Source of the DNA: Colwellia sp. PAMC 21821
Lineage (GTDB): Bacteria; Pseudomonadota; Gammaproteobacteria; Enterobacterales; Alteromonadaceae
Direction: 5' to 3'
DNA: 64,000 nucleotides
Assembly: GCF_002077175.1 (NCBI RefSeq)
Contig: NZ_CP014943.1
Coordinates: forward strand, 3,720,001 to 3,784,000
Below the pieces are notes generated by a model that was given only the letters and a program-made list of their open reading frames with translations, did not search any database and had not been told where the DNA came from. The position numbers and the translations under genes were made by a program. Position 1 is the stretch's first letter. Each line of letters starts with the position of its first letter. Shown piece after piece: positions 1 through 64,000 of the stretch.

Positions 1-964
1 CGCCATATTGGTTTTCAAAACGGGCAATAATGTCTTGTACTGAACATGCGCAGAAGAAATACTGCTGAACAAAGCGCAGCTCTTTACCGGCATCATGTTC
101 GTCATTTGGATAAAGTACTTTCGATACGGTTTCAGCAGCTACTTGTTGTTGGTGTGCTTGTAAATAATCACCATGATTGAATGTATCCCAATCAAAAGCG
201 TTATCGGCACGACACTCCCACAAACGCAGGGCATTAACTGTATCTGAGTTATAACCAACAATTGGCACATCCCAAGGTACGCCCTTTAACGATTTACCGG
301 CATGCCAAACTGGTTTTATTGTTCCATTAGCTTGAGCAACTTCTTCAATATGACCATAAAGTGGAATAGTTTGGCTTGATTCAGGGCGACATATTTCCCA
401 TGGACTACCGAACTCACGCCACATATCCGGAGTTTCTATCTGTTGACCATCGGCAAAGCTTTGTTTAAATAAACCATGTTGATAATGTACGCCGTAGCCC
501 ATTGCGTTGTAATCTAACGTTGCAAGTGAGTCTAAAAAACATGCTGCTAAACGGCCTAAACCACCGTTACCTAATGCTAAATCAGCACCTTGTTCGCATA
601 AATCGGCCAGTTCAAAGCCCATTGTTTTTAAGGGTTTTTCAGTATTTGTATATAGGCCTAAGTTATGTAAATTGTTCGACAGTAAACGGCCCATTAAATA
701 TTCAAGTGACAAATAATTAACTGACTTTACTTCACTTTGTTGTTGGCGAGCTTTAGTGTTTTGTAGTTTTTCAACGATTATATCGTTAAGCGCAAGGGAG
801 GTAGCGCGCCAGTATGCTGGTTTTTGGTCTACGTTGATTTGTTCATCTAAAGTAAATTTTAAATGGTGTTCGATACGTTGGCTAATTTCAGCCACAGTAA
901 TTGATTGTGTTTTATTTTTAGTTGAAGACTGTGTGTTAGTCGACGTTTTTGTTTTAGTAACCAT
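1..964 (-). CDS. glgP: glycogen/maltodextrin phosphorylase, N-terminal 321 residues (3' end outside window)
   Basis: The gene starts at the ATG at 964 on the minus strand and runs off the left edge, so only the N-terminal 321 residues are visible. The family phosphorolyses alpha-1,4-glucans to glucose-1-phosphate in the cytoplasm using pyridoxal phosphate. The visible part holds family signatures: YLSLEYLMGR near residue 81, LGNGGLGRLAACFLDSLATL near residue 130, and MGYGVHYQHGLFKQ just after. The PLP-lysine and most of the catalytic C-domain lie outside the window. The first 25 residues are a Thr/Lys/Ser-rich tail. The gene is divergent from a LacI-family regulator, and two palindromic operators lie between them, so control by that regulator is likely. 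Family assignment is confident; glycogen versus maltodextrin preference cannot be told here. Confidence 0.93.
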   Translation of the reverse strand, partial: MVTKTKTSTNTQSSTKNKTQSITVAEISQRIEHHLKFTLDEQINVDQKPAYWRATSLALNDIIVEKLQNTKARQQQSEVKSVNYLSLEYLMGRLLSNNLHNLGLYTNTEKPLKTMGFELADLCEQGADLALGNGGLGRLAACFLDSLATLDYNAMGYGVHYQHGLFKQSFADGQQIETPDMWREFGSPWEICRPESSQTIPLYGHIEEVAQANGTIKPVWHAGKSLKGVPWDVPIVGYNSDTVNALRLWECRADNAFDWDTFNHGDYLQAHQQQVAAETVSKVLYPNDEHDAGKELRFVQQYFFCACSVQDIIARFENQYG

Positions 965-1199
965 ATAACTACAAACTCTTTTATCGGACATTGTATTGTC
1001 GGTAAATGTTAACTACTTCTGACGTAATGCAAAAAGTGAAGTACGGTCTCGCTATTATTAATGCGCGAACGAGACAAGGTGCAAAAGACTTCATCGTGTA
1101 AATGCACGTGTGAAAGCTAACTTTAATTTAGTGCTTTAATTTAGTTCATAAATAGCGCTTGAATTAATTATGCCGATGTAAGTAATTAGAGCAATGCGC

Positions 1200-1213
1200 T
1201 ACATACGTATGCA
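1200..1213. promoter_or_regulatory. LacI-type operator 1 (TACATACGTATGCA)
   Basis: A 14-bp near-palindrome centred on ATACGTAT, with the central CpG typical of LacI-family operators. It is the exact reverse complement of the second site 39 bp away. It lies between the phosphorylase and the LacI-family gene, where an operator for this regulator is expected. Assignment to that regulator is inference from position and symmetry. Confidence 0.75.
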
Positions 1214-1238
1214 CTGCAAAAATCTGATTTAAAATGCA

Positions 1239-1252
1239 TGCATACGTATGTA
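1239..1252. promoter_or_regulatory. LacI-type operator 2 (TGCATACGTATGTA)
   Basis: Second ATACGTAT palindrome, the exact 14-bp reverse complement of operator 1. The centres are 39 bp apart, which would permit looping or cooperative binding by a tetrameric LacI-family protein. The same core recurs upstream of the MFS transporter at 10053. Confidence 0.75.
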
Positions 1253-1483
1253 TTTGAGCTTTTTATGCACATTAATTTTACGTGAGTAAATGTATTGTTT
1301 AAAAAGTAGAGATGACGGCGATAAATGCCTGCTTTTGTCTTAGCTGGTTGTCTGATAAATTTAGTGATTGTACTAGGGAGGGCCTATGTTCTCTAAGGGT
1401 GTTGATTCATCATCAATTAAATTATGTACTTAGCTTAAACCCTCGGTTAATATGAATTAGATATTTTCACTTATAGGTTTGCT

Positions 1484-2506
1484 GTGAGATCAAAACAAAC
1501 ATCATTTGATATTGCTTATCGTGCTGGCGTTTCTCAATCGACCGTGTCACGAGCGCTTCGTAATAGCCCATTAGTTAATGAAGAAACGCGTCTTCGTGTG
1601 CAAGCAATTGCCAAAGAGTTAAACTATAAAGTTGATAAAAATGCCAGTAGTTTACGCACACAGCTTAGCGGCACTATTGCATTATTACTTTTTGAAGATC
1701 CGACCAATGACGATTCGTTAATTAACCCGTTTTTCTTATCTATGTTAGGTAGCATTACTCGTGCAAGCGCGAAAAAGGGCTATGACTTATTAGTCTCGTT
1801 CCAACAAATGAGTAATGACTGGCATGCTGATTTTGAAGATACCCGTAAAGCTGACGGTATTATTTTGCTGGGTTATGGTGATTACACAGACTATGAAGAA
1901 AAGCTGGTTCAACTTATAAAACAAGAAACCCATTTTGTGCGTTGGGGAGCCGACGTTAAAGGGCTATCTGTAGTGTCTGTGGGTTGTGACAATTTTCAAG
2001 GTGGCTATCAAATAACAGAGCATGTAGTTAAGCAAAACCGTCAACACTTTGCATTTTTGGGAGGAATTAGTATAGGTTCTCCTGAGTTTCTAGATCGTTA
2101 CACAGGCCATTGCCAAGCGCTAAAAGATAATAATCTTAAAGTAGATAGTAACTTACAAATTGATGCAATATCGACTGATGAATCTGGATATCAAGCGGCT
2201 CAACAGCTTATTGCTACAGGCATAAAATTTGATGCCATTTGTACAGCAAGCGACTTAATTGCTATTGGCGCGATGCGAGCGATACAAGAAGCGGGATATA
2301 ACGTCCCTGGTGATGTTGCGATAGTGGGATTTGATGATATAGCTACGGCTTGTTCTACTTCACCGGCATTAACCACCGCTAAACAAGACACGGTATTAGC
2401 CGGTGAGCTTTTAGTTGATAAGTTACTGCAATTAGTCAGCGGCGAAGAAACGAAAACGCAATTAATGCCAGCGACATTAGTAGTTCGTAAATCATGTGGT
2501 AGTTAA
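1484..2506 (+). CDS. LacI-family transcriptional regulator, probably of alpha-glucan/maltodextrin use
   Basis: 340 residues with a GTG start at 1484. Residues 6-30 form the LacI helix-turn-helix (FDIAYRAGVSQSTVSRALRN), followed by the hinge helix (LNYKVDKNASSLRTQ). Residues about 60-335 form a periplasmic-binding-protein-like effector domain, ending with the family segment VAIVGFDDIATACSTSPALTTAKQD. Length is normal for the family. The gene is divergent from glycogen phosphorylase, and ATACGTAT palindromes lie between them and upstream of an SLC45-like sugar transporter. I infer a local repressor of an alpha-glucan utilisation regulon. The effector is not evident from sequence. It could instead be named MalR or AglR by homology, which I cannot test here. 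Confidence 0.88.
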   Translation: MRSKQTSFDIAYRAGVSQSTVSRALRNSPLVNEETRLRVQAIAKELNYKVDKNASSLRTQLSGTIALLLFEDPTNDDSLINPFFLSMLGSITRASAKKGYDLLVSFQQMSNDWHADFEDTRKADGIILLGYGDYTDYEEKLVQLIKQETHFVRWGADVKGLSVVSVGCDNFQGGYQITEHVVKQNRQHFAFLGGISIGSPEFLDRYTGHCQALKDNNLKVDSNLQIDAISTDESGYQAAQQLIATGIKFDAICTASDLIAIGAMRAIQEAGYNVPGDVAIVGFDDIATACSTSPALTTAKQDTVLAGELLVDKLLQLVSGEETKTQLMPATLVVRKSCGS

Positions 2507-2565
2507 TTAATTCCACCTTTTCCTTACATAATTTAAGTCACGCTATGCCAGCTCTTTAAGTCGAA

Positions 2566-2781
2566 TTAATTTGTCGGCTTAAAGTCTTCTGCGGCTCCGT
2601 TGTCACACTTGATACAATTTAGCTTCTGGCCAAGTTTTTCATTTCTCGTTGACAGCTTTAGTACCCATGGGCGATTAATAAACGGTGGTTGGTGACGAAC
2701 ATGTTGAAAGTGGCCGCATGCTAGTCGAGCAACCCAATGGTTCTCGTCATCGAGATGATAGTCGATAATCGCTTGTCGCAT
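2566..2781 (-). CDS. DUF3565 family protein
   Basis: 71 residues. The pattern is that of the small DUF3565 family: AIIDYHLDDENHWVARLACG, then HFQHVRHQPPFINRPWV, then a C-terminal CIKCD. The Cys and His residues (CGH, QHVRH, CIKC) suggest metal binding, but no function is established to my knowledge. It is a single gene between the regulator (convergent) and an acetyltransferase in the same orientation about 80 bp upstream. No signal peptide or membrane segment. Confidence 0.85.
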   Translation of the reverse strand: MRQAIIDYHLDDENHWVARLACGHFQHVRHQPPFINRPWVLKLSTRNEKLGQKLNCIKCDNGAAEDFKPTN

Positions 2782-2860
2782 GTTGGTCTCTGTATTTGTA
2801 AGTTGGTTTATTTAAGTCATTTGAACTGATGACGTGAACAAGTTACTTGATGTGAACAAA

Positions 2861-3277
2861 CTAAGCTTTATTTTTCAGCCCAGGCTCCCAATGCATCCCC
2901 TCACATTCTGGGCGACTGAGCACGAAACCAAACTTTTTATAAAGCTCAGGTACATCGGCGAGTAAGGTAATATAAGCACCTTCAACCGCAGTTTGTTCAA
3001 GGTAGTGCATAATGTTTTGCATAACGATGCGACCTAAGCCTTTACCTTGATAGTTAGGGTCTACTGCGATATCAACAACTTCGAAATTTAACGCGCCGTC
3101 ACCTACCACTCTACCCATAGCAACTGTGCAGTCGTCAATAACAATATGTACGCCGAACAAGCTATTAGGTAAGGCTTTTTTCGCAGCTTCAATAGGGCGA
3201 GGTGTTAACCCTGACACGACCCTTAAACGTAAAAAGTCTTCTACGGCCGGCACTTCTTTAATAATATTTATTTGCAT
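2861..3277 (-). CDS. GNAT-family N-acetyltransferase
   Basis: 138 residues, a compact single-domain GNAT enzyme that would transfer acetyl from acetyl-CoA to an amine. The acetyl-CoA loop is visible around residues 70-85 (VDPNYQGKGLGRIVMQ, the Q/R-x-x-G-x-G/A motif), preceded by the beta-4 strand FEVVDIAVDP. The C-terminal YKKFGFVLSRPECEGMHW is the usual Tyr-containing strand-helix-strand. The substrate is unknown. A palindrome-ended repeat begins 5 bp upstream of the start codon, so the promoter may lie in or beyond that repeat. Confidence 0.87.
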   Translation of the reverse strand: MQINIIKEVPAVEDFLRLRVVSGLTPRPIEAAKKALPNSLFGVHIVIDDCTVAMGRVVGDGALNFEVVDIAVDPNYQGKGLGRIVMQNIMHYLEQTAVEGAYITLLADVPELYKKFGFVLSRPECEGMHWEPGLKNKA

Positions 3278-3281
3278 GCTT

Positions 3282-3443
3282 TATACCAAGTTGATTAATT
3301 AGCGGCTCATTTTTAATGGTTAAAATGAATACCCACGGCGTTATAAAATGTATAAGTAGCATAACTACTGACTAAGTTTTATGCCTTGTCATTATCCATT
3401 TTACCTCATGAAAAAGTAGAACACTTAATTAATCAAATTGGAA
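3282..3443. repeat. MITE-like element, long copy
   Basis: The left end TATACCAAGTTGATTAATT and the right end TTAATTAATCAAATTGGA are inverted repeats of each other with few mismatches. The left inner part (CGGCTCATTTTTAA..GGTTAAAATGA) and the right inner part (ATGAAAAAGTAGAACACTTAA) match a second, shorter copy at 48599-48680. About 80 bp in the middle are absent from that short copy. No coding capacity, so it is a non-autonomous transposable repeat. The related transposase is not in the window. Confidence 0.7.
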
Positions 3444-3975
3444 TTACTCATTTTCATCTTAATTATCAGATTGCTATAGCCACGCAACTATTGAAGAATT
3501 ACATCAACTATGACACTTAATTGTATTAGAACTGCCGGATATTAGCATTCACTTTGACCACCAAATAACCTTTAAATTGACCATCAATTATTAAAAAACA
3601 AAAAGAGGTATGTGTCATAGAATAGTTATTGAAAACAGGAGTTTATTAGGTTGTTTAAAGAGTTCAAAAGCATAGACCTACCTTTATCCTGACAGACAAC
3701 TAAGCCACCATAGCTGTCGTTCAATCTTTAGGCTTTAAAGGCGGCTAATCCGACAAAGCGGACATTAGGTGTTTGTTTAAGTTTATGACAGCAGCTAGCC
3801 AATAGCGGTCATTAGGTTTTAGTGAATCCATGAACATATTTAGGACAATTTTAGCCAAGACTTTACACTCGACTGTTAGTCGGGCTTAAGTTCATAGTCG
3901 TCTGTGGCTTTTCAGCTCAGAACGCTAAAATTTACTAGTTGTCCACCTCAGGGCGTGTTGTTATAAGTTACCTGC
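3444..3975. other. non-coding stretch with a degenerate attC-like site (about 3829-3966)
   Basis: About 530 bp with no credible gene. The right part may be the attC of the cassette gene that ends at 3976. Read on the minus strand, TTATAAC (3966-3960) follows the stop codon by 8 nt. It is followed by GGACAAC..TTTTAGC, which can pair with GCTAAAATTGTCC (3842-3855), and a weak right core GTTCATG sits at 3835-3829. The core TTATAAC complements the GTTATAAG that precedes the same gene, as expected for one cassette. The left part shows nothing I can interpret. Confidence 0.35.
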
Positions 3976-4308
3976 TCAAACCACTTTTTCATAATTTATT
4001 TTGCGGTCTAGCTTTCCATATTGTAGGTAGCCAAGCAAACAACTAGCACTCCCTACGGAAATTAATAAATACTTAATAATACCTTTAACTTGGTCACCGT
4101 AAATTAAGTAATTAATCAGTAGTAATAATACAAATAATATTAACCCACCATATATGTACCAATTTGCTTTTTGGGTGATTTCTTTAATTGGTCGATTATT
4201 TAGCCTTTGACCGCAATTAGGACATTCAAACTCCGTGAGTTTTCCAACCTGTTCCAGCTTATCTAAATGTAAGTAACCAAATTCGTGATTGCATTCAGGA
4301 CAATTCAT
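3976..4308 (-). CDS. small zinc-ribbon membrane protein (cassette-borne, unknown function)
   Basis: 110 residues. Residues 1-40 form a zinc ribbon with two CxxC pairs (CPECNHEF at 3-6 and CPNCGQR near 30). Two hydrophobic segments follow, at about 51-70 (WYIYGGLILFVLLLLINYLI) and 77-95. The zinc ribbon would face the cytoplasm or close to the membrane. I do not recognise a named family. The ATG lies about 20 bp after the recombination core of an attC site, and a second attC-like core follows the stop, so this is probably a mobile gene cassette. Orientation agrees with the other cassettes in this block. Confidence 0.7.
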   Translation of the reverse strand: MNCPECNHEFGYLHLDKLEQVGKLTEFECPNCGQRLNNRPIKEITQKANWYIYGGLILFVLLLLINYLIYGDQVKGIIKYLLISVGSASCLLGYLQYGKLDRKINYEKVV

Positions 4309-4328
4309 AGCACCAATACTTGAGTAAC

Positions 4329-4429
4329 TTATAACGCCCCAATAAGGGGCTAAAAATTGTTTGCTAAAATGTGTAGCGAAGCGAAACCGAGCAAACTGTT
4401 TTTAGTCCCGCTTGATTGGCTTGTTGAAC
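4329..4429 (-). other. attC recombination site
   Basis: Read on the minus strand, the site begins with R'' GTTCAAC (4429-4423, matching RYYYAAC) and ends with GGGGC-GTTATAA (R' at 4335-4329). Between them, GGGACTAAAAACAG-TTTGCT pairs with AGCAAAC-AATTTTTAGCCCC, giving the long imperfect stem typical of attC. The length of 101 bp and the internal wording (AAC AAG .. GGGACTAAAA .. TTTTTAGCCCC) match the site at 7042-7143. The gene that should precede it has been replaced by an IS91-type element starting at 4430. Confidence 0.8.
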
Positions 4430-4522
4430 GAAGCCGCTCTGCGGCAGAGTAGCTTTGAAACTACCTTCCATACTCAATAATAACATCGTCATTGTGACGG
4501 TGTGTTATTGGAGTATAACCTC

Positions 4523-5410
4523 ATGAATACATCACAAGAGCAACACTATAATTTTCTTTATGAACAACATCTTATCAACTTAAGACTGCAAGGTAAACGT
4601 CCTTCAACTATTGATGCTTATGCCCGTGCTGTACGCCGTATAACAGCCTTTTTTGATAAGTCACCTGATACGTTAACAACGGCTGACTTAAAGCTGTATT
4701 TCAACAACCTCATTCAAACCCATTCTTGGAGTACCATTAAACTTGACCGTAACGGTTTGCAATTCTTTTACCGCTATACGCTCAATAAACAATGGGAGTG
4801 GCTTTCTATCGTCAAGCCTCCTCAAGTAAAACGCATCCCCGATATTTTAACACCCAAGCAAGTGGATGATGTGATTAATCAAACCAAGCAACTTCGCTAC
4901 CAAGTGTTTTTTATGACCCTTTACAGTATGGGGTTACGCTTAAGCGAAGGCCTTAATTTAACCATACACGATATTGATAAATCGACCATGTTGGTACATG
5001 TTCGTGATGGCAAAGGAGGAAAAGACCGCATGGTACCTCTGCCTGAGCTCACCCTCTTAGCGCTAAGGGATTATTGGAAAACTCACCGCCACGAGCGTTT
5101 GATTTTTCCTGGAACTCATACAAAAACGAATACGCCTATGGATAAAGGCAGTGTTCAAAAAGCGTTAAAACGTGTGCTTCAAGACTGCCACATTAAAAAA
5201 CTCATTAGCCCACATTCGCTGCGTCATTGTTATGCTACGCACCTGCTTGAACAGGGGCTTGATTTACGCTCTTTACAGCATCTATTGGGACACGCAAGTC
5301 TCAACACCACGGCACGCTACACACAACTCACGAAAGTTAAACAACGTGATATGTCACGCGCGGTAAATCAATTAACAGATAAATTGACCATTACATGGTC
5401 GGTAAAATGA
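4523..5410 (+). CDS. tyrosine recombinase/integrase of an IS91-type element
   Basis: 295 residues from the ATG at 4523, which has GGAG 9 nt upstream; an in-frame GTG 21 nt earlier lacks this. N-terminal SAM-like core-binding domain at about residues 8-95 (HLINLRLQGKRPSTIDAYARAV). The C-terminal catalytic domain has all expected residues: Arg in MGLRLSEGLNL, Lys in the KGGKDRMVPLP hairpin, HSLRHCYATHLL, GHASLNTTARYTQ with the nucleophilic Tyr. It lacks the extra alpha-helical insertion expected of integron IntI, so it is not the cassette integrase. It overlaps the transposase gene by ATGA, implying translational coupling. Such integrase/Y1-transposase pairs occur in IS91-like elements; the role of the recombinase is not settled. 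Confidence 0.9.
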   Translation: MNTSQEQHYNFLYEQHLINLRLQGKRPSTIDAYARAVRRITAFFDKSPDTLTTADLKLYFNNLIQTHSWSTIKLDRNGLQFFYRYTLNKQWEWLSIVKPPQVKRIPDILTPKQVDDVINQTKQLRYQVFFMTLYSMGLRLSEGLNLTIHDIDKSTMLVHVRDGKGGKDRMVPLPELTLLALRDYWKTHRHERLIFPGTHTKTNTPMDKGSVQKALKRVLQDCHIKKLISPHSLRHCYATHLLEQGLDLRSLQHLLGHASLNTTARYTQLTKVKQRDMSRAVNQLTDKLTITWSVK

Positions 5411-6465
5411 GCACCTTTATCGCGTTACTACGTCAACATCATCAAGCCCTTGAAACTCAGTATAGCCGTCAACTATCACATGATATGCGCCAAGCGATTT
5501 TTGCCATGCTGTCATGTAAAACGGGGCAACAAGGTCAATCATTATGGGCATGCTCAGCTTGTGAGCATCATGAGAGCCAAGCGCTTTCTTGTGGTCATAG
5601 AAACTGCCCACAATGTCAGCAAAGCACAACGTCAACGTGGCTTGAAAGACAAAAACAAAAACGCTTACCTGTGCAATATTACATGACAACCTTTACCTTG
5701 CCCTATGAGTTAAGAGCGTTAGCTCGCAAGCGACCTAAAGCCCTATATCAAATAATGTTTAGTGTCAGCGCGTCAATCTTAAAAGATTTTGCACGACGTA
5801 ATAAGTTAGGGACAATAGGGTTTACGAGTGTTTTACATACCCACAGCAGAAGACGTGAGCTGCATCCTCATATACATATCATAGTGCCCAATGGCGGTTA
5901 TGATGCAAAACGTAAGCAGTGGAAGCAAGGCAAGCCGGGTTATTTGTTTAATGCGAAGGCACTCGCTAAGGTATGGCGAGCTCGCATATTTGAGGCAATT
6001 AACCAACATCCTGAGTTATCGCTGAAAGACATTAACATCATGCCAAAGCAATGGGTCGTTCATTGTAAAAAGGTGGGCTATGGTCTGCCTGCGTTAAAAT
6101 ACCTTTCAAGATACCTTTATCGTGGTGTATTAGCGGACAAAGATATTATCAGCCATGACCATAAAAACGTCACCTTTCGTTATACAAATAGCACCACTAA
6201 AAAAACTGAAACACGTACGCTACCCACCTTAACGTTTCTGATGCTGATATTACAGCATGCATTACCTAAAGGGTTACAGCGTGTTCGAGACTATGGTCTC
6301 TTATCCTCGGGCGCTAGGAAAATACGATTATTGATACAGTTTTTATTAACCGAGTTTACTCACCTTTTACCGCCAAGCATCACACCATCCAAACCCAAAG
6401 CAAAACGGGCTTGTCCGTGCTGTCAGCATCAGATGCTATGTACTGGCGTCATTAGGGCTGGCTAA
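5407..6465 (+). CDS. IS91-family transposase (HUH/Y1 rolling-circle)
   Basis: 352 residues from ATG 5407, which overlaps the upstream stop as ATGA. The N-terminal zinc-binding domain has CSACEHHESQALSCGHRNCPQCQ (about residues 45-70). The HUH endonuclease motif is LHPHIHIIVPNGG (about residue 150), and the catalytic Tyr is likely in YLSRYLYRGVL (about 230). The C-terminus has CPCCQHQML. Length and domain order fit a full-length IS91-type transposase, which nicks at oriIS and moves by rolling circle. The frame is intact, so the element could be active. The start codon 12 nt upstream (5395) is less likely because of the ATGA overlap. Confidence 0.9.
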   Translation: MSTFIALLRQHHQALETQYSRQLSHDMRQAIFAMLSCKTGQQGQSLWACSACEHHESQALSCGHRNCPQCQQSTTSTWLERQKQKRLPVQYYMTTFTLPYELRALARKRPKALYQIMFSVSASILKDFARRNKLGTIGFTSVLHTHSRRRELHPHIHIIVPNGGYDAKRKQWKQGKPGYLFNAKALAKVWRARIFEAINQHPELSLKDINIMPKQWVVHCKKVGYGLPALKYLSRYLYRGVLADKDIISHDHKNVTFRYTNSTTKKTETRTLPTLTFLMLILQHALPKGLQRVRDYGLLSSGARKIRLLIQFLLTEFTHLLPPSITPSKPKAKRACPCCQHQMLCTGVIRAG

Positions 6466-6722
6466 TAAAGAAAGAAAGAAAAGGATGATGGTGTAAACAA
6501 ACGCTCATGAGGAAATAAATATTCTATGCATAAATAACTGAATTAACAGCGGAAAAACACCCAGGTTTTTCGCTTTGGCTCAGTGCGCCTTGTATTTACA
6601 TACAAGGCCAACCCACCTTGAAAATCAATCACGCTATTTACTATATAAAGCAGGCTCCGGGCTTGTCCAACACCCGAATAAGGTGTCGGCTACGCGACAC
6701 CTATTCTTATTTGTTATACGTT

Positions 6723-7016
6723 TTATTGCTGTAGGATTTTATTACAAGCAATAACAACATCTGCCCGATAAAACTCTATATTTTCAGCTATTTCCTTATC
6801 TGATTTAGCAAGAAATTCAGCTGAACATTGCGGTCTTACATGACTTAATGGAAGATGATCTAGTTCTGACGATAGTAATGCAAAAATATGATAATCAGTA
6901 TTCCAGCATTGATCGTGCAACTCATTACCGATGTAGCATAATGCAGTTACGTGATCTAAAAAATCAGCGTCACTCTCAAGTAATTTCTTCGCAAGTTTAA
7001 TTGCTTCTTCAGACAT
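6723..7016 (-). CDS. small DUF2489-like protein in a gene cassette
   Basis: 97 residues, soluble. The segment FALLSSELDHLPLSHVRPQC..KSDKEIAENIEFYRADVVIACNKIL resembles the DUF2489 family (SSE-x-D-x-x-P-L .. DKEI), a tentative assignment from memory. No signal peptide. The ATG lies about 25 nt after the recombination core GTTATAC of the attC site at 7042-7143, and the complementary core GTATAAC (6719-6713) follows the stop codon by 3 nt. That is the geometry of an integron gene cassette. The rest of its attC is replaced by the IS91-type element. Confidence 0.72.
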   Translation of the reverse strand: MSEEAIKLAKKLLESDADFLDHVTALCYIGNELHDQCWNTDYHIFALLSSELDHLPLSHVRPQCSAEFLAKSDKEIAENIEFYRADVVIACNKILQQ

Positions 7017-7041
7017 TTAATTTACACCAAACTCTAGAAAC

Positions 7042-7143
7042 GTATAACGCCTTGCTAAGTGGCTAAAACGGTTGGCTTGTTTTTTGCGGTACTTTGCAAA
7101 AAACGAGCAAACTGTTTTAGTCCTTTTGAGCAACTTGTTAGGC
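7042..7143 (-). other. attC recombination site
   Basis: The best-preserved attC of the window. On the minus strand it starts with R'' GCCTAAC (7143-7137, a perfect RYYYAAC), followed by AAGTTGCTCAAAAGGACTAA. It ends with CACTTAGCAAGGC and R' GTTATAC (7048-7042). The inner arms GGACTAAAACAGTTTGCTCG / AACAAGCCAACCGTTTTAGCC and TTTTTTGC..GCAAAAAA give a near-complete stem. The stop codon of the gene at 7145-7657 lies 1 nt before R'', so the cassette orientation is unambiguous. Confidence 0.88.
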
Positions 7144-7144
7144 T

Positions 7145-7657
7145 TTAACCGTGAGCAGCAGAAGAGCGGCTGGAACCTTCTTGAACACAAGCTTTAAAGT
7201 TGCCCATTGATATTTCTTTAGCATGCAACTCTATACCACCTGAGTTCTTATATGTTGTATAGTCTTTATTTGGCATTTTGGTAGAAATGTACCATGCATT
7301 ACCATCAATATTACTTTCGCAGGAACCAGGAAATGTTACTGTCCAAGTATGTCGAAGAAAACACTTTTTACTAGTTTGTATGTAAGTATCTTCGGTTTTT
7401 ACAGTGTCATCTTTAGAGCCAAAAATTTGCGTCATTGTAACTTCGGTAGAAGGACCATCTATGCCCCCTGCGTGTTTGTTTATAAATAGGCTCCAGCCAC
7501 CTTTCAATTTACTTTTTTCAATAATAAAAGCATCACACTTTTTGATCCCATAGTCATGAAATTGCTTCAACAGCAATTGATCATCATTTGCGTAAGCAGG
7601 TAGCGCTGATATAAAAGAACTCGACAAAACCACCGCTAATATTGATCTAATTTTCAC
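7145..7657 (-). CDS. secreted protein of unknown function in a gene cassette
   Basis: 170 residues. A cleavable signal peptide is evident (MKIRSILAVVLSSSFISALP-AYA-ND, cleavage about residue 23). The mature part has four cysteines (KKCDAF, SKKCFLRHTW, PGSCESN, FKACVQ) and an acidic/polar composition, suggesting a disulfide-bonded periplasmic or secreted protein. I do not recognise the family. The stop codon abuts the R'' core of the attC at 7042-7143, and GTTAGGC, a right-core match, lies 45-51 nt upstream of the start on the minus strand (7708-7702). The gene is therefore a cassette. Transcription from a neighbouring promoter is not obvious. Confidence 0.72.
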   Translation of the reverse strand: MKIRSILAVVLSSSFISALPAYANDDQLLLKQFHDYGIKKCDAFIIEKSKLKGGWSLFINKHAGGIDGPSTEVTMTQIFGSKDDTVKTEDTYIQTSKKCFLRHTWTVTFPGSCESNIDGNAWYISTKMPNKDYTTYKNSGGIELHAKEISMGNFKACVQEGSSRSSAAHG

Positions 7658-8329
7658 TTTTTATTCCTTATTGTTGACATGATTGATTATAAATTTAATA
7701 AGCCTAACAATTTAATAGGATGCAACTTGCCTCTTTTACAGAAAAAAAGTTTCCACCTTATTTATTTTATATATTAATAACAAATCTTTGCAGCTAACAC
7801 CACTTATTACCTACAGATAAAAACAGATTTTTGCTTATAGATGAAATGAGGCAACTTGCCTCATTTCCTGACTTGGGAGGAAACAAGGTACAGCTGCATT
7901 TAAATACTCAGTTATTAAACTAAATTAAGAACAGGAAGATGAGGCATCTACGTCTGCTTTAGGCTCTTTTAAGCCTTTAGCTTTTAAATCATCAGTGTCC
8001 GTAATGAGCTTTGACGCGCCTCACAAGTAAGCAGAGAACCTTGGTTGATTTTGCCCTAAATACTATCACTCCTTCAAATAATTTTAAGGACTTGAGGCTC
8101 ACAGTTGCTTATAAATACTTAAAACTTCTAGGGTGGAAAACTTAAATATAATTGGCTGGCTGCGCTAGATACAATTGGGTGGGAATGCTGGTAAGTATTT
8201 TCAACTATCACTGTTATGGCTATTAACTACAGGGTTTAAGGCTAATTATAAAAAGCATTATATATGAAGAATAAGTCGTTAAGCATATTGATGAAGCCAG
8301 TGAAGAGTCAGCTATACGTTAAGTTGAAA
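7658..8329. other. non-coding stretch with cassette boundary core and a perfect 25-bp palindrome
   Basis: About 670 bp without a convincing gene. GTTAGGC on the minus strand at 7708-7702 marks the probable right edge of the cassette array. At 7843-7867 there is a perfect inverted repeat (GAAATGAGGCAA C TTGCCTCATTTC), and part of it (GCAACTTGCCTC) recurs at 7722-7733. On the minus strand an open stretch ending at 7925 encodes ..DLKAKGLKEPKADVDASSSCS but has no start codon, probably a gene remnant. No attI or integron integrase is present. Confidence 0.5.
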
Positions 8330-8368
8330 AAAAGCCTGAGTTCGTTAGACGTTACGAAGTCAGGCCTT
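8330..8368 (-). terminator. Rho-independent terminator of the sugar MFS gene
   Basis: Hairpin AAAGCCTGAGTTCG / CGAAGTCAGGCCTTT with a loop of about 10 nt, 52 bp downstream of the stop codon at 8421. On the minus strand the stem is followed by a run of T (complement of AAAAAAA at 8327-8333). Confidence 0.75.
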
Positions 8369-8420
8369 TGTGATGGTTAAAATCAGTTAACTTTATAGAG
8401 AGACTGAGAGCCTATTACGG

Positions 8421-9920
8421 CTAATACTCAGGCTCTTTTACGCGTAAGGTTAATAACCCCGCAAGCACCATACTTGCACCACCAACGGCGAGCGCATATA
8501 CCGGTTGATTGTCGAAAACCTTGGTAATTAAGAAGCCTAATATACTGGCGGCTAATATTTGCGGTAATACGATGAAGAAGTTAAATATCCCCATATATAA
8601 ACCCATTTTTTTCGCCGGTAAAGCATTTGCTAAAATAGCGTAAGGCACCGATAAAATTGACGCCCAAGCAAAGCCGATACCGATCATAGAAACAATAAGT
8701 AAGGTTGGATCTTTAATAAAGAGGAACGAGATAAAACCAGCACCACCTAGGAATAGGTTGATCATATGTGCAATGCGTAAATTAAAGTATTTAACGACGA
8801 TTGGAATGCAAATTGCGGCAAAAACCGAGGTTAAGTTATAAGCTGAAAACAGCACTCCCACCCAGTCTGCGCCTTCATTAAACGCTGCCGATGTTACATC
8901 AGAACTGCCAAAGTGGAATTCAGTAACGGCTGCTGTGGTATACGTCCACATGGCAAAAAATGGAAACCAAGAAAAAAACTGTACAAAGGCGAGTTGCTTC
9001 ATGGTTTGCGGCATGGAAAATAAATCTGACATGACTTGTGCAAAGCCATTATGACTATTGTTTTTTGCCATTAAACCAGCCACTAACTGACAAATAGCAA
9101 AGAAACAAAACCCACCTGCAAGAATGAATAAACTTTTATCGAGTTGCTCAACATTAAGCGCGACTATCGCAAAACTTACTAGACCTAGTAACAGCCAAGT
9201 AGCACCACCAGTAAAGTATTTTTTTGCCGTGCGAGGGATAAAAGACTCTTCGGTCTGCGTTTTATCTTCGGCGTCTTGAAAGGCTTGTAGTTGTTCAGGA
9301 GAATATTCCTTGGTTGAATAAATAGTCCACAACACGGCGAGGAAAAAAATAACACCACCAGCATAAAATGAAAATTTAACCGTATCTGGCAGTAAACCGG
9401 GCTCTGCTACATTGCTGATATCGAACCAATTGGCCATCATCCAAGGTAATGAGGAGGCGACGACTGAGGCAACAGCAATAAAAAAGCTTTGCATCGCATA
9501 GCCCATTGCGCGTTGTTTTCTCGGTAGCATATCGCCTACAAAAGCGCGAAAGGGTTCCATTGAAACGTTAATTGAAGCATCCATTATCCACAACATACCG
9601 GCTGCAACCCACAAAGTAGGGGAGTTCGGCATAATAAATAATGATAAACTGGCGGCAATTGCGCCAAAGAGAAAGTAAGGTTTACGTCGACCGAGTCTAT
9701 TCCAAGTGTTGTCACTGAAATAACCAATAATTGGCTGAACGATAAGTCCAGTTATTGGGGCGGCAATCCATAAAATTGCCATATTAGAATAGTCTGCGCC
9801 TAAGGTTTGAAATATGCGACTAACATTAGAATTTTGCAGGGCAAAACCAAACTGTATCCCCATAAAGCCGAAACACATATTCCAAATTTGCCAAAAATTA
9901 AGTTGTGGTTTGTTAGTCAT
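8421..9920 (-). CDS. SLC45/MalT-like MFS sugar transporter
   Basis: 499 residues with about 12 membrane helices in the inner membrane. The N-half has FWQIWNMCFGFMGIQFGFALQ, then SDNTWNRLGRRKPYFLFGA. This D-x-x-x-x-x-x-G-R-R-x-P loop is typical of SLC45-like proton/disaccharide symporters (plant sucrose carriers, bacterial maltose carriers). A longer hydrophilic loop lies near residues 210-240 (YSPEQLQAFQDAEDKTQTEE). An ATACGTAT operator 136 bp upstream of the start matches those beside the LacI gene and glgP. I infer uptake of maltose or a related alpha-glucoside feeding the phosphorylase. The substrate is inferred, not shown. Confidence 0.85.
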   Translation of the reverse strand: MTNKPQLNFWQIWNMCFGFMGIQFGFALQNSNVSRIFQTLGADYSNMAILWIAAPITGLIVQPIIGYFSDNTWNRLGRRKPYFLFGAIAASLSLFIMPNSPTLWVAAGMLWIMDASINVSMEPFRAFVGDMLPRKQRAMGYAMQSFFIAVASVVASSLPWMMANWFDISNVAEPGLLPDTVKFSFYAGGVIFFLAVLWTIYSTKEYSPEQLQAFQDAEDKTQTEESFIPRTAKKYFTGGATWLLLGLVSFAIVALNVEQLDKSLFILAGGFCFFAICQLVAGLMAKNNSHNGFAQVMSDLFSMPQTMKQLAFVQFFSWFPFFAMWTYTTAAVTEFHFGSSDVTSAAFNEGADWVGVLFSAYNLTSVFAAICIPIVVKYFNLRIAHMINLFLGGAGFISFLFIKDPTLLIVSMIGIGFAWASILSVPYAILANALPAKKMGLYMGIFNFFIVLPQILAASILGFLITKVFDNQPVYALAVGGASMVLAGLLTLRVKEPEY

Positions 9921-10052
9921 ATACGAACTCTTATTGTTATAAGTCGGAGTTAACTTGTTTTATTTTTAGGCTTAAAAACTTGCTCAGCCAAAAATATAGG
10001 TTAACGGTATCGATTTCCATCTTAGCAATAGTCTTTAAAATACAACATTAGC

Positions 10053-10066
10053 TGCATACGTATTCA
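10053..10066. promoter_or_regulatory. LacI-type operator 3 (TGCATACGTATTCA)
   Basis: The ATACGTAT palindrome with TGC left arm recurs here, 12 of 14 bases identical to operator 2. It lies 133 bp upstream of the MFS start codon. It links this transporter to the regulator at 1484-2506 although the cassette array and several unrelated genes lie between them. Confidence 0.75.
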
Positions 10067-10113
10067 CCACTTTTCAATGTCTAAACTTGATTTGAAGCAG
10101 GGTGTGTATCGAT

Positions 10114-10641
10114 TCAGTTATTCAATGTTTTTTGTCGCCATTGAGCTTCGTCAATCGCATCGCTTTCGTTGTCGAGTCGCTCAATAAAGGTGATACCGTC
10201 AAGATGATCTAGCTCGTGTTGGAAAATCCTAGCAAGAAATCCCGTGAGTGTTTGATTATGCATGATGCCCGTTTCGTCTAAGTAGTTAACATCTATGCTG
10301 CTATACCGCGGCACAAGTGCTCGTTTACCTTTTACACTTAAGCAGCCTTCCCAGCCTAATTCTTGTTCATCATGGGTGTTAAGTATTTCTGGATTAATGA
10401 TGACAGAAGGCGCTAATAACGGCGCATCAGGGTAGCGCTCGCTGGGGGCAGAGCACATAATAAATAGGCGTAAACTTTTCCCAACTTGCGGCGCAGCAAT
10501 ACCGACACCTTTTGCGAGGGCTACGGTAGATTTAAGATCAATAATCAGCTGTTTTATTTCAGCGCTATCAATATTAGATACCGGCATTGCGACAGCAGAC
10601 AACACTGGCTCGCCACGTTGTAAAATAGTTAAAGTGCTCAA
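10114..10641 (-). CDS. def: peptide deformylase (accessory type, partner of an MFS gene)
   Basis: 175 residues. All three metal/catalytic motifs of peptide deformylase are present: GVGIAAPQVG (about residues 45-54), EGCLSV (about 98-103, Cys metal ligand) and QHELDHLDG (about 140-148, HExxH). The enzyme removes the N-formyl group from nascent proteins in the cytoplasm. It is not next to fmt, as the housekeeping def usually is. Its start lies 2 nt after the stop of an MFS transporter gene, implying one transcript. It is probably a second paralogue. A role in resistance to a natural deformylase inhibitor is speculation; housekeeping function is equally possible. Confidence 0.9.
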   Translation of the reverse strand: MSTLTILQRGEPVLSAVAMPVSNIDSAEIKQLIIDLKSTVALAKGVGIAAPQVGKSLRLFIMCSAPSERYPDAPLLAPSVIINPEILNTHDEQELGWEGCLSVKGKRALVPRYSSIDVNYLDETGIMHNQTLTGFLARIFQHELDHLDGITFIERLDNESDAIDEAQWRQKTLNN

Positions 10642-10643
10642 GG

Positions 10644-11954
10644 TTATACTTCGCTCTGTTGAATAATTTTTTGCTGGGCATTAGCAACCGCATTAGCAGA
10701 TGCTTGATTAATTTTCTCACGCTCTTTTTTAAAGTAAAACCAGCTAACAGCGAACAAGATAATAATAAAAGGCAAACTAGTGAGCACTACAACATGCCAA
10801 CCGGCTTTAAATAATATCCAACCTGCCAGTAAAGACGCTGTGGCTTGAAAGCCAAAAATAATAAAGTCATTAATTGCCTGAACCTTATGGCGCTCGCTGG
10901 CGTGATAGCTTTGGGGTAATAATGAAGTACCGGTGAGAAAAAGGAAATTCCAGCCAATGCCCAATAAGACTAACGCCCACCAATAATGCATAACTTGTTC
11001 ACCCGACAAAGCAATAACCGTAACAATCGCATAAATAAAGGTGCCCGCTAACATTAGGTTCTTCAAACCGATACGTTTAACTAATAAAGCGGTAAAAAGT
11101 GAAGGAATAAACATAGCGGCAATGTGGCTTTGTATCACCCATTTTGTATCGTTTAAACTGTGGCCATGCAGTTGATGCATACTCAGAGGTGTGGCAGTCA
11201 TGAGGTAACTCATAAGCGCAAAGCCAATGGCGGCTGACAATATTGCGATAATGAAAATGGGCTGTTTAATGATGACACTTAACGGACGAATTTTACCGTC
11301 GTTATCACTGTGTTTTATTTCTGGATTTTTAAAACCTAACATCAACACCATGGCAATAATAAATAGCGCTGACAGAAATAAGAAAGAGCCAGCATAACCA
11401 TAAGGAGAGCTTAACCAGTCTTTGGCGGTTACGGCAATTTCAGGGCCTAAAAACGCCGAGAAAATACCACTGAGCATAAGTATTGAAAGTACCGTTGGCA
11501 CTTCATTATTGTCAGTTACGCTTTCAATTGCAGCAAAACGTAATTGTTGAATAAAGGCGGTGCTGATACCAAAGAGCAAACTGGCTAATACCAGCAATTC
11601 GAAACTACCATTTAACGCGGCAAACGTTGCCAGCATGGTACCTGAAAAGCCTAAACTAAAACCGGTGAATGAGGCGAAGCGTCGGCCTTTCTTTTTAGCT
11701 AATAAAGCCGCGGGAATAGCGCCGCTGGCGACACCGAGTATCATCACAGTTACGGGTAAGGTAACTAATGCCGGATCAGCGCCCATGCTTGTGGCAAGTA
11801 TACCGCCAATAAAAACAATCACCGGCGATGCAGCCATTACTAACGGTTGCACTAAAAAAAGTAACCAGACATTTTTCGGTAGGGTAAACAGCCGTTGTAA
11901 GCCAATAAAGCTGACAATTAATAACGCTAAAGTAATGAAAATATTGGTTAGCAT
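10644..11954 (-). CDS. MFS transporter in an operon with peptide deformylase
   Basis: 436 residues with about 12 hydrophobic helices. The N-terminal half has ILGVASGAIPAALLAKKKGRRFASFTGFSLG, the usual basic loop between helices 2 and 3. The C-terminus is a hydrophilic Ala/Gln tail (NQASANAVANAQQKIIQQSEV). It resembles the EmrB/NreB-type or YnfM-like drug/metabolite carriers, without a specific subfamily I can name. It is translated just upstream of the deformylase and divergent from recR. Transport direction and substrate are unknown. Confidence 0.8.
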   Translation of the reverse strand: MLTNIFITLALLIVSFIGLQRLFTLPKNVWLLFLVQPLVMAASPVIVFIGGILATSMGADPALVTLPVTVMILGVASGAIPAALLAKKKGRRFASFTGFSLGFSGTMLATFAALNGSFELLVLASLLFGISTAFIQQLRFAAIESVTDNNEVPTVLSILMLSGIFSAFLGPEIAVTAKDWLSSPYGYAGSFLFLSALFIIAMVLMLGFKNPEIKHSDNDGKIRPLSVIIKQPIFIIAILSAAIGFALMSYLMTATPLSMHQLHGHSLNDTKWVIQSHIAAMFIPSLFTALLVKRIGLKNLMLAGTFIYAIVTVIALSGEQVMHYWWALVLLGIGWNFLFLTGTSLLPQSYHASERHKVQAINDFIIFGFQATASLLAGWILFKAGWHVVVLTSLPFIIILFAVSWFYFKKEREKINQASANAVANAQQKIIQQSEV

Positions 11955-12183
11955 AATTGGCCTTATTGATGCTGTTGCTAAAGATTCAATGATGAAGGTT
12001 TTTTATTAGCACCATCATACTTAAGTTTCAAAGTTTTGGGTAAAATTACTCTGCTTGAACCGAAAAATTCTTTTTAATAAGTTATTATCAATCTTTAAAC
12101 TCAATGATAAACTCCGTTGTAAATATTATTCATTTGCTGAGCGTAAGGTAAATGAAAGTCAATCAAGCCAAGAAAGAGTTGTA

Positions 12184-12789
12184 ATGAAATTTAGCCCGTT
12201 AGTTCAAGAACTTATTGATTCATTAAAATGTTTACCCGGTGTAGGTGCAAAATCAGCGCAACGTATGGCATTTCATTTACTTGAGCGTAATCGTCGCGGG
12301 GGTAGCAAACTTTCACAAACCTTAGCGCTTGCGATGGAAAATATTGGTCATTGCGAGCAATGTCGTAATTTTACCGAAGAAGCCTTGTGCGAAATTTGTC
12401 AGAGTCCAAAACGAAAAATAGCCACACAACTGTGTATTGTTGAAACACCTGCGGATGTAATTGCTATTGAACAAACCGGCGAATTTCAAGGTCGTTATTT
12501 TGTGCTCATGGGGCATTTGTCACCACTAGATGGTATAGGTCCAGACGATTTAGGTTTAGACGTTTTAGAAAAACAATTGGCGACAGGGCAGTTTACTGAA
12601 GTTATATTAGCCACAAACCCGACTGTAGAAGGCGAAGCAACCGCACATTTTATTGCTGAGCTTACTCAAACCCACGATGTTGAAATTTCACGCATTGCCC
12701 ATGGTGTGCCAGTAGGTGGTGAATTAGAGTATGTTGATGGTAATACTTTGGCGCATGCTTTGTCGGGACGTAAAAATTATAGTTTTTAA
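12184..12789 (+). CDS. recR: recombination mediator RecR
   Basis: 201 residues from ATG 12184 ([21 protein letters not shown]); the longer upstream frame is not conserved RecR sequence. Helix-hairpin-helix [20 protein letters not shown] (residues 15-34), C4 zinc finger CEQC..CEIC (about 57-72), Toprim domain and C-terminal Walker-B-like region [19 protein letters not shown]. RecR works with RecF/RecO in loading RecA at gaps. In enterobacteria it sits between dnaX-ybaB and htpG. Here dnaX-ybaB are absent upstream and about 3.6 kb of other genes separate it from htpG. Confidence 0.95.
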
Positions 12790-12848
12790 GCTTTAATGAT
12801 TTAGCTTTAAAAGTAATAACAAAATGCTAAATATACTTAATTCCATTA

Positions 12849-13274
12849 TCACTTTATTCGGTCATCGGCCTTATTAGCTATATTTTTAATGCCACCATCT
12901 ATACACCTTAATAATATTTGGAGTATAAATGGTGGTATACATAATAAACTTACCCAAATGTATTGGTTGATAAAATTATTAATTGATATCGTGCCCTCAG
13001 CTATAAAGACAGAGATAGGGACACATACTAATATAGACATGCATATGCTAGTCAACGTCCACTTTATGGTTGAGAGTAGCGGAGCTTTGGTAAATAATAT
13101 TGGCAGTAAAGCCATAAATGAAATGAACCATCCTGCACCAAACGGTAATGGGAAATATTTAGTCCAAAATGAATTAGGGACTACTTTAGAAAATAAGAAT
13201 TGATCTGGAAAAGCTATTATTACGCCCCCAAGCATTACTGCGCATATTAATGCTACTAACCGACTTCCGTGCAC
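12849..13274 (-). CDS. small integral membrane protein, unknown
   Basis: 141 residues from GTG 13274, supported by AAGGAG 6 nt upstream on the minus strand. Four hydrophobic segments (about 6-24, 47-65, 75-95, 104-125), basic C-terminus. No family recognised. Upstream lies a degenerate attC-like site (13291-13389), so it looks like the promoter-distal gene of a cassette-like group. No attC follows its own stop. It converges on recR with about 60 bp between. Confidence 0.65.
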   Translation of the reverse strand: MHGSRLVALICAVMLGGVIIAFPDQFLFSKVVPNSFWTKYFPLPFGAGWFISFMALLPILFTKAPLLSTIKWTLTSICMSILVCVPISVFIAEGTISINNFINQYIWVSLLCIPPFILQILLRCIDGGIKNIANKADDRIK

Positions 13275-13290
13275 CGAATTCTCCTTGTTT

Positions 13291-13389
13291 AATTATCGCC
13301 TAGTTAAGAGATAAATAGTAATTAGTTAAAATTAGCAAAGAAGGAGAAAAAACAACTGTTTTTTGTCCTGATTTAATGACTTATTATGC
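13291..13389 (-). other. degenerate attC-like site
   Basis: On the minus strand: R''-like GCATAAT (13389-13383) 3 nt after the stop of the gene at 13393, then AAGTCATTAAATCAGGACAA and AAAACAG. This closely follows the wording of the good attC at 7042 (AAGTTGCTCAAAAGGACTAA..ACAG). It ends with CTCTTAACTAGGC-GATAATT (R'-like, 13297-13291). Length 99 bp fits. Both cores deviate from consensus (final C of R'' and the G-TT of R' are changed), so it may be dead. Confidence 0.5.
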
Positions 13390-13392
13390 CAA

Positions 13393-13848
13393 TTATCTCG
13401 ATGCTTTTAGCTTGTAACTACTAAAGTTTTTATAAATGTCCTCATTTATTCCGTGGCAACCAACTTTAAAATTTACTGATTTTTCAGGTGCAATCTCATC
13501 AGATAACCAAGTTTCGCATTGAAATATAAAGTTTTTATCTTCATCAAAGAGGTCAACTTTAAGGTTTACGCCATTTGTAGACAAGTCTCCTGTATTTTTA
13601 AGCGTGCCGATAATATCTATTAGGTAAGGTCTAGAAATTGATTTAGAGCTTAATATTTCTATTTTGCTAGATTTAACCTTTGAGCTATTAGCCTCAATAA
13701 TAGATTCTGATTCTGCTGATATTGGTGAGTTTGGGTAGCGGATATTACTTAAAACAAACGTAAATAAAAACCATACACCTAAAGCAAACCCTGTTCCATA
13801 CAGAAACCCTTTACCAATCATTTTTAACGAGGACTTGATAATTTCCAA
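13393..13848 (-). CDS. membrane-anchored protein with FxLYD-like extracytoplasmic domain
   Basis: 151 residues from TTG 13848; AAGGAG lies 6 nt upstream on the minus strand. One N-terminal membrane anchor (about 12-33, GKGFLYGTGFALGVWFLFTFVLS). The remainder is extracytoplasmic, with the beta pattern IDIIGTLKNTGDLSTNGVNLKVDLFDEDKNFIFQ and a Cys pair (FQCETW, VGCHG). The phrase GTLKNTGD..V.L.V.LFDEDKNFI resembles FxLYD/DUF3426-type domains that often sit in bacterial surface proteins. Function unknown. It is flanked on both sides by attC-like sites in the same orientation. Confidence 0.65.
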   Translation of the reverse strand: MEIIKSSLKMIGKGFLYGTGFALGVWFLFTFVLSNIRYPNSPISAESESIIEANSSKVKSSKIEILSSKSISRPYLIDIIGTLKNTGDLSTNGVNLKVDLFDEDKNFIFQCETWLSDEIAPEKSVNFKVGCHGINEDIYKNFSSYKLKASR

Positions 13849-13865
13849 TACAATCTCCTTGGTAT

Positions 13866-13960
13866 ATAAAACGCCCGCTTAAGCGGAAAAATACAGCTAG
13901 CTAAAATGTTGAATGGAGTGAAAACAGCCACCTTCATTTTGCGTTTGTAGCGTGTTATGT
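13866..13960 (-). other. degenerate attC-like site
   Basis: On the minus strand R''-like ACATAAC (13960-13954) contains the TAA stop of the preceding gene. The site ends with CCGCTTAAGCGGGC-GTTTTAT (13885-13866), the typical L'-R' wording of attC, with R' altered by one base (GTTTTAT). Length 95 bp. The inner arms pair less well than in the good sites, hence moderate confidence. Confidence 0.5.
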
Positions 13961-14236
13961 GTTATTGCGATTGGATAGTTCTTTTTTGTACTTTCGTTCC
14001 GACATATACCAATTTAGAACACCAAACAACACTCCTGCTAATGGCCAAACGATACAATGAACAATCGCGGATTTCGATGTGAAGCCATCAGTAAAAGGCT
14101 TATTCATAAAAGCTATGAAAATAAACATTGGTAAGCCCCATGATAAGAGGCCCGTAAAGAGAACAAAATTTAATTTTCCTTTTGTTCTTGTTGATTCCCA
14201 GGCTTTAAATTGATCATCTTTCATTTGATCTAACAT
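13955..14236 (-). CDS. small membrane protein with two helices, cassette-like
   Basis: 93 residues from ATG 14236 (MLDQMKDDQFKAW). An upstream TTG (14290) would extend it, but GTTATGT on the minus strand (14258-14252) looks like a cassette boundary core, favouring the shorter form. Two hydrophobic segments (LNFVLFTGLLSWGLPMFIFIAF and AIVHCIVWPLAGVLFGVLNWYM). The C-terminus is charged. Family not recognised. Its stop codon lies inside the R''-like core of the attC-like site at 13866-13960, a geometry common in integron cassettes. Confidence 0.62.
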   Translation of the reverse strand: MLDQMKDDQFKAWESTRTKGKLNFVLFTGLLSWGLPMFIFIAFMNKPFTDGFTSKSAIVHCIVWPLAGVLFGVLNWYMSERKYKKELSNRNNT

Positions 14237-14727
14237 CCATGTTTGAGTGACACATAACCGTGTATTATTAACATTTCGATTTAATACCAAAACTCGTAAT
14301 TCAATGACTCACAATACACTTTTTATTAATAATTTAAATACGTTATCAGCAATCATTAGCCTTTTCAAACTTCATCTTGTTTGTAAGAAATGAGCCTTGA
14401 GATATGTGAACCGCCGCATGGCACATTAGATACCATTAGAATGGAATATATCTTTTACAAAACAGCAGATTAAAAATACAGTGCATAATATTTGTGTCAT
14501 TTAAATACTTACATAACGTGCTTACCTATGTTTATTTAAACCCGCCTGTAACTGTCTATACATTTATTCATAGAGCATTGATACATAGCGTATTGAGTTA
14601 AGGCTAGTGGGAGAATAAAGCACTTTATTTTTGTTTTGTTATCGCTAAATTAAGTGCAATAATTCTCACTTTACTCTCACTTTACTCTCACTTTATTCGA
14701 AGCTTGATAGATAAGTATGTGCATGAT
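14237..14727. other. non-coding stretch
   Basis: About 490 bp without a gene I can support. It holds GTTATGT (minus, 14258-14252), a possible cassette boundary, and three head-to-tail copies of TCTCACTTTAC at about 14663-14695. Promoters for the flanking minus-strand genes could lie here; none is clear. Confidence 0.5.
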
Positions 14728-14856
14728 TTACTGCTTAATATTCACCACAGACGTTTGAATTGCGTTTGCTACGAATGGCAAAAAAGAGATGCAAACCATC
14801 ACAAATACCATTGCTGAAATTAATCTAATATTGATGTTTTTAATTTTTCTTTTCAT
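14728..14856 (-). CDS. putative 42-residue membrane/secreted small protein
   Basis: An open frame from ATG 14856 to TAA 14728 on the minus strand encodes MKRKIKNINIRLISAMVFVM followed by VCISFLPFVANAIQTSVVNIKQ. A basic N-terminus, a hydrophobic core and an A-x-A-like motif (VANA) resemble a signal peptide or a single membrane helix. It starts 28 bp after the stop of the MFS gene at 14885, so it could be co-transcribed. There is no strong ribosome site and no recognised family; comparative conservation would decide. Confidence 0.35.
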   Translation of the reverse strand: MKRKIKNINIRLISAMVFVMVCISFLPFVANAIQTSVVNIKQ

Positions 14857-14884
14857 GCTTTGTTATTGATCCAACTGTATAATT

Positions 14885-16075
14885 TTACGCTTTATTTTCT
14901 ATTGCCGGCTTAGCAATTAAATTAGTCTGTGCGTATTTAAGTAAGAATATGCCACAACATACAATAAAAGCGGTTAAGTAAAGCGCCGCGTTATAGTTTT
15001 TAAACTCTGCTATTAATGCGACACAATAGAGCGGTGCTACCACTTGTCCAACGCCATATGCCGCGGTGATCAGTCCCATAATAAATACTGGGTTTTTACC
15101 TGCTAGTTGGCCGCCATAATTCATAAATAATGATACTAGCCCGATAAATGTTGCGCCGAATAATATGCCGCTGACTAAGTTAAGATAGATATTAGCGGAA
15201 AATGTCGGTATTAAAATCCCCACCACCTGCAGTGCCATTGCCACTATCATAATATCGATGCTGTTGTATTTATGCGCTAATCGCATCCAAATAATACAAG
15301 AAGGAATACCCGCTAAACCAACCGCTAACCATGCATAACCACCGTAACCGTCGAGCCCAGGTAATGAGTTAACAATATCAGGCAGAAATGTAGCTTGAAC
15401 CACCATGCCAACGCCCTCTGTAAAGTAGGCGAGCGCGAGTACAATAACTAAAGGGGTAAATAGCGATTTATCAAATTTGTGTTTAATGACTTGGTCAGCT
15501 GGTTGTTTTTCAAAACTTAAAATATAACCGGAATAGCAGGCAAATATTGCGCCTGCAATAGCTAAAGCTAACCAAGCATGTTGCCAGTTTGTACTATAAG
15601 TAAATACACCGCGCATGATTAAGTCAGACACTAAAATAGAAAAGCCTAAACCACTAAAATGAATGCCCATTGCCTTGGTTTTATTGGTTTTTTGTAATTT
15701 TGACATCACAATAGCAGAGCCTACCACTAATGCCATGGCGGCACCAAAGCCTGCAAATAAACGAGACAGTAACCAGATGGTATTATTTTCGGTAAACGCC
15801 AGTAGTAGCGATGTAATAACACACAAAGCTAAACCGATACGGAAGAATCTAACCTTGGCATGTATATCTTTAATGAATATGGAAAAAATTGAGCCCGACA
15901 AATAACCGACATAGTTAATTGATGCGAGCACACCTGCGAAAGCAATACTGAGGTGGTTTTCTAGCATAGAGGGTAATAAAGAAGTAAAAGCAAATCGCGC
16001 TACACCCACGCCTACCACTAACGCTAAAATACCAGCTAATAGAATAGCGGCATTGCTATTTCGATCAAAAAACAT
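14885..16075 (-). CDS. YbfB/YjiJ-family MFS transporter
   Basis: 396 residues, about 12 membrane helices. The N-terminus LLAGILALVVGVGVARFAFTSLLPSML..FAGVLASINYVGYLSGS is characteristic of the YbfB/YjiJ MFS family (G-V-G-V-A-R-F-A-F-T-x-L-L-P). Substrate unknown for the family; it may export small metabolites. It is a single gene divergent from htpG, whose heat-shock promoter lies in the shared intergenic space. It is part of the insertion between recR and htpG. Confidence 0.87.
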   Translation of the reverse strand: MFFDRNSNAAILLAGILALVVGVGVARFAFTSLLPSMLENHLSIAFAGVLASINYVGYLSGSIFSIFIKDIHAKVRFFRIGLALCVITSLLLAFTENNTIWLLSRLFAGFGAAMALVVGSAIVMSKLQKTNKTKAMGIHFSGLGFSILVSDLIMRGVFTYSTNWQHAWLALAIAGAIFACYSGYILSFEKQPADQVIKHKFDKSLFTPLVIVLALAYFTEGVGMVVQATFLPDIVNSLPGLDGYGGYAWLAVGLAGIPSCIIWMRLAHKYNSIDIMIVAMALQVVGILIPTFSANIYLNLVSGILFGATFIGLVSLFMNYGGQLAGKNPVFIMGLITAAYGVGQVVAPLYCVALIAEFKNYNAALYLTAFIVCCGIFLLKYAQTNLIAKPAIENKA

Positions 16076-16284
16076 GTTAATCCTTGTGTAATCGCTGCTT
16101 AGACAAAAGCTTATCTCGCTTGAAAAGTGGTAATCAGCGAACGCTTTAATGTATGTACAGAAGTTACTGAAAGCAAATAATTATTTATTATGTAGAGTAT
16201 GTATAAAAGTATATGAAGACAATGAAATACCACAAAAACGACAGAAAATATGGGCGCTTTCTGTGAAAAAAAATTTATTTCTTG

Positions 16285-16312
16285 CTTGAAAATATTTTCG
16301 CCACCCCCACAT
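16285..16312 (+). promoter_or_regulatory. sigma-32 heat-shock promoter of htpG
   Basis: CTTGAAA (16285-16291), a 13-nt spacer, then CCCCACAT (16305-16312). This matches the RpoH consensus CTTGAAA-N13..15-CCCCATnT with one change in the -10. It lies about 140 bp upstream of the htpG start, and htpG is a classic RpoH target. No other promoter in the window has this form. Confidence 0.8.
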
Positions 16313-16450
16313 GTTAACTATCGAGTGAGTATTGGATAATACCAAATCTATTAAGTATGTCTCTACACGGGAACTTACTGGAATAGGTATAATGTTTGAT
16401 GGTCACCATAACCAATCGTTTTAATGCTATTTAGAGTAGGAAATTTTCAA

Positions 16451-18412
16451 ATGTCTGAGACAGGTCAAAAAGAAGTTCATGGTTTTCAAACCGAAGTAAA
16501 ACAACTATTGCAGTTGATGATCCACTCACTTTATTCAAATAAAGAAATATTCTTACGTGAGTTGGTTTCCAATGCCGCTGATGCTGCTGATAAATTACGA
16601 TTTAAAGCATTGTCGAATGCAGATTTATATGAAGGCGACGGTGATCTACGTGTTCGTGTAAGTTGTGATAAAGAAAACAATACCCTGACTATTTCTGATA
16701 ACGGTATTGGTATGACTCACGACCAAATCGTTGAACATTTAGGGACTATTGCAAAATCAGGTACGGCTGAATTTTTCTCACAACTTTCTGGTGATCAAGC
16801 GTCTGACTCACAATTAATTGGTCAATTCGGTGTTGGCTTTTACTCAGCATTTATCGTTGCTGATTCGGTTACTGTACGTTCACGTGCTGCCGGTGTTGCA
16901 GCGTCTGAAGGTGTTGAATGGACAAGTGCTGGTGAAGGTGAATTCACTACGGCTAAAATTGAAAAAACAAACCGTGGTACCGATATTATTCTTCACTTAA
17001 AAGCAGAAGAAAGTGAATATGCTGATGACTGGCGTTTAAAATCTATCGTTACTAAGTACTCGGATCATATTTCTGTGTCTGTTGAAATGCTGACACCAGA
17101 AGTGCCTGGCGTTGAAGCGATTGAAGAAGCTAAAGACGACGAAGGCAATGTAACAACGCCTGCTGTTGAAGCGCGTGACGCTGTTCCTGCATTGTGGGAA
17201 CCAGTGAACAAGGCAACTGCGCTTTGGACACGTGAGAAATCAGACGTTTCTGACGAAGAATATAAAGAATTTTACAAGCACGTTTCGCATGATTTTGGTG
17301 ACCCACTTTTATGGGAACACAATAAAGTAGAAGGTAAGACTGAATATACGTCATTACTTTACATCCCGTCTAAAGCACCATTTGATATGCACAACCGTGA
17401 AAAACAGCATGGTTTAAAATTATTTGTACAACGTGTATTTATTATGGATGACGCTGAGCAATTCATGCCTAGCTACTTACGTTTCGTAAAAGGTTTATTG
17501 GACTCTAATGATTTACCTTTGAACGTATCACGTGAAATTTTACAAGATAACAAAATCACTGAAACAATTCGCAAGGGTTGTACTAAACGTGTTTTAAAAA
17601 TGCTTGAAAAATTAGGCAACAAAGATGCTGAGCAATATCAACTGTTCTGGAATGAATTTGGTCAAGTACTAAAAGAAGGTCCAGCAGAAGATTCAGCTAA
17701 TAAAGATGCGATTGCTAAACTTATGCGCTTTGCTTCTACACATCAAGATAACAGCATGCAAAGTGCCTCACTTGCGCAATATATTGAGCGTATGAAAGAA
17801 GGCCAAGACAAGATTTATTACGTGGTTGCTGATAGCTTCGAAGCGGCTAAAAATAGCCCGCATTTAGAAGTATTCCGCAAGAAGGGCATTGAAGTATTGT
17901 TGATGTCTGACCGTATAGATGAGTGGTTAGTTAGCCACTTAACTGAGTTTGATGGTAAGCAATTACAATCGGTCACTCGTGGTGGTTTAGACTTAGGTGA
18001 TATGGATGATGCAGAAACGAAAGAAGCACAAGAGAAGCTTGCGCAAGAATTCGATTCAGTTGTTACTCGCATTAAAGCCGCACTTGAAGGCAAAGCTAAA
18101 GACGTTAAAATTTCACAGCGTTTAACTGACTCACCGGCGTGTATCGTTGCAGACGAACATGACATGAGCAGCCAAATGATGAAGTTGATGCAGTCGGTTG
18201 GTCAAGAAGTACCAGACTCATTGCCAATTTTTGAAATTAACGCTGAGCATGACTTAATCAAGCACGTTGCCGAAGAGCAAGATGATGCACAGTTCAAACA
18301 ATGGGCTGAAGTATTATTCGAACAAGCTATGTTAGCAGAACGTGGTAGCTTGAAAGACCCAGCAACTTTTGTCTCACGTTTAAACAAGCTAATGTTAAGC
18401 CTGACTAAATAG
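16451..18412 (+). CDS. htpG: chaperone HtpG (Hsp90)
   Basis: 653 residues from ATG 16451 with AGGAAA upstream; the frame extends 9 codons further back but the extension is not HtpG-like. N-terminal GHKL ATPase: [23 protein letters not shown] and [11 protein letters not shown]. The middle and C-terminal domains follow in normal order. Compared with E. coli HtpG (624 residues, from memory) there is an acidic insertion of about 25 residues near 220-250 ([20 protein letters not shown]), in the charged linker between N and middle domains. ATP-dependent cytoplasmic chaperone. It has its own sigma-32 promoter and a terminator before adk. Confidence 0.97.
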
Positions 18413-18464
18413 TAACAACTTAGGTTGAATACTACTTAAGTCATAATGTTGTTAGACTTTAGTC

Positions 18465-18493
18465 AAAAAAAGGAGCTTTTTAGCTCCTTTTTT
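18465..18493. terminator. terminator between htpG and adk
   Basis: AAAAAAAGGAGCT-TTTT-AGCTCCTTTTTTT. Arms AGGAGCT (18471-18477) and AGCTCCT (18482-18488) are extended by A/T runs on both sides, so it can act in both directions. Confidence 0.9.
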
Positions 18494-18592
18494 GTTTTTT
18501 TAGTCTGCTTGCTACTTGTTTGAATTCCTTTGAATATGTATAGTGTTTGAAATTTCGAAAACCAATTCATTTATTAAATAGGGTTATACTAA

Positions 18593-19237
<645 letters not shown>

Positions 19238-19267
19238 GTTAAGCCGTTTTGTCAATTTATGAAATTA

Positions 19268-19291
19268 AAGCTCGCGCAAGCGAGCTTTTTT
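19268..19291 (+). terminator. adk terminator
   Basis: AAGCTCGC-GCAA-GCGAGCTT with a GNRA-type loop, followed by TTTTT; 30 bp after the adk stop. Confidence 0.9.
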
Positions 19292-19629
19292 ATGTTCAAG
19301 ACAAAAATTAAGTATCTGCGTCCGTGCAGGTAATATCCTCCATTAGCCGTCTAGCTAATTTTTTCTACATTGCCCAAATGAGTTACATCCAAGTAAGCTG
19401 AGGCGAAAGCACGACGGTGTTAGGCCTCGGTTAAACATGCTGTTTTCATAACTTGATACGCCTAATATAAGTCATTAGCACTAATATATCTGCGCTGCAT
19501 TATAGCGCTAGCCTTAACGCTTTGAACTTCTATATAACTAAATACTGCTATGAATTGAGCCGCTTAATAGGTAGTATTCCGCACAATACGAAACTTCATT
19601 ATTTATTAATCTAGCACGAAGGAAAAACA
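19292..19629. other. intergenic stretch with degenerate repeat fragment
   Basis: No gene seen. Around 19315-19420 the wording (GTGCAGGTAAT..CTCCATTAG..TGAGTTACATCCAAGTAAG..GCACGACG) loosely resembles the intergenic repeat units at 39071-39316 and may be a decayed copy. The promoter for the MAPEG gene presumably lies near the right end; a GAAGGA ribosome site precedes that gene. Confidence 0.4.
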
Positions 19630-20025
19630 ATGGTAACGCTTTCATTAACTGGCTTTTACGCAAGTTTATTAGGACTTTTATATTTAGGATTATCTATAAA
19701 TATTATTCGCGTACGTTTGAGTGCGAAAATTGGTATTGGCTCTAACGGCAATGACGTTTTAGCTAAGAGAGTTCGAGTTCATGGCAATTTTTCAGAATAT
19801 GTACCATTAGCATTAATATTATTGGGTTGTTACGAAATAAATGGCGCATCAGCGTTGATGTTGCATATTCTAGGTGGTGTACTATTGTTAGCGCGTGTAT
19901 CACATGCCATTGGTTTAAGTAAAACAATAGGCAGTTCACTGCCTCGTTTAATGGGCGTGCTTTCAACATTCGCAGTGCTTTTAGTTTTATCGATTGAGAA
20001 TATTCGTTTATTCGTTTTTGGCTAA
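19630..20025 (+). CDS. MAPEG-family membrane protein
   Basis: 131 residues, four membrane helices. The family pattern is visible: YLGLSINIIRVRLSAKIGIGSNGNDVLAKRVRVHGNFSEYVPLALILLG (R-x-x-G-N-x-x-E-x-x-P) and LARVSHAIGLSKT. MAPEG proteins include glutathione-dependent membrane enzymes, but the bacterial members are mostly uncharacterised. The ribosome site GAAGGA is 8 nt upstream of the ATG. Stand-alone gene with a strong terminator. Confidence 0.88.
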   Translation: MVTLSLTGFYASLLGLLYLGLSINIIRVRLSAKIGIGSNGNDVLAKRVRVHGNFSEYVPLALILLGCYEINGASALMLHILGGVLLLARVSHAIGLSKTIGSSLPRLMGVLSTFAVLLVLSIENIRLFVFG

Positions 20026-20052
20026 GCTATAACGAAACTAGAAAAGTAATTT

Positions 20053-20090
20053 AAACGCTAACATTGGTTATATCAATGTTAGCGTTTTTG
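20053..20090. terminator. terminator after the MAPEG gene
   Basis: Perfect 14-bp arms AAACGCTAACATTG / CAATGTTAGCGTTT with a 7-nt loop, followed by TTTG. It lies between convergent genes and could serve both. Confidence 0.88.
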
Positions 20091-20130
20091 TTGTTTTAAT
20101 GGCTTAAAGTGTTGCTTGTTCAAGTATAGT

Positions 20131-20595
20131 TTAATGTGTTTTTAGCATGCCTATATGCGGAATATCATCTTCTAAATACATGTCACTCACACGTTCAAAA
20201 CCATGCTGATTGTAGTATTTTTCTAAATGCTCTTGCGCTGATATTTTAACAATCTGATTTGGGAAGCATGTTAAGCATTTAGCTAAACCGACACGCATTA
20301 GTTCGTGGCCAAGTCCGGTTCCACGAGCACAGGGCGCAATAACCACACGTCCAATACTAATGTATTCAGGATAAGTTAACCCTTTAGGTAAAATGCGTAA
20401 ATACGCGGTCATTACGTTGTTTTGATAGCAAAATAAATGCTGGGTTTGTGGATGACGGTCATGGTCGTCTAAGTCAGGATAAAAACATGTTTGCTCAACA
20501 ACAAAAATATCAATACGTAATTTTAGTAAATCGTAGAGTTCATTAGTATTTAACTGTGAGAAAGTTTTGTTTTTCCAGAGGGGATTATTAGGCAT
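20131..20595 (-). CDS. elaA: ElaA-type GNAT acetyltransferase
   Basis: 154 residues. Signature of ElaA: the start WKNKTFSQLNTNELYDLLKLRIDIFVVEQTC (R-x-x-V-F-V-V-E-Q), the tract ISIGRVVIAPCARGTGLGHELM (acetyl-CoA loop R-G-T-G-L-G) and ISAQEHLEKYYNQHGF near the end. Cytoplasmic acetyltransferase of unknown substrate. Stand-alone gene convergent with the MAPEG gene. Confidence 0.9.
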   Translation of the reverse strand: MPNNPLWKNKTFSQLNTNELYDLLKLRIDIFVVEQTCFYPDLDDHDRHPQTQHLFCYQNNVMTAYLRILPKGLTYPEYISIGRVVIAPCARGTGLGHELMRVGLAKCLTCFPNQIVKISAQEHLEKYYNQHGFERVSDMYLEDDIPHIGMLKTH

Positions 20596-20756
20596 AGTAG
20601 TTTGATTAACGGTATTTTTTATATATTTTCACGATACCATAGCGATGTACAGTAAAGAGTTTATGAAGTTAAATTTTTTACCAATAAATCGCGCTTGGCT
20701 GACTACAAGGTTACATTTTATTGAAAATATAACCTGTACTGATTACGCTTTTTTCA

Positions 20757-23066
20757 TTAGCTGCTTTTTTCTTTGATGAGTAATTCTTCAAAGTGCTCTT
20801 TTGACAATGGCATTGCTAATAAGTAACCCTGACCATACAAGCAGCCTGCCTTTGTTAGAAAATCTTTCTGTTGTTCAGTTTCGATACCTTCAGCTATAAC
20901 GTCAATGTTAAGCTTACTCGCCATTACTATAATGGCTTCACAAAGCGCGGCATCCTTATTATCAGCAGACATCTTTTGTACAAAACTTTTGTCAATTTTT
21001 AAATAATCAATAGCGTAGTTTTTTAGGTATGAGAAAGAGCAATACCCTGTACCAAAATCATCAATGGAAATGGCAACACCTTTATGACGAATTTGGTCAA
21101 GCACACTGACGACTTCTTCTTGATTTTCCATTAATAAATTTTCGGTTATTTCAATTGCAATAGCTTGCGGCGAAATATCTCGCTCTTTAAGCGAAGCAAC
21201 CCACGCCGTAATTTGCTGTCCTTTATTTTTATATTGTACTGGTGAGGTATTTATACTGATCATCAAATCTTGACAATATGTCTCTCTCCAATATTTAACC
21301 TGCTGAGTTACCTCATTAAATATCCATTCACTTATTTCTGTTATCAAGCCAGTAGCTTCAGCGATAGGGATAAAATCTAACGGAGAAATTAACCCTTTCT
21401 CGGGGTGCTGCCAACGAATAAGTGCTTCTGCTTTAGCTATTGTGTTGTTTGATAAGTTAACTATAGGCTGATAAACCATATGAAATTGCTGTTGTGTTAT
21501 AGCAATGCGTAAGTCTTTAATAATTTCCATACGTTTGAGAAAATCAGTACGCATATTTTCGGTAAAGTAGTGAATGCTGTTACGACCTTGAGCTTTAGCA
21601 TTATACATAGCTTGGTCGGCATTCCTTAATAATGTGTCAATGTTGTCGGCATCATTGGGATAACGCGCAATACCTATACTGGCAGTATAGTGAACACTTT
21701 GATCATCAATAGTATAGGGTTGTGCAAGCGTGTTTAATAATTTTTGTCCGATGTTGTCGACATCAATCTCAGTAATCGTGCCGACCAGAACTATGATGAA
21801 TTCATCTCCACCTAAACGTGCGACAATATCATTTTTCCTAATACAACTTTTGATACGGTTTGCACTTTCAACGAGTAATTTATCACCGACACTATGCCCT
21901 AGAGAGTCATTAATATCTTTAAAGTTATCAATGTCGAGCATGGCGATAGCAATTTGTTTTTTATCGCGCTTAGCGTTCTCAATTGCCGCTGTTAAATGTT
22001 CTATCAATAAATTACGATTAGGTAATTGAGTTAAGTTATCAAAATTGGCTTGATGCCAAATTATTTTATCAGCTTTATCTCGCTCAATAGCAATGCGAAC
22101 AAGGTTAGATATTTGCTCTATAAGTGTGAAATCCATCTCATTTGGTGTTGATTTTTTACGATGATAAATTGCAAACGTACCGAGTAATTTGCCTTTACTG
22201 TCAATAATCGGCTCTGACCAGCAAGCACCTAGACCCGCTTTTTTAGCCAAATCTGCCCATGCTGCCCAATAAGGATGCGTTGATATATCTGTAACCGTAA
22301 CTCTTTCTCGGGTAAACGCTGCTGTTCCGCAAGAGCCTCTGCCATGACCAATGGCAATTCCGTCGACAGCTTGGTTATAAAAATCAGGTAAACTTGGCGC
22401 AGAACCTAACACTAAATTTTTTCCTGAGTCGTCAATTAATAAAATGCTACACAACACTTCAGGGTGTTCTTTTTCAATTCCAAGAATTATGGCAGGTAAT
22501 ATTTTGGATAGTTGATCCGCCGCTGCTATTAACTCAAGAATTCTGTTACGAAGTTGATTAAATTTATCATTGTCTGATAATTGTCGGTTTTTATTTTGCA
22601 TAAATACTGAAAATGCTAAAGCAAATACATTGGTCAAAATCATTGATATGATAATGCGCGTCATCGTAAAACTATCAAGTTGTTGATAGGTAATGAGATA
22701 AGTAATTGTAATTAATAAACCATTAAGTACACTCGCCATTATTGTAGGCAGTAAATAGAAACTGGCAACTACCACGGGGAAAACCCAATAAATTAAATTT
22801 TCTCCTTTCAACTCAACGGCTACTAATATTATTATTTGAGCAAAAACGGCAAGAAAAAAGCTAAATATTTTTGTTCTGTTAGTGAATAGTACGCCACAAA
22901 AAATGCTGAAAATACCTATAATTGCTGAAAGTGAAAGTATAATTTCTACGCTGTCTTGTATTTTTATACTCATCGCAAGAATAGGAATGAAGCCGATCAC
23001 CGCTGCAGCGCTCACTGTTAAGAGAATTTTGTTTTCAATTGAGCGATTTTTTATTTTAGCTATCAT
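20757..23066 (-). CDS. membrane GAF-GGDEF-EAL cyclic-di-GMP protein
   Basis: 769 residues. Five to six N-terminal membrane helices (about 15-165), a GAF domain (about 175-330, with HGRGSCGTAAFTRERVTVTDISTHPYW, split by a few residues from the start), GGDEF domain (about 345-500) and EAL domain (about 520-765). The cyclase motif RLGGDEF is intact, and RKND five residues before it is an RxxD inhibitory site. The EAL domain keeps EALIRW, the Asn of SINTSP, EITENLL, DDFGTGY, LKIDKSF, IAEGIE and GQGYLLAMP, so phosphodiesterase activity is likely. It probably makes or degrades c-di-GMP in response to a small ligand bound by GAF. No neighbouring regulator. Confidence 0.93.
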   Translation of the reverse strand: MIAKIKNRSIENKILLTVSAAAVIGFIPILAMSIKIQDSVEIILSLSAIIGIFSIFCGVLFTNRTKIFSFFLAVFAQIIILVAVELKGENLIYWVFPVVVASFYLLPTIMASVLNGLLITITYLITYQQLDSFTMTRIIISMILTNVFALAFSVFMQNKNRQLSDNDKFNQLRNRILELIAAADQLSKILPAIILGIEKEHPEVLCSILLIDDSGKNLVLGSAPSLPDFYNQAVDGIAIGHGRGSCGTAAFTRERVTVTDISTHPYWAAWADLAKKAGLGACWSEPIIDSKGKLLGTFAIYHRKKSTPNEMDFTLIEQISNLVRIAIERDKADKIIWHQANFDNLTQLPNRNLLIEHLTAAIENAKRDKKQIAIAMLDIDNFKDINDSLGHSVGDKLLVESANRIKSCIRKNDIVARLGGDEFIIVLVGTITEIDVDNIGQKLLNTLAQPYTIDDQSVHYTASIGIARYPNDADNIDTLLRNADQAMYNAKAQGRNSIHYFTENMRTDFLKRMEIIKDLRIAITQQQFHMVYQPIVNLSNNTIAKAEALIRWQHPEKGLISPLDFIPIAEATGLITEISEWIFNEVTQQVKYWRETYCQDLMISINTSPVQYKNKGQQITAWVASLKERDISPQAIAIEITENLLMENQEEVVSVLDQIRHKGVAISIDDFGTGYCSFSYLKNYAIDYLKIDKSFVQKMSADNKDAALCEAIIVMASKLNIDVIAEGIETEQQKDFLTKAGCLYGQGYLLAMPLSKEHFEELLIKEKSS

Positions 23067-23200
23067 ATAAACATTAACTTCTTGCTAGTGATGTTGTCTG
23101 TTGAATTTACTAATACGAAGAATATGCTGAAAAAGTTCTATCTATTTAATAAAAATAGCAGAAATAATAAATAGCGCATAATAGATAGGCATGACTAGAA

Positions 23201-23262
23201 TGAGTTAACCGTTAGAAGTGAGTTAACCGTTAGAAGTGAGTTAACCGTTAGAAATGAGTTCG
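23201..23262. repeat. 18-bp tandem repeat, three copies plus a partial one
   Basis: Unit TGAGTTAACCGTTAGAAG at 23201, 23219 and 23237, the third ending in A instead of G, followed by TGAGTTCG. A related TTACTAACCGTTAGTTATGA follows at 23284-23303. Lies between the GGDEF/EAL gene and a hypothetical gene. Confidence 0.9.
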
Positions 23263-23293
23263 TTTTAATTTGGTTAGTAACTGTTACTAACCG

Positions 23294-23773
23294 TTAGTTA
23301 TGATTTAAACTTAAGCTTAAACGTTGAAAATATTCACTGTAATTTTTACGCACAATATAAGCACTTATTTCTTTTCTATATAGCTCAATATCAAGCTCTG
23401 GATATTCAGTAAATAAAACATTTTTTAAGTCGCTTTGCTCAAGACATAGTAAATAAGCGAGTGGTAAATATTTTGGATTAAAATTGTTGTGGTAAACGGT
23501 AGATCTAACTTCAGAGGGGCTATAATGCTTTTTTGCACCATAACTGTTAACAAGTACAGGCATGAGTTTGGCGCCGTACTTTTTAATTGCATGAGATTTA
23601 AACAACTTGCCTTTCCTTAGCGTGGGTTTCGTCCTGTAAAATAGTGCGCGAATTATATACACTAAGTTCGCAGTGGTCAAGGTAGTCAAAGCTAGAGGCC
23701 TTGATTTAATTGACTTGTGTTGTGTTGAGTTGTATTGAGTTATGGATGTATTCATAAAGTGCAGTTTATTCAT
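23294..23773 (-). CDS. conserved hypothetical protein (DUF6559-like)
   Basis: 159 residues, no membrane segment. The first 35 residues are Thr/Ser/Gln-rich with many Lys and look poorly conserved. The core GKLFKSHAIKKYGAKLMPVLVNSYGAKKHYSPSEVRSTVYHNNFNPKYLPLAYLLCL (in pieces) resembles a small family I recall from marine gammaproteobacteria as DUF6559; this name is tentative. The true start may be internal. It is flanked by tandem repeats on both sides. Function unknown. Confidence 0.6.
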   Translation of the reverse strand: MNKLHFMNTSITQYNSTQHKSIKSRPLALTTLTTANLVYIIRALFYRTKPTLRKGKLFKSHAIKKYGAKLMPVLVNSYGAKKHYSPSEVRSTVYHNNFNPKYLPLAYLLCLEQSDLKNVLFTEYPELDIELYRKEISAYIVRKNYSEYFQRLSLSLNHN

Positions 23774-23802
23774 GCTTTTACAGTAGCAGCACTTTTATAT
23801 TT

Positions 23803-23923
23803 AAATAAAAACATAGCTGACTAATTAGCTAACTAAATAAAAACATAGCTGACTAATTAGCTAACTAAATAAAAACATAGCTGACTAATTAGCTAACTAA
23901 ATAAATAAATAGTTAGCTAATTA
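23803..23923. repeat. 32-bp tandem repeat, three exact copies plus a partial one
   Basis: Units start at 23803, 23835 and 23867; each reads AAATAAAAACATAGCTGACT followed by AATTAGCTAACT, with no differences. A truncated fourth unit follows (AAATAAATAAATAGTTAGCTAATTA). Each unit contains an imperfect GTTAGCTAATTAG(TC) palindrome. The copies are contiguous without spacers, so this is not a CRISPR. It sits just downstream of hisIE on the opposite side of its stop. Confidence 0.95.
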
Positions 23924-23933
23924 ACATGCTAAT

Positions 23934-24557
23934 TTACTTTTTTTTGTGTCTTGACTGTAATACGGCCATGACTTCACTTAGGTCAATATTTTGGTCTTGC
24001 AAAAGCACTAAGGTGTGATAAAACAAGTCTGCACATTCACCTAATAAATCTTCTTTAGTTTCAGCAACGGCAGCTAGGGCTACTTCAACGCCTTCTTCTC
24101 CCACTTTTTGCGCCATTTTAGTGGTGCCGCGTGAAAATAAATGAGCAGTGTAACTATCTTCAGGCGCATCATTTTTTCTACTGGCAATAACTTGTTCAAG
24201 TTGACTAAGAAAATTTTGTTGGCTAATTTTTTGCTCTGGGAAACAAGATTCTGTACCCAAGTGGCATGTCGGGCCTTGTGGTCGACAAGCAATTAACAAG
24301 CTGTCTTGATCGCAGTCAGTCACAACTTGGCTAACTTTCAAAAAGTTACCGCTAGTTTCGCCTTTACACCACAATGCTTGTTTAGCGCGGCTGTAAAATG
24401 TCGCTAAGCCTGAGCTTAAGGTTTGCTCTAAAGCTTCAACATTCATATAGCCTTGCATTAACACCGCACCGGTATCTTGATGCTGAATTATTGCTGGGAT
24501 CATGCCCGACATTTTGTCCCATGCCAGTTGGCTTATATTATCTTGTGTGATTAGCAT
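23934..24557 (-). CDS. hisI: phosphoribosyl-AMP cyclohydrolase / phosphoribosyl-ATP diphosphatase
   Basis: 207 residues, bifunctional HisIE. N-domain (cyclohydrolase, 1-115): [36 protein letters not shown] and the metal-binding [22 protein letters not shown]-domain (pyrophosphohydrolase, 120-207): [18 protein letters not shown] and [16 protein letters not shown]. Catalyses steps 2 and 3 of histidine synthesis. Last gene of the operon; it overlaps hisF by 7 nt. Confidence 0.96.
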
Positions 24558-25339
24558 AATCTGATCTCAACTTTTTCATTTTTAAGGGTTTGCTTTAATT
24601 CGTCCATCGGGATAATGCCTTTATGAAAAACACTGGCAGCGAGGGCACCGTCAACATCAGCTTGCTGAAAAACATCGACAAAATGTGATATTTCTCCGGC
24701 ACCGCCTGATGCGATTAGTGGCACATTACACAAATCTCTCACTTGTTTAAGCTGCTTTATATCATAACCTTGGCGAACACCGTCTTGGTTCATACAATTA
24801 AGTACAATCTCGCCTGCGCCAAGCTTTTGTACTTCTTGGATCCAGTCTAACGTGCGCCATTTGGTTTTTTGCGTGCGCGTTTCATCGCCAGTGAATTGGT
24901 AAACTTGATATTCGCCGGCGCCATTATTCGCGTCTTGATTGAAAAAGCTATCAACGCCAACCACAATACATTGTTGGCCAAAAATATCCGCTAAACGTGA
25001 GATTAAATTGGGATCTCTTAAGGCCGGAGAATTGATAGAAATTTTATCTGCGCCCATCATCAGAATTTGCTTAGCGTCTTCTTCTGTTTTTATGCCGCCA
25101 GCGACACAAAATGGGATATCGATAACTTGAGCAATACGGCTAACCCAGCTTTTATCGACTACGCGATCGTCCGAGCTGGCAGTAATATCGTAAAAAACTA
25201 GTTCGTCAGCGCCCGCTTCTGCATATTTTTGTGCAAGCGGTACTATGTCGCCAATTATTTCGTGGTTACGAAATTGAACCCCTTTTACGACTTTGCCATC
25301 ACGAACATCAAGACAAGGAATTATGCGTTTGGCCAGCAT
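24551..25339 (-). CDS. hisF: imidazole glycerol phosphate synthase, cyclase subunit
   Basis: 262 residues, TIM barrel. Starts [23 protein letters not shown] with the catalytic Asp in CLDVRDG; the second catalytic Asp is in DEITASSD-like [18 protein letters not shown] and [12 protein letters not shown] are the phosphate-binding loops. Works as a heterodimer with HisH to form IGP and AICAR. A short insertion near 130-150 ([12 protein letters not shown]) is usual in gammaproteobacterial HisF. Overlaps hisA by 19 nt. Confidence 0.96.
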
Positions 25340-26058
25340 GCGATTGCCTCCTCAAGAGTAAACTTACCTTCCAATAATGAACGGCCGAGTATCACGCCAT
25401 CAACACCGGTAGGGATCAGCGCTTTAATATCGTCTAATGAACCGATACCGCCAGAAGCTTGCCATTTTATACTTGGGTATTGCTGACAAAGCTCTTGATA
25501 CATGCCTACGTTGCTGCCCGTCAGTGTGCCATCTTTACTAATGTCGGTACAAAGTACATGAATTAATCCCGCGGCAATGTAGTCATCTAATAATGTTTCT
25601 AAGTTAACGCCACTGTCTTTTATCCAGCCGTGTGTTGGCAAGGTTTTGTTGCCCATAGCATCAATTTTTACATCTAATGCTAAAACAATTTTTTCACCGC
25701 CAAATTCAGTAATCCATGTGCGTACTAAATCAGGTTCTTTTATCGCTAATGAGCCAATAACAACACGGTCGGCACCTAAGTTAAGTAACTGCTGAACGTC
25801 TTCTTTACAACGAACACCACCGCCAACTTGTATGATCATGGTGTCGTGTTTAACCAAAGTTTCAAGTAAGGCTAATTGGCGTTTATTGCTATCTTTTGCA
25901 CCGTCTAAATCAACAAAGTGCATTACCGTTGCTCCGGCTTTAGCGTAAACGTTTTGTCGCTCTTTAGCGGTATATTGATAATTGGTTTTTTGCTGGTAAT
26001 CACCTTGAAATAACCGGACGACTTCGCCGTCAATTAAGTCAATTGCTGGGATCATCAT
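25321..26058 (-). CDS. hisA: ProFAR isomerase
   Basis: 245 residues, TIM barrel homologous to His[21 protein letters not shown] with catalytic Asp in AIDL, VGGGVR and [11 protein letters not shown] phosphate loops, [12 protein letters not shown] with the second catalytic Asp. Isomerises ProFAR to PRFAR. The start at 26058 lies 3 nt after the hisH stop; a second ATG follows directly, so the protein may begin one residue later. Confidence 0.96.
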
Positions 26059-26061
26059 GGC

Positions 26062-26682
26062 TTACATCTCCAAAAAATTTTTAATGATTTTACTGCCAAG
26101 CGCGCTTGAGCGTTCTGGATGAAATTGGCAACCGATAAAGTTGTCTTTTGCGATAGCGGCAGAAAATTCACTGCCGTATTGGCAACGGGCGACGGTATAT
26201 TCAGAAATAGGCGCGGCAAAACTATGCACAAAATAGAAATAGTCATCAGCGTTAATACCTTTGAATATCGCATGGTCGCTAACTTGCGTTAACGTATTCC
26301 AACCCATGTGGGGCAAACGTAAATCGTTTGCTTGCAGCGGCGTAATATCGGTAGGAATTAAGCCTAAACATTGAACTACTTCGTCTTTACCCGCGCCTTC
26401 AACAGAGGTACGCGCCATTAATTGCATGCCTAAACAAAAGCCTAATACAGGCTGGGTAAGTTGCTGTAATGTAGCCACTAAACCTTTCGATACTATGTTT
26501 TCCATCGCATGACGAGCACTACCTACACCGGGTAATATAACTTTATCGGCATTTTTAATGACATCAAGGTCATCAGAAATCGTGATAGCAAAACCTAAAC
26601 GCTCAACGGCAAACTTTACTGACGCTAGGTTGGCACAACCGGTATCAACAATCACAAAGTTAGCTTGTTTGTTCTCGCTCAT
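26062..26682 (-). CDS. hisH: imidazole glycerol phosphate synthase, glutaminase subunit
   Basis: 206 residues from ATG 26682 (MSENKQANFVIVDTGCANLAS), one base after the hisB stop; a longer frame reaches into hisB but is not HisH-like. Class I glutamine amidotransferase: nucleophile Cys in GFCLGMQ, His-Glu in FHPERSSALG. Supplies ammonia to HisF. Order hisB-hisH-hisA-hisF is that of enterobacteria. Confidence 0.95.
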   Translation of the reverse strand: MSENKQANFVIVDTGCANLASVKFAVERLGFAITISDDLDVIKNADKVILPGVGSARHAMENIVSKGLVATLQQLTQPVLGFCLGMQLMARTSVEGAGKDEVVQCLGLIPTDITPLQANDLRLPHMGWNTLTQVSDHAIFKGINADDYFYFVHSFAAPISEYTVARCQYGSEFSAAIAKDNFIGCQFHPERSSALGSKIIKNFLEM

Positions 26683-26683
26683 G

Positions 26684-27754
26684 CTATAAGCATCCCTTGG
26701 TGCTTGGTAAGTCGTCACCAGCAACGGTAATGGCTTGGCGAAGTGCGCGACCGAAGACTTTAAATAAGCTTTCAACTTGGTGATGACAGTTGCCTTCAGT
26801 CGTTGAAAGGTGCAGGGTGATTGCCATAGAGTCGGCTAATGAACGGAAAAAGTGCGAGACCATTTGCGTCGACATTTGACCGACCATGTTATCGGTAAAG
26901 TTCGCGTCAAACTCTAACCAAGGACGGCCAGAAAGATCTATCGAACACTCGGCGCGACATTCGTCCATAGGTAAAACAAAACCAAAACGGCCGATACCAC
27001 GTTTATCACCCAAGGCTTGTTTAAGTGCTTGGCCTAAAGCTAAAGCAGTGTCTTCAACACTGTGATGTTCGTCAATGTGATAGTCGCCATCTACATCTAC
27101 TTGCATACTAAAACCGCCATGTGCCGCAATTTGTTCCAGCATATGGTCGAAAAAGCCTAAACCGGTTTTAATGTTGATATCACCGACTTTATCTAGGTTA
27201 ATCGCCACATTAATATCAGTTTCTTTGGTGGTGCGAACCACTTTTGCAACTCTTGAACTGGTCAGTAGTTGTTCAGCAATATCATCCCAATTAAGGGTTT
27301 TACGGTCATATTTAATCGCTTTAATACCCATGTTAGCGGCAAGGGCAACATCGGTGTCGCGATCGCCAATAACAAAAGAGTTAGCAAAGTTGACTTTACC
27401 TTGCTGTAAATAGTCGCTAACTAAACCTAATTTTGGTTTACGACAGCTACAATTATCAGCTTCAAAGTGTGGGCATAGTAATACGTCGTCAAAGGTAATA
27501 CCTTGTGAGGAAAATATTGCCATCATTTTATCGTGCGGTAAGTCAAAATCGCTTTGCGGGTAGCTTGTGGTGCCTAAACCATCTTGATTCGACACCATTA
27601 CTAAGCGAAAGCCTTTCTTCTGTAAGGCAATTAACACCGGGATTACGTTCGGTTCAAAGACTAACTTTTCTAAGCTATCGACTTGTTTATCGGTAATTGG
27701 CTCTTCAATTAAGGTACCGTCTCGGTCGATAAATAAAATATTTTCTTGGCTCAT
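26684..27754 (-). CDS. hisB: histidinol-phosphatase / IGP dehydratase
   Basis: 356 residues, bifunctional as in enterobacteria. N-domain is a HAD phosphatase with [10 protein letters not shown] (residues 10-19), SNQDGLG and the zinc site [15 protein letters not shown]-domain (from about 165) is IGP dehydratase with [29 protein letters not shown] and the matching [24 protein letters not shown]. Catalyses steps 6 and 8. Confidence 0.96.
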
Positions 27755-27755
27755 A

Positions 27756-28877
27756 TTAATTCTCTTGTGCCACCGTTTGGGCTGTTGTCGTGGTGAAACT
27801 ATGGGTTATAGTTTGCTGTAATAGTGAAAGCTCGCGGTCACTGCCAATGCTAATGCGCAAACAGTTTGCGAGGTTTTGTTGCTTTGATTGGTCGCGTATT
27901 AAAATACCTTGCGCCACTAAGCTATTAAAAATAAAGTCTTTTAGCTCATTGCTTTGACAGCGAAATAAAACAAAATTGGCATCACTGTGAAATACTTCGT
28001 TGCACCAAGTTTGTGCTGTTAACCATGTCGCTAATTGCCCACGTAATATGTCAGTTTCTTGTACGCGCATACGCATTTTTTCAAGACCTGGCTGGGCTAA
28101 TGCTTCACTGGCAATATCGGCAACCGGCGCTGAAATAGGATAAGGCGCTATCACTTTACTGAGCATAGTGATGAGATCTTTATTCGCTAGCGTAAATCCG
28201 CAACGTAAGCCCGCTAAAGCAAAGGCTTTTGATAGTGTTCTTAAAATCACTAAATGCGGATAAGTTTTAAGCCAGCTTGCTACTGATTGTTCAGGGCTAA
28301 ATTCGATATAAGCTTCATCAACCACCACAATAGCTGTTTCAGCGAAAAGCTCAAGTGCGGTTTTAATCTCTTGTTGTGATAGCAAATTACCGGTTGGGTT
28401 ACCCGGAGAACATAAAAATACCACTTTGGTTTTGCCAACGTTTGCTTTTAAGCCCGCTAAGTCCAGAGACATTGTTTCTGTAAGTGGCACTTTAATAACG
28501 TCAGCACCATGGTTTTCAGCACTAATGGCATACATACCATAAGTGGGCGGACAAATTAAAATGCTATCTTGGTAAGCTTGGCAAAAGGTTCTGATGATCA
28601 GTTCGATACCTTCATCGGCACCACGCGTGGCGAGCAAATTTTCTGGCGCTATTTTACTATACTGACTGTAAGCATTGATCAAGCTTTCTGGCTGAAAGTC
28701 AGGATAGCGATTAATGCTGTCACTGGTAACTTGATAAGTCCCTGGGCCAGAGGCTTCGTTAGCGTTTAACCATATTTTCCCTTCCATTGCACCGCTGCTG
28801 GCAAAAAGTCTGCGGGCTGATTGGTAAGGCACCATATCAATTAGCTCTTTTCGAGCAAGTTTGTTCGCAATGCTCAT
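27756..28877 (-). CDS. hisC: histidinol-phosphate aminotransferase
   Basis: 373 residues, PLP enzyme of fold type [11 protein letters not shown] near residue 40 replaces the more common [22 protein letters not shown] binds phosphate; [18 protein letters not shown] and the PLP-lysine in [16 protein letters not shown]-terminal LRISIG binds substrate carboxylate. The stop lies 1 nt before hisB. Confidence 0.96.
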
Positions 28878-30239
28878 TTATGCCTCCGCATTCTTTGTCG
28901 CTGAATTTTCTACTGGTGCTTCTAAGCGAATGGTGACAGCGCGTTTGTGACCGTCTAGTCCTTCCGCATCAGTGAGTTCGTAAATACATTCGGCTAAGGA
29001 ACCTAAGCCTTCGCGAGTAATTTCTTGCACAGTAAAGCGTCTTGAAAAATCAGCCAATGACAAACTGCTAATAACTTTTGAATAACCATAAGTTGGCAGC
29101 ACGTGATTAGTGCCACTGGCATAATCACCAGCAGACTCTGGCGTATAAGCGCCAACAAAAATTGAACCAGCATTACGCAAGCTTGTTAATAGCTGCTGAG
29201 CATTATCGGTTTGAATAATTAAATGTTCTGGGCCGTACTCGTTCGAAACTTCAACCGCTTGTGCTAAATCTTTTGTCAGAATTAAGCGACTTTGCTGTAA
29301 AGCTTGGCGCGCTATTTCTGCACGAGATAAAGTCGTTAGTTGCGCTTCTAATGCTAATTGCACGGCGTTAATTAATGCTTCGCTATTTGACAGCAAAATA
29401 ACTTGGCTATCTGGTCCATGTTCCGCTTGCGATAATAAGTCAGCAGCTACAAAGCCCGCATTAGCATTGGCGTCAGCTATAACAAGTACTTCAGAAGGGC
29501 CTGCTGGCATGTCGATAGCGAAACCATTAACTTGCTGTGACAACTGTTTTTTTGCCTCGGTAACATATTTGTTTCCCGGGCCAAAAATTTTATTCACGGC
29601 CGCAATGGTTTCAGTACCAAAGGCTAAAGCGCCACAAGCTTGAGCACCACCAACGCTATATATTTCATCAATACCACACAGTGAAGCTGCAACGAGTATT
29701 TCGTCGGCTAATTGACCGTTTTTATTCGGCGGGCAAACCAGTACTTTACGTGGACATTTTGCCAGTTGCGCTGGCACACCTAACATCAACACAGTTGACG
29801 GTAATGGCGCGCTACCGGCTGGTATATATAAACCTACGCTCTCAATAGCTTCAGTTTTTAAGGTACACACCACACCGGGAGTGGTCTCAACACGAATGTC
29901 TTCACTAATTTGGGCTTGGTGAAAGCGTTTAATTTGTCCGTAGGCTGTTTCAATAGCTTTTAGGCGCTTGGCTGTTAGTCTTACTTTGGCAGCGGCAACC
30001 TGTTCAGGTGTTACTTTAAGTGTATCAAGCTTCACGCCATCGAATTTTTCGGTTAAATCAAATAAAGCTTTATCACCATTGTCTTTTACGTTCGCAAGAA
30101 TGTTTTCCACTTGTTGCGATAATAAGCCACTTTCTGCAATAGCTGGCCGAGCAAGTGCAAAACCACGCTCGGCTTTAGACAAATTCTCCCAAACTATTGA
30201 GTCTTTAAGTTTAGTTGTGTCTTGGTTCTTTATGCTCAT
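28878..30239 (-). CDS. hisD: histidinol dehydrogenase
   Basis: 453 residues, slightly longer than the usual 430-440 because of an Ala/Glu-rich tail (APVENSATKNAEA). Family landmarks: GLYIPAGSAPLPSTVLMLGVPAQLA, VGGAQACGALAFGTETI, VNKIFGPGNKYV, DMPAGPSEVLVIAD, LLSQAEHGPDSQ and NHVLPT. Zinc ligands (Gln, His, Asp, His) are in these stretches. Last two steps, histidinol to histidine with 2 NAD+. Abuts hisC. Confidence 0.96.
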   Translation of the reverse strand: MSIKNQDTTKLKDSIVWENLSKAERGFALARPAIAESGLLSQQVENILANVKDNGDKALFDLTEKFDGVKLDTLKVTPEQVAAAKVRLTAKRLKAIETAYGQIKRFHQAQISEDIRVETTPGVVCTLKTEAIESVGLYIPAGSAPLPSTVLMLGVPAQLAKCPRKVLVCPPNKNGQLADEILVAASLCGIDEIYSVGGAQACGALAFGTETIAAVNKIFGPGNKYVTEAKKQLSQQVNGFAIDMPAGPSEVLVIADANANAGFVAADLLSQAEHGPDSQVILLSNSEALINAVQLALEAQLTTLSRAEIARQALQQSRLILTKDLAQAVEVSNEYGPEHLIIQTDNAQQLLTSLRNAGSIFVGAYTPESAGDYASGTNHVLPTYGYSKVISSLSLADFSRRFTVQEITREGLGSLAECIYELTDAEGLDGHKRAVTIRLEAPVENSATKNAEA

Positions 30240-30241
30240 GT

Positions 30242-31141
30242 TTAGCCCATCATTTTTTCAATTGGCATTACTAAAATAGAGTTACAACCTAAAGCGTTAA
30301 GTTGCTCCATGGTTTCCCAGAAAAATGTTTCTGTTGCTACAACGTGCACGGCAACAATATCTTCACGTCCAGCTAATGGGAGTATGGTGGGTGTTTCTTT
30401 ACCAGGCATAAGTGCGCTGACTTGAGCTATTTTGTCTTTTGGCGCGTGTAGCATAATGTATTTACTTTCTTTTGCTTTCATTACGCCTTGAATGCGAGGT
30501 AATAAGGTATCAAGAATCGCTTGTTTCTCAGGAACTAAAGCATTGGCCGTTTGAATTAATGAAGCATTTGATTGAAAAATCTCTTCTACTTCCACTAGCC
30601 CGTTAGCTTCTAGCGTTGCACCCGTTGAAACTAAGTCACAAATACCGTCAGATAAGCCAACACGAGGGGCTACTTCAACTGAGCCTTTTAGTAAACAAAA
30701 CTCGACATCTATACCATTGTTTTTGGCAAAGCGATTAAGTAATTGAGGATAGGTAGTGGCAAACCTAAGACCATTTAGGCTCTTAATACCTTTATAATCA
30801 AAGCCTTCAGGCATGGCAATTGATAAACGACAACCGCCAAAGTTCAAACCTGAAGTGCGAATGTATTTTGATTTTTGATTCATTAAAGCACGTTCTAACG
30901 CAGCTTCTTCTAAGGTATTGTCACCGACTATACCTAAATCGCAAACACCGTCCATAACAAGGCCTGGGATGTCACTGCTGCGTACACGCATGATATCAAT
31001 TGGCATATTAGTAACATGAGCAAGCAAGCGGCGATCAGTGACATTAAGTTTAAGGCCACAACGCTTTAATAGCGCTTGAGTGTCGTCGCTTAAGCGACCT
31101 GATTTTTGCATTGCAATGCGTAAGCGTGGTTCTGTTGTCAT
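30242..31141 (-). CDS. hisG: ATP phosphoribosyltransferase, long form
   Basis: 299 residues, the long HisG with C-terminal ACT-like regulatory domain that binds histidine. [24 protein letters not shown] at the N-terminus, the PRPP loop [14 protein letters not shown], and [23 protein letters not shown] in the regulatory domain. First step of the pathway. First structural gene of the operon, preceded by leader peptide and attenuator. Confidence 0.97.
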
Positions 31142-31243
31142 GTTATTTTCCTATTAAATTTTAAAATTTTTATACTATTTAGTCACATTTAATATGGTTA
31201 AAATTCATCATGTATATACAATTATATAGCCATAAAAATGCGA

Positions 31244-31277
31244 AAACCCCGAGAGAGGTGAACTCTTTCGGGGGTTT
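31244..31277 (-). terminator. his operon attenuator terminator
   Basis: On the minus strand AAACCCCCGAAAGAG-TTCAC-CTCTCTCGGGGTTTT, a stable G+C-rich hairpin with one A-C mismatch, lying 70 bp after the leader peptide stop and 103 bp before hisG. Upstream (31305-31345) CTGAGGGG..CCTTTCAGCGG can form competing stems, as attenuation requires. Mechanism inferred from the enterobacterial his leader. Confidence 0.88.
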
Positions 31278-31346
31278 AGAAATTAATTTTCATTTATCTT
31301 ACACCGCTGAAAGGTTCAATGCCCCTCAGCGAATAAACCTGAGCAG

Positions 31347-31397
31347 CTAATCCGTATGATGGTGATGATGATGGATCGCAATCAGATTTAAAGTCAT
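31347..31397 (-). CDS. hisL: his operon leader peptide
   Basis: A 16-residue open frame on the minus strand encodes MTLNLIAIHHHHHHTD, with six consecutive His codons, followed by TAG. This is the diagnostic structure of the his attenuator leader (E. coli has seven His in a row). Ribosome stalling at the His codons when charged tRNA-His is scarce would prevent the terminator at 31244-31277 from forming. Confidence 0.95.
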   Translation of the reverse strand: MTLNLIAIHHHHHHTD

Positions 31398-31674
31398 GTG
31401 TTATTTACTCTATTTAAGTACTGAGTTATGTTTCAGCGTAAAGTTCAGTGTAAGTTAATTGTTTGTCTTGTTATTAAATTAAAGTACTTACTTTAATTTA
31501 GGTTTACATTACGTGGATTTTTGGAGCAGATCAAGCGATTAATTTTAACTCGATATGAAATTTTGAACTAAGCTAGTATTGTTTGGTTCTAAGAGGAGTA
31601 GAGTGACAAAGTTAAAGTTAACGTTAGGGTTGGTATGGTCGATATAGAGACAATTGTTAAGAGAGGAGGCAGCA

Positions 31675-32004
31675 ATGGACATTTTTACTACCGTATTAAC
31701 ACGTGTTGTACCCGTGCCTATAAAACCAACTAACCTAAAAGTTAAGGCGCTAGCTAAAGGGGCTGCAACTCATGCAGTGTCTGATGACATTGCGGGCTTA
31801 GAAGATCCGGCTTTATATTTTAAAAAACCATCAGCTGAAAAGTCACCAAATAAAGAAGAAACACAAGATAATAACGCAGCAGAATCGGTTGAACCGTCAA
31901 CAGTGCCAGCAGATAATACCGGTAAACATATTGATATATTTGATGATAGTGAAAACACCCCAGTAGAAAAAGATGATAAACCCCACCTAGATATTTTCGT
32001 CTGA
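31675..32004 (+). CDS. small protein with two H-x-D-I-F motifs, next to yoaA
   Basis: 109 residues from ATG 31675, which has GGAGG 7 nt upstream. The N-terminus MDIFTTVLTRVVPVPIKPTNLKVKALAKGA is ordered-looking. Residues about 55-95 are acidic and low-complexity (EETQDNNAAESVEPSTVPADN). The C-terminus carries KHIDIFDD and then PHLDIFV at the very end. The H-I/L-D-I-F words resemble the sliding-clamp binding motif QL(S/D)LF, here with His for Gln. Not a family I can name. It is followed by the helicase gene yoaA. Role unknown; a clamp-binding accessory protein is speculation. Confidence 0.72.
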   Translation: MDIFTTVLTRVVPVPIKPTNLKVKALAKGAATHAVSDDIAGLEDPALYFKKPSAEKSPNKEETQDNNAAESVEPSTVPADNTGKHIDIFDDSENTPVEKDDKPHLDIFV

Positions 32005-32187
32005 TACTTACGTTGATAGTAAGTGACTGATCCAATTACTATTATTTAATAAGAGTCTTTTAGGCGGATTTTCAGTATATTTTACGATATTATCTTGTTT
32101 GCAATTAGCGAAAATTAGCTATATTTATCCTGTTATTTTTATCTGTGATGATTATAATGAGCGCAAATTTATTAATGCCGTAACCTC

Positions 32188-34146
32188 ATGAGTGCTGTTG
32201 AACATGCGTTTTCACATCAAGGTGCTTTAGCGAAAGCCATTAATGGCTTTTCTCCTCGCCAAGCACAACTCGATATGGCATTGGAAGTGGCTAAAGCAAT
32301 TGAGCAAAAAAACTCGCTTATCGTCGAAGCAGGGACAGGTACAGGTAAGACATTCGCCTACTTAATTCCAGCATTATTGGCGAATAAAGCGAATGCGGAA
32401 AATAATGCTGGTCAAATAAAAATTATTGTTTCAACCGGTACTAAAAATCTTCAAGAACAATTATTTCATAAAGACTTACCTCTAATCCGCAAAGCGCTAG
32501 CCAGTAATGCACAAATAGCCTTATTGAAAGGGCGCGCTAATTACCTTTGTATCTATCGTTTAGAGCAATATCAACAATCGCGCGGTCAACTCGACGCCCA
32601 AACATTAGCTGATTTTGTCAAAGTACGTGCTTGGGCGAACGGCACACACAGTGGCGATATTGGTGAACTGGTTAATGTTACCGAAGGTTCGCCGGTCTTT
32701 CCGTTTGTTACCAGCACGGTTGATAATTGTTTGGCGAAAGACTGCCCCAATATTGAAGATTGTTATTTAATTAAAGCGCGAACAAAAGCCATTGATGCTG
32801 ATTTAGTGGTGGTGAATCATCATTTATTCTTTGCTGATATGGCGCTAAAAGATAGTGGCTTTGGTGAACTAATTCCTAAAGCTGACGTGATGATTTTTGA
32901 TGAAGCGCATCAAATAGCCGACATTGCCAGTGAATACTTTGGTGAGGCGTTTTCTACGCGACAGATGCTGGATCTTTGTAGTGATGTTTTACAAGTTTAC
33001 CGCACAGAATTAACCGACGTAAAGCAACTGGCTAAAGCCGCAGAAAAACTGTTAAAAACCAGTCAAGAATTTCGCTTGTTATTTAGTTATGATCCCGAAC
33101 GCGGTAATTGGCGCGAAAAGCATCAACAACAGCAATTTTCTCATGCCTTTAAACTGTTAAAAACTGATTTAGACTTTCTTTACCAAGTAATAAAACTTTG
33201 TGTTTCGCGCAATGAAGCTATTGATAACTGTTTTGATCGAGCTGTAAACCTATTAGCACAATACGAAGTTATGGCTGATGTAGATGCGATGGGCATGAGC
33301 TTTTGGTATGAAACCACGCCACGCCATGTTGTGTTACATAAAACGCCATTATCAGTAGCAGATAAATTTGGCACTTACGTAAAAGAGTCAGGTGCAGGCT
33401 GGATATTTACTTCGGCAACGCTTGCCGTAGATGGCGCATTCAAACATTTCTCTAGCCATTTAGGCCTTGAAGGTTCCGCCAGTTTATTACTCGATAGTCC
33501 ATTCGATTATGCCAAGCAGTCTCAATTAATAATACCGCGTTATTTACCAGCTGCAAATGATATGAACCGCGCTAAAGCGTTATCTGAACTTGCTATTCCT
33601 TTGATTGCAGCCAGTGCTGGCGCTTGTTTTATGCTGTTTACCAGTTATCGCGTTATGCATCAGGTAGCTGAGTTATTAACCCAGAGCATTGATAACCCAT
33701 TATTAGTGCAAGGGCAGATGGGAAAGCGAAAGTTACTAGAAGAGTTTGTTGAGCAAGACAGCGCGGTGTTATTAGCCACGGCAAGTTTTTGGGAAGGAGT
33801 GGATGTTCGCGGTGACAAACTTACCTGTGTGATCATTGACAAATTGCCCTTTGCTTCGCCCAATGATCCTTTATTACAAGCACGCAGTGAAGATGTAAAA
33901 CGACAAGGTAAAGACCCGTTTGCGCAAATTCAATTACCGCAAGCTGTCATTGCTTTAAAGCAGGGAGTAGGGCGTTTAATTCGTGATGTGAATGACAATG
34001 GTATTCTTGTGATATGTGACGACCGACTGGTTAATCGTCCCTATGGTGAAGTTTTCCTGAAAAGCTTACCTGATATGAAACGGAGCCGAGATATTAAGCA
34101 AGCAGCGACATTTTTAGCACAGCTTGTTAGTCGAGATAAAGTATAA
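32188..34146 (+). CDS. yoaA: DinG-family Fe-S helicase YoaA
   Basis: 652 residues. Walker A EAGTGTGKTFAYL (about 47-59), DEAH box MIFDEAHQIAD (about 235), and motif VI QGVGRLIRD. Four cysteines between Walker A and DEAH (YLCIYR, DNCLAKDCPNIEDCY) would bind the 4Fe-4S cluster, as in XPD/DinG/YoaA. 5'-3' DNA helicase of replication stress repair; E. coli YoaA acts with HolC. The order yoaA-tsaB then fadD matches the E. coli neighbourhood. Confidence 0.93.
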   Translation: MSAVEHAFSHQGALAKAINGFSPRQAQLDMALEVAKAIEQKNSLIVEAGTGTGKTFAYLIPALLANKANAENNAGQIKIIVSTGTKNLQEQLFHKDLPLIRKALASNAQIALLKGRANYLCIYRLEQYQQSRGQLDAQTLADFVKVRAWANGTHSGDIGELVNVTEGSPVFPFVTSTVDNCLAKDCPNIEDCYLIKARTKAIDADLVVVNHHLFFADMALKDSGFGELIPKADVMIFDEAHQIADIASEYFGEAFSTRQMLDLCSDVLQVYRTELTDVKQLAKAAEKLLKTSQEFRLLFSYDPERGNWREKHQQQQFSHAFKLLKTDLDFLYQVIKLCVSRNEAIDNCFDRAVNLLAQYEVMADVDAMGMSFWYETTPRHVVLHKTPLSVADKFGTYVKESGAGWIFTSATLAVDGAFKHFSSHLGLEGSASLLLDSPFDYAKQSQLIIPRYLPAANDMNRAKALSELAIPLIAASAGACFMLFTSYRVMHQVAELLTQSIDNPLLVQGQMGKRKLLEEFVEQDSAVLLATASFWEGVDVRGDKLTCVIIDKLPFASPNDPLLQARSEDVKRQGKDPFAQIQLPQAVIALKQGVGRLIRDVNDNGILVICDDRLVNRPYGEVFLKSLPDMKRSRDIKQAATFLAQLVSRDKV

Positions 34147-34261
34147 CGAAGTTCATGCCTGCAAAATCCAAGCATGCCAGTGTTAAAGTTTTCTGGGAAT
34201 AACATAAAATAATGTTAAACTCGCCCAATAAATAATGAAGTAATTTTAAAAGGTTTTTGAC

Positions 34262-34948
34262 GTGAATTTTTTGGCCATTGATGCCTCAACTGAAGCTTGT
34301 TCAGTCGCAATTAAATATAATGATAAACAGTTTAGTGAATATGAACTGTGTCCTCAGTCTCATAGCTTGCGTTTACTGCCGATGATCGACAGCGTGTTAA
34401 AGCAGGCGAACGTTAAATTAACTGAGCTTGATGGTATTATTTTTGGCCAAGGGCCGGGGAGTTTTACCGGCGTACGAATTGGAATTGGTGTTACTCAAGG
34501 ATTAGCATTTTCTGCAGAGCTTTCTGCACGGGGAGTGTCTACTTTACAAGCGATGGCTCAGCAAGCTTTTGATGAAAAAGGCGAGGGCAAAGTTATCGCC
34601 GCAATAGATGCCCGCATGTCAGAAGTTTATACTTGTTACTTCGAAGTTGATGAACAAGGGATTATGCAACCGAAAACTGAAGAAACGGTGCTAAAACCTG
34701 AGTTTGTTGCTCAATATTATCAAGACCTAGCTATACCCGCTTATGGTGTTGGCACAGGGTGGGATGCTTACCCTGAATTAACCGCCTTAAAATCAAATGC
34801 TGATTCGCCTGAAATTTTGTTTCCAACTGCTTTGGCTATGTTAACACTTGGGCAAGTGGATTTTTCACAACACTGTGTTGATGCAGAAAATGCACAGCCA
34901 AAGTATGTGCGCGATACTGTTTCATGGAAAAAGCTACCAGGAAGGTAA
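34262..34948 (+). CDS. tsaB: tRNA t6A synthesis protein TsaB
   Basis: 228 residues from GTG 34262. ASKHA-fold start MNFLAIDASTEACSVAIKYN, then DGIIFGQGPGSFTGVRIGIGVTQGLAF, the typical TsaB signature, and AAIDARMSEVYTCYFE. Scaffold of the TsaD/TsaB/TsaE complex that puts t6A on ANN-decoding tRNAs. Follows yoaA by 115 bp. Confidence 0.95.
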   Translation: MNFLAIDASTEACSVAIKYNDKQFSEYELCPQSHSLRLLPMIDSVLKQANVKLTELDGIIFGQGPGSFTGVRIGIGVTQGLAFSAELSARGVSTLQAMAQQAFDEKGEGKVIAAIDARMSEVYTCYFEVDEQGIMQPKTEETVLKPEFVAQYYQDLAIPAYGVGTGWDAYPELTALKSNADSPEILFPTALAMLTLGQVDFSQHCVDAENAQPKYVRDTVSWKKLPGR

Positions 34949-35120
34949 TGCTTAGTTATTTTGATATTGTCTAGCTGACTAGGATTAAAATACACAAATT
35001 TTACCACTACACCTTAACATGCGCGATTGGAAGCATATTAAGGTGTTTGACAATATACGATATGTTTAACGACATAAAAAATTGATTTCACCTTGACGAT
35101 AAATTTGTTAAATTAGTAGG

Positions 35121-35528
35121 ATGCAAGTTAATAATACCGCCAATTTAGCTTCCCAAGCTGCGCTAGCACTTGGAAATAGCAACTCTGTACCTGCTCAAGA
35201 GCAGCGTACTCGAGCACTTGCGCGCGAAACGCTTAGCAATGAAGAAAGTCAAACCCAAAAGTCACAAGCTGACATTGATAGCCGACAACGTTTAGATATT
35301 GATGACCAAGCGATTGCGCTTATTGAGCGCGAACAGTTGTCACAATTTGAAAGTCGCAACAACTCTCAGCGAAGTAGTCAGCAAGGTGGGCAATCAAACA
35401 GCTATAATAGCGGCTATGATTCACCCTCGAATCAAAATCAATCGGCAGTAGCGGCTTATCAGTCCGTTGATGCAATTGCCCAACGTGATAATATTCAACA
35501 AATTTTTGGCGTTGACTTATTTGCCTGA
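35121..35528 (+). CDS. low-complexity protein with conserved tail, unknown
   Basis: 135 residues, hydrophilic, without membrane segments. Rich in Gln, Ser and Asn; residues 75-110 are a Ser/Gln/Asn/Tyr tract. Two stretches look structured: DIDSRQRLDIDDQAIALIEREQ near 50-70 and the tail AAYQSVDAIAQRDNIQQIFGVDLFA. The ATG directly follows AGTAGG, leaving almost no spacer, so the start may be slightly different. The next gene begins inside its 3' end, implying coupling. I believe similar proteins occur in other Alteromonadales, but the function is unknown. Confidence 0.65.
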   Translation: MQVNNTANLASQAALALGNSNSVPAQEQRTRALARETLSNEESQTQKSQADIDSRQRLDIDDQAIALIEREQLSQFESRNNSQRSSQQGGQSNSYNSGYDSPSNQNQSAVAAYQSVDAIAQRDNIQQIFGVDLFA

Positions 35529-36225
35529 TTCATCGGATAAAAAATACCGCTCATCCACAGATAAAACCACCAAAAGCTTGAGCCATAAATTCCAATTTTG
35601 GTTGATGTTTTTAACGGCGGTAATTATTTTACAGTTACCTTTTATTTCCATACCCTTTAAATGGTTAGAAAGCTATTTCCATGAGATTAGCCATGGTTTA
35701 ACTGCGCTATTAACCGGCGGAAGTATTATACAAATTCAATTGTTTCCTAATGGCGCTGGATTATGTACAACTCGTGGCGGCTCAGCTTTTTTTATTAGCT
35801 TAATGGGTTACGGTGGCGCAATATTGTGGGGCAGTTTACTATTCTACTTAGCGTCAAGTCATCGCAGAATTGCCCAGATTTTTTCTATGTTGCTAGTCGG
35901 TCTACTCGCCAGTAGTATATTATTGTGGGTTCGCGATTTATTAACTTTATTCATTGTTTTAGTTTTGCTTGTTTTAGTGCTGGCGCAAATAAAGTACTCT
36001 TCACAAAAGTATCTGCAAAAGTTCTTACAAGTTACGGGTTTATTAGTATTAATTAATAGTTTAATGAGTCCACTTTATTTACTTGATGGCCAAGCTCGAG
36101 GCGACGGTGCAGCTTTAGCTGATATCACTTATATTCCAGAAATAATTTGGGTTGTTATTTGGTTTTCAGCTGCATTGCTGGCCACCTATAAACTCAGTAA
36201 AATATCATTTCGCAGTACACGTTAG
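35512..36225 (+). CDS. M50-family membrane metallopeptidase
   Basis: About 237 residues if started at TTG 35512. The frame is open from at least 35467 but the upstream part overlaps the preceding gene, so the start is uncertain. Several membrane helices. The zinc motif HEISHGL (in ESYFHEISHGLTALLTGG) lies at the end of the second hydrophobic segment, and LYLLDGQARGDGAALADI is the likely second metal site (x-x-D-G). The pattern is that of M50B-like peptidases. Substrate unknown. Overlaps the preceding gene by about 17 bp, suggesting translational coupling. Confidence 0.75.
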   Translation: MTYLPDSSDKKYRSSTDKTTKSLSHKFQFWLMFLTAVIILQLPFISIPFKWLESYFHEISHGLTALLTGGSIIQIQLFPNGAGLCTTRGGSAFFISLMGYGGAILWGSLLFYLASSHRRIAQIFSMLLVGLLASSILLWVRDLLTLFIVLVLLVLVLAQIKYSSQKYLQKFLQVTGLLVLINSLMSPLYLLDGQARGDGAALADITYIPEIIWVVIWFSAALLATYKLSKISFRSTR

Positions 36226-36290
36226 CTTTAGAACACCATTATTTTTATTTAAAACAAGCTATCGCTCTGTCGGCTTATTAAAGGATTTTC

Positions 36291-37166
36291 ATGCCAACTT
36301 CTCACATATTTAACACAGTAGAATTCGATGTTAACGGCCGAAAAATTAGTGGCATAAGTAATGGTAATGAGCAGGGGGCGTTGCTTTTATGTTTGCATGG
36401 TTGGCTCGACAATGCTGCCAGTTTTCAACCACTGATGCCGTACTTATCACACTATCATGTAATCGCTATTGATTGGCCTGGGCATGGGTTATCTGTTCAC
36501 CGCAGCGAAGATGCACATTATCATTTCTTAGATTGGGTCTATGACTTAATTGCTTTGTTTCGCTCACAGCAATGGCAAGCTATTGATTTGCTTGGTCACT
36601 CAATGGGAGGAATGGTAGCGACTGCCTTCGCAGCAGCATTTCCTGAACATGTGAAGTCATTAACCTTAATTGACGCTATCGGACTTTTAACTTCAGCCGA
36701 AACCACCACAACAACACAATTGCGCAAAGGATTATTAAGTCGATTATCCCGCGGCACTAAAGCTAAAAAATATCATACTAGTCTCGAATCTGCTGTTGAG
36801 GCAAGGGTATTGGTATCGGATTTAAGCCAAGAAAATGCTGCACTAATCGTTAATCGAGGTATTGAGGAAACAGCAGCAGGTTTTAGCTGGCGCTCAGACA
36901 GTCGTTTACGCACTATTTCGACGTATCGATTTACCATGGCACAAGCACAACAACTTGTTGCGGATATAAATATACCTGTGCAATTGCTTTATGGCAGCAA
37001 AGGTATGGATATGGTAACTAAAGGGCTAAAACATTTTAGTCCGTTGTTTAAAAATCTACAAAAGCACAAATTGATAGGCGGGCATCATGTTCACATGGAA
37101 CAACCCGAGCAGGCTGCTATGCTATTAAATACGTTTATTCAACAGGTAGAGCAAGAACAAGCGTAA
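36291..37166 (+). CDS. alpha/beta-hydrolase (SERHL-like)
   Basis: 291 residues, soluble. Oxyanion motif LLCLHGWLDNAASFQPL (about 31-47), IDWPGHGLS, nucleophile Ser in LLGHSMGGMVA (about 102-112), catalytic His near the end in GGHHVHMEQPEQ. The short form resembles serine-hydrolase-like proteins often adjacent to fadD in gammaproteobacteria. Substrate unknown, possibly an ester or acyl-CoA. Confidence 0.85.
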   Translation: MPTSHIFNTVEFDVNGRKISGISNGNEQGALLLCLHGWLDNAASFQPLMPYLSHYHVIAIDWPGHGLSVHRSEDAHYHFLDWVYDLIALFRSQQWQAIDLLGHSMGGMVATAFAAAFPEHVKSLTLIDAIGLLTSAETTTTTQLRKGLLSRLSRGTKAKKYHTSLESAVEARVLVSDLSQENAALIVNRGIEETAAGFSWRSDSRLRTISTYRFTMAQAQQLVADINIPVQLLYGSKGMDMVTKGLKHFSPLFKNLQKHKLIGGHHVHMEQPEQAAMLLNTFIQQVEQEQA

Positions 37167-37234
37167 TTCCATAGCTATAAGTTATTTAAAGGTAAATTTT
37201 ATATTCAGTTCAACTATAATAACGAGTCTAAATT

Positions 37235-37279
37235 CCAGTTAATTTAAACAAGTGTTTAAATTAACTGGATCGACCAGTG
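37235..37279. promoter_or_regulatory. 34-bp perfect inverted repeat overlapping a FadR-like operator upstream of fadD
   Basis: Arms 37235-37250 and 37253-37268 are perfect reverse complements (CCAGTTAATTTAAACA / TGTTTAAATTAACTGG) around AG. Sharing its right end is AACTGGATCGACCAGTG (37263-37279), which resembles E. coli FadR operators such as that of fadB (ATCTGGTACGACCAGAT). The inner AAAC-AAGT-GTTT also resembles the PsrA type of fatty-acid operator. It lies 59 bp upstream of the fadD start. Confidence 0.65.
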
Positions 37280-37337
37280 AAAATTTGATAAAACGTATCA
37301 TTAAATAAAGAATAAAAATTTAAAGAGGAAAGGTACT

Positions 37338-38993
37338 GTGGAAAAAATTTGGCTTGAGAAGAGTTATCCTCCCGGCGTTCCATTTGAAATTGATCCTGAT
37401 AAATACGCTTCAATTGTCGATATGTTCCATAAATATACTAAGGTTTATGCCGATCGTGCTGCCTTTATTAATATGGGTGCGGAAATTAGTTATACTGAAC
37501 TTGCTGAACAAGCCGCTGCATTTGCTGCCTATTTACAACAGGACTTAGGTTTAGTTAAAGGTGATAAGTTTGCCATTATGGTTCCAAACTGTTTGCAATA
37601 TCCTATTGCACTCTTTGGAGCCTTGTTAGCCGGCTTAACTGTTGTAAATGTTAACCCGCTATACACTGCACGTGAATTAGAGCATCAATTAAAAGATTCG
37701 AATACTAAAGCGATTTTGATTATTCAAAACTTTGCCAGTATTTTGGAAAAAGTGATTGATAAAACGCCTGTTGAAAAAGTTATTTTAACTTCACTTGGTG
37801 ATCGCTTAGGCACAGTAAAAGGTGCGATTGTTAATGGCGTTGTTAAATATATCAAAAAAATGGTGCCCGCCTTTAATCTCAACAATGTTGAACACTTTAA
37901 TAAAGCGTTAGCGAAAGGGAGCAAATTAACTTTTAGCCCAGTTAAGCTTTGTGGCGAAGATTTGGCCTTTTTGCAATATACCGGCGGAACAACAGGTGTT
38001 TCAAAGGGCGCAATGTTAACGCATCGCAATATGGTTGCTAATTTAGAGCAAGCCAAAGCGGCGATTAAACCACAATTAGAAGAAGGTAAAGAGCTCGTTG
38101 TTACCGCGTTACCGCTTTATCATATCTTTGCTTTGACCGCGAATTGCCTGACCTTTATTACTTTAGGTGGTACAAATTTACTGATCACCAACCCACGTGA
38201 TATGCCAGGGTTTGTCAAAGAGTTAGGAAAATATGACTTCACGGCGATTACCGGTGTAAATACTTTATTTAATGGTTTATTAAATACGCCAGGTTTTAGT
38301 GAGCTAGACTTTTCTAAGTTAAAGTTATCATTGGGCGGTGGTATGGCTGTTCAACGCCCGGTTGCTGAAAAGTGGGAAAGTGTCACGAAAACACGCTTGC
38401 TTGAAGGCTACGGACTGACAGAGTGCGCACCTTTAGTAACTTTATGCCCATACAACCAAGAACATTACAGTGGCACCATTGGCTTACCTGCATCCTCAAC
38501 TGATATTCGTATTGTATTAGAAGATGGTAGTGAGGCCAAGATTGGCGAGCCAGGCGAAATGTGGGTTAAAGGCCCGCAAGTGATGAAAGGTTACTATAAC
38601 CGTCAAGACGCTACCGATGAAATCTTAAAAGATGGCTGGCTAGCAACGGGCGATATTGCCTGCATGGACGAAAATGGCTTTTTCAAAATTGTTGATCGTA
38701 AAAAAGATATGATTATTGTTTCTGGCTTTAATGTCTTTCCAAATGAGATTGAAGAAGTGGTAGCGAGCCATCCTGGCGTATTAGAAGCAGCCGCGGTGGG
38801 TATTCCACATGAAGCAAGTGGTGAAATAGTCAAAATATTTGTTGTGCGCAAAGATCCTAAATTGACCGAGGCCGCGTTAATTAAACATTGTCGTGAAAAC
38901 TTAACTAATTACAAAGTGCCTAAACTTGTTGAGTTTCGTGACGAGTTGCCAAAATCTAATGTCGGTAAAATCTTACGACGTGAACTGCGTTAA
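37338..38993 (+). CDS. fadD: long-chain acyl-CoA synthetase
   Basis: 551 residues from GTG 37338. AMP-forming ligase motifs: P-loop [18 protein letters not shown] (about 215-232), [55 protein letters not shown] (in pieces, the fatty-acyl signature) and the catalytic Lys in [14 protein letters not shown]. Activates fatty acids for beta-oxidation at the inner membrane. A FadR-like operator and large palindrome precede it. A perfect palindromic terminator follows. Confidence 0.95.
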
Positions 38994-39031
38994 GTCTAGA
39001 TTTGTTAGTTAGCTACACGTTAACGTTGAAT

Positions 39032-39061
39032 AAAATAGGCCAACAATTGTTGGCCTATTTT
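39032..39061. terminator. fadD terminator
   Basis: Perfect 30-bp palindrome, arms AAAATAGGCCAACAA / TTGTTGGCCTATTTT, flanked by A and T runs, 40 bp after fadD. Confidence 0.88.
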
Positions 39062-39070
39062 ATGTTCAGG

Positions 39071-39316
39071 CCGTTCCTAGCCATCTCGGTAATTGCTCCT
39101 GCATTACTCTAATGACTTACATCCATGTAAGAACATGGCTTCACGGCATTAGTGCATCCATGCACGTCGCCGTTCCTAGCCATCTCGGTAATTGCTCCTG
39201 CATTACTCTGATGACTTACATCCATGTAAGAACATGGCTTCACGGCATTAGTGCATCTCGGTAATTGCTCCATGCATTACTCTAATGACTTACTTCCCTG
39301 TAAGAACATGCACGTC
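39071..39316. repeat. 99-bp tandem intergenic repeat, two copies plus a partial third
   Basis: Units start with CCGTTCCTAGCCATCTCGGT at 39071 and 39170; a partial unit starts at CATCTCGGTAATTGCTCCAT (39254). Each contains an internal inverted word, CTTACATCCATGTAAG. The first two copies differ at very few positions; the third is more diverged. Non-coding; it occupies most of the gap between fadD and yciK. Confidence 0.9.
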
Positions 39317-39383
39317 GATGAACGGTCAGTTTTTTTGACCCAGAGAAAAACTAGGAACCAAACTTAACCCAGTTGCTTGATCA

Positions 39384-40121
39384 CTATTGTGCGTTCAATC
39401 TTTGACCGTTAATTGCTTTACTATCGTCTGCCATCAAATATACGTAAAGTGGCATAATATCTTCTGGAGAGGCGATAGTCGCTTTGTTCTCGGCAGGGTA
39501 AGCAACTGAGCGCATATTTGTATTTGTGCCGCCTGGATTAATGGCGTTAGTTCTAAGGACACTATTATCGTACTCATCAGCAATAACTTGCATCATGCCT
39601 TCTGTAGCAAATTTAGAAACGCTATAAGCACCCCAGTAAGCCTTACCTTTATTACCCACACCTGAAGAAGTAAATACTAGTGAAGAGCTTTTAGATTTTA
39701 ATAGTACAGGTAACAATGCTTGTGCTAATAAAAACTGCGCATTAACGTTAACTTGCATGACGTCTTGCCAAGTTTGTTGATGAATTTGGTTGAATGGTGT
39801 CAACTCGCCTAATATTGAAGCATTAAGTAGCGCGCCATCTAATTGGCTAAATTGATTCTCTATTGTGGCGGCTAAATCGATATAATTTTGTTTCGTCGCG
39901 CCTTTTAAATCCAGAGGGACGATGGCAGGTTCAGGATAACCTTTGGCTAGAATATCATCATAAACCGCTTCGAGCTTTGCAACGGTTTTACCTAATAAAA
40001 TAACCGTAGCGCCTAATTCCGCATAAGTTAATGCTGCTTGGCGGCCAATACCTGCACCTGCACCGGTAATTAGAATGGTTTTGTTCGCTAAAATCTGTGG
40101 TGTTATTGCGTAGTCAAACAT
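39384..40121 (-). CDS. yciK: YciK-type short-chain dehydrogenase
   Basis: 245 residues. NAD(P)-binding TILITGAGAGIGRQAALTYA (about 14-33), LLNASILGELTPFNQ, catalytic Ser-Tyr-Lys in VFTSSGVGNKGKAYWGAYSVSKFA. The start FDYAITPQILANKTILITG and the NPGGTNTNMR segment are typical of YciK. Cytoplasmic oxidoreductase of unsettled substrate. Divergent from the lipase gene. Confidence 0.9.
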   Translation of the reverse strand: MFDYAITPQILANKTILITGAGAGIGRQAALTYAELGATVILLGKTVAKLEAVYDDILAKGYPEPAIVPLDLKGATKQNYIDLAATIENQFSQLDGALLNASILGELTPFNQIHQQTWQDVMQVNVNAQFLLAQALLPVLLKSKSSSLVFTSSGVGNKGKAYWGAYSVSKFATEGMMQVIADEYDNSVLRTNAINPGGTNTNMRSVAYPAENKATIASPEDIMPLYVYLMADDSKAINGQRLNAQ

Positions 40122-40271
40122 ATGAATAATTGCTGAAAAAGTTTGTTAATAATTCTACTACTTTCACCACTATGCTGACGAGTGTTTTTCGTTAGAATTC
40201 TCCATTTGCAGAACAAAACTGTGAATAAATCAAAAAATCACTAGCACTTGATCTATTCTTGAGTTAAGTTT

Positions 40272-40288
40272 AACTGGTCGAACAAGTT
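40272..40288. promoter_or_regulatory. FadR-like operator upstream of the lipase gene
   Basis: AACTGGTCGAACAAGTT matches 14 of 17 positions of the E. coli FadR consensus AnCTGGTCnGACCTGTT as I recall it. It lies 112 bp upstream of the lipase start. Together with the site before fadD it suggests common fatty-acid control. Confidence 0.6.
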
Positions 40289-40399
40289 GATGCTAATCTT
40301 AGGATAAGTATAAAAATCAACGATAATTAAGAATAATAAATATATGCTTGGAAAATAACTAAGTTTATAAAAATAAAGACTAGACCGTGGGGAGATAAA

Positions 40400-42823
40400 A
40401 TGAAAAAGCTAGTACTCAGTCTCGCAATAGCCAGTACCTTAGGGTTAAGTGCTTGTGGCGACGAAACTATACAAGATGTTGAAAAAGAAGTTGTTGAAAA
40501 CGGCTCAGCTGTTACGGCAACAGCTCGCGTTAAATTCGATCCAGCAGCGGGTGCTGCAGGACTTTCAATTCCGAATGATTTAATTTTCTCAGGCACTGTT
40601 GACGGCACTTTAGAAATACCTGTTGACGACCCAACTGATGGCTCAGATCCTTTTGTTGCTATCAGTGCCCTTGACGGTTGGTCTATTTCCCAACCTTTTT
40701 CACTGGGTATTGAATTCCCAGCTGGTACTTCCTTAGATGGCAGCAGTGTTTCTGATCCTGCGTCAGTAAGAATTTTTGAAGCCGTTATGGGCGGAAATGC
40801 TAACGACAGTGATTGTACAGCTGTGACACGTGGACTTGCTTGTAAAATTGTTGGAGAACTAACATTTGGACAAGATTTCGTCACGCAAATGTCTGCCGAT
40901 GGCATTAGTGTTGCTGTGATACCGATGCAACCGCTAAAAGCTGAAACCACTTACATTATGATGATGAGCAATAATCTTCGTGATAATAATGGTAAAGCTA
41001 TCGCAGGTTCTAGTACTTATGAATTAGCACGCCAAGATATTAACACCTTACCGTTAGGTAATGAGTCACAATTAGGCCTACAAGCCGCTATTAACAGCTA
41101 CGAAGCTGCACTTGTTGCTGCGGGTGTTGACAGCGACACTATTATTTATAGTGCAGCGATGACGACTCAGTCTACAACACGAGTATTAAGCACCGTTAAG
41201 TCATTGATGGCAGCGGGCGTACCGCAAATGGTCGCTAATGCACAGTCAGGTAATCCTGCCATTGGTGTTCAAGATACCGGTATCTCAGTGGCTACAGTTC
41301 TAACGGGTTTGATTCCCGCTAACCTAATACCATTTTATTCTGCGGCTAACTATATTCGTGGTTCAATAACACTGCCTTACTATTCTGGTGTGCCTTCTGC
41401 AGAAAACCCATTAGCACCGGTTAATGATTGGTGGCGTGCACGTTGTGATTCAGGTGCAACACTTGCTGGTTTAGCAGCTGCAAACCCAGCGGCAATTCCT
41501 GCAGGACCGTTAGATGCAAATGATGGCTTTTGTATGAACTTTGGCTTACGTGATTTAAGCTCAGTAATGGCGATTGATACTGAACGTAACTTAACTAAGT
41601 TCAACCCAATTCCAGCAACAAGTGCAATGTTGCCCATTGACGTACAAATGACTACGCCAGATTTAGCTTGGGCTAACCCTGTGCGTGCTAACATGGGATT
41701 ACCAGCGCTAGAAGAGCCTGAAAATGGCTGGCCAGTAGCCATGTTAGTGCATGGTATTACATCGACTAAAGAACAAATGTTACCGATTACAGGCATACTA
41801 TCAGTATTTGGCATCGCCACTATTGCGATTGATCAGCCTCTACATGGTAGTCGTGGTTTTGATTTAAACGGTGATGATGTTGACGATATTAATACCAGTA
41901 CTGTATCGACATTACATTATGTAAACTTGGGCAGCATGTTAACCATGCGTGATAATACCCGTCAAAGTACAGCTGATTTATTAGGTTTACGTCTAGGCAT
42001 GAACTTTTTAGGCGGTGCACATGTTGAAGGGAATCCGATCAAAATAGATAGCTCGAAAGTGCATCTTTTAGGTCATTCATTAGGCGGCATCTACGGCATG
42101 AATACCGTAGGTTTAGCTAATACTGAGTTAAATCCGCAAATCGATGGCTTGTTTAAGATTGCCAGTACGTCTTTAGCTATGCCAGGACTAATGCTAGCTA
42201 ACTTCGGTATTGATTCTCCTGCATTTGAAGGTTTAGCTAAATCGAATCTTACCTTGCAGTTATCACCCGAGTTCAAAGCGGCGGTTGATGCAACTTTACC
42301 TGCTAATTATAGCCAAAGCGAATTGAGTGATTTCTATTTTGTATTTTATAACAGTTTAACTGCTGAGCAAAAAGCAACATTGGATGGTGGTTTTGCACAA
42401 TTTACTTTTGCAGCGCAAACCGTGACAGATTCTGGAGATCCTATTGCTTATGTTCAAACATTAGCTGCGACTGAAACACCAACGCACTTAATAGAAGTAG
42501 TAGGTAATGGTGGTGATAACTTACCAGACCAAACGGTAACTAATAGAGCGCCGTTTACGCCTATGGGGGGTACTGAACCTGCAATTGCTTTCCTTGGACT
42601 GCAAGGCGTTAGCGAAACAACTTCAGGCTCAGGTGCGGTAAGGTTTATTCATGGTCATCATAGTTCAATACTTGACCCTCGCCCAGATGCTGCAGGTGCT
42701 TCTCAAGATGCTGAATTAAGCGCACGAGCAACGCAAGAAATGCAAACGCAAGTCGCAACATTCTTCGCGAGTATGGGACAATTGATTACAATAACGGATG
42801 CTGCTGTTGTAAAACAAGACTAA
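40400..42823 (+). CDS. VolA/Pla-1-family surface lipase (lipoprotein)
   Basis: 807 residues. Lipoprotein signal MKKLVLSLAIASTLGLSACG with lipobox LSAC and Cys 19. N-terminal domain (about 40-250) is of the bacterial virulence-factor lipase type (PNDLIFSGTVDGTLEIPVDD..WSISQPF). The C-terminal hydrolase holds the nucleophile motif HLLGHSLGGIYG (about 555-566), oxyanion region AMLVHGITSTKEQMLP, and catalytic His probably in RFIHGHHSSIL. VolA of Vibrio cholerae releases fatty acid from lysophosphatidylcholine at the outer membrane for use via FadD. The nearby fadD with a matching operator fits that route. Confidence 0.9.
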   Translation: MKKLVLSLAIASTLGLSACGDETIQDVEKEVVENGSAVTATARVKFDPAAGAAGLSIPNDLIFSGTVDGTLEIPVDDPTDGSDPFVAISALDGWSISQPFSLGIEFPAGTSLDGSSVSDPASVRIFEAVMGGNANDSDCTAVTRGLACKIVGELTFGQDFVTQMSADGISVAVIPMQPLKAETTYIMMMSNNLRDNNGKAIAGSSTYELARQDINTLPLGNESQLGLQAAINSYEAALVAAGVDSDTIIYSAAMTTQSTTRVLSTVKSLMAAGVPQMVANAQSGNPAIGVQDTGISVATVLTGLIPANLIPFYSAANYIRGSITLPYYSGVPSAENPLAPVNDWWRARCDSGATLAGLAAANPAAIPAGPLDANDGFCMNFGLRDLSSVMAIDTERNLTKFNPIPATSAMLPIDVQMTTPDLAWANPVRANMGLPALEEPENGWPVAMLVHGITSTKEQMLPITGILSVFGIATIAIDQPLHGSRGFDLNGDDVDDINTSTVSTLHYVNLGSMLTMRDNTRQSTADLLGLRLGMNFLGGAHVEGNPIKIDSSKVHLLGHSLGGIYGMNTVGLANTELNPQIDGLFKIASTSLAMPGLMLANFGIDSPAFEGLAKSNLTLQLSPEFKAAVDATLPANYSQSELSDFYFVFYNSLTAEQKATLDGGFAQFTFAAQTVTDSGDPIAYVQTLAATETPTHLIEVVGNGGDNLPDQTVTNRAPFTPMGGTEPAIAFLGLQGVSETTSGSGAVRFIHGHHSSILDPRPDAAGASQDAELSARATQEMQTQVATFFASMGQLITITDAAVVKQD

Positions 42824-42838
42824 GCTTAGCTTAAGTCT

Positions 42839-42866
42839 AAAAGCCCTCTTTTGAGGGCTTTTTTAT
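42839..42866 (+). terminator. lipase gene terminator
   Basis: AAAAGCCCTC-TTTT-GAGGGCTTTT followed by TTA, 15 bp after the stop. Confidence 0.92.
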
Positions 42867-43021
42867 TTGTGCTGATTTTTACGGTTAACTTTTTCGAATA
42901 ATTTAATCGTTAACCTTTATTTATTAACTATTTCCCCCATATTGTTAGATAGAATAATCTTTAAAATTAATACATAACAGTAAAGTTAACCTAAGTTAAC
43001 TTACCAGTTAGGAGAGAAACA

Positions 43022-44071
43022 TTGGAATTTTTGTATGAATACGGCTTGTTTTTAGCAAAAGCCATCACATTTGTTATAGCCGTAATTGCTATTATTATTG
43101 CCATCGCGTCGTCAGCAATGAAACAAGGCGGTAAAAAAGGTGAGTTAGAAATCACGGACTTGTCAGAGCAATATACTGAAGTAGAGGAAGATATTACTCA
43201 TCATTTATTATCTAAAGAAGAGTTAAAAGAAAAAGAGAAAAAAGATAAAAAAGCTGAAAAAGAGCAAGCAAAAATAGCGAAGAAAGCCAGTAAAGACGAA
43301 AGTGAAGAAAAAACCGTTACACCGCGTTTATTTGTTGTAGATTTTAATGGCAGTATTGATGCGAAAGAAGTTGGTTCGTTACGCGAAGAAATTAGCGCAA
43401 TATTAACTGTAGCTCAGCCAACTGATGAAGTTTTTGTGCGCTTAGAAAGTGGCGGCGGCATGGTACATGGCTATGGCTTAGCAGCGTCGCAACTTGATCG
43501 TGTTCGTCAAAAAAATATTCCATTAACCGCATCTGTTGATAAAGTAGCAGCAAGTGGCGGCTACATGATGGCCTGTGTCGCTAATAAAATAGTGTCGGCA
43601 CCGTTTGCCATTATTGGTTCTATTGGTGTTATTGCTCAAGTGCCAAATTTTCATAAGTTATTAAAGAAAAACGATGTCGACTTTGAACAGTTCACTGCCG
43701 GTGAGTTTAAACGCACTGTGACTATGTTTGGTGAAAACACGGAGAAAGGTCGTGAGAAGTTTGTTGAAGAACTTGAAGAAACTCATGTGTTATTTAAGAA
43801 CTTTGTCAGTGAACATCGTCCAAGTCTAGATATTGCTAAAGTAGCAACTGGTGAGCACTGGTTTGGCACACAAGCTAAGGATTTAGGGCTTGTTGATGAA
43901 TTAGAAACCAGTGACGATTATCTGCAAGCGCGTTGTAAATCTCATAAAATAGTACAAATTAAGTATGCAACGAAAAAAGGCTTAGCTGAAAAGTTTTCAA
44001 AAGCGGCGTCTTTATCGTTTGATGCTATCATCAGTAAGGTTTGGCAAAATAACCGGATTTTTCCAGGTTAA
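43022..44071 (+). CDS. sohB: inner-membrane peptidase SohB (S49)
   Basis: 349 residues from TTG 43022, chosen because AGGAGAG lies 6-12 nt upstream. One N-terminal membrane helix (about 7-28), a Lys/Glu-rich charged stretch (about 60-100, EKEKKDKKAEKEQAKIAKKA), then the S49 domain. Nucleophile Ser in DKVAASGGYMMACVAN, Lys in AGEFKRTVTMFGEN. A signal-peptide-peptidase-like protease facing the periplasm. Terminus ends with VWQNNRIFPG. Tpm follows 42 bp downstream. Confidence 0.93.
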   Translation: MEFLYEYGLFLAKAITFVIAVIAIIIAIASSAMKQGGKKGELEITDLSEQYTEVEEDITHHLLSKEELKEKEKKDKKAEKEQAKIAKKASKDESEEKTVTPRLFVVDFNGSIDAKEVGSLREEISAILTVAQPTDEVFVRLESGGGMVHGYGLAASQLDRVRQKNIPLTASVDKVAASGGYMMACVANKIVSAPFAIIGSIGVIAQVPNFHKLLKKNDVDFEQFTAGEFKRTVTMFGENTEKGREKFVEELEETHVLFKNFVSEHRPSLDIAKVATGEHWFGTQAKDLGLVDELETSDDYLQARCKSHKIVQIKYATKKGLAEKFSKAASLSFDAIISKVWQNNRIFPG

Positions 44072-44113
44072 GCGCTTTATCCATATTAAGTAAATGCAGG
44101 TGACGTAATAGCA

Positions 44114-44767
44114 ATGGATAACAGTTTTTGGCATAAATGTTGGGAGCGCAACACACTGGGATTCCACCAGCGTGACGTGCACCCTTTGTTATCTCAATAC
44201 TTTGAACAATTGACACTGCCCTCAGACCGGCATGTATTCGTGCCGTTATGCGGTAAAACGCTTGATATGGCGTATTTAGCAAGGTTTATGCAAGTTACAG
44301 GCAGTGAATTAAGTGACATTGCCTGTAAAGACTTCTTTCTTGAAAATAACATTGAGTACCAAAAGCAGACTTTAGGTGCATTCGAGCAATATTCTTGCCC
44401 ACAGCTTTCATTACTTCAAGGTGACTTTTTCCAGCTTTCTTCAAAGGCAGTTGACAGCATAGATTGGATATATGATCGTGCAGCGTTAATTGCGCTACCA
44501 GCGTCTATGCAACAGCAATATGTTGAGCACTTAAAAACGTTTTTCTCGGCGCAAACGCGGTTGTTTTTAGTGACAGTAGAGTTTCCAAAAGAGCAGTTGA
44601 ATGGTCCACCATTTGCCGTTACTGAAACTGATGTGAAAAGCCTGTTTTCAGGTTATAACATTGAATACATTGCGAAGAATGAGATTAAAGATAAGCAATT
44701 TGCGCAGCGGACATTTGAGGTCGATTACTTGCTTGAAAAGCTTTATATCATTTCACTCGAGAATTAA
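44114..44767 (+). CDS. tpm: thiopurine S-methyltransferase
   Basis: 217 residues. The start FWHKCWERNTLGFHQRDVHPLL and the SAM-binding VFVPLCGKTLDMAYLA are diagnostic of the TPMT family, as are WIYDRAALIALP and PPFAVTETDVKSLF. Methylates thiopurines and, in some bacteria, selenium or tellurium compounds. Probably co-transcribed with sohB. Confidence 0.93.
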   Translation: MDNSFWHKCWERNTLGFHQRDVHPLLSQYFEQLTLPSDRHVFVPLCGKTLDMAYLARFMQVTGSELSDIACKDFFLENNIEYQKQTLGAFEQYSCPQLSLLQGDFFQLSSKAVDSIDWIYDRAALIALPASMQQQYVEHLKTFFSAQTRLFLVTVEFPKEQLNGPPFAVTETDVKSLFSGYNIEYIAKNEIKDKQFAQRTFEVDYLLEKLYIISLEN

Positions 44768-44850
44768 ATGTTTGTTTGAGGTATGAGCGCAGTTAATGTG
44801 CAGGTTGGCTGGTGATTAACTGGTGAAGGTAGTTGGAAGTTGTTAATAAC

Positions 44851-44878
44851 AAAAAAGGTGCCATCGAGCACCTTTTTT
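44851..44878. terminator. bidirectional terminator between tpm and the small secreted-protein gene
   Basis: AAAAAAGGTGC-CATCGA-GCACCTTTTTT, perfect 11-bp arms, between convergent genes. Confidence 0.92.
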
Positions 44879-44895
44879 ATTGCCAGTATTCTTGC

Positions 44896-45162
44896 TTACT
44901 CAGCAAGTGATATACTCTTGTTGATGTTTTCTATGCTTTTATTTGTGTGTACACGGTTCATTGTAACTTGAGCGCGAGCCGTTTTTTCGATAGGGTTAAA
45001 CGCTATCGTATTTAATTTAATTGATTGTGCTAAATGCAGTTTAGTTGTTTCAATAAGCTCAACAGCGTTGATTGCTTGGGTTTTAACTAACTGAGTAGCG
45101 TGGCTGCTATTTGCCATTAAAGCGAGCATAGCGATGGTTGATAATTTAATAATGTTTTTCAT
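44896..45162 (-). CDS. small secreted protein, unknown
   Basis: 88 residues with a clear signal peptide (MKNIIKLSTIAMLALMANSSHA-T, cleavage about residue 22). The mature part is 65 residues, Lys/Ser/Ile/Asn-rich without Cys, predicted helical. I do not recognise the family. The minus-strand ribosome site CAGGTGA precedes the ATG. It is divergent from gcvA across an intergenic region with two palindromes. Confidence 0.7.
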   Translation of the reverse strand: MKNIIKLSTIAMLALMANSSHATQLVKTQAINAVELIETTKLHLAQSIKLNTIAFNPIEKTARAQVTMNRVHTNKSIENINKSISLAE

Positions 45163-45276
45163 AAGTCACCTGTAATAAAACGTCAATAGTATTTATAGAT
45201 GTTTTGGGACTCTTTCTTTTCAATTGCAAACAAGGGTTGGGAGCCTGTTTGATTATTACCGATTATTTCGGGGTAA

Positions 45277-45386
45277 AGATGAAGTCCTTCATCTATGGTG
45301 GGTATACTACGGTAATACTGGTAAATTTTAAAATGACTAATTATAATGTCATTCATTAGAAAAACTAATCCGACATAATTATGTCG
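45277..45386. promoter_or_regulatory. two perfect palindromes between the small secreted-protein gene and gcvA
   Basis: AGATGAAG-TC-CTTCATCT (45277-45294) and CGACATAATTATGTCG (45371-45386) are perfect inverted repeats. The second lies 60 bp upstream of the gcvA TTG and could be an operator or part of its promoter. No binding protein can be assigned from sequence. No credible gene is seen in 45163-45445. Confidence 0.45.
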
Positions 45387-45445
45387 ATAATTTGATGGGT
45401 TATTCATAAATCCATTCATCAGCAACATGACTTAATAGGTGTATT

Positions 45446-46363
45446 TTGGCTAATAGACTCCCGCCACTTAATGCTTTAAGGGCTTTTGAAGCATCGGCAA
45501 GGCAGTTGAGTTTTACGCGGGCAGCTGAAGAGTTATTCGTCACTCAAGCTGCCATCAGTCATCAAATAAAAGCTTTGGAAGATAATTTAGGCATAAAATT
45601 ATTTATGCGTAAAAATAGATCTTTGTTACTGACAGAAGAAGGTCAGTCATACTATCTCGATATTAAAGATGTTTTTAATGCGTTGCATGATGCTACCGAA
45701 AGACTGTTAGCTCGCGGTGAAAAAGGCGCTATAACGGTAAGCTTGCAACCCAGCTTCGCCATTCAGTGGCTAGTGCCTAGGTTAAACACCTTCAGCTTAT
45801 TACACCCAGATATTGATGTGCGTATTAAAGCGGTAGATCAACCTGAAAATTCGCTTACTGAAGATGTAGATTTAGCCATATATTATGGTAGAGGTCGCTG
45901 GAAAGGCATTCATGCAGAGCAGTTACATACCGAATATTTGATCCCCGTTTGTTCTCCGCTATTATTAGCAGGTAATAAGCCCTTAGATAAAATTGAAGAC
46001 TTAGCAAATCATACGCTGTTGCATGATACATCAAGAAGAGACTGGAAAAGATGGTTTAAGCATGTTGACGTCAGGGGAGGGAATGTCAATCATGGGCCAA
46101 TTTTTAGTCACTCTGCTATGGTGTTACAAGCAGCTATTCATGGACAAGGCGTAGCGCTCGCCCATAGTGTATTAGCTAAACCTGACATTGATAGTGGTCG
46201 ATTGGTTTGTCCATTCAAAGACGTTTTAATCAGCAAAAACTCTTACTACATTGTTTGTCGAGAGCAGCAACTTGAATTAGGTAAAATAGCTGCGTTTCGA
46301 GAATGGGTATTACAAACTGTGGCTGACGAGCAAACAATTATTGATGAAGGGCAGGTAGTGTGA
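45446..46363 (+). CDS. gcvA: LysR-family regulator GcvA
   Basis: 305 residues from TTG 45446 (MANRLPPLNALRAFEASARQLSFTRAAEELFVTQAAISHQIK, given in pieces). N-terminal winged HTH with AAEELFVTQAAISHQIKALE and C-terminal effector domain (VSLQPSFAIQWLVPRL, LLHDTSRRDWKRWF). The wording is that of GcvA, activator of glycine cleavage. It precedes DUF423 and rlmM as in E. coli, with one hydrolase gene interposed. Its stop overlaps the next gene's GTG. Confidence 0.9.
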   Translation: MANRLPPLNALRAFEASARQLSFTRAAEELFVTQAAISHQIKALEDNLGIKLFMRKNRSLLLTEEGQSYYLDIKDVFNALHDATERLLARGEKGAITVSLQPSFAIQWLVPRLNTFSLLHPDIDVRIKAVDQPENSLTEDVDLAIYYGRGRWKGIHAEQLHTEYLIPVCSPLLLAGNKPLDKIEDLANHTLLHDTSRRDWKRWFKHVDVRGGNVNHGPIFSHSAMVLQAAIHGQGVALAHSVLAKPDIDSGRLVCPFKDVLISKNSYYIVCREQQLELGKIAAFREWVLQTVADEQTIIDEGQVV

Positions 46364-47061
46364 GCAACAACAAATCTATTGAAACTAATGAGTTAACAGC
46401 AAATAACGAGATAAATATTAGCAGCGAACTAACTGTCGCAGAAGATGCGAAAGCATTAGTCATATTTGCTCATGGTGCTGGTGCAGATATGCATCATCAA
46501 TACATAGAGGAACTTGTTCAGTTGATGAATGCTCAACAATTGAACGTCTTGCGCTTTAACTTTCCATTCATGGATAAGCGAAAACTTGACGGTAAAAGGA
46601 GGCCGCCTGATAGAATGCCCGCGTTAGTTGCTTGCTATCAGTCAATCCTTGCCAATATAACGACGACACTACCGATATATATTGCTGGGAAGTCTATGGG
46701 GGGAAGAGTAGCTGCCATATTGGCTGGAGATAAAGACTTGATGAAAGCTCATCTAATTCGTGGTGTTATTTGTTTAGGTTACCCGTTTCATCCGGTAAAA
46801 AAACCAGAGAAACTGCGTTTAGTGCCTCTGCAAGAAACTCAGCTGCCGGTGTTGATACTTCAAGGTCAAAGAGATGCACTCGGCAGTGAAATAGAAATAA
46901 ATGAATATGAAGTATCTACCTACTGCCAGTTACATTTTTTTAATGATGGTGATCATGATTTAAAGCCACGGGTAAAATCTGGCTATAACTTAAAACAACA
47001 TCAAAGTACTGCGGTGAATACAATGAGGCGTTTTATCGATGAAATTAATAACTGTTGCTAA
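46360..47061 (+). CDS. KANL3/Tex30-type alpha/beta-hydrolase
   Basis: 233 residues from GTG 46360, overlapping the gcvA stop as GTGTGA. A polar N-terminal tail of about 25 residues. The hydrolase core starts ALVIFAHGAGADMHHQYIEEL; nucleophile Ser in IAGKSMGGRVAA (about 105-116), Asp in LQGQRDALG, His in NDGDHDLKP. Arg/Lys-rich stretch KRKLDGKRRPPDRMP is typical of this family. Substrate unknown. Its 3' end overlaps the DUF423 gene by 23 bp. Confidence 0.82.
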   Translation: MSNNKSIETNELTANNEINISSELTVAEDAKALVIFAHGAGADMHHQYIEELVQLMNAQQLNVLRFNFPFMDKRKLDGKRRPPDRMPALVACYQSILANITTTLPIYIAGKSMGGRVAAILAGDKDLMKAHLIRGVICLGYPFHPVKKPEKLRLVPLQETQLPVLILQGQRDALGSEIEINEYEVSTYCQLHFFNDGDHDLKPRVKSGYNLKQHQSTAVNTMRRFIDEINNCC

Positions 47062-47440
47062 ACTACTGATGATATTTGTTGGTATCAGTGGTTGTTTTTC
47101 TGTATTATTCGGCGCTTGGTTAGCCCACGGTGGACAATCTCTACCTTTGGCGTCACAAGAACGACTAATGACAGCATTAACGTATCAATTTTTTCATACG
47201 TTAGCGCTTATGCTAACCATTATCTTATATAGGCTTCATTCCAAAGCTATGTTATTGATAGCAGGCATCTTGTTTGCCCTTGGCATCGTATTTTTTAGTG
47301 GTAGTTTGTATATCAAAACTTTATTCGATGTGTTGAGTATTGGGAAGTTGGCGCCCTCAGGCGGCCTGTCATTTGCACTTGCATGGCTATTGGTTGGATT
47401 TGCAGGTACTAAAATGTTTGATCAAAAGTTAGGTAATTAA
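47039..47440 (+). CDS. DUF423 membrane protein (YgdD-like)
   Basis: 133 residues, four membrane helices. Family pattern: GISGCFSVLFGAWLAHGG, YQFFHTLALM, LFALGIVFFSGSLYIKTL and APSGGLSFALAWLLV. Function unknown. It lies between the gcvA group and rlmM, as ygdD does in E. coli. Confidence 0.9.
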   Translation: MKLITVAKLLMIFVGISGCFSVLFGAWLAHGGQSLPLASQERLMTALTYQFFHTLALMLTIILYRLHSKAMLLIAGILFALGIVFFSGSLYIKTLFDVLSIGKLAPSGGLSFALAWLLVGFAGTKMFDQKLGN

Positions 47441-47445
47441 TCGTA

Positions 47446-48531
47446 ATGACTGCAATAGTTTTATATTGTCGCCCCGGATTTGAAAAAGAATGTGGCGCAG
47501 AAATTCAAGAAAAGGCCTCATGGAATGAAGTTTATGGCTATTTAGAGCTAAGTAAAAACCAGGGTGTGGTTTATTTTCATTTAAATAAGCCGGAAGAGGG
47601 CGAGGCCTTAATGGAAAAAATTCCATTACGTCGACTTATTTTTGCTCGCCAATGGTTTGTTACTGTAACGGAAAAAATTGACTTACCGGACTACAATCGT
47701 GTTGAAGCTATTTTAGAAGCACTAAGCACCGATTGGCAATATGCTGATTTACGCATGGAAACACCTGACACCAACGACGGAAAAGAATTGTCGAAGTTTT
47801 GTCGGAAATTAGCGGTTCCATTGCGACAAGCACTGAGAAAAGAAAAAATACTCACCGAGAAAGGTAATAAAGATGGTGCGGTTTTACACGCGTTATTTTT
47901 ATCGGGCAAAGAAGTTATATTTGGCTTTTCACTGGCGCGAAACACTTCACCGCACGTTATGGGTATTCCACGTTTAAAATTTCCTAATGCTGCGCCAAGT
48001 CGTTCAACATTGAAACTCGATGAAGCTTTTTTATATTTTATTCCTAAAGAAGAATGGGATAAACGTTTAACATCAGGTATGAATGCTGTTGATCTAGGCG
48101 CTGCACCGGGTGGTTGGACTTATCAGTTAGTGCGTCGTGGCATGATGGTAACGTCAATTGATAATGGACCAATGGCTGAGTCATTAATGCAAACAGGGCA
48201 AGTAAAGCATCGCACTATGGATGGCTTTAAATATGTGCCGCAAAAGAAGAACGTTTACTGGCTTGTATGCGACATGATTGAAAAGCCACAGCGCGTAGCA
48301 AAACTGATGAGCGAGTGGTTATTAAAAGGGCTATGCGAAGAAGCAATTTTTAACTTGAAACTGCCAATGAAAGGTCGTTATCAGCAAGTTAATGACGATT
48401 TACAAACCATGAAAGATGCATTTTCTCTGCACAACGTTAAGTACGAATTGTTTGCTAAACATTTATATTATGACCGCGAAGAAATAACGGTTCATGCAAG
48501 ACTACTTTCACCTCCTCCTACAGATATTTAA
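47446..48531 (+). CDS. rlmM: 23S rRNA C2498 2'-O-ribose methyltransferase
   Basis: 361 residues. N-terminal RFLD/THUMP part begins AIVLYCRPGFEKECGAEIQ. The Rossmann domain has the SAM motif VDLGAAPGGWTYQLVRRG (about 223-240), WLVCDMIEKPQRVAKLM and NLKLPMKGRY with the catalytic Lys, finishing KHLYYDREEITVHA. Methylates C2498 before 50S assembly. Starts 5 nt after the DUF423 stop. Confidence 0.96.
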   Translation: MTAIVLYCRPGFEKECGAEIQEKASWNEVYGYLELSKNQGVVYFHLNKPEEGEALMEKIPLRRLIFARQWFVTVTEKIDLPDYNRVEAILEALSTDWQYADLRMETPDTNDGKELSKFCRKLAVPLRQALRKEKILTEKGNKDGAVLHALFLSGKEVIFGFSLARNTSPHVMGIPRLKFPNAAPSRSTLKLDEAFLYFIPKEEWDKRLTSGMNAVDLGAAPGGWTYQLVRRGMMVTSIDNGPMAESLMQTGQVKHRTMDGFKYVPQKKNVYWLVCDMIEKPQRVAKLMSEWLLKGLCEEAIFNLKLPMKGRYQQVNDDLQTMKDAFSLHNVKYELFAKHLYYDREEITVHARLLSPPPTDI

Positions 48532-48558
48532 GCTATATTTTAGTAAAAATAATCTGAA

Positions 48559-48595
48559 TAAACGCCCTGGATTTTTATAAAGTTCGGGGCGTTTT
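48559..48595 (+). terminator. rlmM terminator
   Basis: AAACGCCCTG .. CGGGGCGTTT with a loop of about 15 nt, followed by TATT; 28 bp after rlmM. Confidence 0.75.
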
Positions 48596-48598
48596 ATT

Positions 48599-48680
48599 AT
48601 GTACCAAGTTGATTAACTAGCTGCTCATTTTTAAGGGGTAAAATGAAAAAATAGAACACTTAATTAATCAAATTGGTATA
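48599..48680. repeat. MITE-like element, short copy
   Basis: About 82 bp. Left end GTACCAAGTTGATTAACTAG and right end TTAATTAATCAAATTGGTAT are inverted repeats. It equals the two ends of the copy at 3282-3443 joined directly (TAAAATGA-AAAAATAGAACAC), so the middle of the long copy is missing here. Lies immediately downstream of the rlmM terminator. Confidence 0.75.
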
Positions 48681-48726
48681 AAAAGTCTGGAACTCTTTAA
48701 ATATCATCACCCATCGTTATCGCTTT

Positions 48727-49557
48727 CTAAGCTTTAAAGTGCATTCGATTATCCTGCCCATTTCTTTGTCTAAAAACTAGCTGGCTTACCATAAAAAATA
48801 GTAATGAGAAGGTCATTATTGTTAGTGACTTTGGTTCACTAACCGTTACAGCATTAGACACGCCTTGAATGAATACATTTTGAAATGCGATAGCTTCATT
48901 ATCGCTATTGGTTTTAGCTTTCAGTTCAATTGTTAACAAGTTTCCAGCGTCTAAAATTGACGAAGAAAATGCGGTAAATTGATTGCTGAGTAATATTGAG
49001 TTTACTGTCATCGGATCGTTAAGGGTTTCTAAGCTATTATCTTCTAAGCGATAGCTTTGCACAGTGTTTACATCACTTACGCCTTGAAAAAGGCTCGAGA
49101 ATGGATTGCTGTCGATACTATAGCGCCATTCGAACTTATCACTAGTTTCAAAATCGCCCATGGCAGCCATATCAATTGAAAACATTATTGCTGTTAGGTT
49201 GCTAATATCTACTTGCCATGTAGCTACAGCATCATCGCTAGGATTGTTTTGATTTACGGTATCCACAACGCCAAAAAATGCTTGTGTATTGGTACGAGTA
49301 ATAACGCCTAAACTATCAGTGGTTGCTATGCCACTGTTATCTAACAACGCGTTAGGTATATTCAAATCGATATTTCGTTGATAAATTTGAAAGCCGTCTG
49401 CATTACTTGAAAAAGCATCTGTAAATGGATTGACGTAGCTAATGTGTGGTGAAGCGTTTGGGGTTAGTAAGTCATAATTTATGAGTGAAGCATTACTATT
49501 ACTCACAAATAAAAAAGTGAGTATTATGGCTGAAATTTTTAATTGAAATTGATTCAT
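48727..49557 (-). CDS. secreted protein with PEP-CTERM-like sorting tail
   Basis: 276 residues from ATG 49557, supported by AAGGA 7 nt upstream; the frame extends 22 codons further back without a ribosome site. N-terminal signal peptide (MNQFQLKISAIILTFLFVSNSNA). Beta-rich mature domain with no Cys. The C-terminus is tripartite: VSEPKSL, hydrophobic TIMTFSLLFFMVSQLVF and basic RQRNGQDNR. This matches the PEP-CTERM pattern with SEP in place of PEP, which is processed by exosortase in exopolysaccharide-producing species. No exosortase is in the window. Substrate or role unknown. Confidence 0.75.
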   Translation of the reverse strand: MNQFQLKISAIILTFLFVSNSNASLINYDLLTPNASPHISYVNPFTDAFSSNADGFQIYQRNIDLNIPNALLDNSGIATTDSLGVITRTNTQAFFGVVDTVNQNNPSDDAVATWQVDISNLTAIMFSIDMAAMGDFETSDKFEWRYSIDSNPFSSLFQGVSDVNTVQSYRLEDNSLETLNDPMTVNSILLSNQFTAFSSSILDAGNLLTIELKAKTNSDNEAIAFQNVFIQGVSNAVTVSEPKSLTIMTFSLLFFMVSQLVFRQRNGQDNRMHFKA

Positions 49558-49939
49558 AACAAAGTCCTTTTGTTTTAACCTGTTTGTGTGGATTCCTCTA
49601 AGATGTTTTCGCTTGAAATACAAAAGCGAGTAATTAACAGCATTAAATATAACGTCTTTAGATATAACTATTTAAAATATAACTACTTTCATCCTTGGAG
49701 CAGTTTAATATTGCAGTTTATATAGGACTATTTTTAACAAACAGTCTATAAAACTTTACATAGTATAGTGACGGTTTAAATAAATGCGAATTCAGTTTAT
49801 TCACATTTTAACTGTATTTGGATTATTGTATGTTTTAGGGAAGCATCTAGACGCAATATACTCAGAAAACTAATTTACCCATATTTAGGCATGATTTACT
49901 CATGTTTAGGTATAGTTTAGGTATAGTTTAGGCATAAAA
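49558..49939. other. intergenic stretch
   Basis: AT-rich, no gene seen. Near 49868-49935 short direct repeats of the type TTTAGG(T/C)AT(A/G) occur five times (TTTAGGCATGATTTACTCATG, TTTAGGTATAG twice, and so on, as separate words). Promoter of the PEP-CTERM-like gene is presumably at the left end. Confidence 0.4.
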
Positions 49940-49963
49940 AAACCAAGCAACAAGGCTTGGTTT
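49940..49963 (-). terminator. terminator of the isocitrate dehydrogenase gene
   Basis: Arms AAACCAAGC / GCTTGGTTT with loop AACAAG; on the minus strand it is followed by TTTT. It lies 38 bp after the stop at 50002. Confidence 0.9.
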
Positions 49964-50001
49964 ATTGATTTAACTGCTTGATATTTAGAAGTTAAATGTT
50001 T

Positions 50002-51009
50002 TTATAGACGCTCTAATACCGCTTGTGTGAAGTCTGAAGTACCATGTGTACCACCTAAATCACGTGTCGTGCGATCGCCTGATTCGATAACTTCAGTGAT
50101 AGCGCGACGAATATTATCGGCTTTATCTGCCATGCCTAAATATTCTAGCATTTGTATAGCGGCTAAAATAACTGACGTTGGGTTTGCCAAGTTTTTACCT
50201 GCAATGTCGGGTGCACTACCATGAACAGCTTCAAATATTGCACAGCCATTACCAATGTTAGCGCCAGGTGCCATTCCTAGACCACCAACTAAACCAGCAC
50301 ATAGATCTGATAATATATCGCCAAATAGGTTAGTAGTAACAATGACATCGAACTGCTCTGGGTTCATTACTAATTGCATACAACAGTTATCTACGATCAT
50401 TTCTGTTGATTCAATTTGTGGATAACGTGCAGCGACTTCACGGGCCACTTTAAGAAATAGACCTGATGTTGATTTTAGGATGTTAGCTTTATGAACAGCA
50501 GTAACTTTCTTACGACCTTCTTTTATAGCGGTTTCGTAAGCAAAAGTAACAATGCGTTCCGCACCTTCGCGGGTTACAAGGCTCATTGCTTCTGCATGAT
50601 TGCCATCTTCTGAAACGGTTTGGCCAAGACCTGAGTACATACCTTCTGTATTTTCACGAATGGTAATGATATCAATGTTTTCGTAACGGGCTTTTGTGCC
50701 TTTAAATGACAATACAGGACGAACATTTGCATACAGTTGAAAGTGCTTACGTAATGTCACGTTAATTGAAGTAAAACCATCACCTACTGGCGTTGTTAAT
50801 GGGCCTTTAAGCGCTATTTTATTTTTTTCAATCAGCGCTAAGGTAGACTCTGGTACTAAATCGCCATGATTCTCTAATGCTGTTAAGCCAGCGTCAGCAT
50901 ACTCATATTCAAAATTACAGCCCGCTTTATCAAGTACTTGGATCGTTGCATCTATAATATCTGGACCAATACCGTCACCTGGTATCACTGTTATGATTTG
51001 TTTTGCCAT
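50002..51009 (-). CDS. NAD-type isocitrate dehydrogenase (beta-decarboxylating dehydrogenase)
   Basis: 335 residues. ITVIPGDGIGPDIIDATIQVL at the start, substrate Arg residues in SINVTLRKHFQLYANVRPV, ENTEGMYSG, catalytic Tyr and Lys (AVHKANILKSTSGLF), and the metal/cofactor segment NLFGDILSDLCAGLVGGLGMAPGANIG followed by EAVHGSAPDIAG. S-x-N near residue 83 (TSINVTLRK) favours isocitrate over isopropylmalate or tartrate. The short form resembles the NAD-dependent enzyme, distinct from E. coli-type NADP Icd. Feeds the citric-acid cycle. An IS66 element sits 185 bp upstream of its start, within or close to its promoter region. Confidence 0.9.
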   Translation of the reverse strand: MAKQIITVIPGDGIGPDIIDATIQVLDKAGCNFEYEYADAGLTALENHGDLVPESTLALIEKNKIALKGPLTTPVGDGFTSINVTLRKHFQLYANVRPVLSFKGTKARYENIDIITIRENTEGMYSGLGQTVSEDGNHAEAMSLVTREGAERIVTFAYETAIKEGRKKVTAVHKANILKSTSGLFLKVAREVAARYPQIESTEMIVDNCCMQLVMNPEQFDVIVTTNLFGDILSDLCAGLVGGLGMAPGANIGNGCAIFEAVHGSAPDIAGKNLANPTSVILAAIQMLEYLGMADKADNIRRAITEVIESGDRTTRDLGGTHGTSDFTQAVLERL

Positions 51010-51277
51010 TGTTACATTACCTTTTGAGTATTACTTTTTTAGTGATGAGAATCGAGTGTAGTAGTACATATAAGACTACTGCCAACGGGTATAATTGATA
51101 TGGCAGTTTTTATATCGACTCAACTGTGTTAATGCCTGTAATTATAGCAACTAATCGAAACAGTTAGTAAGTATTAACATTAAACTTTAGTCTTATTTAT
51201 GGTGAGCGTCGGCTAATGAACACCTTGAATTTAAATCGTACTCAGGTTTGCATTATATTTATATTCTTCTAGTATTG

Positions 51278-51406
51278 TTGGTGTTGGCAACAACACCAAG
51301 CAGGATGCTGGGTTATGGATACTTCAGGATGAAGTGCGGTGGCATGGAGCCACTACAAGGACGAATAAAACAGGGAGTGTTGATCATGGATGATTTCCTC
51401 TGTTTT
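51278..51406 (+). ncRNA. CsrB/RsmY-like GGA-hairpin RNA inside the IS66 element
   Basis: On the + strand: stem 1 TTGGTGTTG-GCAA-CAACACCAA (51278-51299); stem 2 AGC-AGGAT-GCT (51299-51309); stem 3 ACTTC-AGGAT-GAAGT (51321-51335); stem 4 GTGGC-ATGGA-GCCAC (51339-51353); single-stranded AAGGAC (51357-51362); and a terminator-like stem AAAACAG-GGA .. TCC-T-CTG-TTTT (51367-51406) whose loop contains ATC-ATGGAT-GAT. Seven GGA words occur in 88 nt, three of them in the loops of perfect short stems. CsrA/RsmA binds exactly such loops (A-n-GGA), and ACTTCAGGATGAAGT occurs, from memory, in E. coli CsrB. The AT-rich upstream has TTTGCA-N17-TAGTAT as a weak promoter candidate. No protein is credible here. 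Transcription and binding are inference. Confidence 0.7.
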
Positions 51407-51422
51407 CCCCCACAAACTTTCT

Positions 51423-52937
51423 CTACACTTTATTAAGTTTTACGTTCCAAGGTAATAATGCGTTAATGTCGAGTGTTGAGTTGGTTAATTGCTCAAGGCA
51501 ATGCATGAGATAATCAAACGGGACTAAATCATTCGCTTTTGCTGTTTCTATCATCGAGTAAAGCATCGCACTGGTGTTTGCGCCATTCGCGGTGTTTGAG
51601 AATAACCAGTTTTTTCGACCAATCACAAACGGTTTCACGGCACGCTCTGCACGGTTATTGTCGATACTTAGCTCACCATTTTCAATATAACGACTGAGTT
51701 TATGGCGTTGATTTTTACAGTATTGAATAGCCTTACCTAAGGCTGTTTTGGGTGGCACGTTGGCTTTTTCTAACCATTGATAAAACTGTACGAGTATAGG
51801 CTTAGCTTTTTCCTGGCGCTGTTGATACTTTTCCTGCGCCGTTTTATCTTTTATTTGTGTTTCTAATCGATACAGCTTTTGAATATGGCTCAGCGCCATA
51901 TTCGCCTTACCTGTTTTTCCTTTTGGTTGTGCGATGTCTGCTTCTTTAAATTTTCGACGCGCGTGTGCCCAACACCCCGCGAGGGTTGCTTGCGTTTTTT
52001 CATAACCCGCATAGCCATCCACTTGCAAATAGCCCGTATATCCATTGAGATAATCAACCGGACATTGCCCCGCACGACTAGATTGATAATCAAAAAGCAC
52101 AATATTAGGCACATCACTGTGCACAGGCGTATCACTGCCCGTGCAGTAGAGCCACATATAGCACTTAGCTTTATCTTCATTAATCACGTTAAGCGTGGTT
52201 TCATCCGCTTGAATAACATATTGCTGTAAGAGCGTTTTCTTTAACTGTTCATAAAGCGGCTTAAATAGTTCGCTGCATTTCATCATCCACTCGCTCATCG
52301 TCTGCCGGCTTAATGCAATACCGTATTGCTTAAACAAGCTTTCTTGGCGATAAAGCGGCAATGCATATTGATATTTACTGGTGATGATTTGACTTAACAA
52401 TGACGGCGTTGCAAACCCTTTAGGTATTGGGCTGAGAGGGACACGTGCACTTTTAACGTGCGTGCTAACACCTTCTTTTTCACATGTTCGACAACTGTAT
52501 TTGAGTCGTACATGCTCAATCACTTTAACTTTTGCCGGAATAAACTCAAGCTTCTCACTGCGCGATTCACCCATAGGATGCAATGACTCACCACAGCAGT
52601 CACAGGTCTTTTCTGTGTCGCTTAAATCATGAATTATAATTTCACGCTCAAGCGTTTTAGGGAGCTTTTGTCTCACCGGTTTTTTCTTAACAACTGCAGG
52701 GGTTGACTCAACCGTTGCTAAAACCTCATCAAGGACGACTTCGACTTCATTAAACAAATCACCTTGTGCAGGATGACCTTCACTTCGCACACCAAAGCGT
52801 TGCTGTTGAGCAAGGCGGAACTGCTCCTCCAGAAACTGCAATCTCGCGGCCTGGTTAGCTGATTGCTTACGCTCAGCCAACAGCATCGCTTTGAGCTGTT
52901 CAATGTTATTGGGTAAGGATTGCGCGTCATCATTCAT
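51423..52937 (-). CDS. tnpC: IS66-family transposase TnpC
   Basis: 504 residues. N-terminal coiled coil (about 5-50), zinc-binding CDCCGESLHPMG and CRTCEKEGV (about 110-160), then the DDE domain: Asp in VIQADETTLNV, Asp in YLQVDGYAGYEKT, Glu in IDNNRAERAVKPFVIGRKNWLFSN, given in pieces. C-terminal HMxxLL-like tail ending LNALLPWNVKLNKV. Full length for the family, so probably active. Downstream, on the opposite strand, lies the GGA-hairpin RNA; its terminal stem is bidirectional and could also terminate tnpC. Confidence 0.95.
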   Translation of the reverse strand: MNDDAQSLPNNIEQLKAMLLAERKQSANQAARLQFLEEQFRLAQQQRFGVRSEGHPAQGDLFNEVEVVLDEVLATVESTPAVVKKKPVRQKLPKTLEREIIIHDLSDTEKTCDCCGESLHPMGESRSEKLEFIPAKVKVIEHVRLKYSCRTCEKEGVSTHVKSARVPLSPIPKGFATPSLLSQIITSKYQYALPLYRQESLFKQYGIALSRQTMSEWMMKCSELFKPLYEQLKKTLLQQYVIQADETTLNVINEDKAKCYMWLYCTGSDTPVHSDVPNIVLFDYQSSRAGQCPVDYLNGYTGYLQVDGYAGYEKTQATLAGCWAHARRKFKEADIAQPKGKTGKANMALSHIQKLYRLETQIKDKTAQEKYQQRQEKAKPILVQFYQWLEKANVPPKTALGKAIQYCKNQRHKLSRYIENGELSIDNNRAERAVKPFVIGRKNWLFSNTANGANTSAMLYSMIETAKANDLVPFDYLMHCLEQLTNSTLDINALLPWNVKLNKV

Positions 52938-53023
52938 GGACTTATTTTATCAATAAATCACACTAACTTGTTGGCTTTATTAAGATTATTTCGTGATCAA
53001 TAAATGCTGCTTATGATCACATG

Positions 53024-53374
53024 TTATAAGGCAACCGTGTCATAACGAATAGCTTGATGTCCCAGCACATCAAAGCCGTTAAACAGCCAATGCAATTGCT
53101 GCTCAGATAAATCAAGTGATGTTGAAGTAAGTTTATTGGGCCATTTAAACTTGTCTTTTTCAAGCCGTTTATACCACAAAGCAAAACCGGTTTTATCCCA
53201 ATACAACACCTTAAGTTTATCTCGCCCTTTATTGCAAAACACAAAGACGCTGCCGGTTAGCGGTGATACTTGCATTTGTTGTTCAACAATCATGACTAAG
53301 CCATTGATAGATTTTCTAAAATCAACGACGTTACGATAAAGATAGACCTCTGGCACATCAACAAACATTTTCAT
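53024..53374 (-). CDS. tnpB: IS66 accessory protein TnpB (Orf2)
   Basis: 116 residues. The hallmark wording of IS66 Orf2 is present: VYLYRNVVDFRKSINGLVMIVEQQM, GSVFVFCNKGRDKLKVLYWDKTGFALWYKRLEKDKF, split here by a few residues, and WLFNGFDVLGHQAIRYD. Needed with TnpC for IS66 movement; its biochemical role is not settled. Its start overlaps the stop of the upstream 103-codon gene by 4 nt, and tnpC follows 86 bp downstream. Confidence 0.95.
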   Translation of the reverse strand: MKMFVDVPEVYLYRNVVDFRKSINGLVMIVEQQMQVSPLTGSVFVFCNKGRDKLKVLYWDKTGFALWYKRLEKDKFKWPNKLTSTSLDLSEQQLHWLFNGFDVLGHQAIRYDTVAL

Positions 53375-53682
53375 TGGGATAACCCGCTAAGTAACTTATC
53401 CATAATGGCCTGTGATGTACTACAAAGTAGCGGTAAATCAGCAAGTGGCATGATGAGTTTTATGTTTTGCATGAGCTGATTTATCAGCTGTATCGTGTGA
53501 AGGGAAATAATGTGGCCTTGGATGACGCTGCCTTCATCACGTTGTGTGAGGTCCATTTCGCTGTGCGTACAAAGGGATGCCTGATGTAAGTAAGTCAAGC
53601 GATTACATGGCGGTTTAGCTAAACCAAAGGTGTTTGTTTTATCAACGGGGTACTGGCAATCATTAAATACTTTGTGTGTCAT
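53371..53682 (-). CDS. first gene of the IS66 element, unrecognised (in the place of tnpA)
   Basis: 103 residues, preceded by GGAGTAACTT on the minus strand. It occupies the place of tnpA and overlaps tnpB by 4 nt. The usual IS66 TnpA is a basic helix-turn-helix protein; here I see no such motif. It contains Cys and Pro-rich words (CQYPVDKTNTFGLAKPPCNR, LPLLCSTSQAIMDKLLSGL) and a helical middle (LHTIQLINQLMQNIKLI). It may be a different accessory protein of a marine IS66 subgroup. The frame is intact. Confidence 0.65.
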   Translation of the reverse strand: MTHKVFNDCQYPVDKTNTFGLAKPPCNRLTYLHQASLCTHSEMDLTQRDEGSVIQGHIISLHTIQLINQLMQNIKLIMPLADLPLLCSTSQAIMDKLLSGLSQ

Positions 53683-53769
53683 AAGTTACTCCAAAATTAA
53701 ATTGAAACAACTGTAAGGTGAAAAGCGACTAAATATAATGTGCTATTGGGCAGACGCTCACTATTTATG

Positions 53770-54068
53770 GGACAAATATGGATATATAACTGATTAATGA
53801 TTACGTTAACTGGACCAATTCTGGAATTAAGGTGAAATGACTTTATTTTTAGGAGAGTGAGGGAATTATGACTATTTGTTATTTATCTTATTTTATAGCG
53901 AAGTCGTTGGTTTTTAGTGCTATTTAAAAGTAGATGATAATTAATGGATTGATAAAATCAAAATCAACGATAGGCTTTAGAGCGCTTAACCATAACTAGT
54001 CGGTGGCTTTAAATATTACTTCACTCATATGAGTTAATCAGTGCTAGTAAGCGTGAATAAACGCTACA
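53770..54068. other. intergenic stretch right of the IS66 element
   Basis: AT-rich, about 300 bp. A 19-codon frame with AGGAG upstream (53868-53927) is too short to support as a gene. Nothing else recognised. Confidence 0.5.
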
Positions 54069-54446
54069 TTAAAACTCTTTAAATTGCTGGTAAGCTGTTT
54101 TACCAATGGCCGTTAAAATACCGTTAGTAAACAGTAATGCGGTACATTCATCTTGCGTTGTTATACCGTCAGACTTTACGTGTTGTGTACGGTAAAAGCT
54201 TACTTGGTAACTGCTTTCGTTGACTAACTTAGCTTCAGTAATATCAGGACTACCTAGTTGCTCGATAGCACTATTAAAGTTAAATTTTTTCAGTTCAAGT
54301 TTCGCTATAAATTGTCGATTATAGGCTTCTCGGTCTTCCCATTGCATTTTTGCTGGGCTGTCATCGTAAAAATTAACCACTAATGCGACAAATATGCCAT
54401 ATGCAATTAATGCGACTAATATTCTAGCAATAACTTTTTTATTCAC
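54069..54446 (-). CDS. DUF3192 family protein, membrane-anchored
   Basis: 125 residues from GTG 54446, chosen because AAGGAATAAA precedes it; the frame extends 14 codons upstream. One N-terminal membrane helix (about 5-24, VIARILVALIAYGIFVALVV). The core FNFNSAIEQLGSPDITEAKLVNESSYQVSFYRTQHVKSDGITTQDECTALLF, in pieces, is the DUF3192 pattern. Periplasm-facing, unknown function. A second DUF3192 protein, a lipoprotein, is encoded at 60673-61029 on the other strand. Confidence 0.85.
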   Translation of the reverse strand: MNKKVIARILVALIAYGIFVALVVNFYDDSPAKMQWEDREAYNRQFIAKLELKKFNFNSAIEQLGSPDITEAKLVNESSYQVSFYRTQHVKSDGITTQDECTALLFTNGILTAIGKTAYQQFKEF

Positions 54447-54585
54447 TTTTATTCCTTGAACCTTGCTAATCGATGGTTTTATTATCATTCGTAATAACAG
54501 AAAGCTTATTTTTAGTTATTATTTTTTAGTGCGTTTAATGACGACATTACAAATGATAGTGATAGGGCGTAATGTTACCAGATTG

Positions 54586-55407
54586 TTAACTGCTGGCAAG
54601 TTCATTTTCATTAGGTAGTCTGATATCTTTTAAATTGAAGCCTAAAGGGATATCGATTTTTAACGTAAGTAATTTACGACTTAATGCAATTTGCTCATCA
54701 TGTAGTGAGAGTTTTTCACTGATGCTACTTTTTAAATCCGTAGCACTAAGAATACTTTTAATTGAGCCGTACTGATTTAATAATTTGGAAGCCGTTACTT
54801 GCCCGATTCCGGCTACACCAGGTATTTTATTGGTGTTATCACCGGTTAATGTCCACAAGTCCATTAATTTATCTGGCTTTACACTAAACTTGTTAAGTAC
54901 ATATTCCTCGTCTAAATAGCGACGGTTAAAATAATCGTAAACCTTTATATTGGGGTTAAGTAGCGATAAAAAACATTTATCTGTAGATACTATAGTGACA
55001 TTTTGTCCTCGTAAGGCGACTTTTATCGCTAAGGTAGCAATTAAATCGTCAGCTTCGTCAGCTTCTGATATTAAAGAATCAACGAAATTTTTCATAAAAC
55101 GGTCCTGAATATCGGGTAATTTATCAGCCAAATGCTCAGGCATTTTTTTACGGCCTTTTTTATAATCAGGAAAAATATCATAGCGCCAACAAGGCGCTTG
55201 AGAGTCAAAAACGGCTAGGGCATGGCTGGGTTGTAATTGTTCTATTATTTTCTGCAAAGCTTGTTCACAGGCTTTGGCAGTATTAAACAGAACTTGTTGC
55301 TTGGTATTTTCAGCCAATTCATTATTTAATAAAAAAGGCCGTTCTTGAACCGCATAAATTCTTCTGATCAAATTTAATGCATCAATTAATACCAAGTGAA
55401 CCGTCAT
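54586..55407 (-). CDS. xni: flap endonuclease Xni (ExoIX)
   Basis: 273 residues from ATG 55407 (MTVHLVLIDALNLIRRIYAVQ). Metal-binding Asp/Glu residues: LIDALN, VFDSQ, EADEADDLIATLA, VSTDKCF; then the helix-hairpin-helix GVAGIGQVTASKLLNQYGSI. YKKGRKKMPEHL is the arch basic region. 5'-flap endonuclease homologous to the pol I 5'-nuclease. It starts 5 nt after the ppnN stop, so both are co-transcribed. Confidence 0.93.
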   Translation of the reverse strand: MTVHLVLIDALNLIRRIYAVQERPFLLNNELAENTKQQVLFNTAKACEQALQKIIEQLQPSHALAVFDSQAPCWRYDIFPDYKKGRKKMPEHLADKLPDIQDRFMKNFVDSLISEADEADDLIATLAIKVALRGQNVTIVSTDKCFLSLLNPNIKVYDYFNRRYLDEEYVLNKFSVKPDKLMDLWTLTGDNTNKIPGVAGIGQVTASKLLNQYGSIKSILSATDLKSSISEKLSLHDEQIALSRKLLTLKIDIPLGFNLKDIRLPNENELASS

Positions 55408-55412
55408 AAGGC

Positions 55413-56753
55413 TTAACCTTCGATGACAGTATAACAAGGAACATATTTACTGCCAGGTAGCTTCATTCTTTGTTGTTGGACGAAAGAATTCAATAAAGTA
55501 TCCATTAATGCCATTATTTTACTATCGCCACTGATTTCAAATGGTCCATTTTCTCGAATCGCTTTTATACCACTGGCTTTGACATTTCCTGCGACAATGC
55601 CAGAGAATGCGCGGCGTAAATTAGCCGCTAAAGACGCTATGCTTTGGTCGTAATGTAAGTTTAATGAAGCTATTTTTTCATGGGTTGGCTCAAATGGCTG
55701 TTGAAATTCAGCTTCAATAACCAATGACCAATTAAAATGATATGAGTCGCCAGTAAGTTTACGGTGTGCAACCACATCTTTGGTGGTTGATTTCAAGGTT
55801 TTTGCGACTTGTTCTGGGTCGTCAATAATAATTTTATAAAGTTGCTGTGCCGACTCACCAAGCGTTGCGCCAATAAACGTGTCAATTTGCTGGAAGTATT
55901 CAGCGCTTTCAATTGGCCCAGTTAAAATAATAGGTAATTTTTGTGATTGGTTTTTAGGATGTAGCATAATACCTAAAATATAAAGTAACTCTTCTGCTGT
56001 ACCGGCACCACCGGGGAAAATAATTATACCGTGTGACATACGCACAAACGCCTCTAAGCGTTTTTCGATGTCAGGCATGATAACCAATTCATTAACGATA
56101 GGGTTTGGTGGCTCTGCGGCAATAATACTTGGCTCAGTTAACCCTATATAGCGACCAGTAGCGTTGCGCTGCTTAGCATGACCAAAGGTTGCACCTTTCA
56201 TAGGTCCTTTCATCGCACCAGGTCCGCAACCTGTACAAATATTAAAACCCCTTAATCCAAGGTGGTAACCTACTTGTTTGGTATATTTATATTCAATACT
56301 ATTAATGGAGTGTCCACCCCAGCAAGTGATCAAATTGGGTGAACTGTCAGGAATTATAGCGTTAGCGTTGCGCAGCATATCGAAAATAACATTAGTGGTA
56401 CTGTCAACAGCATTTGAATTGTAACAATCACCAATAAATAATATATCGCGTAGCACTGCAGAAAGGTGTTCTTGTATACCTTTTATAATAACACCGTCAA
56501 CAAAGGCATGTTTTGGCGGATTATCCAAAGCTAATTTCACGCCACGTTCGCGACGTAATACTTGAATTTGAAAGTCGAGGAATTGTTGATAAATATCCTC
56601 AGCATTATCGGTATGACTGCCAGCATTAAGTACGGCTAAAGAGCAATTACGATAGAGATTATAGAGTTCACTTGTTGCTGATTGTTGTAAGTGATCAACT
56701 TCTGCCTGAGACAGTAAGTTCATTTTTCCTACTGGGTTTACTTGAGTGTGCAT
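55413..56753 (-). CDS. ppnN: nucleotide 5'-monophosphate nucleosidase PpnN (YgdH)
   Basis: 446 residues. N-terminal [40 protein letters not shown] (in pieces) is highly like E. coli PpnN. The central Rossmann (LOG-like) domain has [20 protein letters not shown] and the catalytic [19 protein letters not shown]-terminal domain with [28 protein letters not shown]. Cleaves nucleotide monophosphates to base and ribose phosphate; the E. coli enzyme is stimulated by (p)ppGpp. First gene of ppnN-xni. Confidence 0.95.
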
Positions 56754-56774
56754 AATTCAACTTCCTCGGTTTAT

Positions 56775-58409
56775 TTACCCATATATCACTTTGTTCTTGC
56801 CTTCACTTTTTGCTCGATATAGCGCGGTATCAGCACGTTCAAATGCAGAATGAACAATGTCTTCTCGTTGAATTAACGTTACGCCGATAGATAGGGTAAT
56901 ACTGACTCGGGTACCTTTAAAGGTGAATGGTAAACTTGCCACCTTCTTGCGTAACATGTTGAGTTTGTTCATCACAGTAATTTTATCGTTGTCTTTAAAA
57001 ATGATGACAAACTCTTCTCCGCCATAGCGGCTAATGAAGACATCTTTACCCATTACTTTTGTTAAGGTCTCTGCAATAACTTGTAACGTTTTATCACCAG
57101 CAGTATGACCAAAGGTGTCATTGATACGCTTAAAGTCATCCAAATCAATGACACTGATCGCTAAATCAAATTGTTTATGGTGAAACCGAACAAGTTCTTT
57201 TGCAAAGTATTCGTCAAATGAGGCTCTGTTAGCCAATTTAGTTAAGGCATCTTGGAAGCTTTTAGCTGTAACTTCTTGAATGCGCTTTTCAAAGATTTTA
57301 CTTTGTTGCTCTAATTTTTCGACTTGTGCTGACATACTATTTAGCCTGTCATGCATTGTAGAACGCTGTTTATCTTCTAATTTTGCTTTATTTTGTAGGG
57401 TTTTCGCTATTTGTTGAATTTTATCATTAACATCGACTTTCATTTCAGTTAACGAACCTGCGTCGTTAATACCCATGCTAACTTCTTTTATTTTATCACT
57501 TAATTCTTGATTAATTTTAGCATGTTGTTCGCTGCATTCTGATGAACTAGAAATCGTTGCGGATACTGAGACTTGCACAGAGGTCAGCGTATCACTCAGC
57601 GTAGATAAAAACACTTTAGCTCGACTACGTTCGTGCTCTAAATCTTCAATCATAAAGTCGAAAACATTAAGGCATGTTGTCATTAATATTTGATTGGTGA
57701 CTTGGCCGTGCAAACTAGATTTAATTTTGGAAATATCAGCTTTATGCTTTTTGGAAATAACTAGCGTATTTAAAATCGAGCTAAAACGCCCCAGTAACTC
57801 CTTCGGAGCACTTTGTTCAATAAGTGAACTCTTATCGAGGACTTCTTCAGTTTCAACGTTATTGATTTTATTAACCGCAACAGGTTTTTTAATATTCTGT
57901 GATTGTTCTGCGGGTAAATTGATCTGTTCATGAATAATGCTCTCATAGAAGGCTATGAACTCGCTCATCAACGGAATGTACTGAACTAATGAAGATTGGC
58001 TTTCCTCAGCTTGTGTGATCAGTGCTTGTAGTTGACGGCGACTCTGCATTGGGAAGTTTTTAACTTTTTGCAGACCCGTACCCGAATGATTTAATTGTTC
58101 ATGTATCTGAATTCTATTTTTATCGTTTTTAAGAGAGTGCTGTCTTAGTAGCTTAGATACCGTATTAATATCTTTTTCTAGATCAGTGAAGCAGGTAGAC
58201 GTTTTTAGGGTCGTTCGTAAATTAGCTAATTTATTATCAAGTAATATATCAGTACCTTTACAAGCTTGAGATAATTTACCAATAAAACCAGTTAATAGAA
58301 TTGACTGTGCACTAAATTCGTTTTCTAGTTCACTTCGAGCGTTTATAGCGGAGTTAAGCCGAGACTTTAAATCTTTTATAGATTTTTCCGCAACAGAATT
58401 TTCGCTCAT
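56775..58409 (-). CDS. coiled-coil diguanylate cyclase
   Basis: 544 residues, no membrane helix. Residues 1-375 are mostly helical with long coiled coils (KAKLEDKQRSTMHDRLNSMSAQVEKLEQQSKIFEKRIQEV, split by family-typical turns). The GGDEF domain (about 380-540) has LTKLANRASFDEYF, DLDDFKRINDTFGHTAGDKTL and active-site RYGGEEF. No RxxD inhibitory site at the usual spacing (MGKDVFISRYGG), so product inhibition may be absent. Cytoplasmic synthesis of c-di-GMP; the input is unknown. It lies 21 bp upstream of ppnN and may head that operon. Confidence 0.9.
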   Translation of the reverse strand: MSENSVAEKSIKDLKSRLNSAINARSELENEFSAQSILLTGFIGKLSQACKGTDILLDNKLANLRTTLKTSTCFTDLEKDINTVSKLLRQHSLKNDKNRIQIHEQLNHSGTGLQKVKNFPMQSRRQLQALITQAEESQSSLVQYIPLMSEFIAFYESIIHEQINLPAEQSQNIKKPVAVNKINNVETEEVLDKSSLIEQSAPKELLGRFSSILNTLVISKKHKADISKIKSSLHGQVTNQILMTTCLNVFDFMIEDLEHERSRAKVFLSTLSDTLTSVQVSVSATISSSSECSEQHAKINQELSDKIKEVSMGINDAGSLTEMKVDVNDKIQQIAKTLQNKAKLEDKQRSTMHDRLNSMSAQVEKLEQQSKIFEKRIQEVTAKSFQDALTKLANRASFDEYFAKELVRFHHKQFDLAISVIDLDDFKRINDTFGHTAGDKTLQVIAETLTKVMGKDVFISRYGGEEFVIIFKDNDKITVMNKLNMLRKKVASLPFTFKGTRVSITLSIGVTLIQREDIVHSAFERADTALYRAKSEGKNKVIYG

Positions 58410-58593
58410 AAAAATCTTCCCTTAAATACGACACGATGAAAGTAGGCACTATTGGTGCTTTTTGAAATACAGCTTTAACATCAAGGATAAAGCCGTATTT
58501 TAGTATATGTTAATAATAAACATAACCGTATAAAAAGCTAGCAGAAGTGCATATCTAACACTCGTTTGTTTAAAAATTGTTCGTTATAGTGTT

Positions 58594-59445
58594 TTATTGC
58601 CTAAGTGTTCTTAGTTTAGGTGCTTTTATATCAGTTGTTGAGCGAAATGGATTAATATCTAAACCACCTCTTCGTGTGTATCTGGCGAAAACAGTCAGGC
58701 TTTCAATATGACAAAAGCGCTTGATATCACAAAATATTCGCTCAACACATTGTTCATGAAATTCATTATGTTGACGAAATGAAATTAAATATTTTAACAA
58801 GGTTTCATGACAAATCTGTTTACCTTGATATTTTATATAAACACTCGCCCAGTCAGGTTGATTAGTGATTAAGCAATTCGATTTTAATAAATGACAAACT
58901 AAATATTCTGTTACGTTATCGCCTTGTTGCTCTAAGGCATTTTTTAATATATCTGGTGCTAATTCATATTGATTAATTTCGATATCTAGCTCATCTATGC
59001 ACAATGCTGTATCGGTAGATAAACTAAGAGCAGGGCAGTTATCAACCGGGAAAAGTTTTACCTCAGCTGAAGCACCTGCAGTGGCTGATAAATCTTTTAT
59101 TAACGCAGACTCTACGCTTTGCCATGAAGGAAATTGGCTCTGATTAAAGCTATTTAAGTAAAGCTTAAATGACTTTGATTCAACAATGTTAGGACTGGTG
59201 CATGGAAAACTAAACTCAGCAACGGCAACAACCGGCTTACCCTTGTCATTAAGCCATGAAAGTTCATAGCCATACCAAACATCTTCTCCTATAAAAGGAA
59301 GGTTATCAGGTGTTAAGCCTAAACTGTCTCTATTTAAGCTCCTTGGTACCGCTTGCAGCAATTCTGGGTTATATTGACTGCAATAGTTTGTTGCTTTTCC
59401 AAGCGTTAAGTTGCTTAACGCCTTTGCGTTTGTATAAGTGCTCAT
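58594..59445 (-). CDS. queF: 7-cyano-7-deazaguanine reductase
   Basis: 283 residues from ATG 59445 (MSTYTNAKALSNLTLGKAT), chosen by similarity to E. coli QueF; a longer frame starts at 59496. Tandem T-fold: ESKSFKLYLNSFNQSQF in the first half, catalytic Cys in HLLKSNCLITNQPDWASVYI and EFHEQCVERIFCDI in the second. Reduces preQ0 to preQ1 with NADPH in queuosine synthesis. Divergent from syd, as in E. coli. Confidence 0.95.
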   Translation of the reverse strand: MSTYTNAKALSNLTLGKATNYCSQYNPELLQAVPRSLNRDSLGLTPDNLPFIGEDVWYGYELSWLNDKGKPVVAVAEFSFPCTSPNIVESKSFKLYLNSFNQSQFPSWQSVESALIKDLSATAGASAEVKLFPVDNCPALSLSTDTALCIDELDIEINQYELAPDILKNALEQQGDNVTEYLVCHLLKSNCLITNQPDWASVYIKYQGKQICHETLLKYLISFRQHNEFHEQCVERIFCDIKRFCHIESLTVFARYTRRGGLDINPFRSTTDIKAPKLRTLRQ

Positions 59446-59517
59446 TTTGAGTAACTTCTTCTCTGGTTGTAACAATGCTGATAAAATTTTATTCATTTTA
59501 TAGGAATTAATCGTTAG

Positions 59518-60099
59518 ATGAAAATATCAAATTATTCTCTTCATGATCACGTGTGGCACTTTTCTCAAGATTACTTACAAGCATACCAATATAGATTTGA
59601 ACATTTACCTATTACTCATATAGTTGAAAACTGGGCGTCACCTTGCGAGCAAGGTGTGCATAAAGAAGAATTTTCGCTTTGGCAGCCGATAAAAGTGGAT
59701 GAAAAGCTGACTTTCGATAATGTTGAAGAGGCCTTGGAAGTAAAACTTCATGATGACATTAAACAATATTTTACCACTATGTACAGTGATAGCTTAGACG
59801 CAAGTTGCTCAGAAGGGGATTTGTCATTGTTATTTGCATGGAGCGCGAAAGATTTCTCTCGTTTACAAGAAAATATCATTGGGCATATTTTAATGAAAAC
59901 GAAATTAAAGCAAAAGTTAACCATATTTTTTGCCATCACGGATGACGACGACCATATCATATCCTTAGACAATGAAGCTGGTTCAGTTTGGGTTGAAAAA
60001 GTGGGTTGTGATCCGCATAAAAAAATAGCAGATACGCTTAGTGATTTTATTTCCCAACTTACGCCACGGATACCACCAAAAGGTATCGAAAATGATTAG
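59518..60099 (+). CDS. syd: SecY-interacting protein Syd
   Basis: 193 residues. WASPCEQGVHKEEFSLWQP, DNVEEALEVKLHDDIKQYFTTMYS and QLTPRIPP fit Syd. A cytoplasmic protein that binds SecY and monitors translocon assembly in E. coli. Divergent from queF with 72 bp between starts. Confidence 0.93.
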   Translation: MKISNYSLHDHVWHFSQDYLQAYQYRFEHLPITHIVENWASPCEQGVHKEEFSLWQPIKVDEKLTFDNVEEALEVKLHDDIKQYFTTMYSDSLDASCSEGDLSLLFAWSAKDFSRLQENIIGHILMKTKLKQKLTIFFAITDDDDHIISLDNEAGSVWVEKVGCDPHKKIADTLSDFISQLTPRIPPKGIEND

Positions 60100-60173
60100 C
60101 GAGATTTAATCCGGCAATCATAAGACTAATTTATTTGAATGAAATGGCTTGTATACAGACTTTCATCAGGCGC

Positions 60174-60500
60174 TTATTTTTTAGTCAATTGACTTTCTAA
60201 TAGCTGTTTTACCTGCTGTTTTAATTCAATAATATCTTGCTGCAATGGTGCTAGGGCATTTGCGATTAATAAGCTTATTTCTTCAGGCTTATGTTTTACA
60301 ACGGTTGATGCTTTGGTGGCAATGTCTTTTTGTGGAGCACTTATAAACTCTGGATCGTGATGCCAGATCTTTAAAGACGAAATAATTTTAGGCAAAGGGA
60401 CCGTTTGGCTCAGGCGACTTTTAATCAGCGCGACACTTGGAACTTTACCATCATTGGCGAGCTTGTTGGCGATGATGGAAATTTCATCAAATATAGTCAT
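60174..60500 (-). CDS. small HTH plus coiled-coil protein (KfrA-like)
   Basis: 108 residues. The N-terminal half (IANKLANDGKVPSVALIKSRLSQTVPLPKIISSLKIWHHDP, in pieces) resembles the KfrA-type DNA-binding helix-turn-helix. The C-terminal 40 residues are a coiled coil (IANALAPLQQDIIELKQQVKQLLESQ). Probably dimeric and DNA-binding; target unknown. Convergent with syd, divergent from the DUF3192 lipoprotein gene. Confidence 0.7.
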   Translation of the reverse strand: MTIFDEISIIANKLANDGKVPSVALIKSRLSQTVPLPKIISSLKIWHHDPEFISAPQKDIATKASTVVKHKPEEISLLIANALAPLQQDIIELKQQVKQLLESQLTKK

Positions 60501-60672
60501 TAATTATAACTCAAGTGTAAAAGAGACAATATTTTAGCGAAAAACACCAACGTTGTCTTGCTATGATTTTAGTTTTTTTATTTATATTTAATTTAATCAA
60601 CAAGTTATAAAAGTGGTTTGGCATTTGCAATCATTGGTATAAAACCATTACTTTTGATAAGAGAAAAATAAA

Positions 60673-61029
60673 ATGAAAAATACGTTATTAGCACTAATCG
60701 TTATTGCGCCGTTAACATTGGGTTTAACCGGCTGTGTTATTGCCGTTGGCGGCGAAGATGGTCACTCGATTTCAGGTGATTTTGAAGACAGAGAATATAA
60801 AAATAGAAAGAAAATTGCGGGTATTCAATTAAATACAGCTTTTGCTGATGTTTCTCGTGAAATGGGTGTAGCCGATTTTACCGAGACTTATTTACAAGAT
60901 GGTAAAACCGTTAATGTTGTTTATTACCGAACACACCGCCTGCACAAAGATGGCTTAACGACTAAAGATGAATGTACAAAACTAGTTTTTGTTAATAATA
61001 GCCTGACTGCTATCGAGCAAGCCGGTTAA
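60673..61029 (+). CDS. DUF3192 family lipoprotein
   Basis: 118 residues. Lipoprotein signal MKNTLLALIVIAPLTLGLTGC (Cys 21, lipobox LTGC; the next residue V does not favour inner-membrane retention). The core IQLNTAFADVSREMGVADFTETYLQDGKTVNVVYYRTHRLHKDGLTTKDECTKLVF, in pieces, is DUF3192. Paralogue of the protein at 54069-54446 but anchored by lipid. Function unknown. AAGAGAAAAATAAAATG start context. Confidence 0.9.
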   Translation: MKNTLLALIVIAPLTLGLTGCVIAVGGEDGHSISGDFEDREYKNRKKIAGIQLNTAFADVSREMGVADFTETYLQDGKTVNVVYYRTHRLHKDGLTTKDECTKLVFVNNSLTAIEQAG

Positions 61030-61051
61030 CTAATTTTTATATTTTGAATAA

Positions 61052-61086
61052 AAAAAGGCGATATCAGTAATTGATATCGCCTTTTT
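61052..61086 (+). terminator. terminator after the DUF3192 lipoprotein gene
   Basis: Perfect 15-bp arms AAAAAGGCGATATCA / TGATATCGCCTTTTT with loop GTAAT, 22 bp after the stop; lies between convergent genes. Confidence 0.92.
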
Positions 61087-61140
61087 AATTGCTTTAAAGC
61101 CGTTAAGGTTATTTTATTGTAAATATAAAGCCACGTGACA

Positions 61141-62607
61141 TTAGTTATGCTGTTTGGCGCGGCTTTGGTGCGTTCTACTGCCGCTACTTTGTTGTCTGTT
61201 GGTCACTTTAGAGTTCGAATGCTTTCTTACGCTATTTTCGCTTTTAAAACGGTTTGAGTTATGGCGCTTCTGCACGGTACTATTCTGTGTTTTTACTGGC
61301 TTTGAATAACTTTTTTCACTGTTATTTCGGCTAGTTAACACTTGAGTACTTTGCCTATGGCTGACATTTTTTTCGCTAGTTCTAAACTCTTTATGCTTTT
61401 GTTCGTAACGCTTTGACGAAGTGTATATTTTATTATTATCAATTTTTTTACTGTCTTTAGCTTGTCGCCAATTTTTATTTTTATACGGTTCCTGTTTAGT
61501 TAATGAGTGCTTATCAACCTTGTGCTTGTCAATTTTTACGGCTCGATTGACTTGCAATTTATGTTTTAGATTTTGGCTTTTCTTGCTGTTATATTTATTA
61601 CTCGCATGTTTTGCTTTGTGCTTATTTTTATTGACAAAATGCTTTTGATTTGCACGTAAAGCTTTATGTTGTTCAGCACTAGGCGTGTGACTGCGATATT
61701 TTTTCTGAGTGCTCGATGTACGATAAGCTACCCCCTTTCTGTGGCGAGGATTATGCTGCCAGCGTGTAGACTGGTAACTGGTTGAAACTTTCTTCTTGCT
61801 ATGTTTTTTGTAATATCGAGATTTGTGATGTTGAACAACAACATGACGATTACTCCAATGTACAGCTCCAAAAAATAGCCCAACGGTTAGGTGTACAGGG
61901 TTATGCCAATAGTAAGGGCCATGATGCGAAGCATAGTGCACAGGTTGCTGCCAAAAAATTGGTGGGTAATGCGACCAACGCCAATCTCCATAAACTACTC
62001 GGGTATCATAGTAGGGCACATAAATTATATCGGGTTGTCTTGATTCAATAATGATTGTTTTCGTTTCACGAACAACGTTAACGTTGTTCATGTTTTTAAG
62101 GTTTCCTGCTTGATCTGCTTGTTGACGCAAGATTTGCACACTGGCAAGCACTTGTGCCTCATCTTGCAAAAAAGCATCACCTAAATTACGCATCCAATGC
62201 AAATCATCGCTTAATTTCTTCAGTACGTTTGGAAACGGTAGAAGGGCTTTAACGCTGGCATCCCAATCTTTATCATCTGCAGCGTCGGCAAGTGCCTGTG
62301 CGCTTAGTTGACTGTTTTTACTTAACCATCGTTCAGCGTCAACAACTTCAATTGGGTATGTTGTCGCAATAAGGATATGGGTCAGTAACGTGTCTGGGTA
62401 TAATGCAATGGGGGCCAGCATTTGCTCAAGCTCAGCATGTGTAAAATCACTAGTGATTGTTTGTTCTGATAAGGTTGAATCACTATTTGGACCATAGTAA
62501 GTTTTACTAGAGTTTTCTGCGCTAAAGCCTGGTGTGGATAGCACTAGTGCACTTGATAGAGAAAAAAGTAAGTGACTGAGTGACCTTTTAAAATTAACGT
62601 TTAGCAT
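61141..62607 (-). CDS. DUF3300 domain protein with long basic tail
   Basis: 488 residues. Signal peptide (MLNVNFKRSLSHLLFSLSSALVLSTPGFSA-E, cleavage about residue 30). DUF3300 domain at about 50-260 with ELEQMLAPIALYPDTLLTHILIATTYPIEVVDAERWL and IIYVPYYDTRVVYGDW (in pieces). Residues about 270-488 are a His/Lys/Ser/Gln-rich low-complexity tail (HHKSRYYKKHSKKK and similar). Envelope protein of unknown function; the family is linked to envelope stress regulons in enterobacteria. It follows the sensor kinase gene by 135 bp on the same strand. Confidence 0.88.
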   Translation of the reverse strand: MLNVNFKRSLSHLLFSLSSALVLSTPGFSAENSSKTYYGPNSDSTLSEQTITSDFTHAELEQMLAPIALYPDTLLTHILIATTYPIEVVDAERWLSKNSQLSAQALADAADDKDWDASVKALLPFPNVLKKLSDDLHWMRNLGDAFLQDEAQVLASVQILRQQADQAGNLKNMNNVNVVRETKTIIIESRQPDIIYVPYYDTRVVYGDWRWSHYPPIFWQQPVHYASHHGPYYWHNPVHLTVGLFFGAVHWSNRHVVVQHHKSRYYKKHSKKKVSTSYQSTRWQHNPRHRKGVAYRTSSTQKKYRSHTPSAEQHKALRANQKHFVNKNKHKAKHASNKYNSKKSQNLKHKLQVNRAVKIDKHKVDKHSLTKQEPYKNKNWRQAKDSKKIDNNKIYTSSKRYEQKHKEFRTSEKNVSHRQSTQVLTSRNNSEKSYSKPVKTQNSTVQKRHNSNRFKSENSVRKHSNSKVTNRQQSSGSRTHQSRAKQHN

Positions 62608-62742
62608 GTTATCTCTCCTTAAAACCGGATGATTAAAACGTCGCCTTTGTAAAACAATAAATGCAGAATTGTGCAGGTGACTTTTTAAGTTATGCTTGCA
62701 ATATTAACAGCTGTAAACTGAACGTTAGCTGAACAAACATGT

Positions 62743-64000
62743 TTATAAAGGAAAGTTAAGCGTAAATTTTGCGCCTTTTAGTTGCTTTGACGATTCGATG
62801 TGCATACTGCCTTGGTAACTTTTAACCAAATCTCGCACAATTGCCAAGCCAATGCCATGACCATGTTGATAGGTATCTGCTCGAGTTCCGCGTTGTAATA
62901 TCTCTTCTCTAAGTGTTGGGTCTATGCCAACACCGTCATCTTGAATAATAATAGTCATGCTATTTGCACTAAGCTTAATTTCCAGGTGAACTTGTTTTTT
63001 TGCCGCTTTACAGGCGTTGTCTAACAAGTTACCCAGTATTTCTAATAGATCGGATTCATCGCCTTTAAAGTTGCATTCAGGCGGAATGTTGACAGTGAAT
63101 AGTAGTTCTTTGTCTCGATATATTTTAGTTAAACTATTAAGTAATTTATTCGCTATTGGAGCGACTGCAGTGCCTAAATACCATGATGATTGTCCAGCAC
63201 TTTGTGCTTTACGAAGCTGATGCTCAATAATCACATTAATAATACTGAGTTGCTCTTGGGTCAGTACCGATAACTCTTTTTGAGTTTGCATAACCGCTAA
63301 CGGAGTTTTTAGGCTATGAGCAAGATCAGAAAGTGCATTACGATAGCGCTGACGCTGTTTTTGTTCAGCATTTAGTAACAAGTTCAACTGCTCTGTTACT
63401 TGATTTAACTCAGTTGGATAAGTCCCCGTAAGTCGTTCGCTTTTACCCTGTTCAACATCGCTAAGTTCGGTGCTTAAATTCTTTAAAGGCTTTAAAGTCC
63501 ATATTGACCACAGATATTGAATCAACAAAAGCACCAGCATTAAACCCGCTAACCCTAGCATAAGTTGGCGGTGAAACTCTGCCATCATGTGAGTTAAGTC
63601 GTTTTGCTGTTTTATAATATGCAATGTCATGGGAAAAGGTTGTTCTTCACTGCCATAACTGACACTTAAGCTGTAGATATAATGTGCCTGGGCATCAATC
63701 TCAGCTTGATAAAAAGCACTTTCTCCTAAGCTAGGTTGTCGAAAAGTTGTTGTTTGCCATGGTGCTAGTAATGATTGAGAGCTCCAAAGCTTGATTGATT
63801 CAGTCGCGGGGTTTGGCGCTGAGTAGTTTTGTATTGTGGTTGAGCTAGTTGTTAGAACTGCATATAAGCCAGATTGACTGACATTAAATTGAGTCTCCAA
63901 TAGCTGTTCAGGCATAACAAGCGTGTTATTTTCAACTTCAATAATAGCTAAAATAGAGTAGGAATAAGCTGAAAGTTCATTTTTTAAACTCGCCACCATA
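62743..64000 (-). CDS. PhoQ-like sensor histidine kinase (5' end outside window)
   Basis: The reading frame continues past 64000; an internal ATG at 63999 is unlikely to be the start because the first membrane helix is missing. Visible: periplasmic sensor part (about residues 1-135), membrane helix (FHRQLMLGLAGLMLVLLLIQYLWSIW), HAMP, HisKA with phospho-accepting His in LSDLAHSLKTPLAVMQTQ, and HATPase with EILGNLLDNACKAAKK, DDGVGIDPTLREEILQRG and GHGIGLAIVRDLV. The layout and the SLKNELSAYSYSILAII start resemble PhoQ, which senses Mg2+, acidic pH and cationic peptides. The response regulator is presumably just outside on the right. Confidence 0.88.
   Translation of the reverse strand, partial: MVASLKNELSAYSYSILAIIEVENNTLVMPEQLLETQFNVSQSGLYAVLTTSSTTIQNYSAPNPATESIKLWSSQSLLAPWQTTTFRQPSLGESAFYQAEIDAQAHYIYSLSVSYGSEEQPFPMTLHIIKQQNDLTHMMAEFHRQLMLGLAGLMLVLLLIQYLWSIWTLKPLKNLSTELSDVEQGKSERLTGTYPTELNQVTEQLNLLLNAEQKQRQRYRNALSDLAHSLKTPLAVMQTQKELSVLTQEQLSIINVIIEHQLRKAQSAGQSSWYLGTAVAPIANKLLNSLTKIYRDKELLFTVNIPPECNFKGDESDLLEILGNLLDNACKAAKKQVHLEIKLSANSMTIIIQDDGVGIDPTLREEILQRGTRADTYQHGHGIGLAIVRDLVKSYQGSMHIESSKQLKGAKFTLNFPL

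Follow-up and report, generated by a model that had tools for sequence, protein, structure and literature searches.

The window, by which we mean the whole 64-kb stretch of DNA analysed, contains an intact IS66-family insertion sequence (IS) with the following parts.

51194-51201, no strand: left target duplication TATTTATG
51202-53761, no strand: IS66-family insertion sequence, 2560 bp, one of five identical copies
51202-51225, + strand: left terminal inverted repeat, GTGAGCGTCGGCTAAT...
51423-52937, - strand: tnpC, IS66 transposase (PF03050)
53024-53374, - strand: tnpB (PF05717)
53371-53682, - strand: tnpA, named by position (no Pfam match)
53738-53761, - strand: right terminal inverted repeat, the minus strand reading GTGAGCGTCTGCCCAAT...
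53762-53769, no strand: right target duplication TATTTATG

An earlier sequence-only reading had taken the element to be intact, and this is borne out by its ends and by the TATTTATG duplication on either side. TnpC carries the DDE_Tnp_IS66 domain and is accompanied by TnpB, while terminal inverted repeats and an 8-bp target duplication are found in all five identical full-length copies of the host genome (G000; single contig, 4.88 Mb). These duplications are perfect and mutually different, and the five matches to the IS66 transposase domain in this genome coincide with the positions of the five IS copies. The nearest named TnpC relative is that of Candidatus Colwellia aromaticivorans (85%), and searches of plasmid and phage collections returned nothing close to the IS. 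From the left IS end to the tnpC stop the window element measures 221 nt; in other IS66 loci with a readable end, the distance from the TnpC match to the end is 18-77 nt in 23 of 28 and 18-43 nt in 20. About 190 bp separate the IS from the start of an isocitrate/isopropylmalate dehydrogenase gene (PF00180, window 50002-51009). This gene points away from the IS, which lies upstream of it, and the insertion may touch its promoter region.

Between the left IS end and the tnpC stop, the + strand holds a putative RNA gene of about 130 nt (51277-51406), convergent with tnpC.

51247-51275, + strand: promoter-like block TTTGCA-N17-TAGTAT
51277-51406, + strand: candidate Csr/Rsm-type small RNA (Rfam match range; models R1 and R2 match 51269-51408)
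51278-51299, + strand: stem-loop 1, perfect 9 bp, TTGGTGTTG-GCAA-CAACACCAA, the inner 4 bp conserved in the family
51299-51309, + strand: stem-loop 2 core, AGC-AGGAT-GCT, with AGGAT in the loop
51321-51335, + strand: stem-loop 3, ACTTC-AGGAT-GAAGT, with AGGAT in the loop
51338-51354, + strand: stem-loop 4, GGTGGC-ATGGA-GCCACT, with ATGGA in the loop
51357-51362, + strand: single-stranded AAGGAC
51367-51406, + strand: terminator-like stem AAAACAG/CTGTTTT around a ATCATGGATGAT hairpin, with TGGA in the loop

The RNA is kept in all five host copies of the IS, and the target duplications rule out a host gene lying beside the element rather than inside it. The parts of the region are as they had been described from the letters, including seven GGA words in 88 nt, counted from first to last base (starts at 51303, 51317, 51327, 51346, 51359, 51374 and 51388); the 9-bp stem and the minimal second stem share one base, the last of the former and the first of the latter. 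Seven GGA words were reached by 59 of 2000 dinucleotide shuffles of the RNA, six GGA in possible hairpin loops (stems of at least 4 bp) by none of 2000, and three GGA in loops with stems of at least 5 bp by 22 of 2000. When 130-nt windows were scanned over both strands of the 64 kb, those over the RNA ranked first, and two minus-strand windows near 39101-39111 matched them for the strong-stem count but not otherwise. Taken by itself, folding energy supports the RNA weakly, with a z of -2.06 for 51270-51410 (8 of 200 shuffles equally good) and a better value for the minus strand (z -3.17). The TTTGCA of the promoter-like block is exact in 14 of 19 family members and has one mismatch in four more. 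Both this block and the terminator-like stem are conserved, the latter with no clear U-tract outside the stem, and a simple terminator scan returned nothing.

A 62-residue open reading frame (51248-51436) overlaps the RNA; it has early stops in L007 and L057 and a shift in L131, although in L125, which is a remnant of this type of IS, it stays open nearly to its end. The frame is broken in three of the four relatives translated, so that the region is not a degraded coding sequence, and this refuting condition named by the sequence-only reading did not arise.

Homologues point firmly to a real, structured RNA. In alignment A7 (22 rows; fitted to the model, as are A9 and A10), 94.2% of cells are paired, 22 of 27 pairs have changed on both sides and the covariation score was reached by none of 500 shuffles. 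The expected compensatory changes in relatives are thus present, with GGA staying in the loops. RNAalifold, which is blind to the structure, recovered from the MAFFT alignment A8 (19 rows) 15 pairs corresponding to stem-loops 1-3, 11 of them with double changes; stem-loop 4 and the terminator stem were not recovered from this alignment. In the IS-resident rows alone 92.8% of cells are paired and 11 of 27 pairs show changes in both partners (reached by 2 of 500 shuffles), with a number of pair types not above shuffles (395 of 500). The GGA site of stem-loop 4 occurs in 9 of the 11 IS-resident rows and each of the other six sites in all 11; the loss of the stem-loop 4 site in G758 was seen by eye. 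In the other 19 rows, which include L168, cut by another mobile element, the seven sites are kept in 18, 17, 16, 9, 16, 19 and 18 rows, allowing a few columns' slack. In L168 (2841-2978, genome G754) the first stem-loop seems, by eye, to be cut by the end of an IS3-like element.

These comparisons bear on the proposal that the stretch has a DNA-level role at the IS end, or is a chance degraded stretch. Such a role would fit the observation that the RNA adjoins an IS end in every IS context seen. It is set against an excess of G-U over A-C cells (49 and 5), which argues for selection on the RNA of the + strand, against the loss of the reading frame noted above, and against the occurrence of solo family members at chromosomal sites with no IS. 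The covariation and the solo genes together largely refute this proposal, which we regard as extremely improbable.

The solo gene of the host genome is 89% identical to the IS copy from the promoter block through the end of the terminator-like stem. The similarity stops at the end of the RNA gene, and the 5-kb surroundings of the solo copy contain no IS66 gene. A genome of the same genus (G182) has a solo RNA in similar surroundings. The IS copy is a paralogue of this short chromosomal RNA gene. Members of the RNA family were found across four related genera. At E up to 1e-7, model R1 (derived from six sequences) finds matches in 22 of the 395 genomes searched in the taxonomic family; in six of these (G013, G048, G061, G095, G109 and G124; 44-53 bits) the match is, by eye, the 5' part of longer CsrB-type RNAs, and the short RNA by eye resembles the start of CsrB. 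Model R2 gave two matches among 394 genomes of the order, both inside the family. The RNA is present in 5 of 17 genomes of the host's own genus, in 13 of 39 of the genus of G363 (weak matches counted) and in the one genome of the genus of G041. Two diverged copies of the short RNA occur in each of G754 (L169:3134-3276 and 5493-5635) and G281 (L132 and L133) with no IS66 gene noticed adjoining them, which suggests that the chromosomal family itself duplicates.

A search of Rfam, proposed earlier as a check, aligned the RNA over the full PrrB_RsmZ model (RF00166) at 26.4 bits (E 0.0023), and so tentatively places it with PrrB/RsmZ; the score is under the cut-off of 44, and the RNA is therefore not filed as RsmZ itself. 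We do not rely on this match, because RF00166 at E up to 10 has matches in 12 of 14 control genomes and four other IS-borne loci (L125, L126, L057 and L128) have no Rfam match at E up to 0.1. Searched over the whole host genome, RF00166 did not return the IS copies. Solo copy L130 matches RF00018 at 22.2 bits, below the gathering score.

The host has one CsrA gene, whose product agrees at 52 of 57 aligned residues with the solved chain 1y00_A (labelled carbon storage regulator), which we take to be E. coli CsrA. Several GGA held in hairpin loops across the family, a conserved RNA structure and a CsrA in the host, as expected of a sponge RNA, are all found here. A GacA box upstream of sponge RNAs is common, not universal. 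Just beyond the window the host has a long CsrB-like RNA (L072:1681-2008; G000 contig 3789180-3789507), which scores 24.6 bits to RF00018 (cut-off 71) and has a GacA box one mismatch from the consensus, with 1 of 200 shuffles as good; for the IS copy the best upstream candidate has four mismatches and 161 of 200 shuffles are as good, while none of the nine solo copies has a box better than shuffles (consensus as given in PMC8523701). Control of the short RNAs by GacA is unsupported on these grounds.

The interpretation of the region as a CsrA sponge, first made from the letters, draws support from the IS copies, the compensatory stems, the host CsrA and the non-coding frame, and we consider it probable that the cargo of the IS66 element is a functional sponge RNA gene of the Csr/Rsm type. 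The IS-borne RNA would be transcribed, would bind host CsrA at as many as seven GGA sites, would lower free CsrA, and every new IS insertion would add one more sponge gene. Since the IS copy, unlike the host CsrB-like RNA, has no GacA box, its output should follow IS copy number and not the BarA/GacA switch. On this best reading the host would gain an additional CsrA sponge that is independent of GacA and increases in dose as IS copies accumulate.

The RNA also occurs in IS66 elements of other genomes. G041, from another genus, has eight copies of a 2542-bp IS66 element in which the RNA has the position and strand seen in G000, and these eight are all the IS66 transposase loci of that genome. 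Target duplications are perfect in six of the eight and the copies differ from the first by 0-5 bases; relative to G000, TnpC is 63% identical and the IS DNA 65.7% over 2137 aligned columns. In a third genus, G363 has an intact 2610-bp element with a perfect 8-bp duplication and a TnpC 43% identical, in which the RNA lies between the tnpC stop and the IS end on the tnpC strand, the opposite orientation to G000; two of the three IS66 transposase loci in G363 are without the RNA. G758 shares the layout of G363 in an element that a contig end truncates; the two TnpC sequences are 78% identical over 229 residues. At two places in G754 the RNA sits upstream of a broken IS66-type transposase in divergent orientation; another copy, the third, has only the neighbouring stretch beside it. 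No target duplications were seen for these degenerate elements. Remnants comprise a left IS end, the RNA and a tnpC tail in G198, an IS-like end with the RNA in G386, and the RNA with an IS end in G378.

There are thus at least three layouts of the RNA in IS66-family elements, a diversity suggesting that uptake was repeated and that the RNA is of some use to element or host. In a tree of TnpC (33 rows, after omission of 10 short or broken loci among the 40) the three proteins from RNA-bearing elements stand apart, that of G363 on a long branch. Three changes are required by the branches with good support, and one gain plus two losses could account for them. The RNA tree does not place the IS-resident rows in one clade (AU p 0.031 for all seven IS rows and 0.0306 for the five of convergent layout), with 10 of 16 inner branches weak and the tested groups named after the tree was seen. 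This tree, with its weak inner branches, tends to disfavour a single origin for all IS-resident RNAs; three layouts are what the data establish. Within the convergent layout, the IS end is 44-45 nt from the promoter block in G000, G041, G198 and G386 (the last three counted by hand), a spacing that favours one origin of that layout. The cargo seems to have been taken up by IS66 elements more than once.

Two pairs of IS-resident copies show the RNA better conserved than the IS DNA around it. In one pair, the elements of G000 and G198, the promoter and RNA are 93.1% identical (160 columns), compared with 75.0% and 82.1% for the flanks; between G363 and G758 the values are 87.1% for the RNA, 74.1% for tnpC and 64.6% for the end flank. 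No second RNA copy was found in G198 or G363 at E up to 1e-7, allowing for the fact that several of the carrier genomes are drafts, and this weighs against repair from a solo gene. The conservation speaks against neutral cargo, that is, against an IS that took up a host small RNA gene beside its end by chance, the RNA perhaps being transcribed and bound by CsrA with no gain for the IS, and being kept only since the event is recent. Recency would suit the 89% identity that the IS copy still shares with the solo gene, and chance uptake would suit the rarity of the RNA among IS66 relatives: besides the two G363 loci, none of 40 IS66 loci from named genomes (chosen by TnpC similarity; 28 hold the tnpC end plus 250 nt) has an R2 match at E up to 0.1, and R1 gives two matches at about 15 bits. 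The test for drift between IS and solo copies in G000 is likewise not significant, as all 11 substitutions miss the GGA words with a probability of 0.14, so that this pair alone shows nothing. Against neutrality, besides the two pairs above, stand the pairing and GGA maintained in the IS-resident rows and the several layouts, and we judge it unlikely. The RNA may matter to the host or to the element. We offer tentatively, as possible though short of probable, the fuller reading that transposons of the IS66 family recruited a CsrA-sponge RNA from their hosts on repeated occasions and have kept it under selection to shift the host Csr switch, with more sponge per copy and outside GacA control.

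The RNA might instead regulate or terminate the element itself, as an antisense to the transposase mRNA, by acting in trans on the transposase start or as an insulator at the tnpC end. Its convergence with tnpC in G000 and G041 means that tnpC read-through would be complementary to it, and IS-coded small RNAs controlling their own transposase are known. In ISPpu9 of Pseudomonas putida a small RNA gene likewise lies downstream of the transposase, with orphan copies elsewhere; it differs in that its RNA, Ssr9, is reported to pair with Asr9 and to tune the transposase, and the words Rsm and passenger are absent from the text (PMC8450116). Of nine tests for a duplex between the RNA and a transposase start, eight were ordinary (z -0.87 to 0.98) and one, at the tnpC start of G041, fell below shuffles (z -2.18), and so pairing of the ISPpu9 kind with the start of the transposase mRNA was not found in those eight. 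The further suggestion that the RNA frees its own transposase mRNA from CsrA is unsupported, as each of nine gene-start stretches holds only 0-2 GGA words, and neither the duplex tests nor the GGA counts support control of the transposase through pairing or through leader CsrA sites. The RNA moreover lies on the tnpC strand in G363 and G758 and divergently upstream in G754, its conserved GGA loops and compensatory stems are not needed for antisense pairing, and solo genes exist without an IS. Action on the element itself is accordingly very unlikely in our estimation.

Insertion sequences are usually thought to carry just what moving requires. The predicted sponge resembles PrrB/RsmZ (RF00166) and CsrB/RsmB (RF00018) of clan CL00106, likewise short RNAs with repeated GGA hairpins, and differs from them in scoring below both gathering scores, in the GacA box not being found and in being transposon-borne. 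Aln1a-c of Alteromonas macleodii, from the same broad group of marine bacteria, are short CsrB/RsmX-Z analogues whose expression was reported to be the highest of any genes in that data set; unlike the present RNA they are three chromosomal genes in one 404-bp region with no IS, and they are likened to it by description and not by sequence (PMC5864184). The 5'tnpA RNA of IS200 in Salmonella is likewise an IS-derived RNA acting on host regulons, and its authors name CsrA as worth testing because of three GGA; it differs in being part of the transposase mRNA, with Hfq binding and PinT pairing shown (PMC12594629). RsmQ of plasmid pQBR103 is likewise a case of a mobile element reaching into the host Csr/Rsm system; it differs in that RsmQ is a protein of the CsrA type and its carrier a conjugative plasmid, in contrast to an IS with a sponge RNA (PMC9928087). 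The sequence-only reading knew of no IS with such a passenger, and searches of open-licence papers yielded no description of an IS-borne CsrA sponge. Csr/Rsm sponge RNAs, IS-borne small RNAs and plasmid-borne Rsm proteins are already known; the present case would add a Csr-type RNA in a new, mobile setting.

If the fuller reading is correct, simple insertion sequences would manipulate a global regulator, and a transposon whose cargo titrates this post-transcriptional regulator would alter carbon use, motility and biofilm merely by copying itself, with IS load tied to physiology via gene dose. The several layouts make it a testable question whether the cargo is useful to the IS, to the host or to neither.

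Two minor observations concern other loci of the survey. The first bases of L129 (G382 contig 121) look like a Nextera sequencing adapter. In G178, two weak R1 matches about 9 kb apart (L043 and L053; 25.2 and 23.6 bits) have GGA hairpins, lie close to apparent tRNA genes and are maybe another Csr-type RNA.
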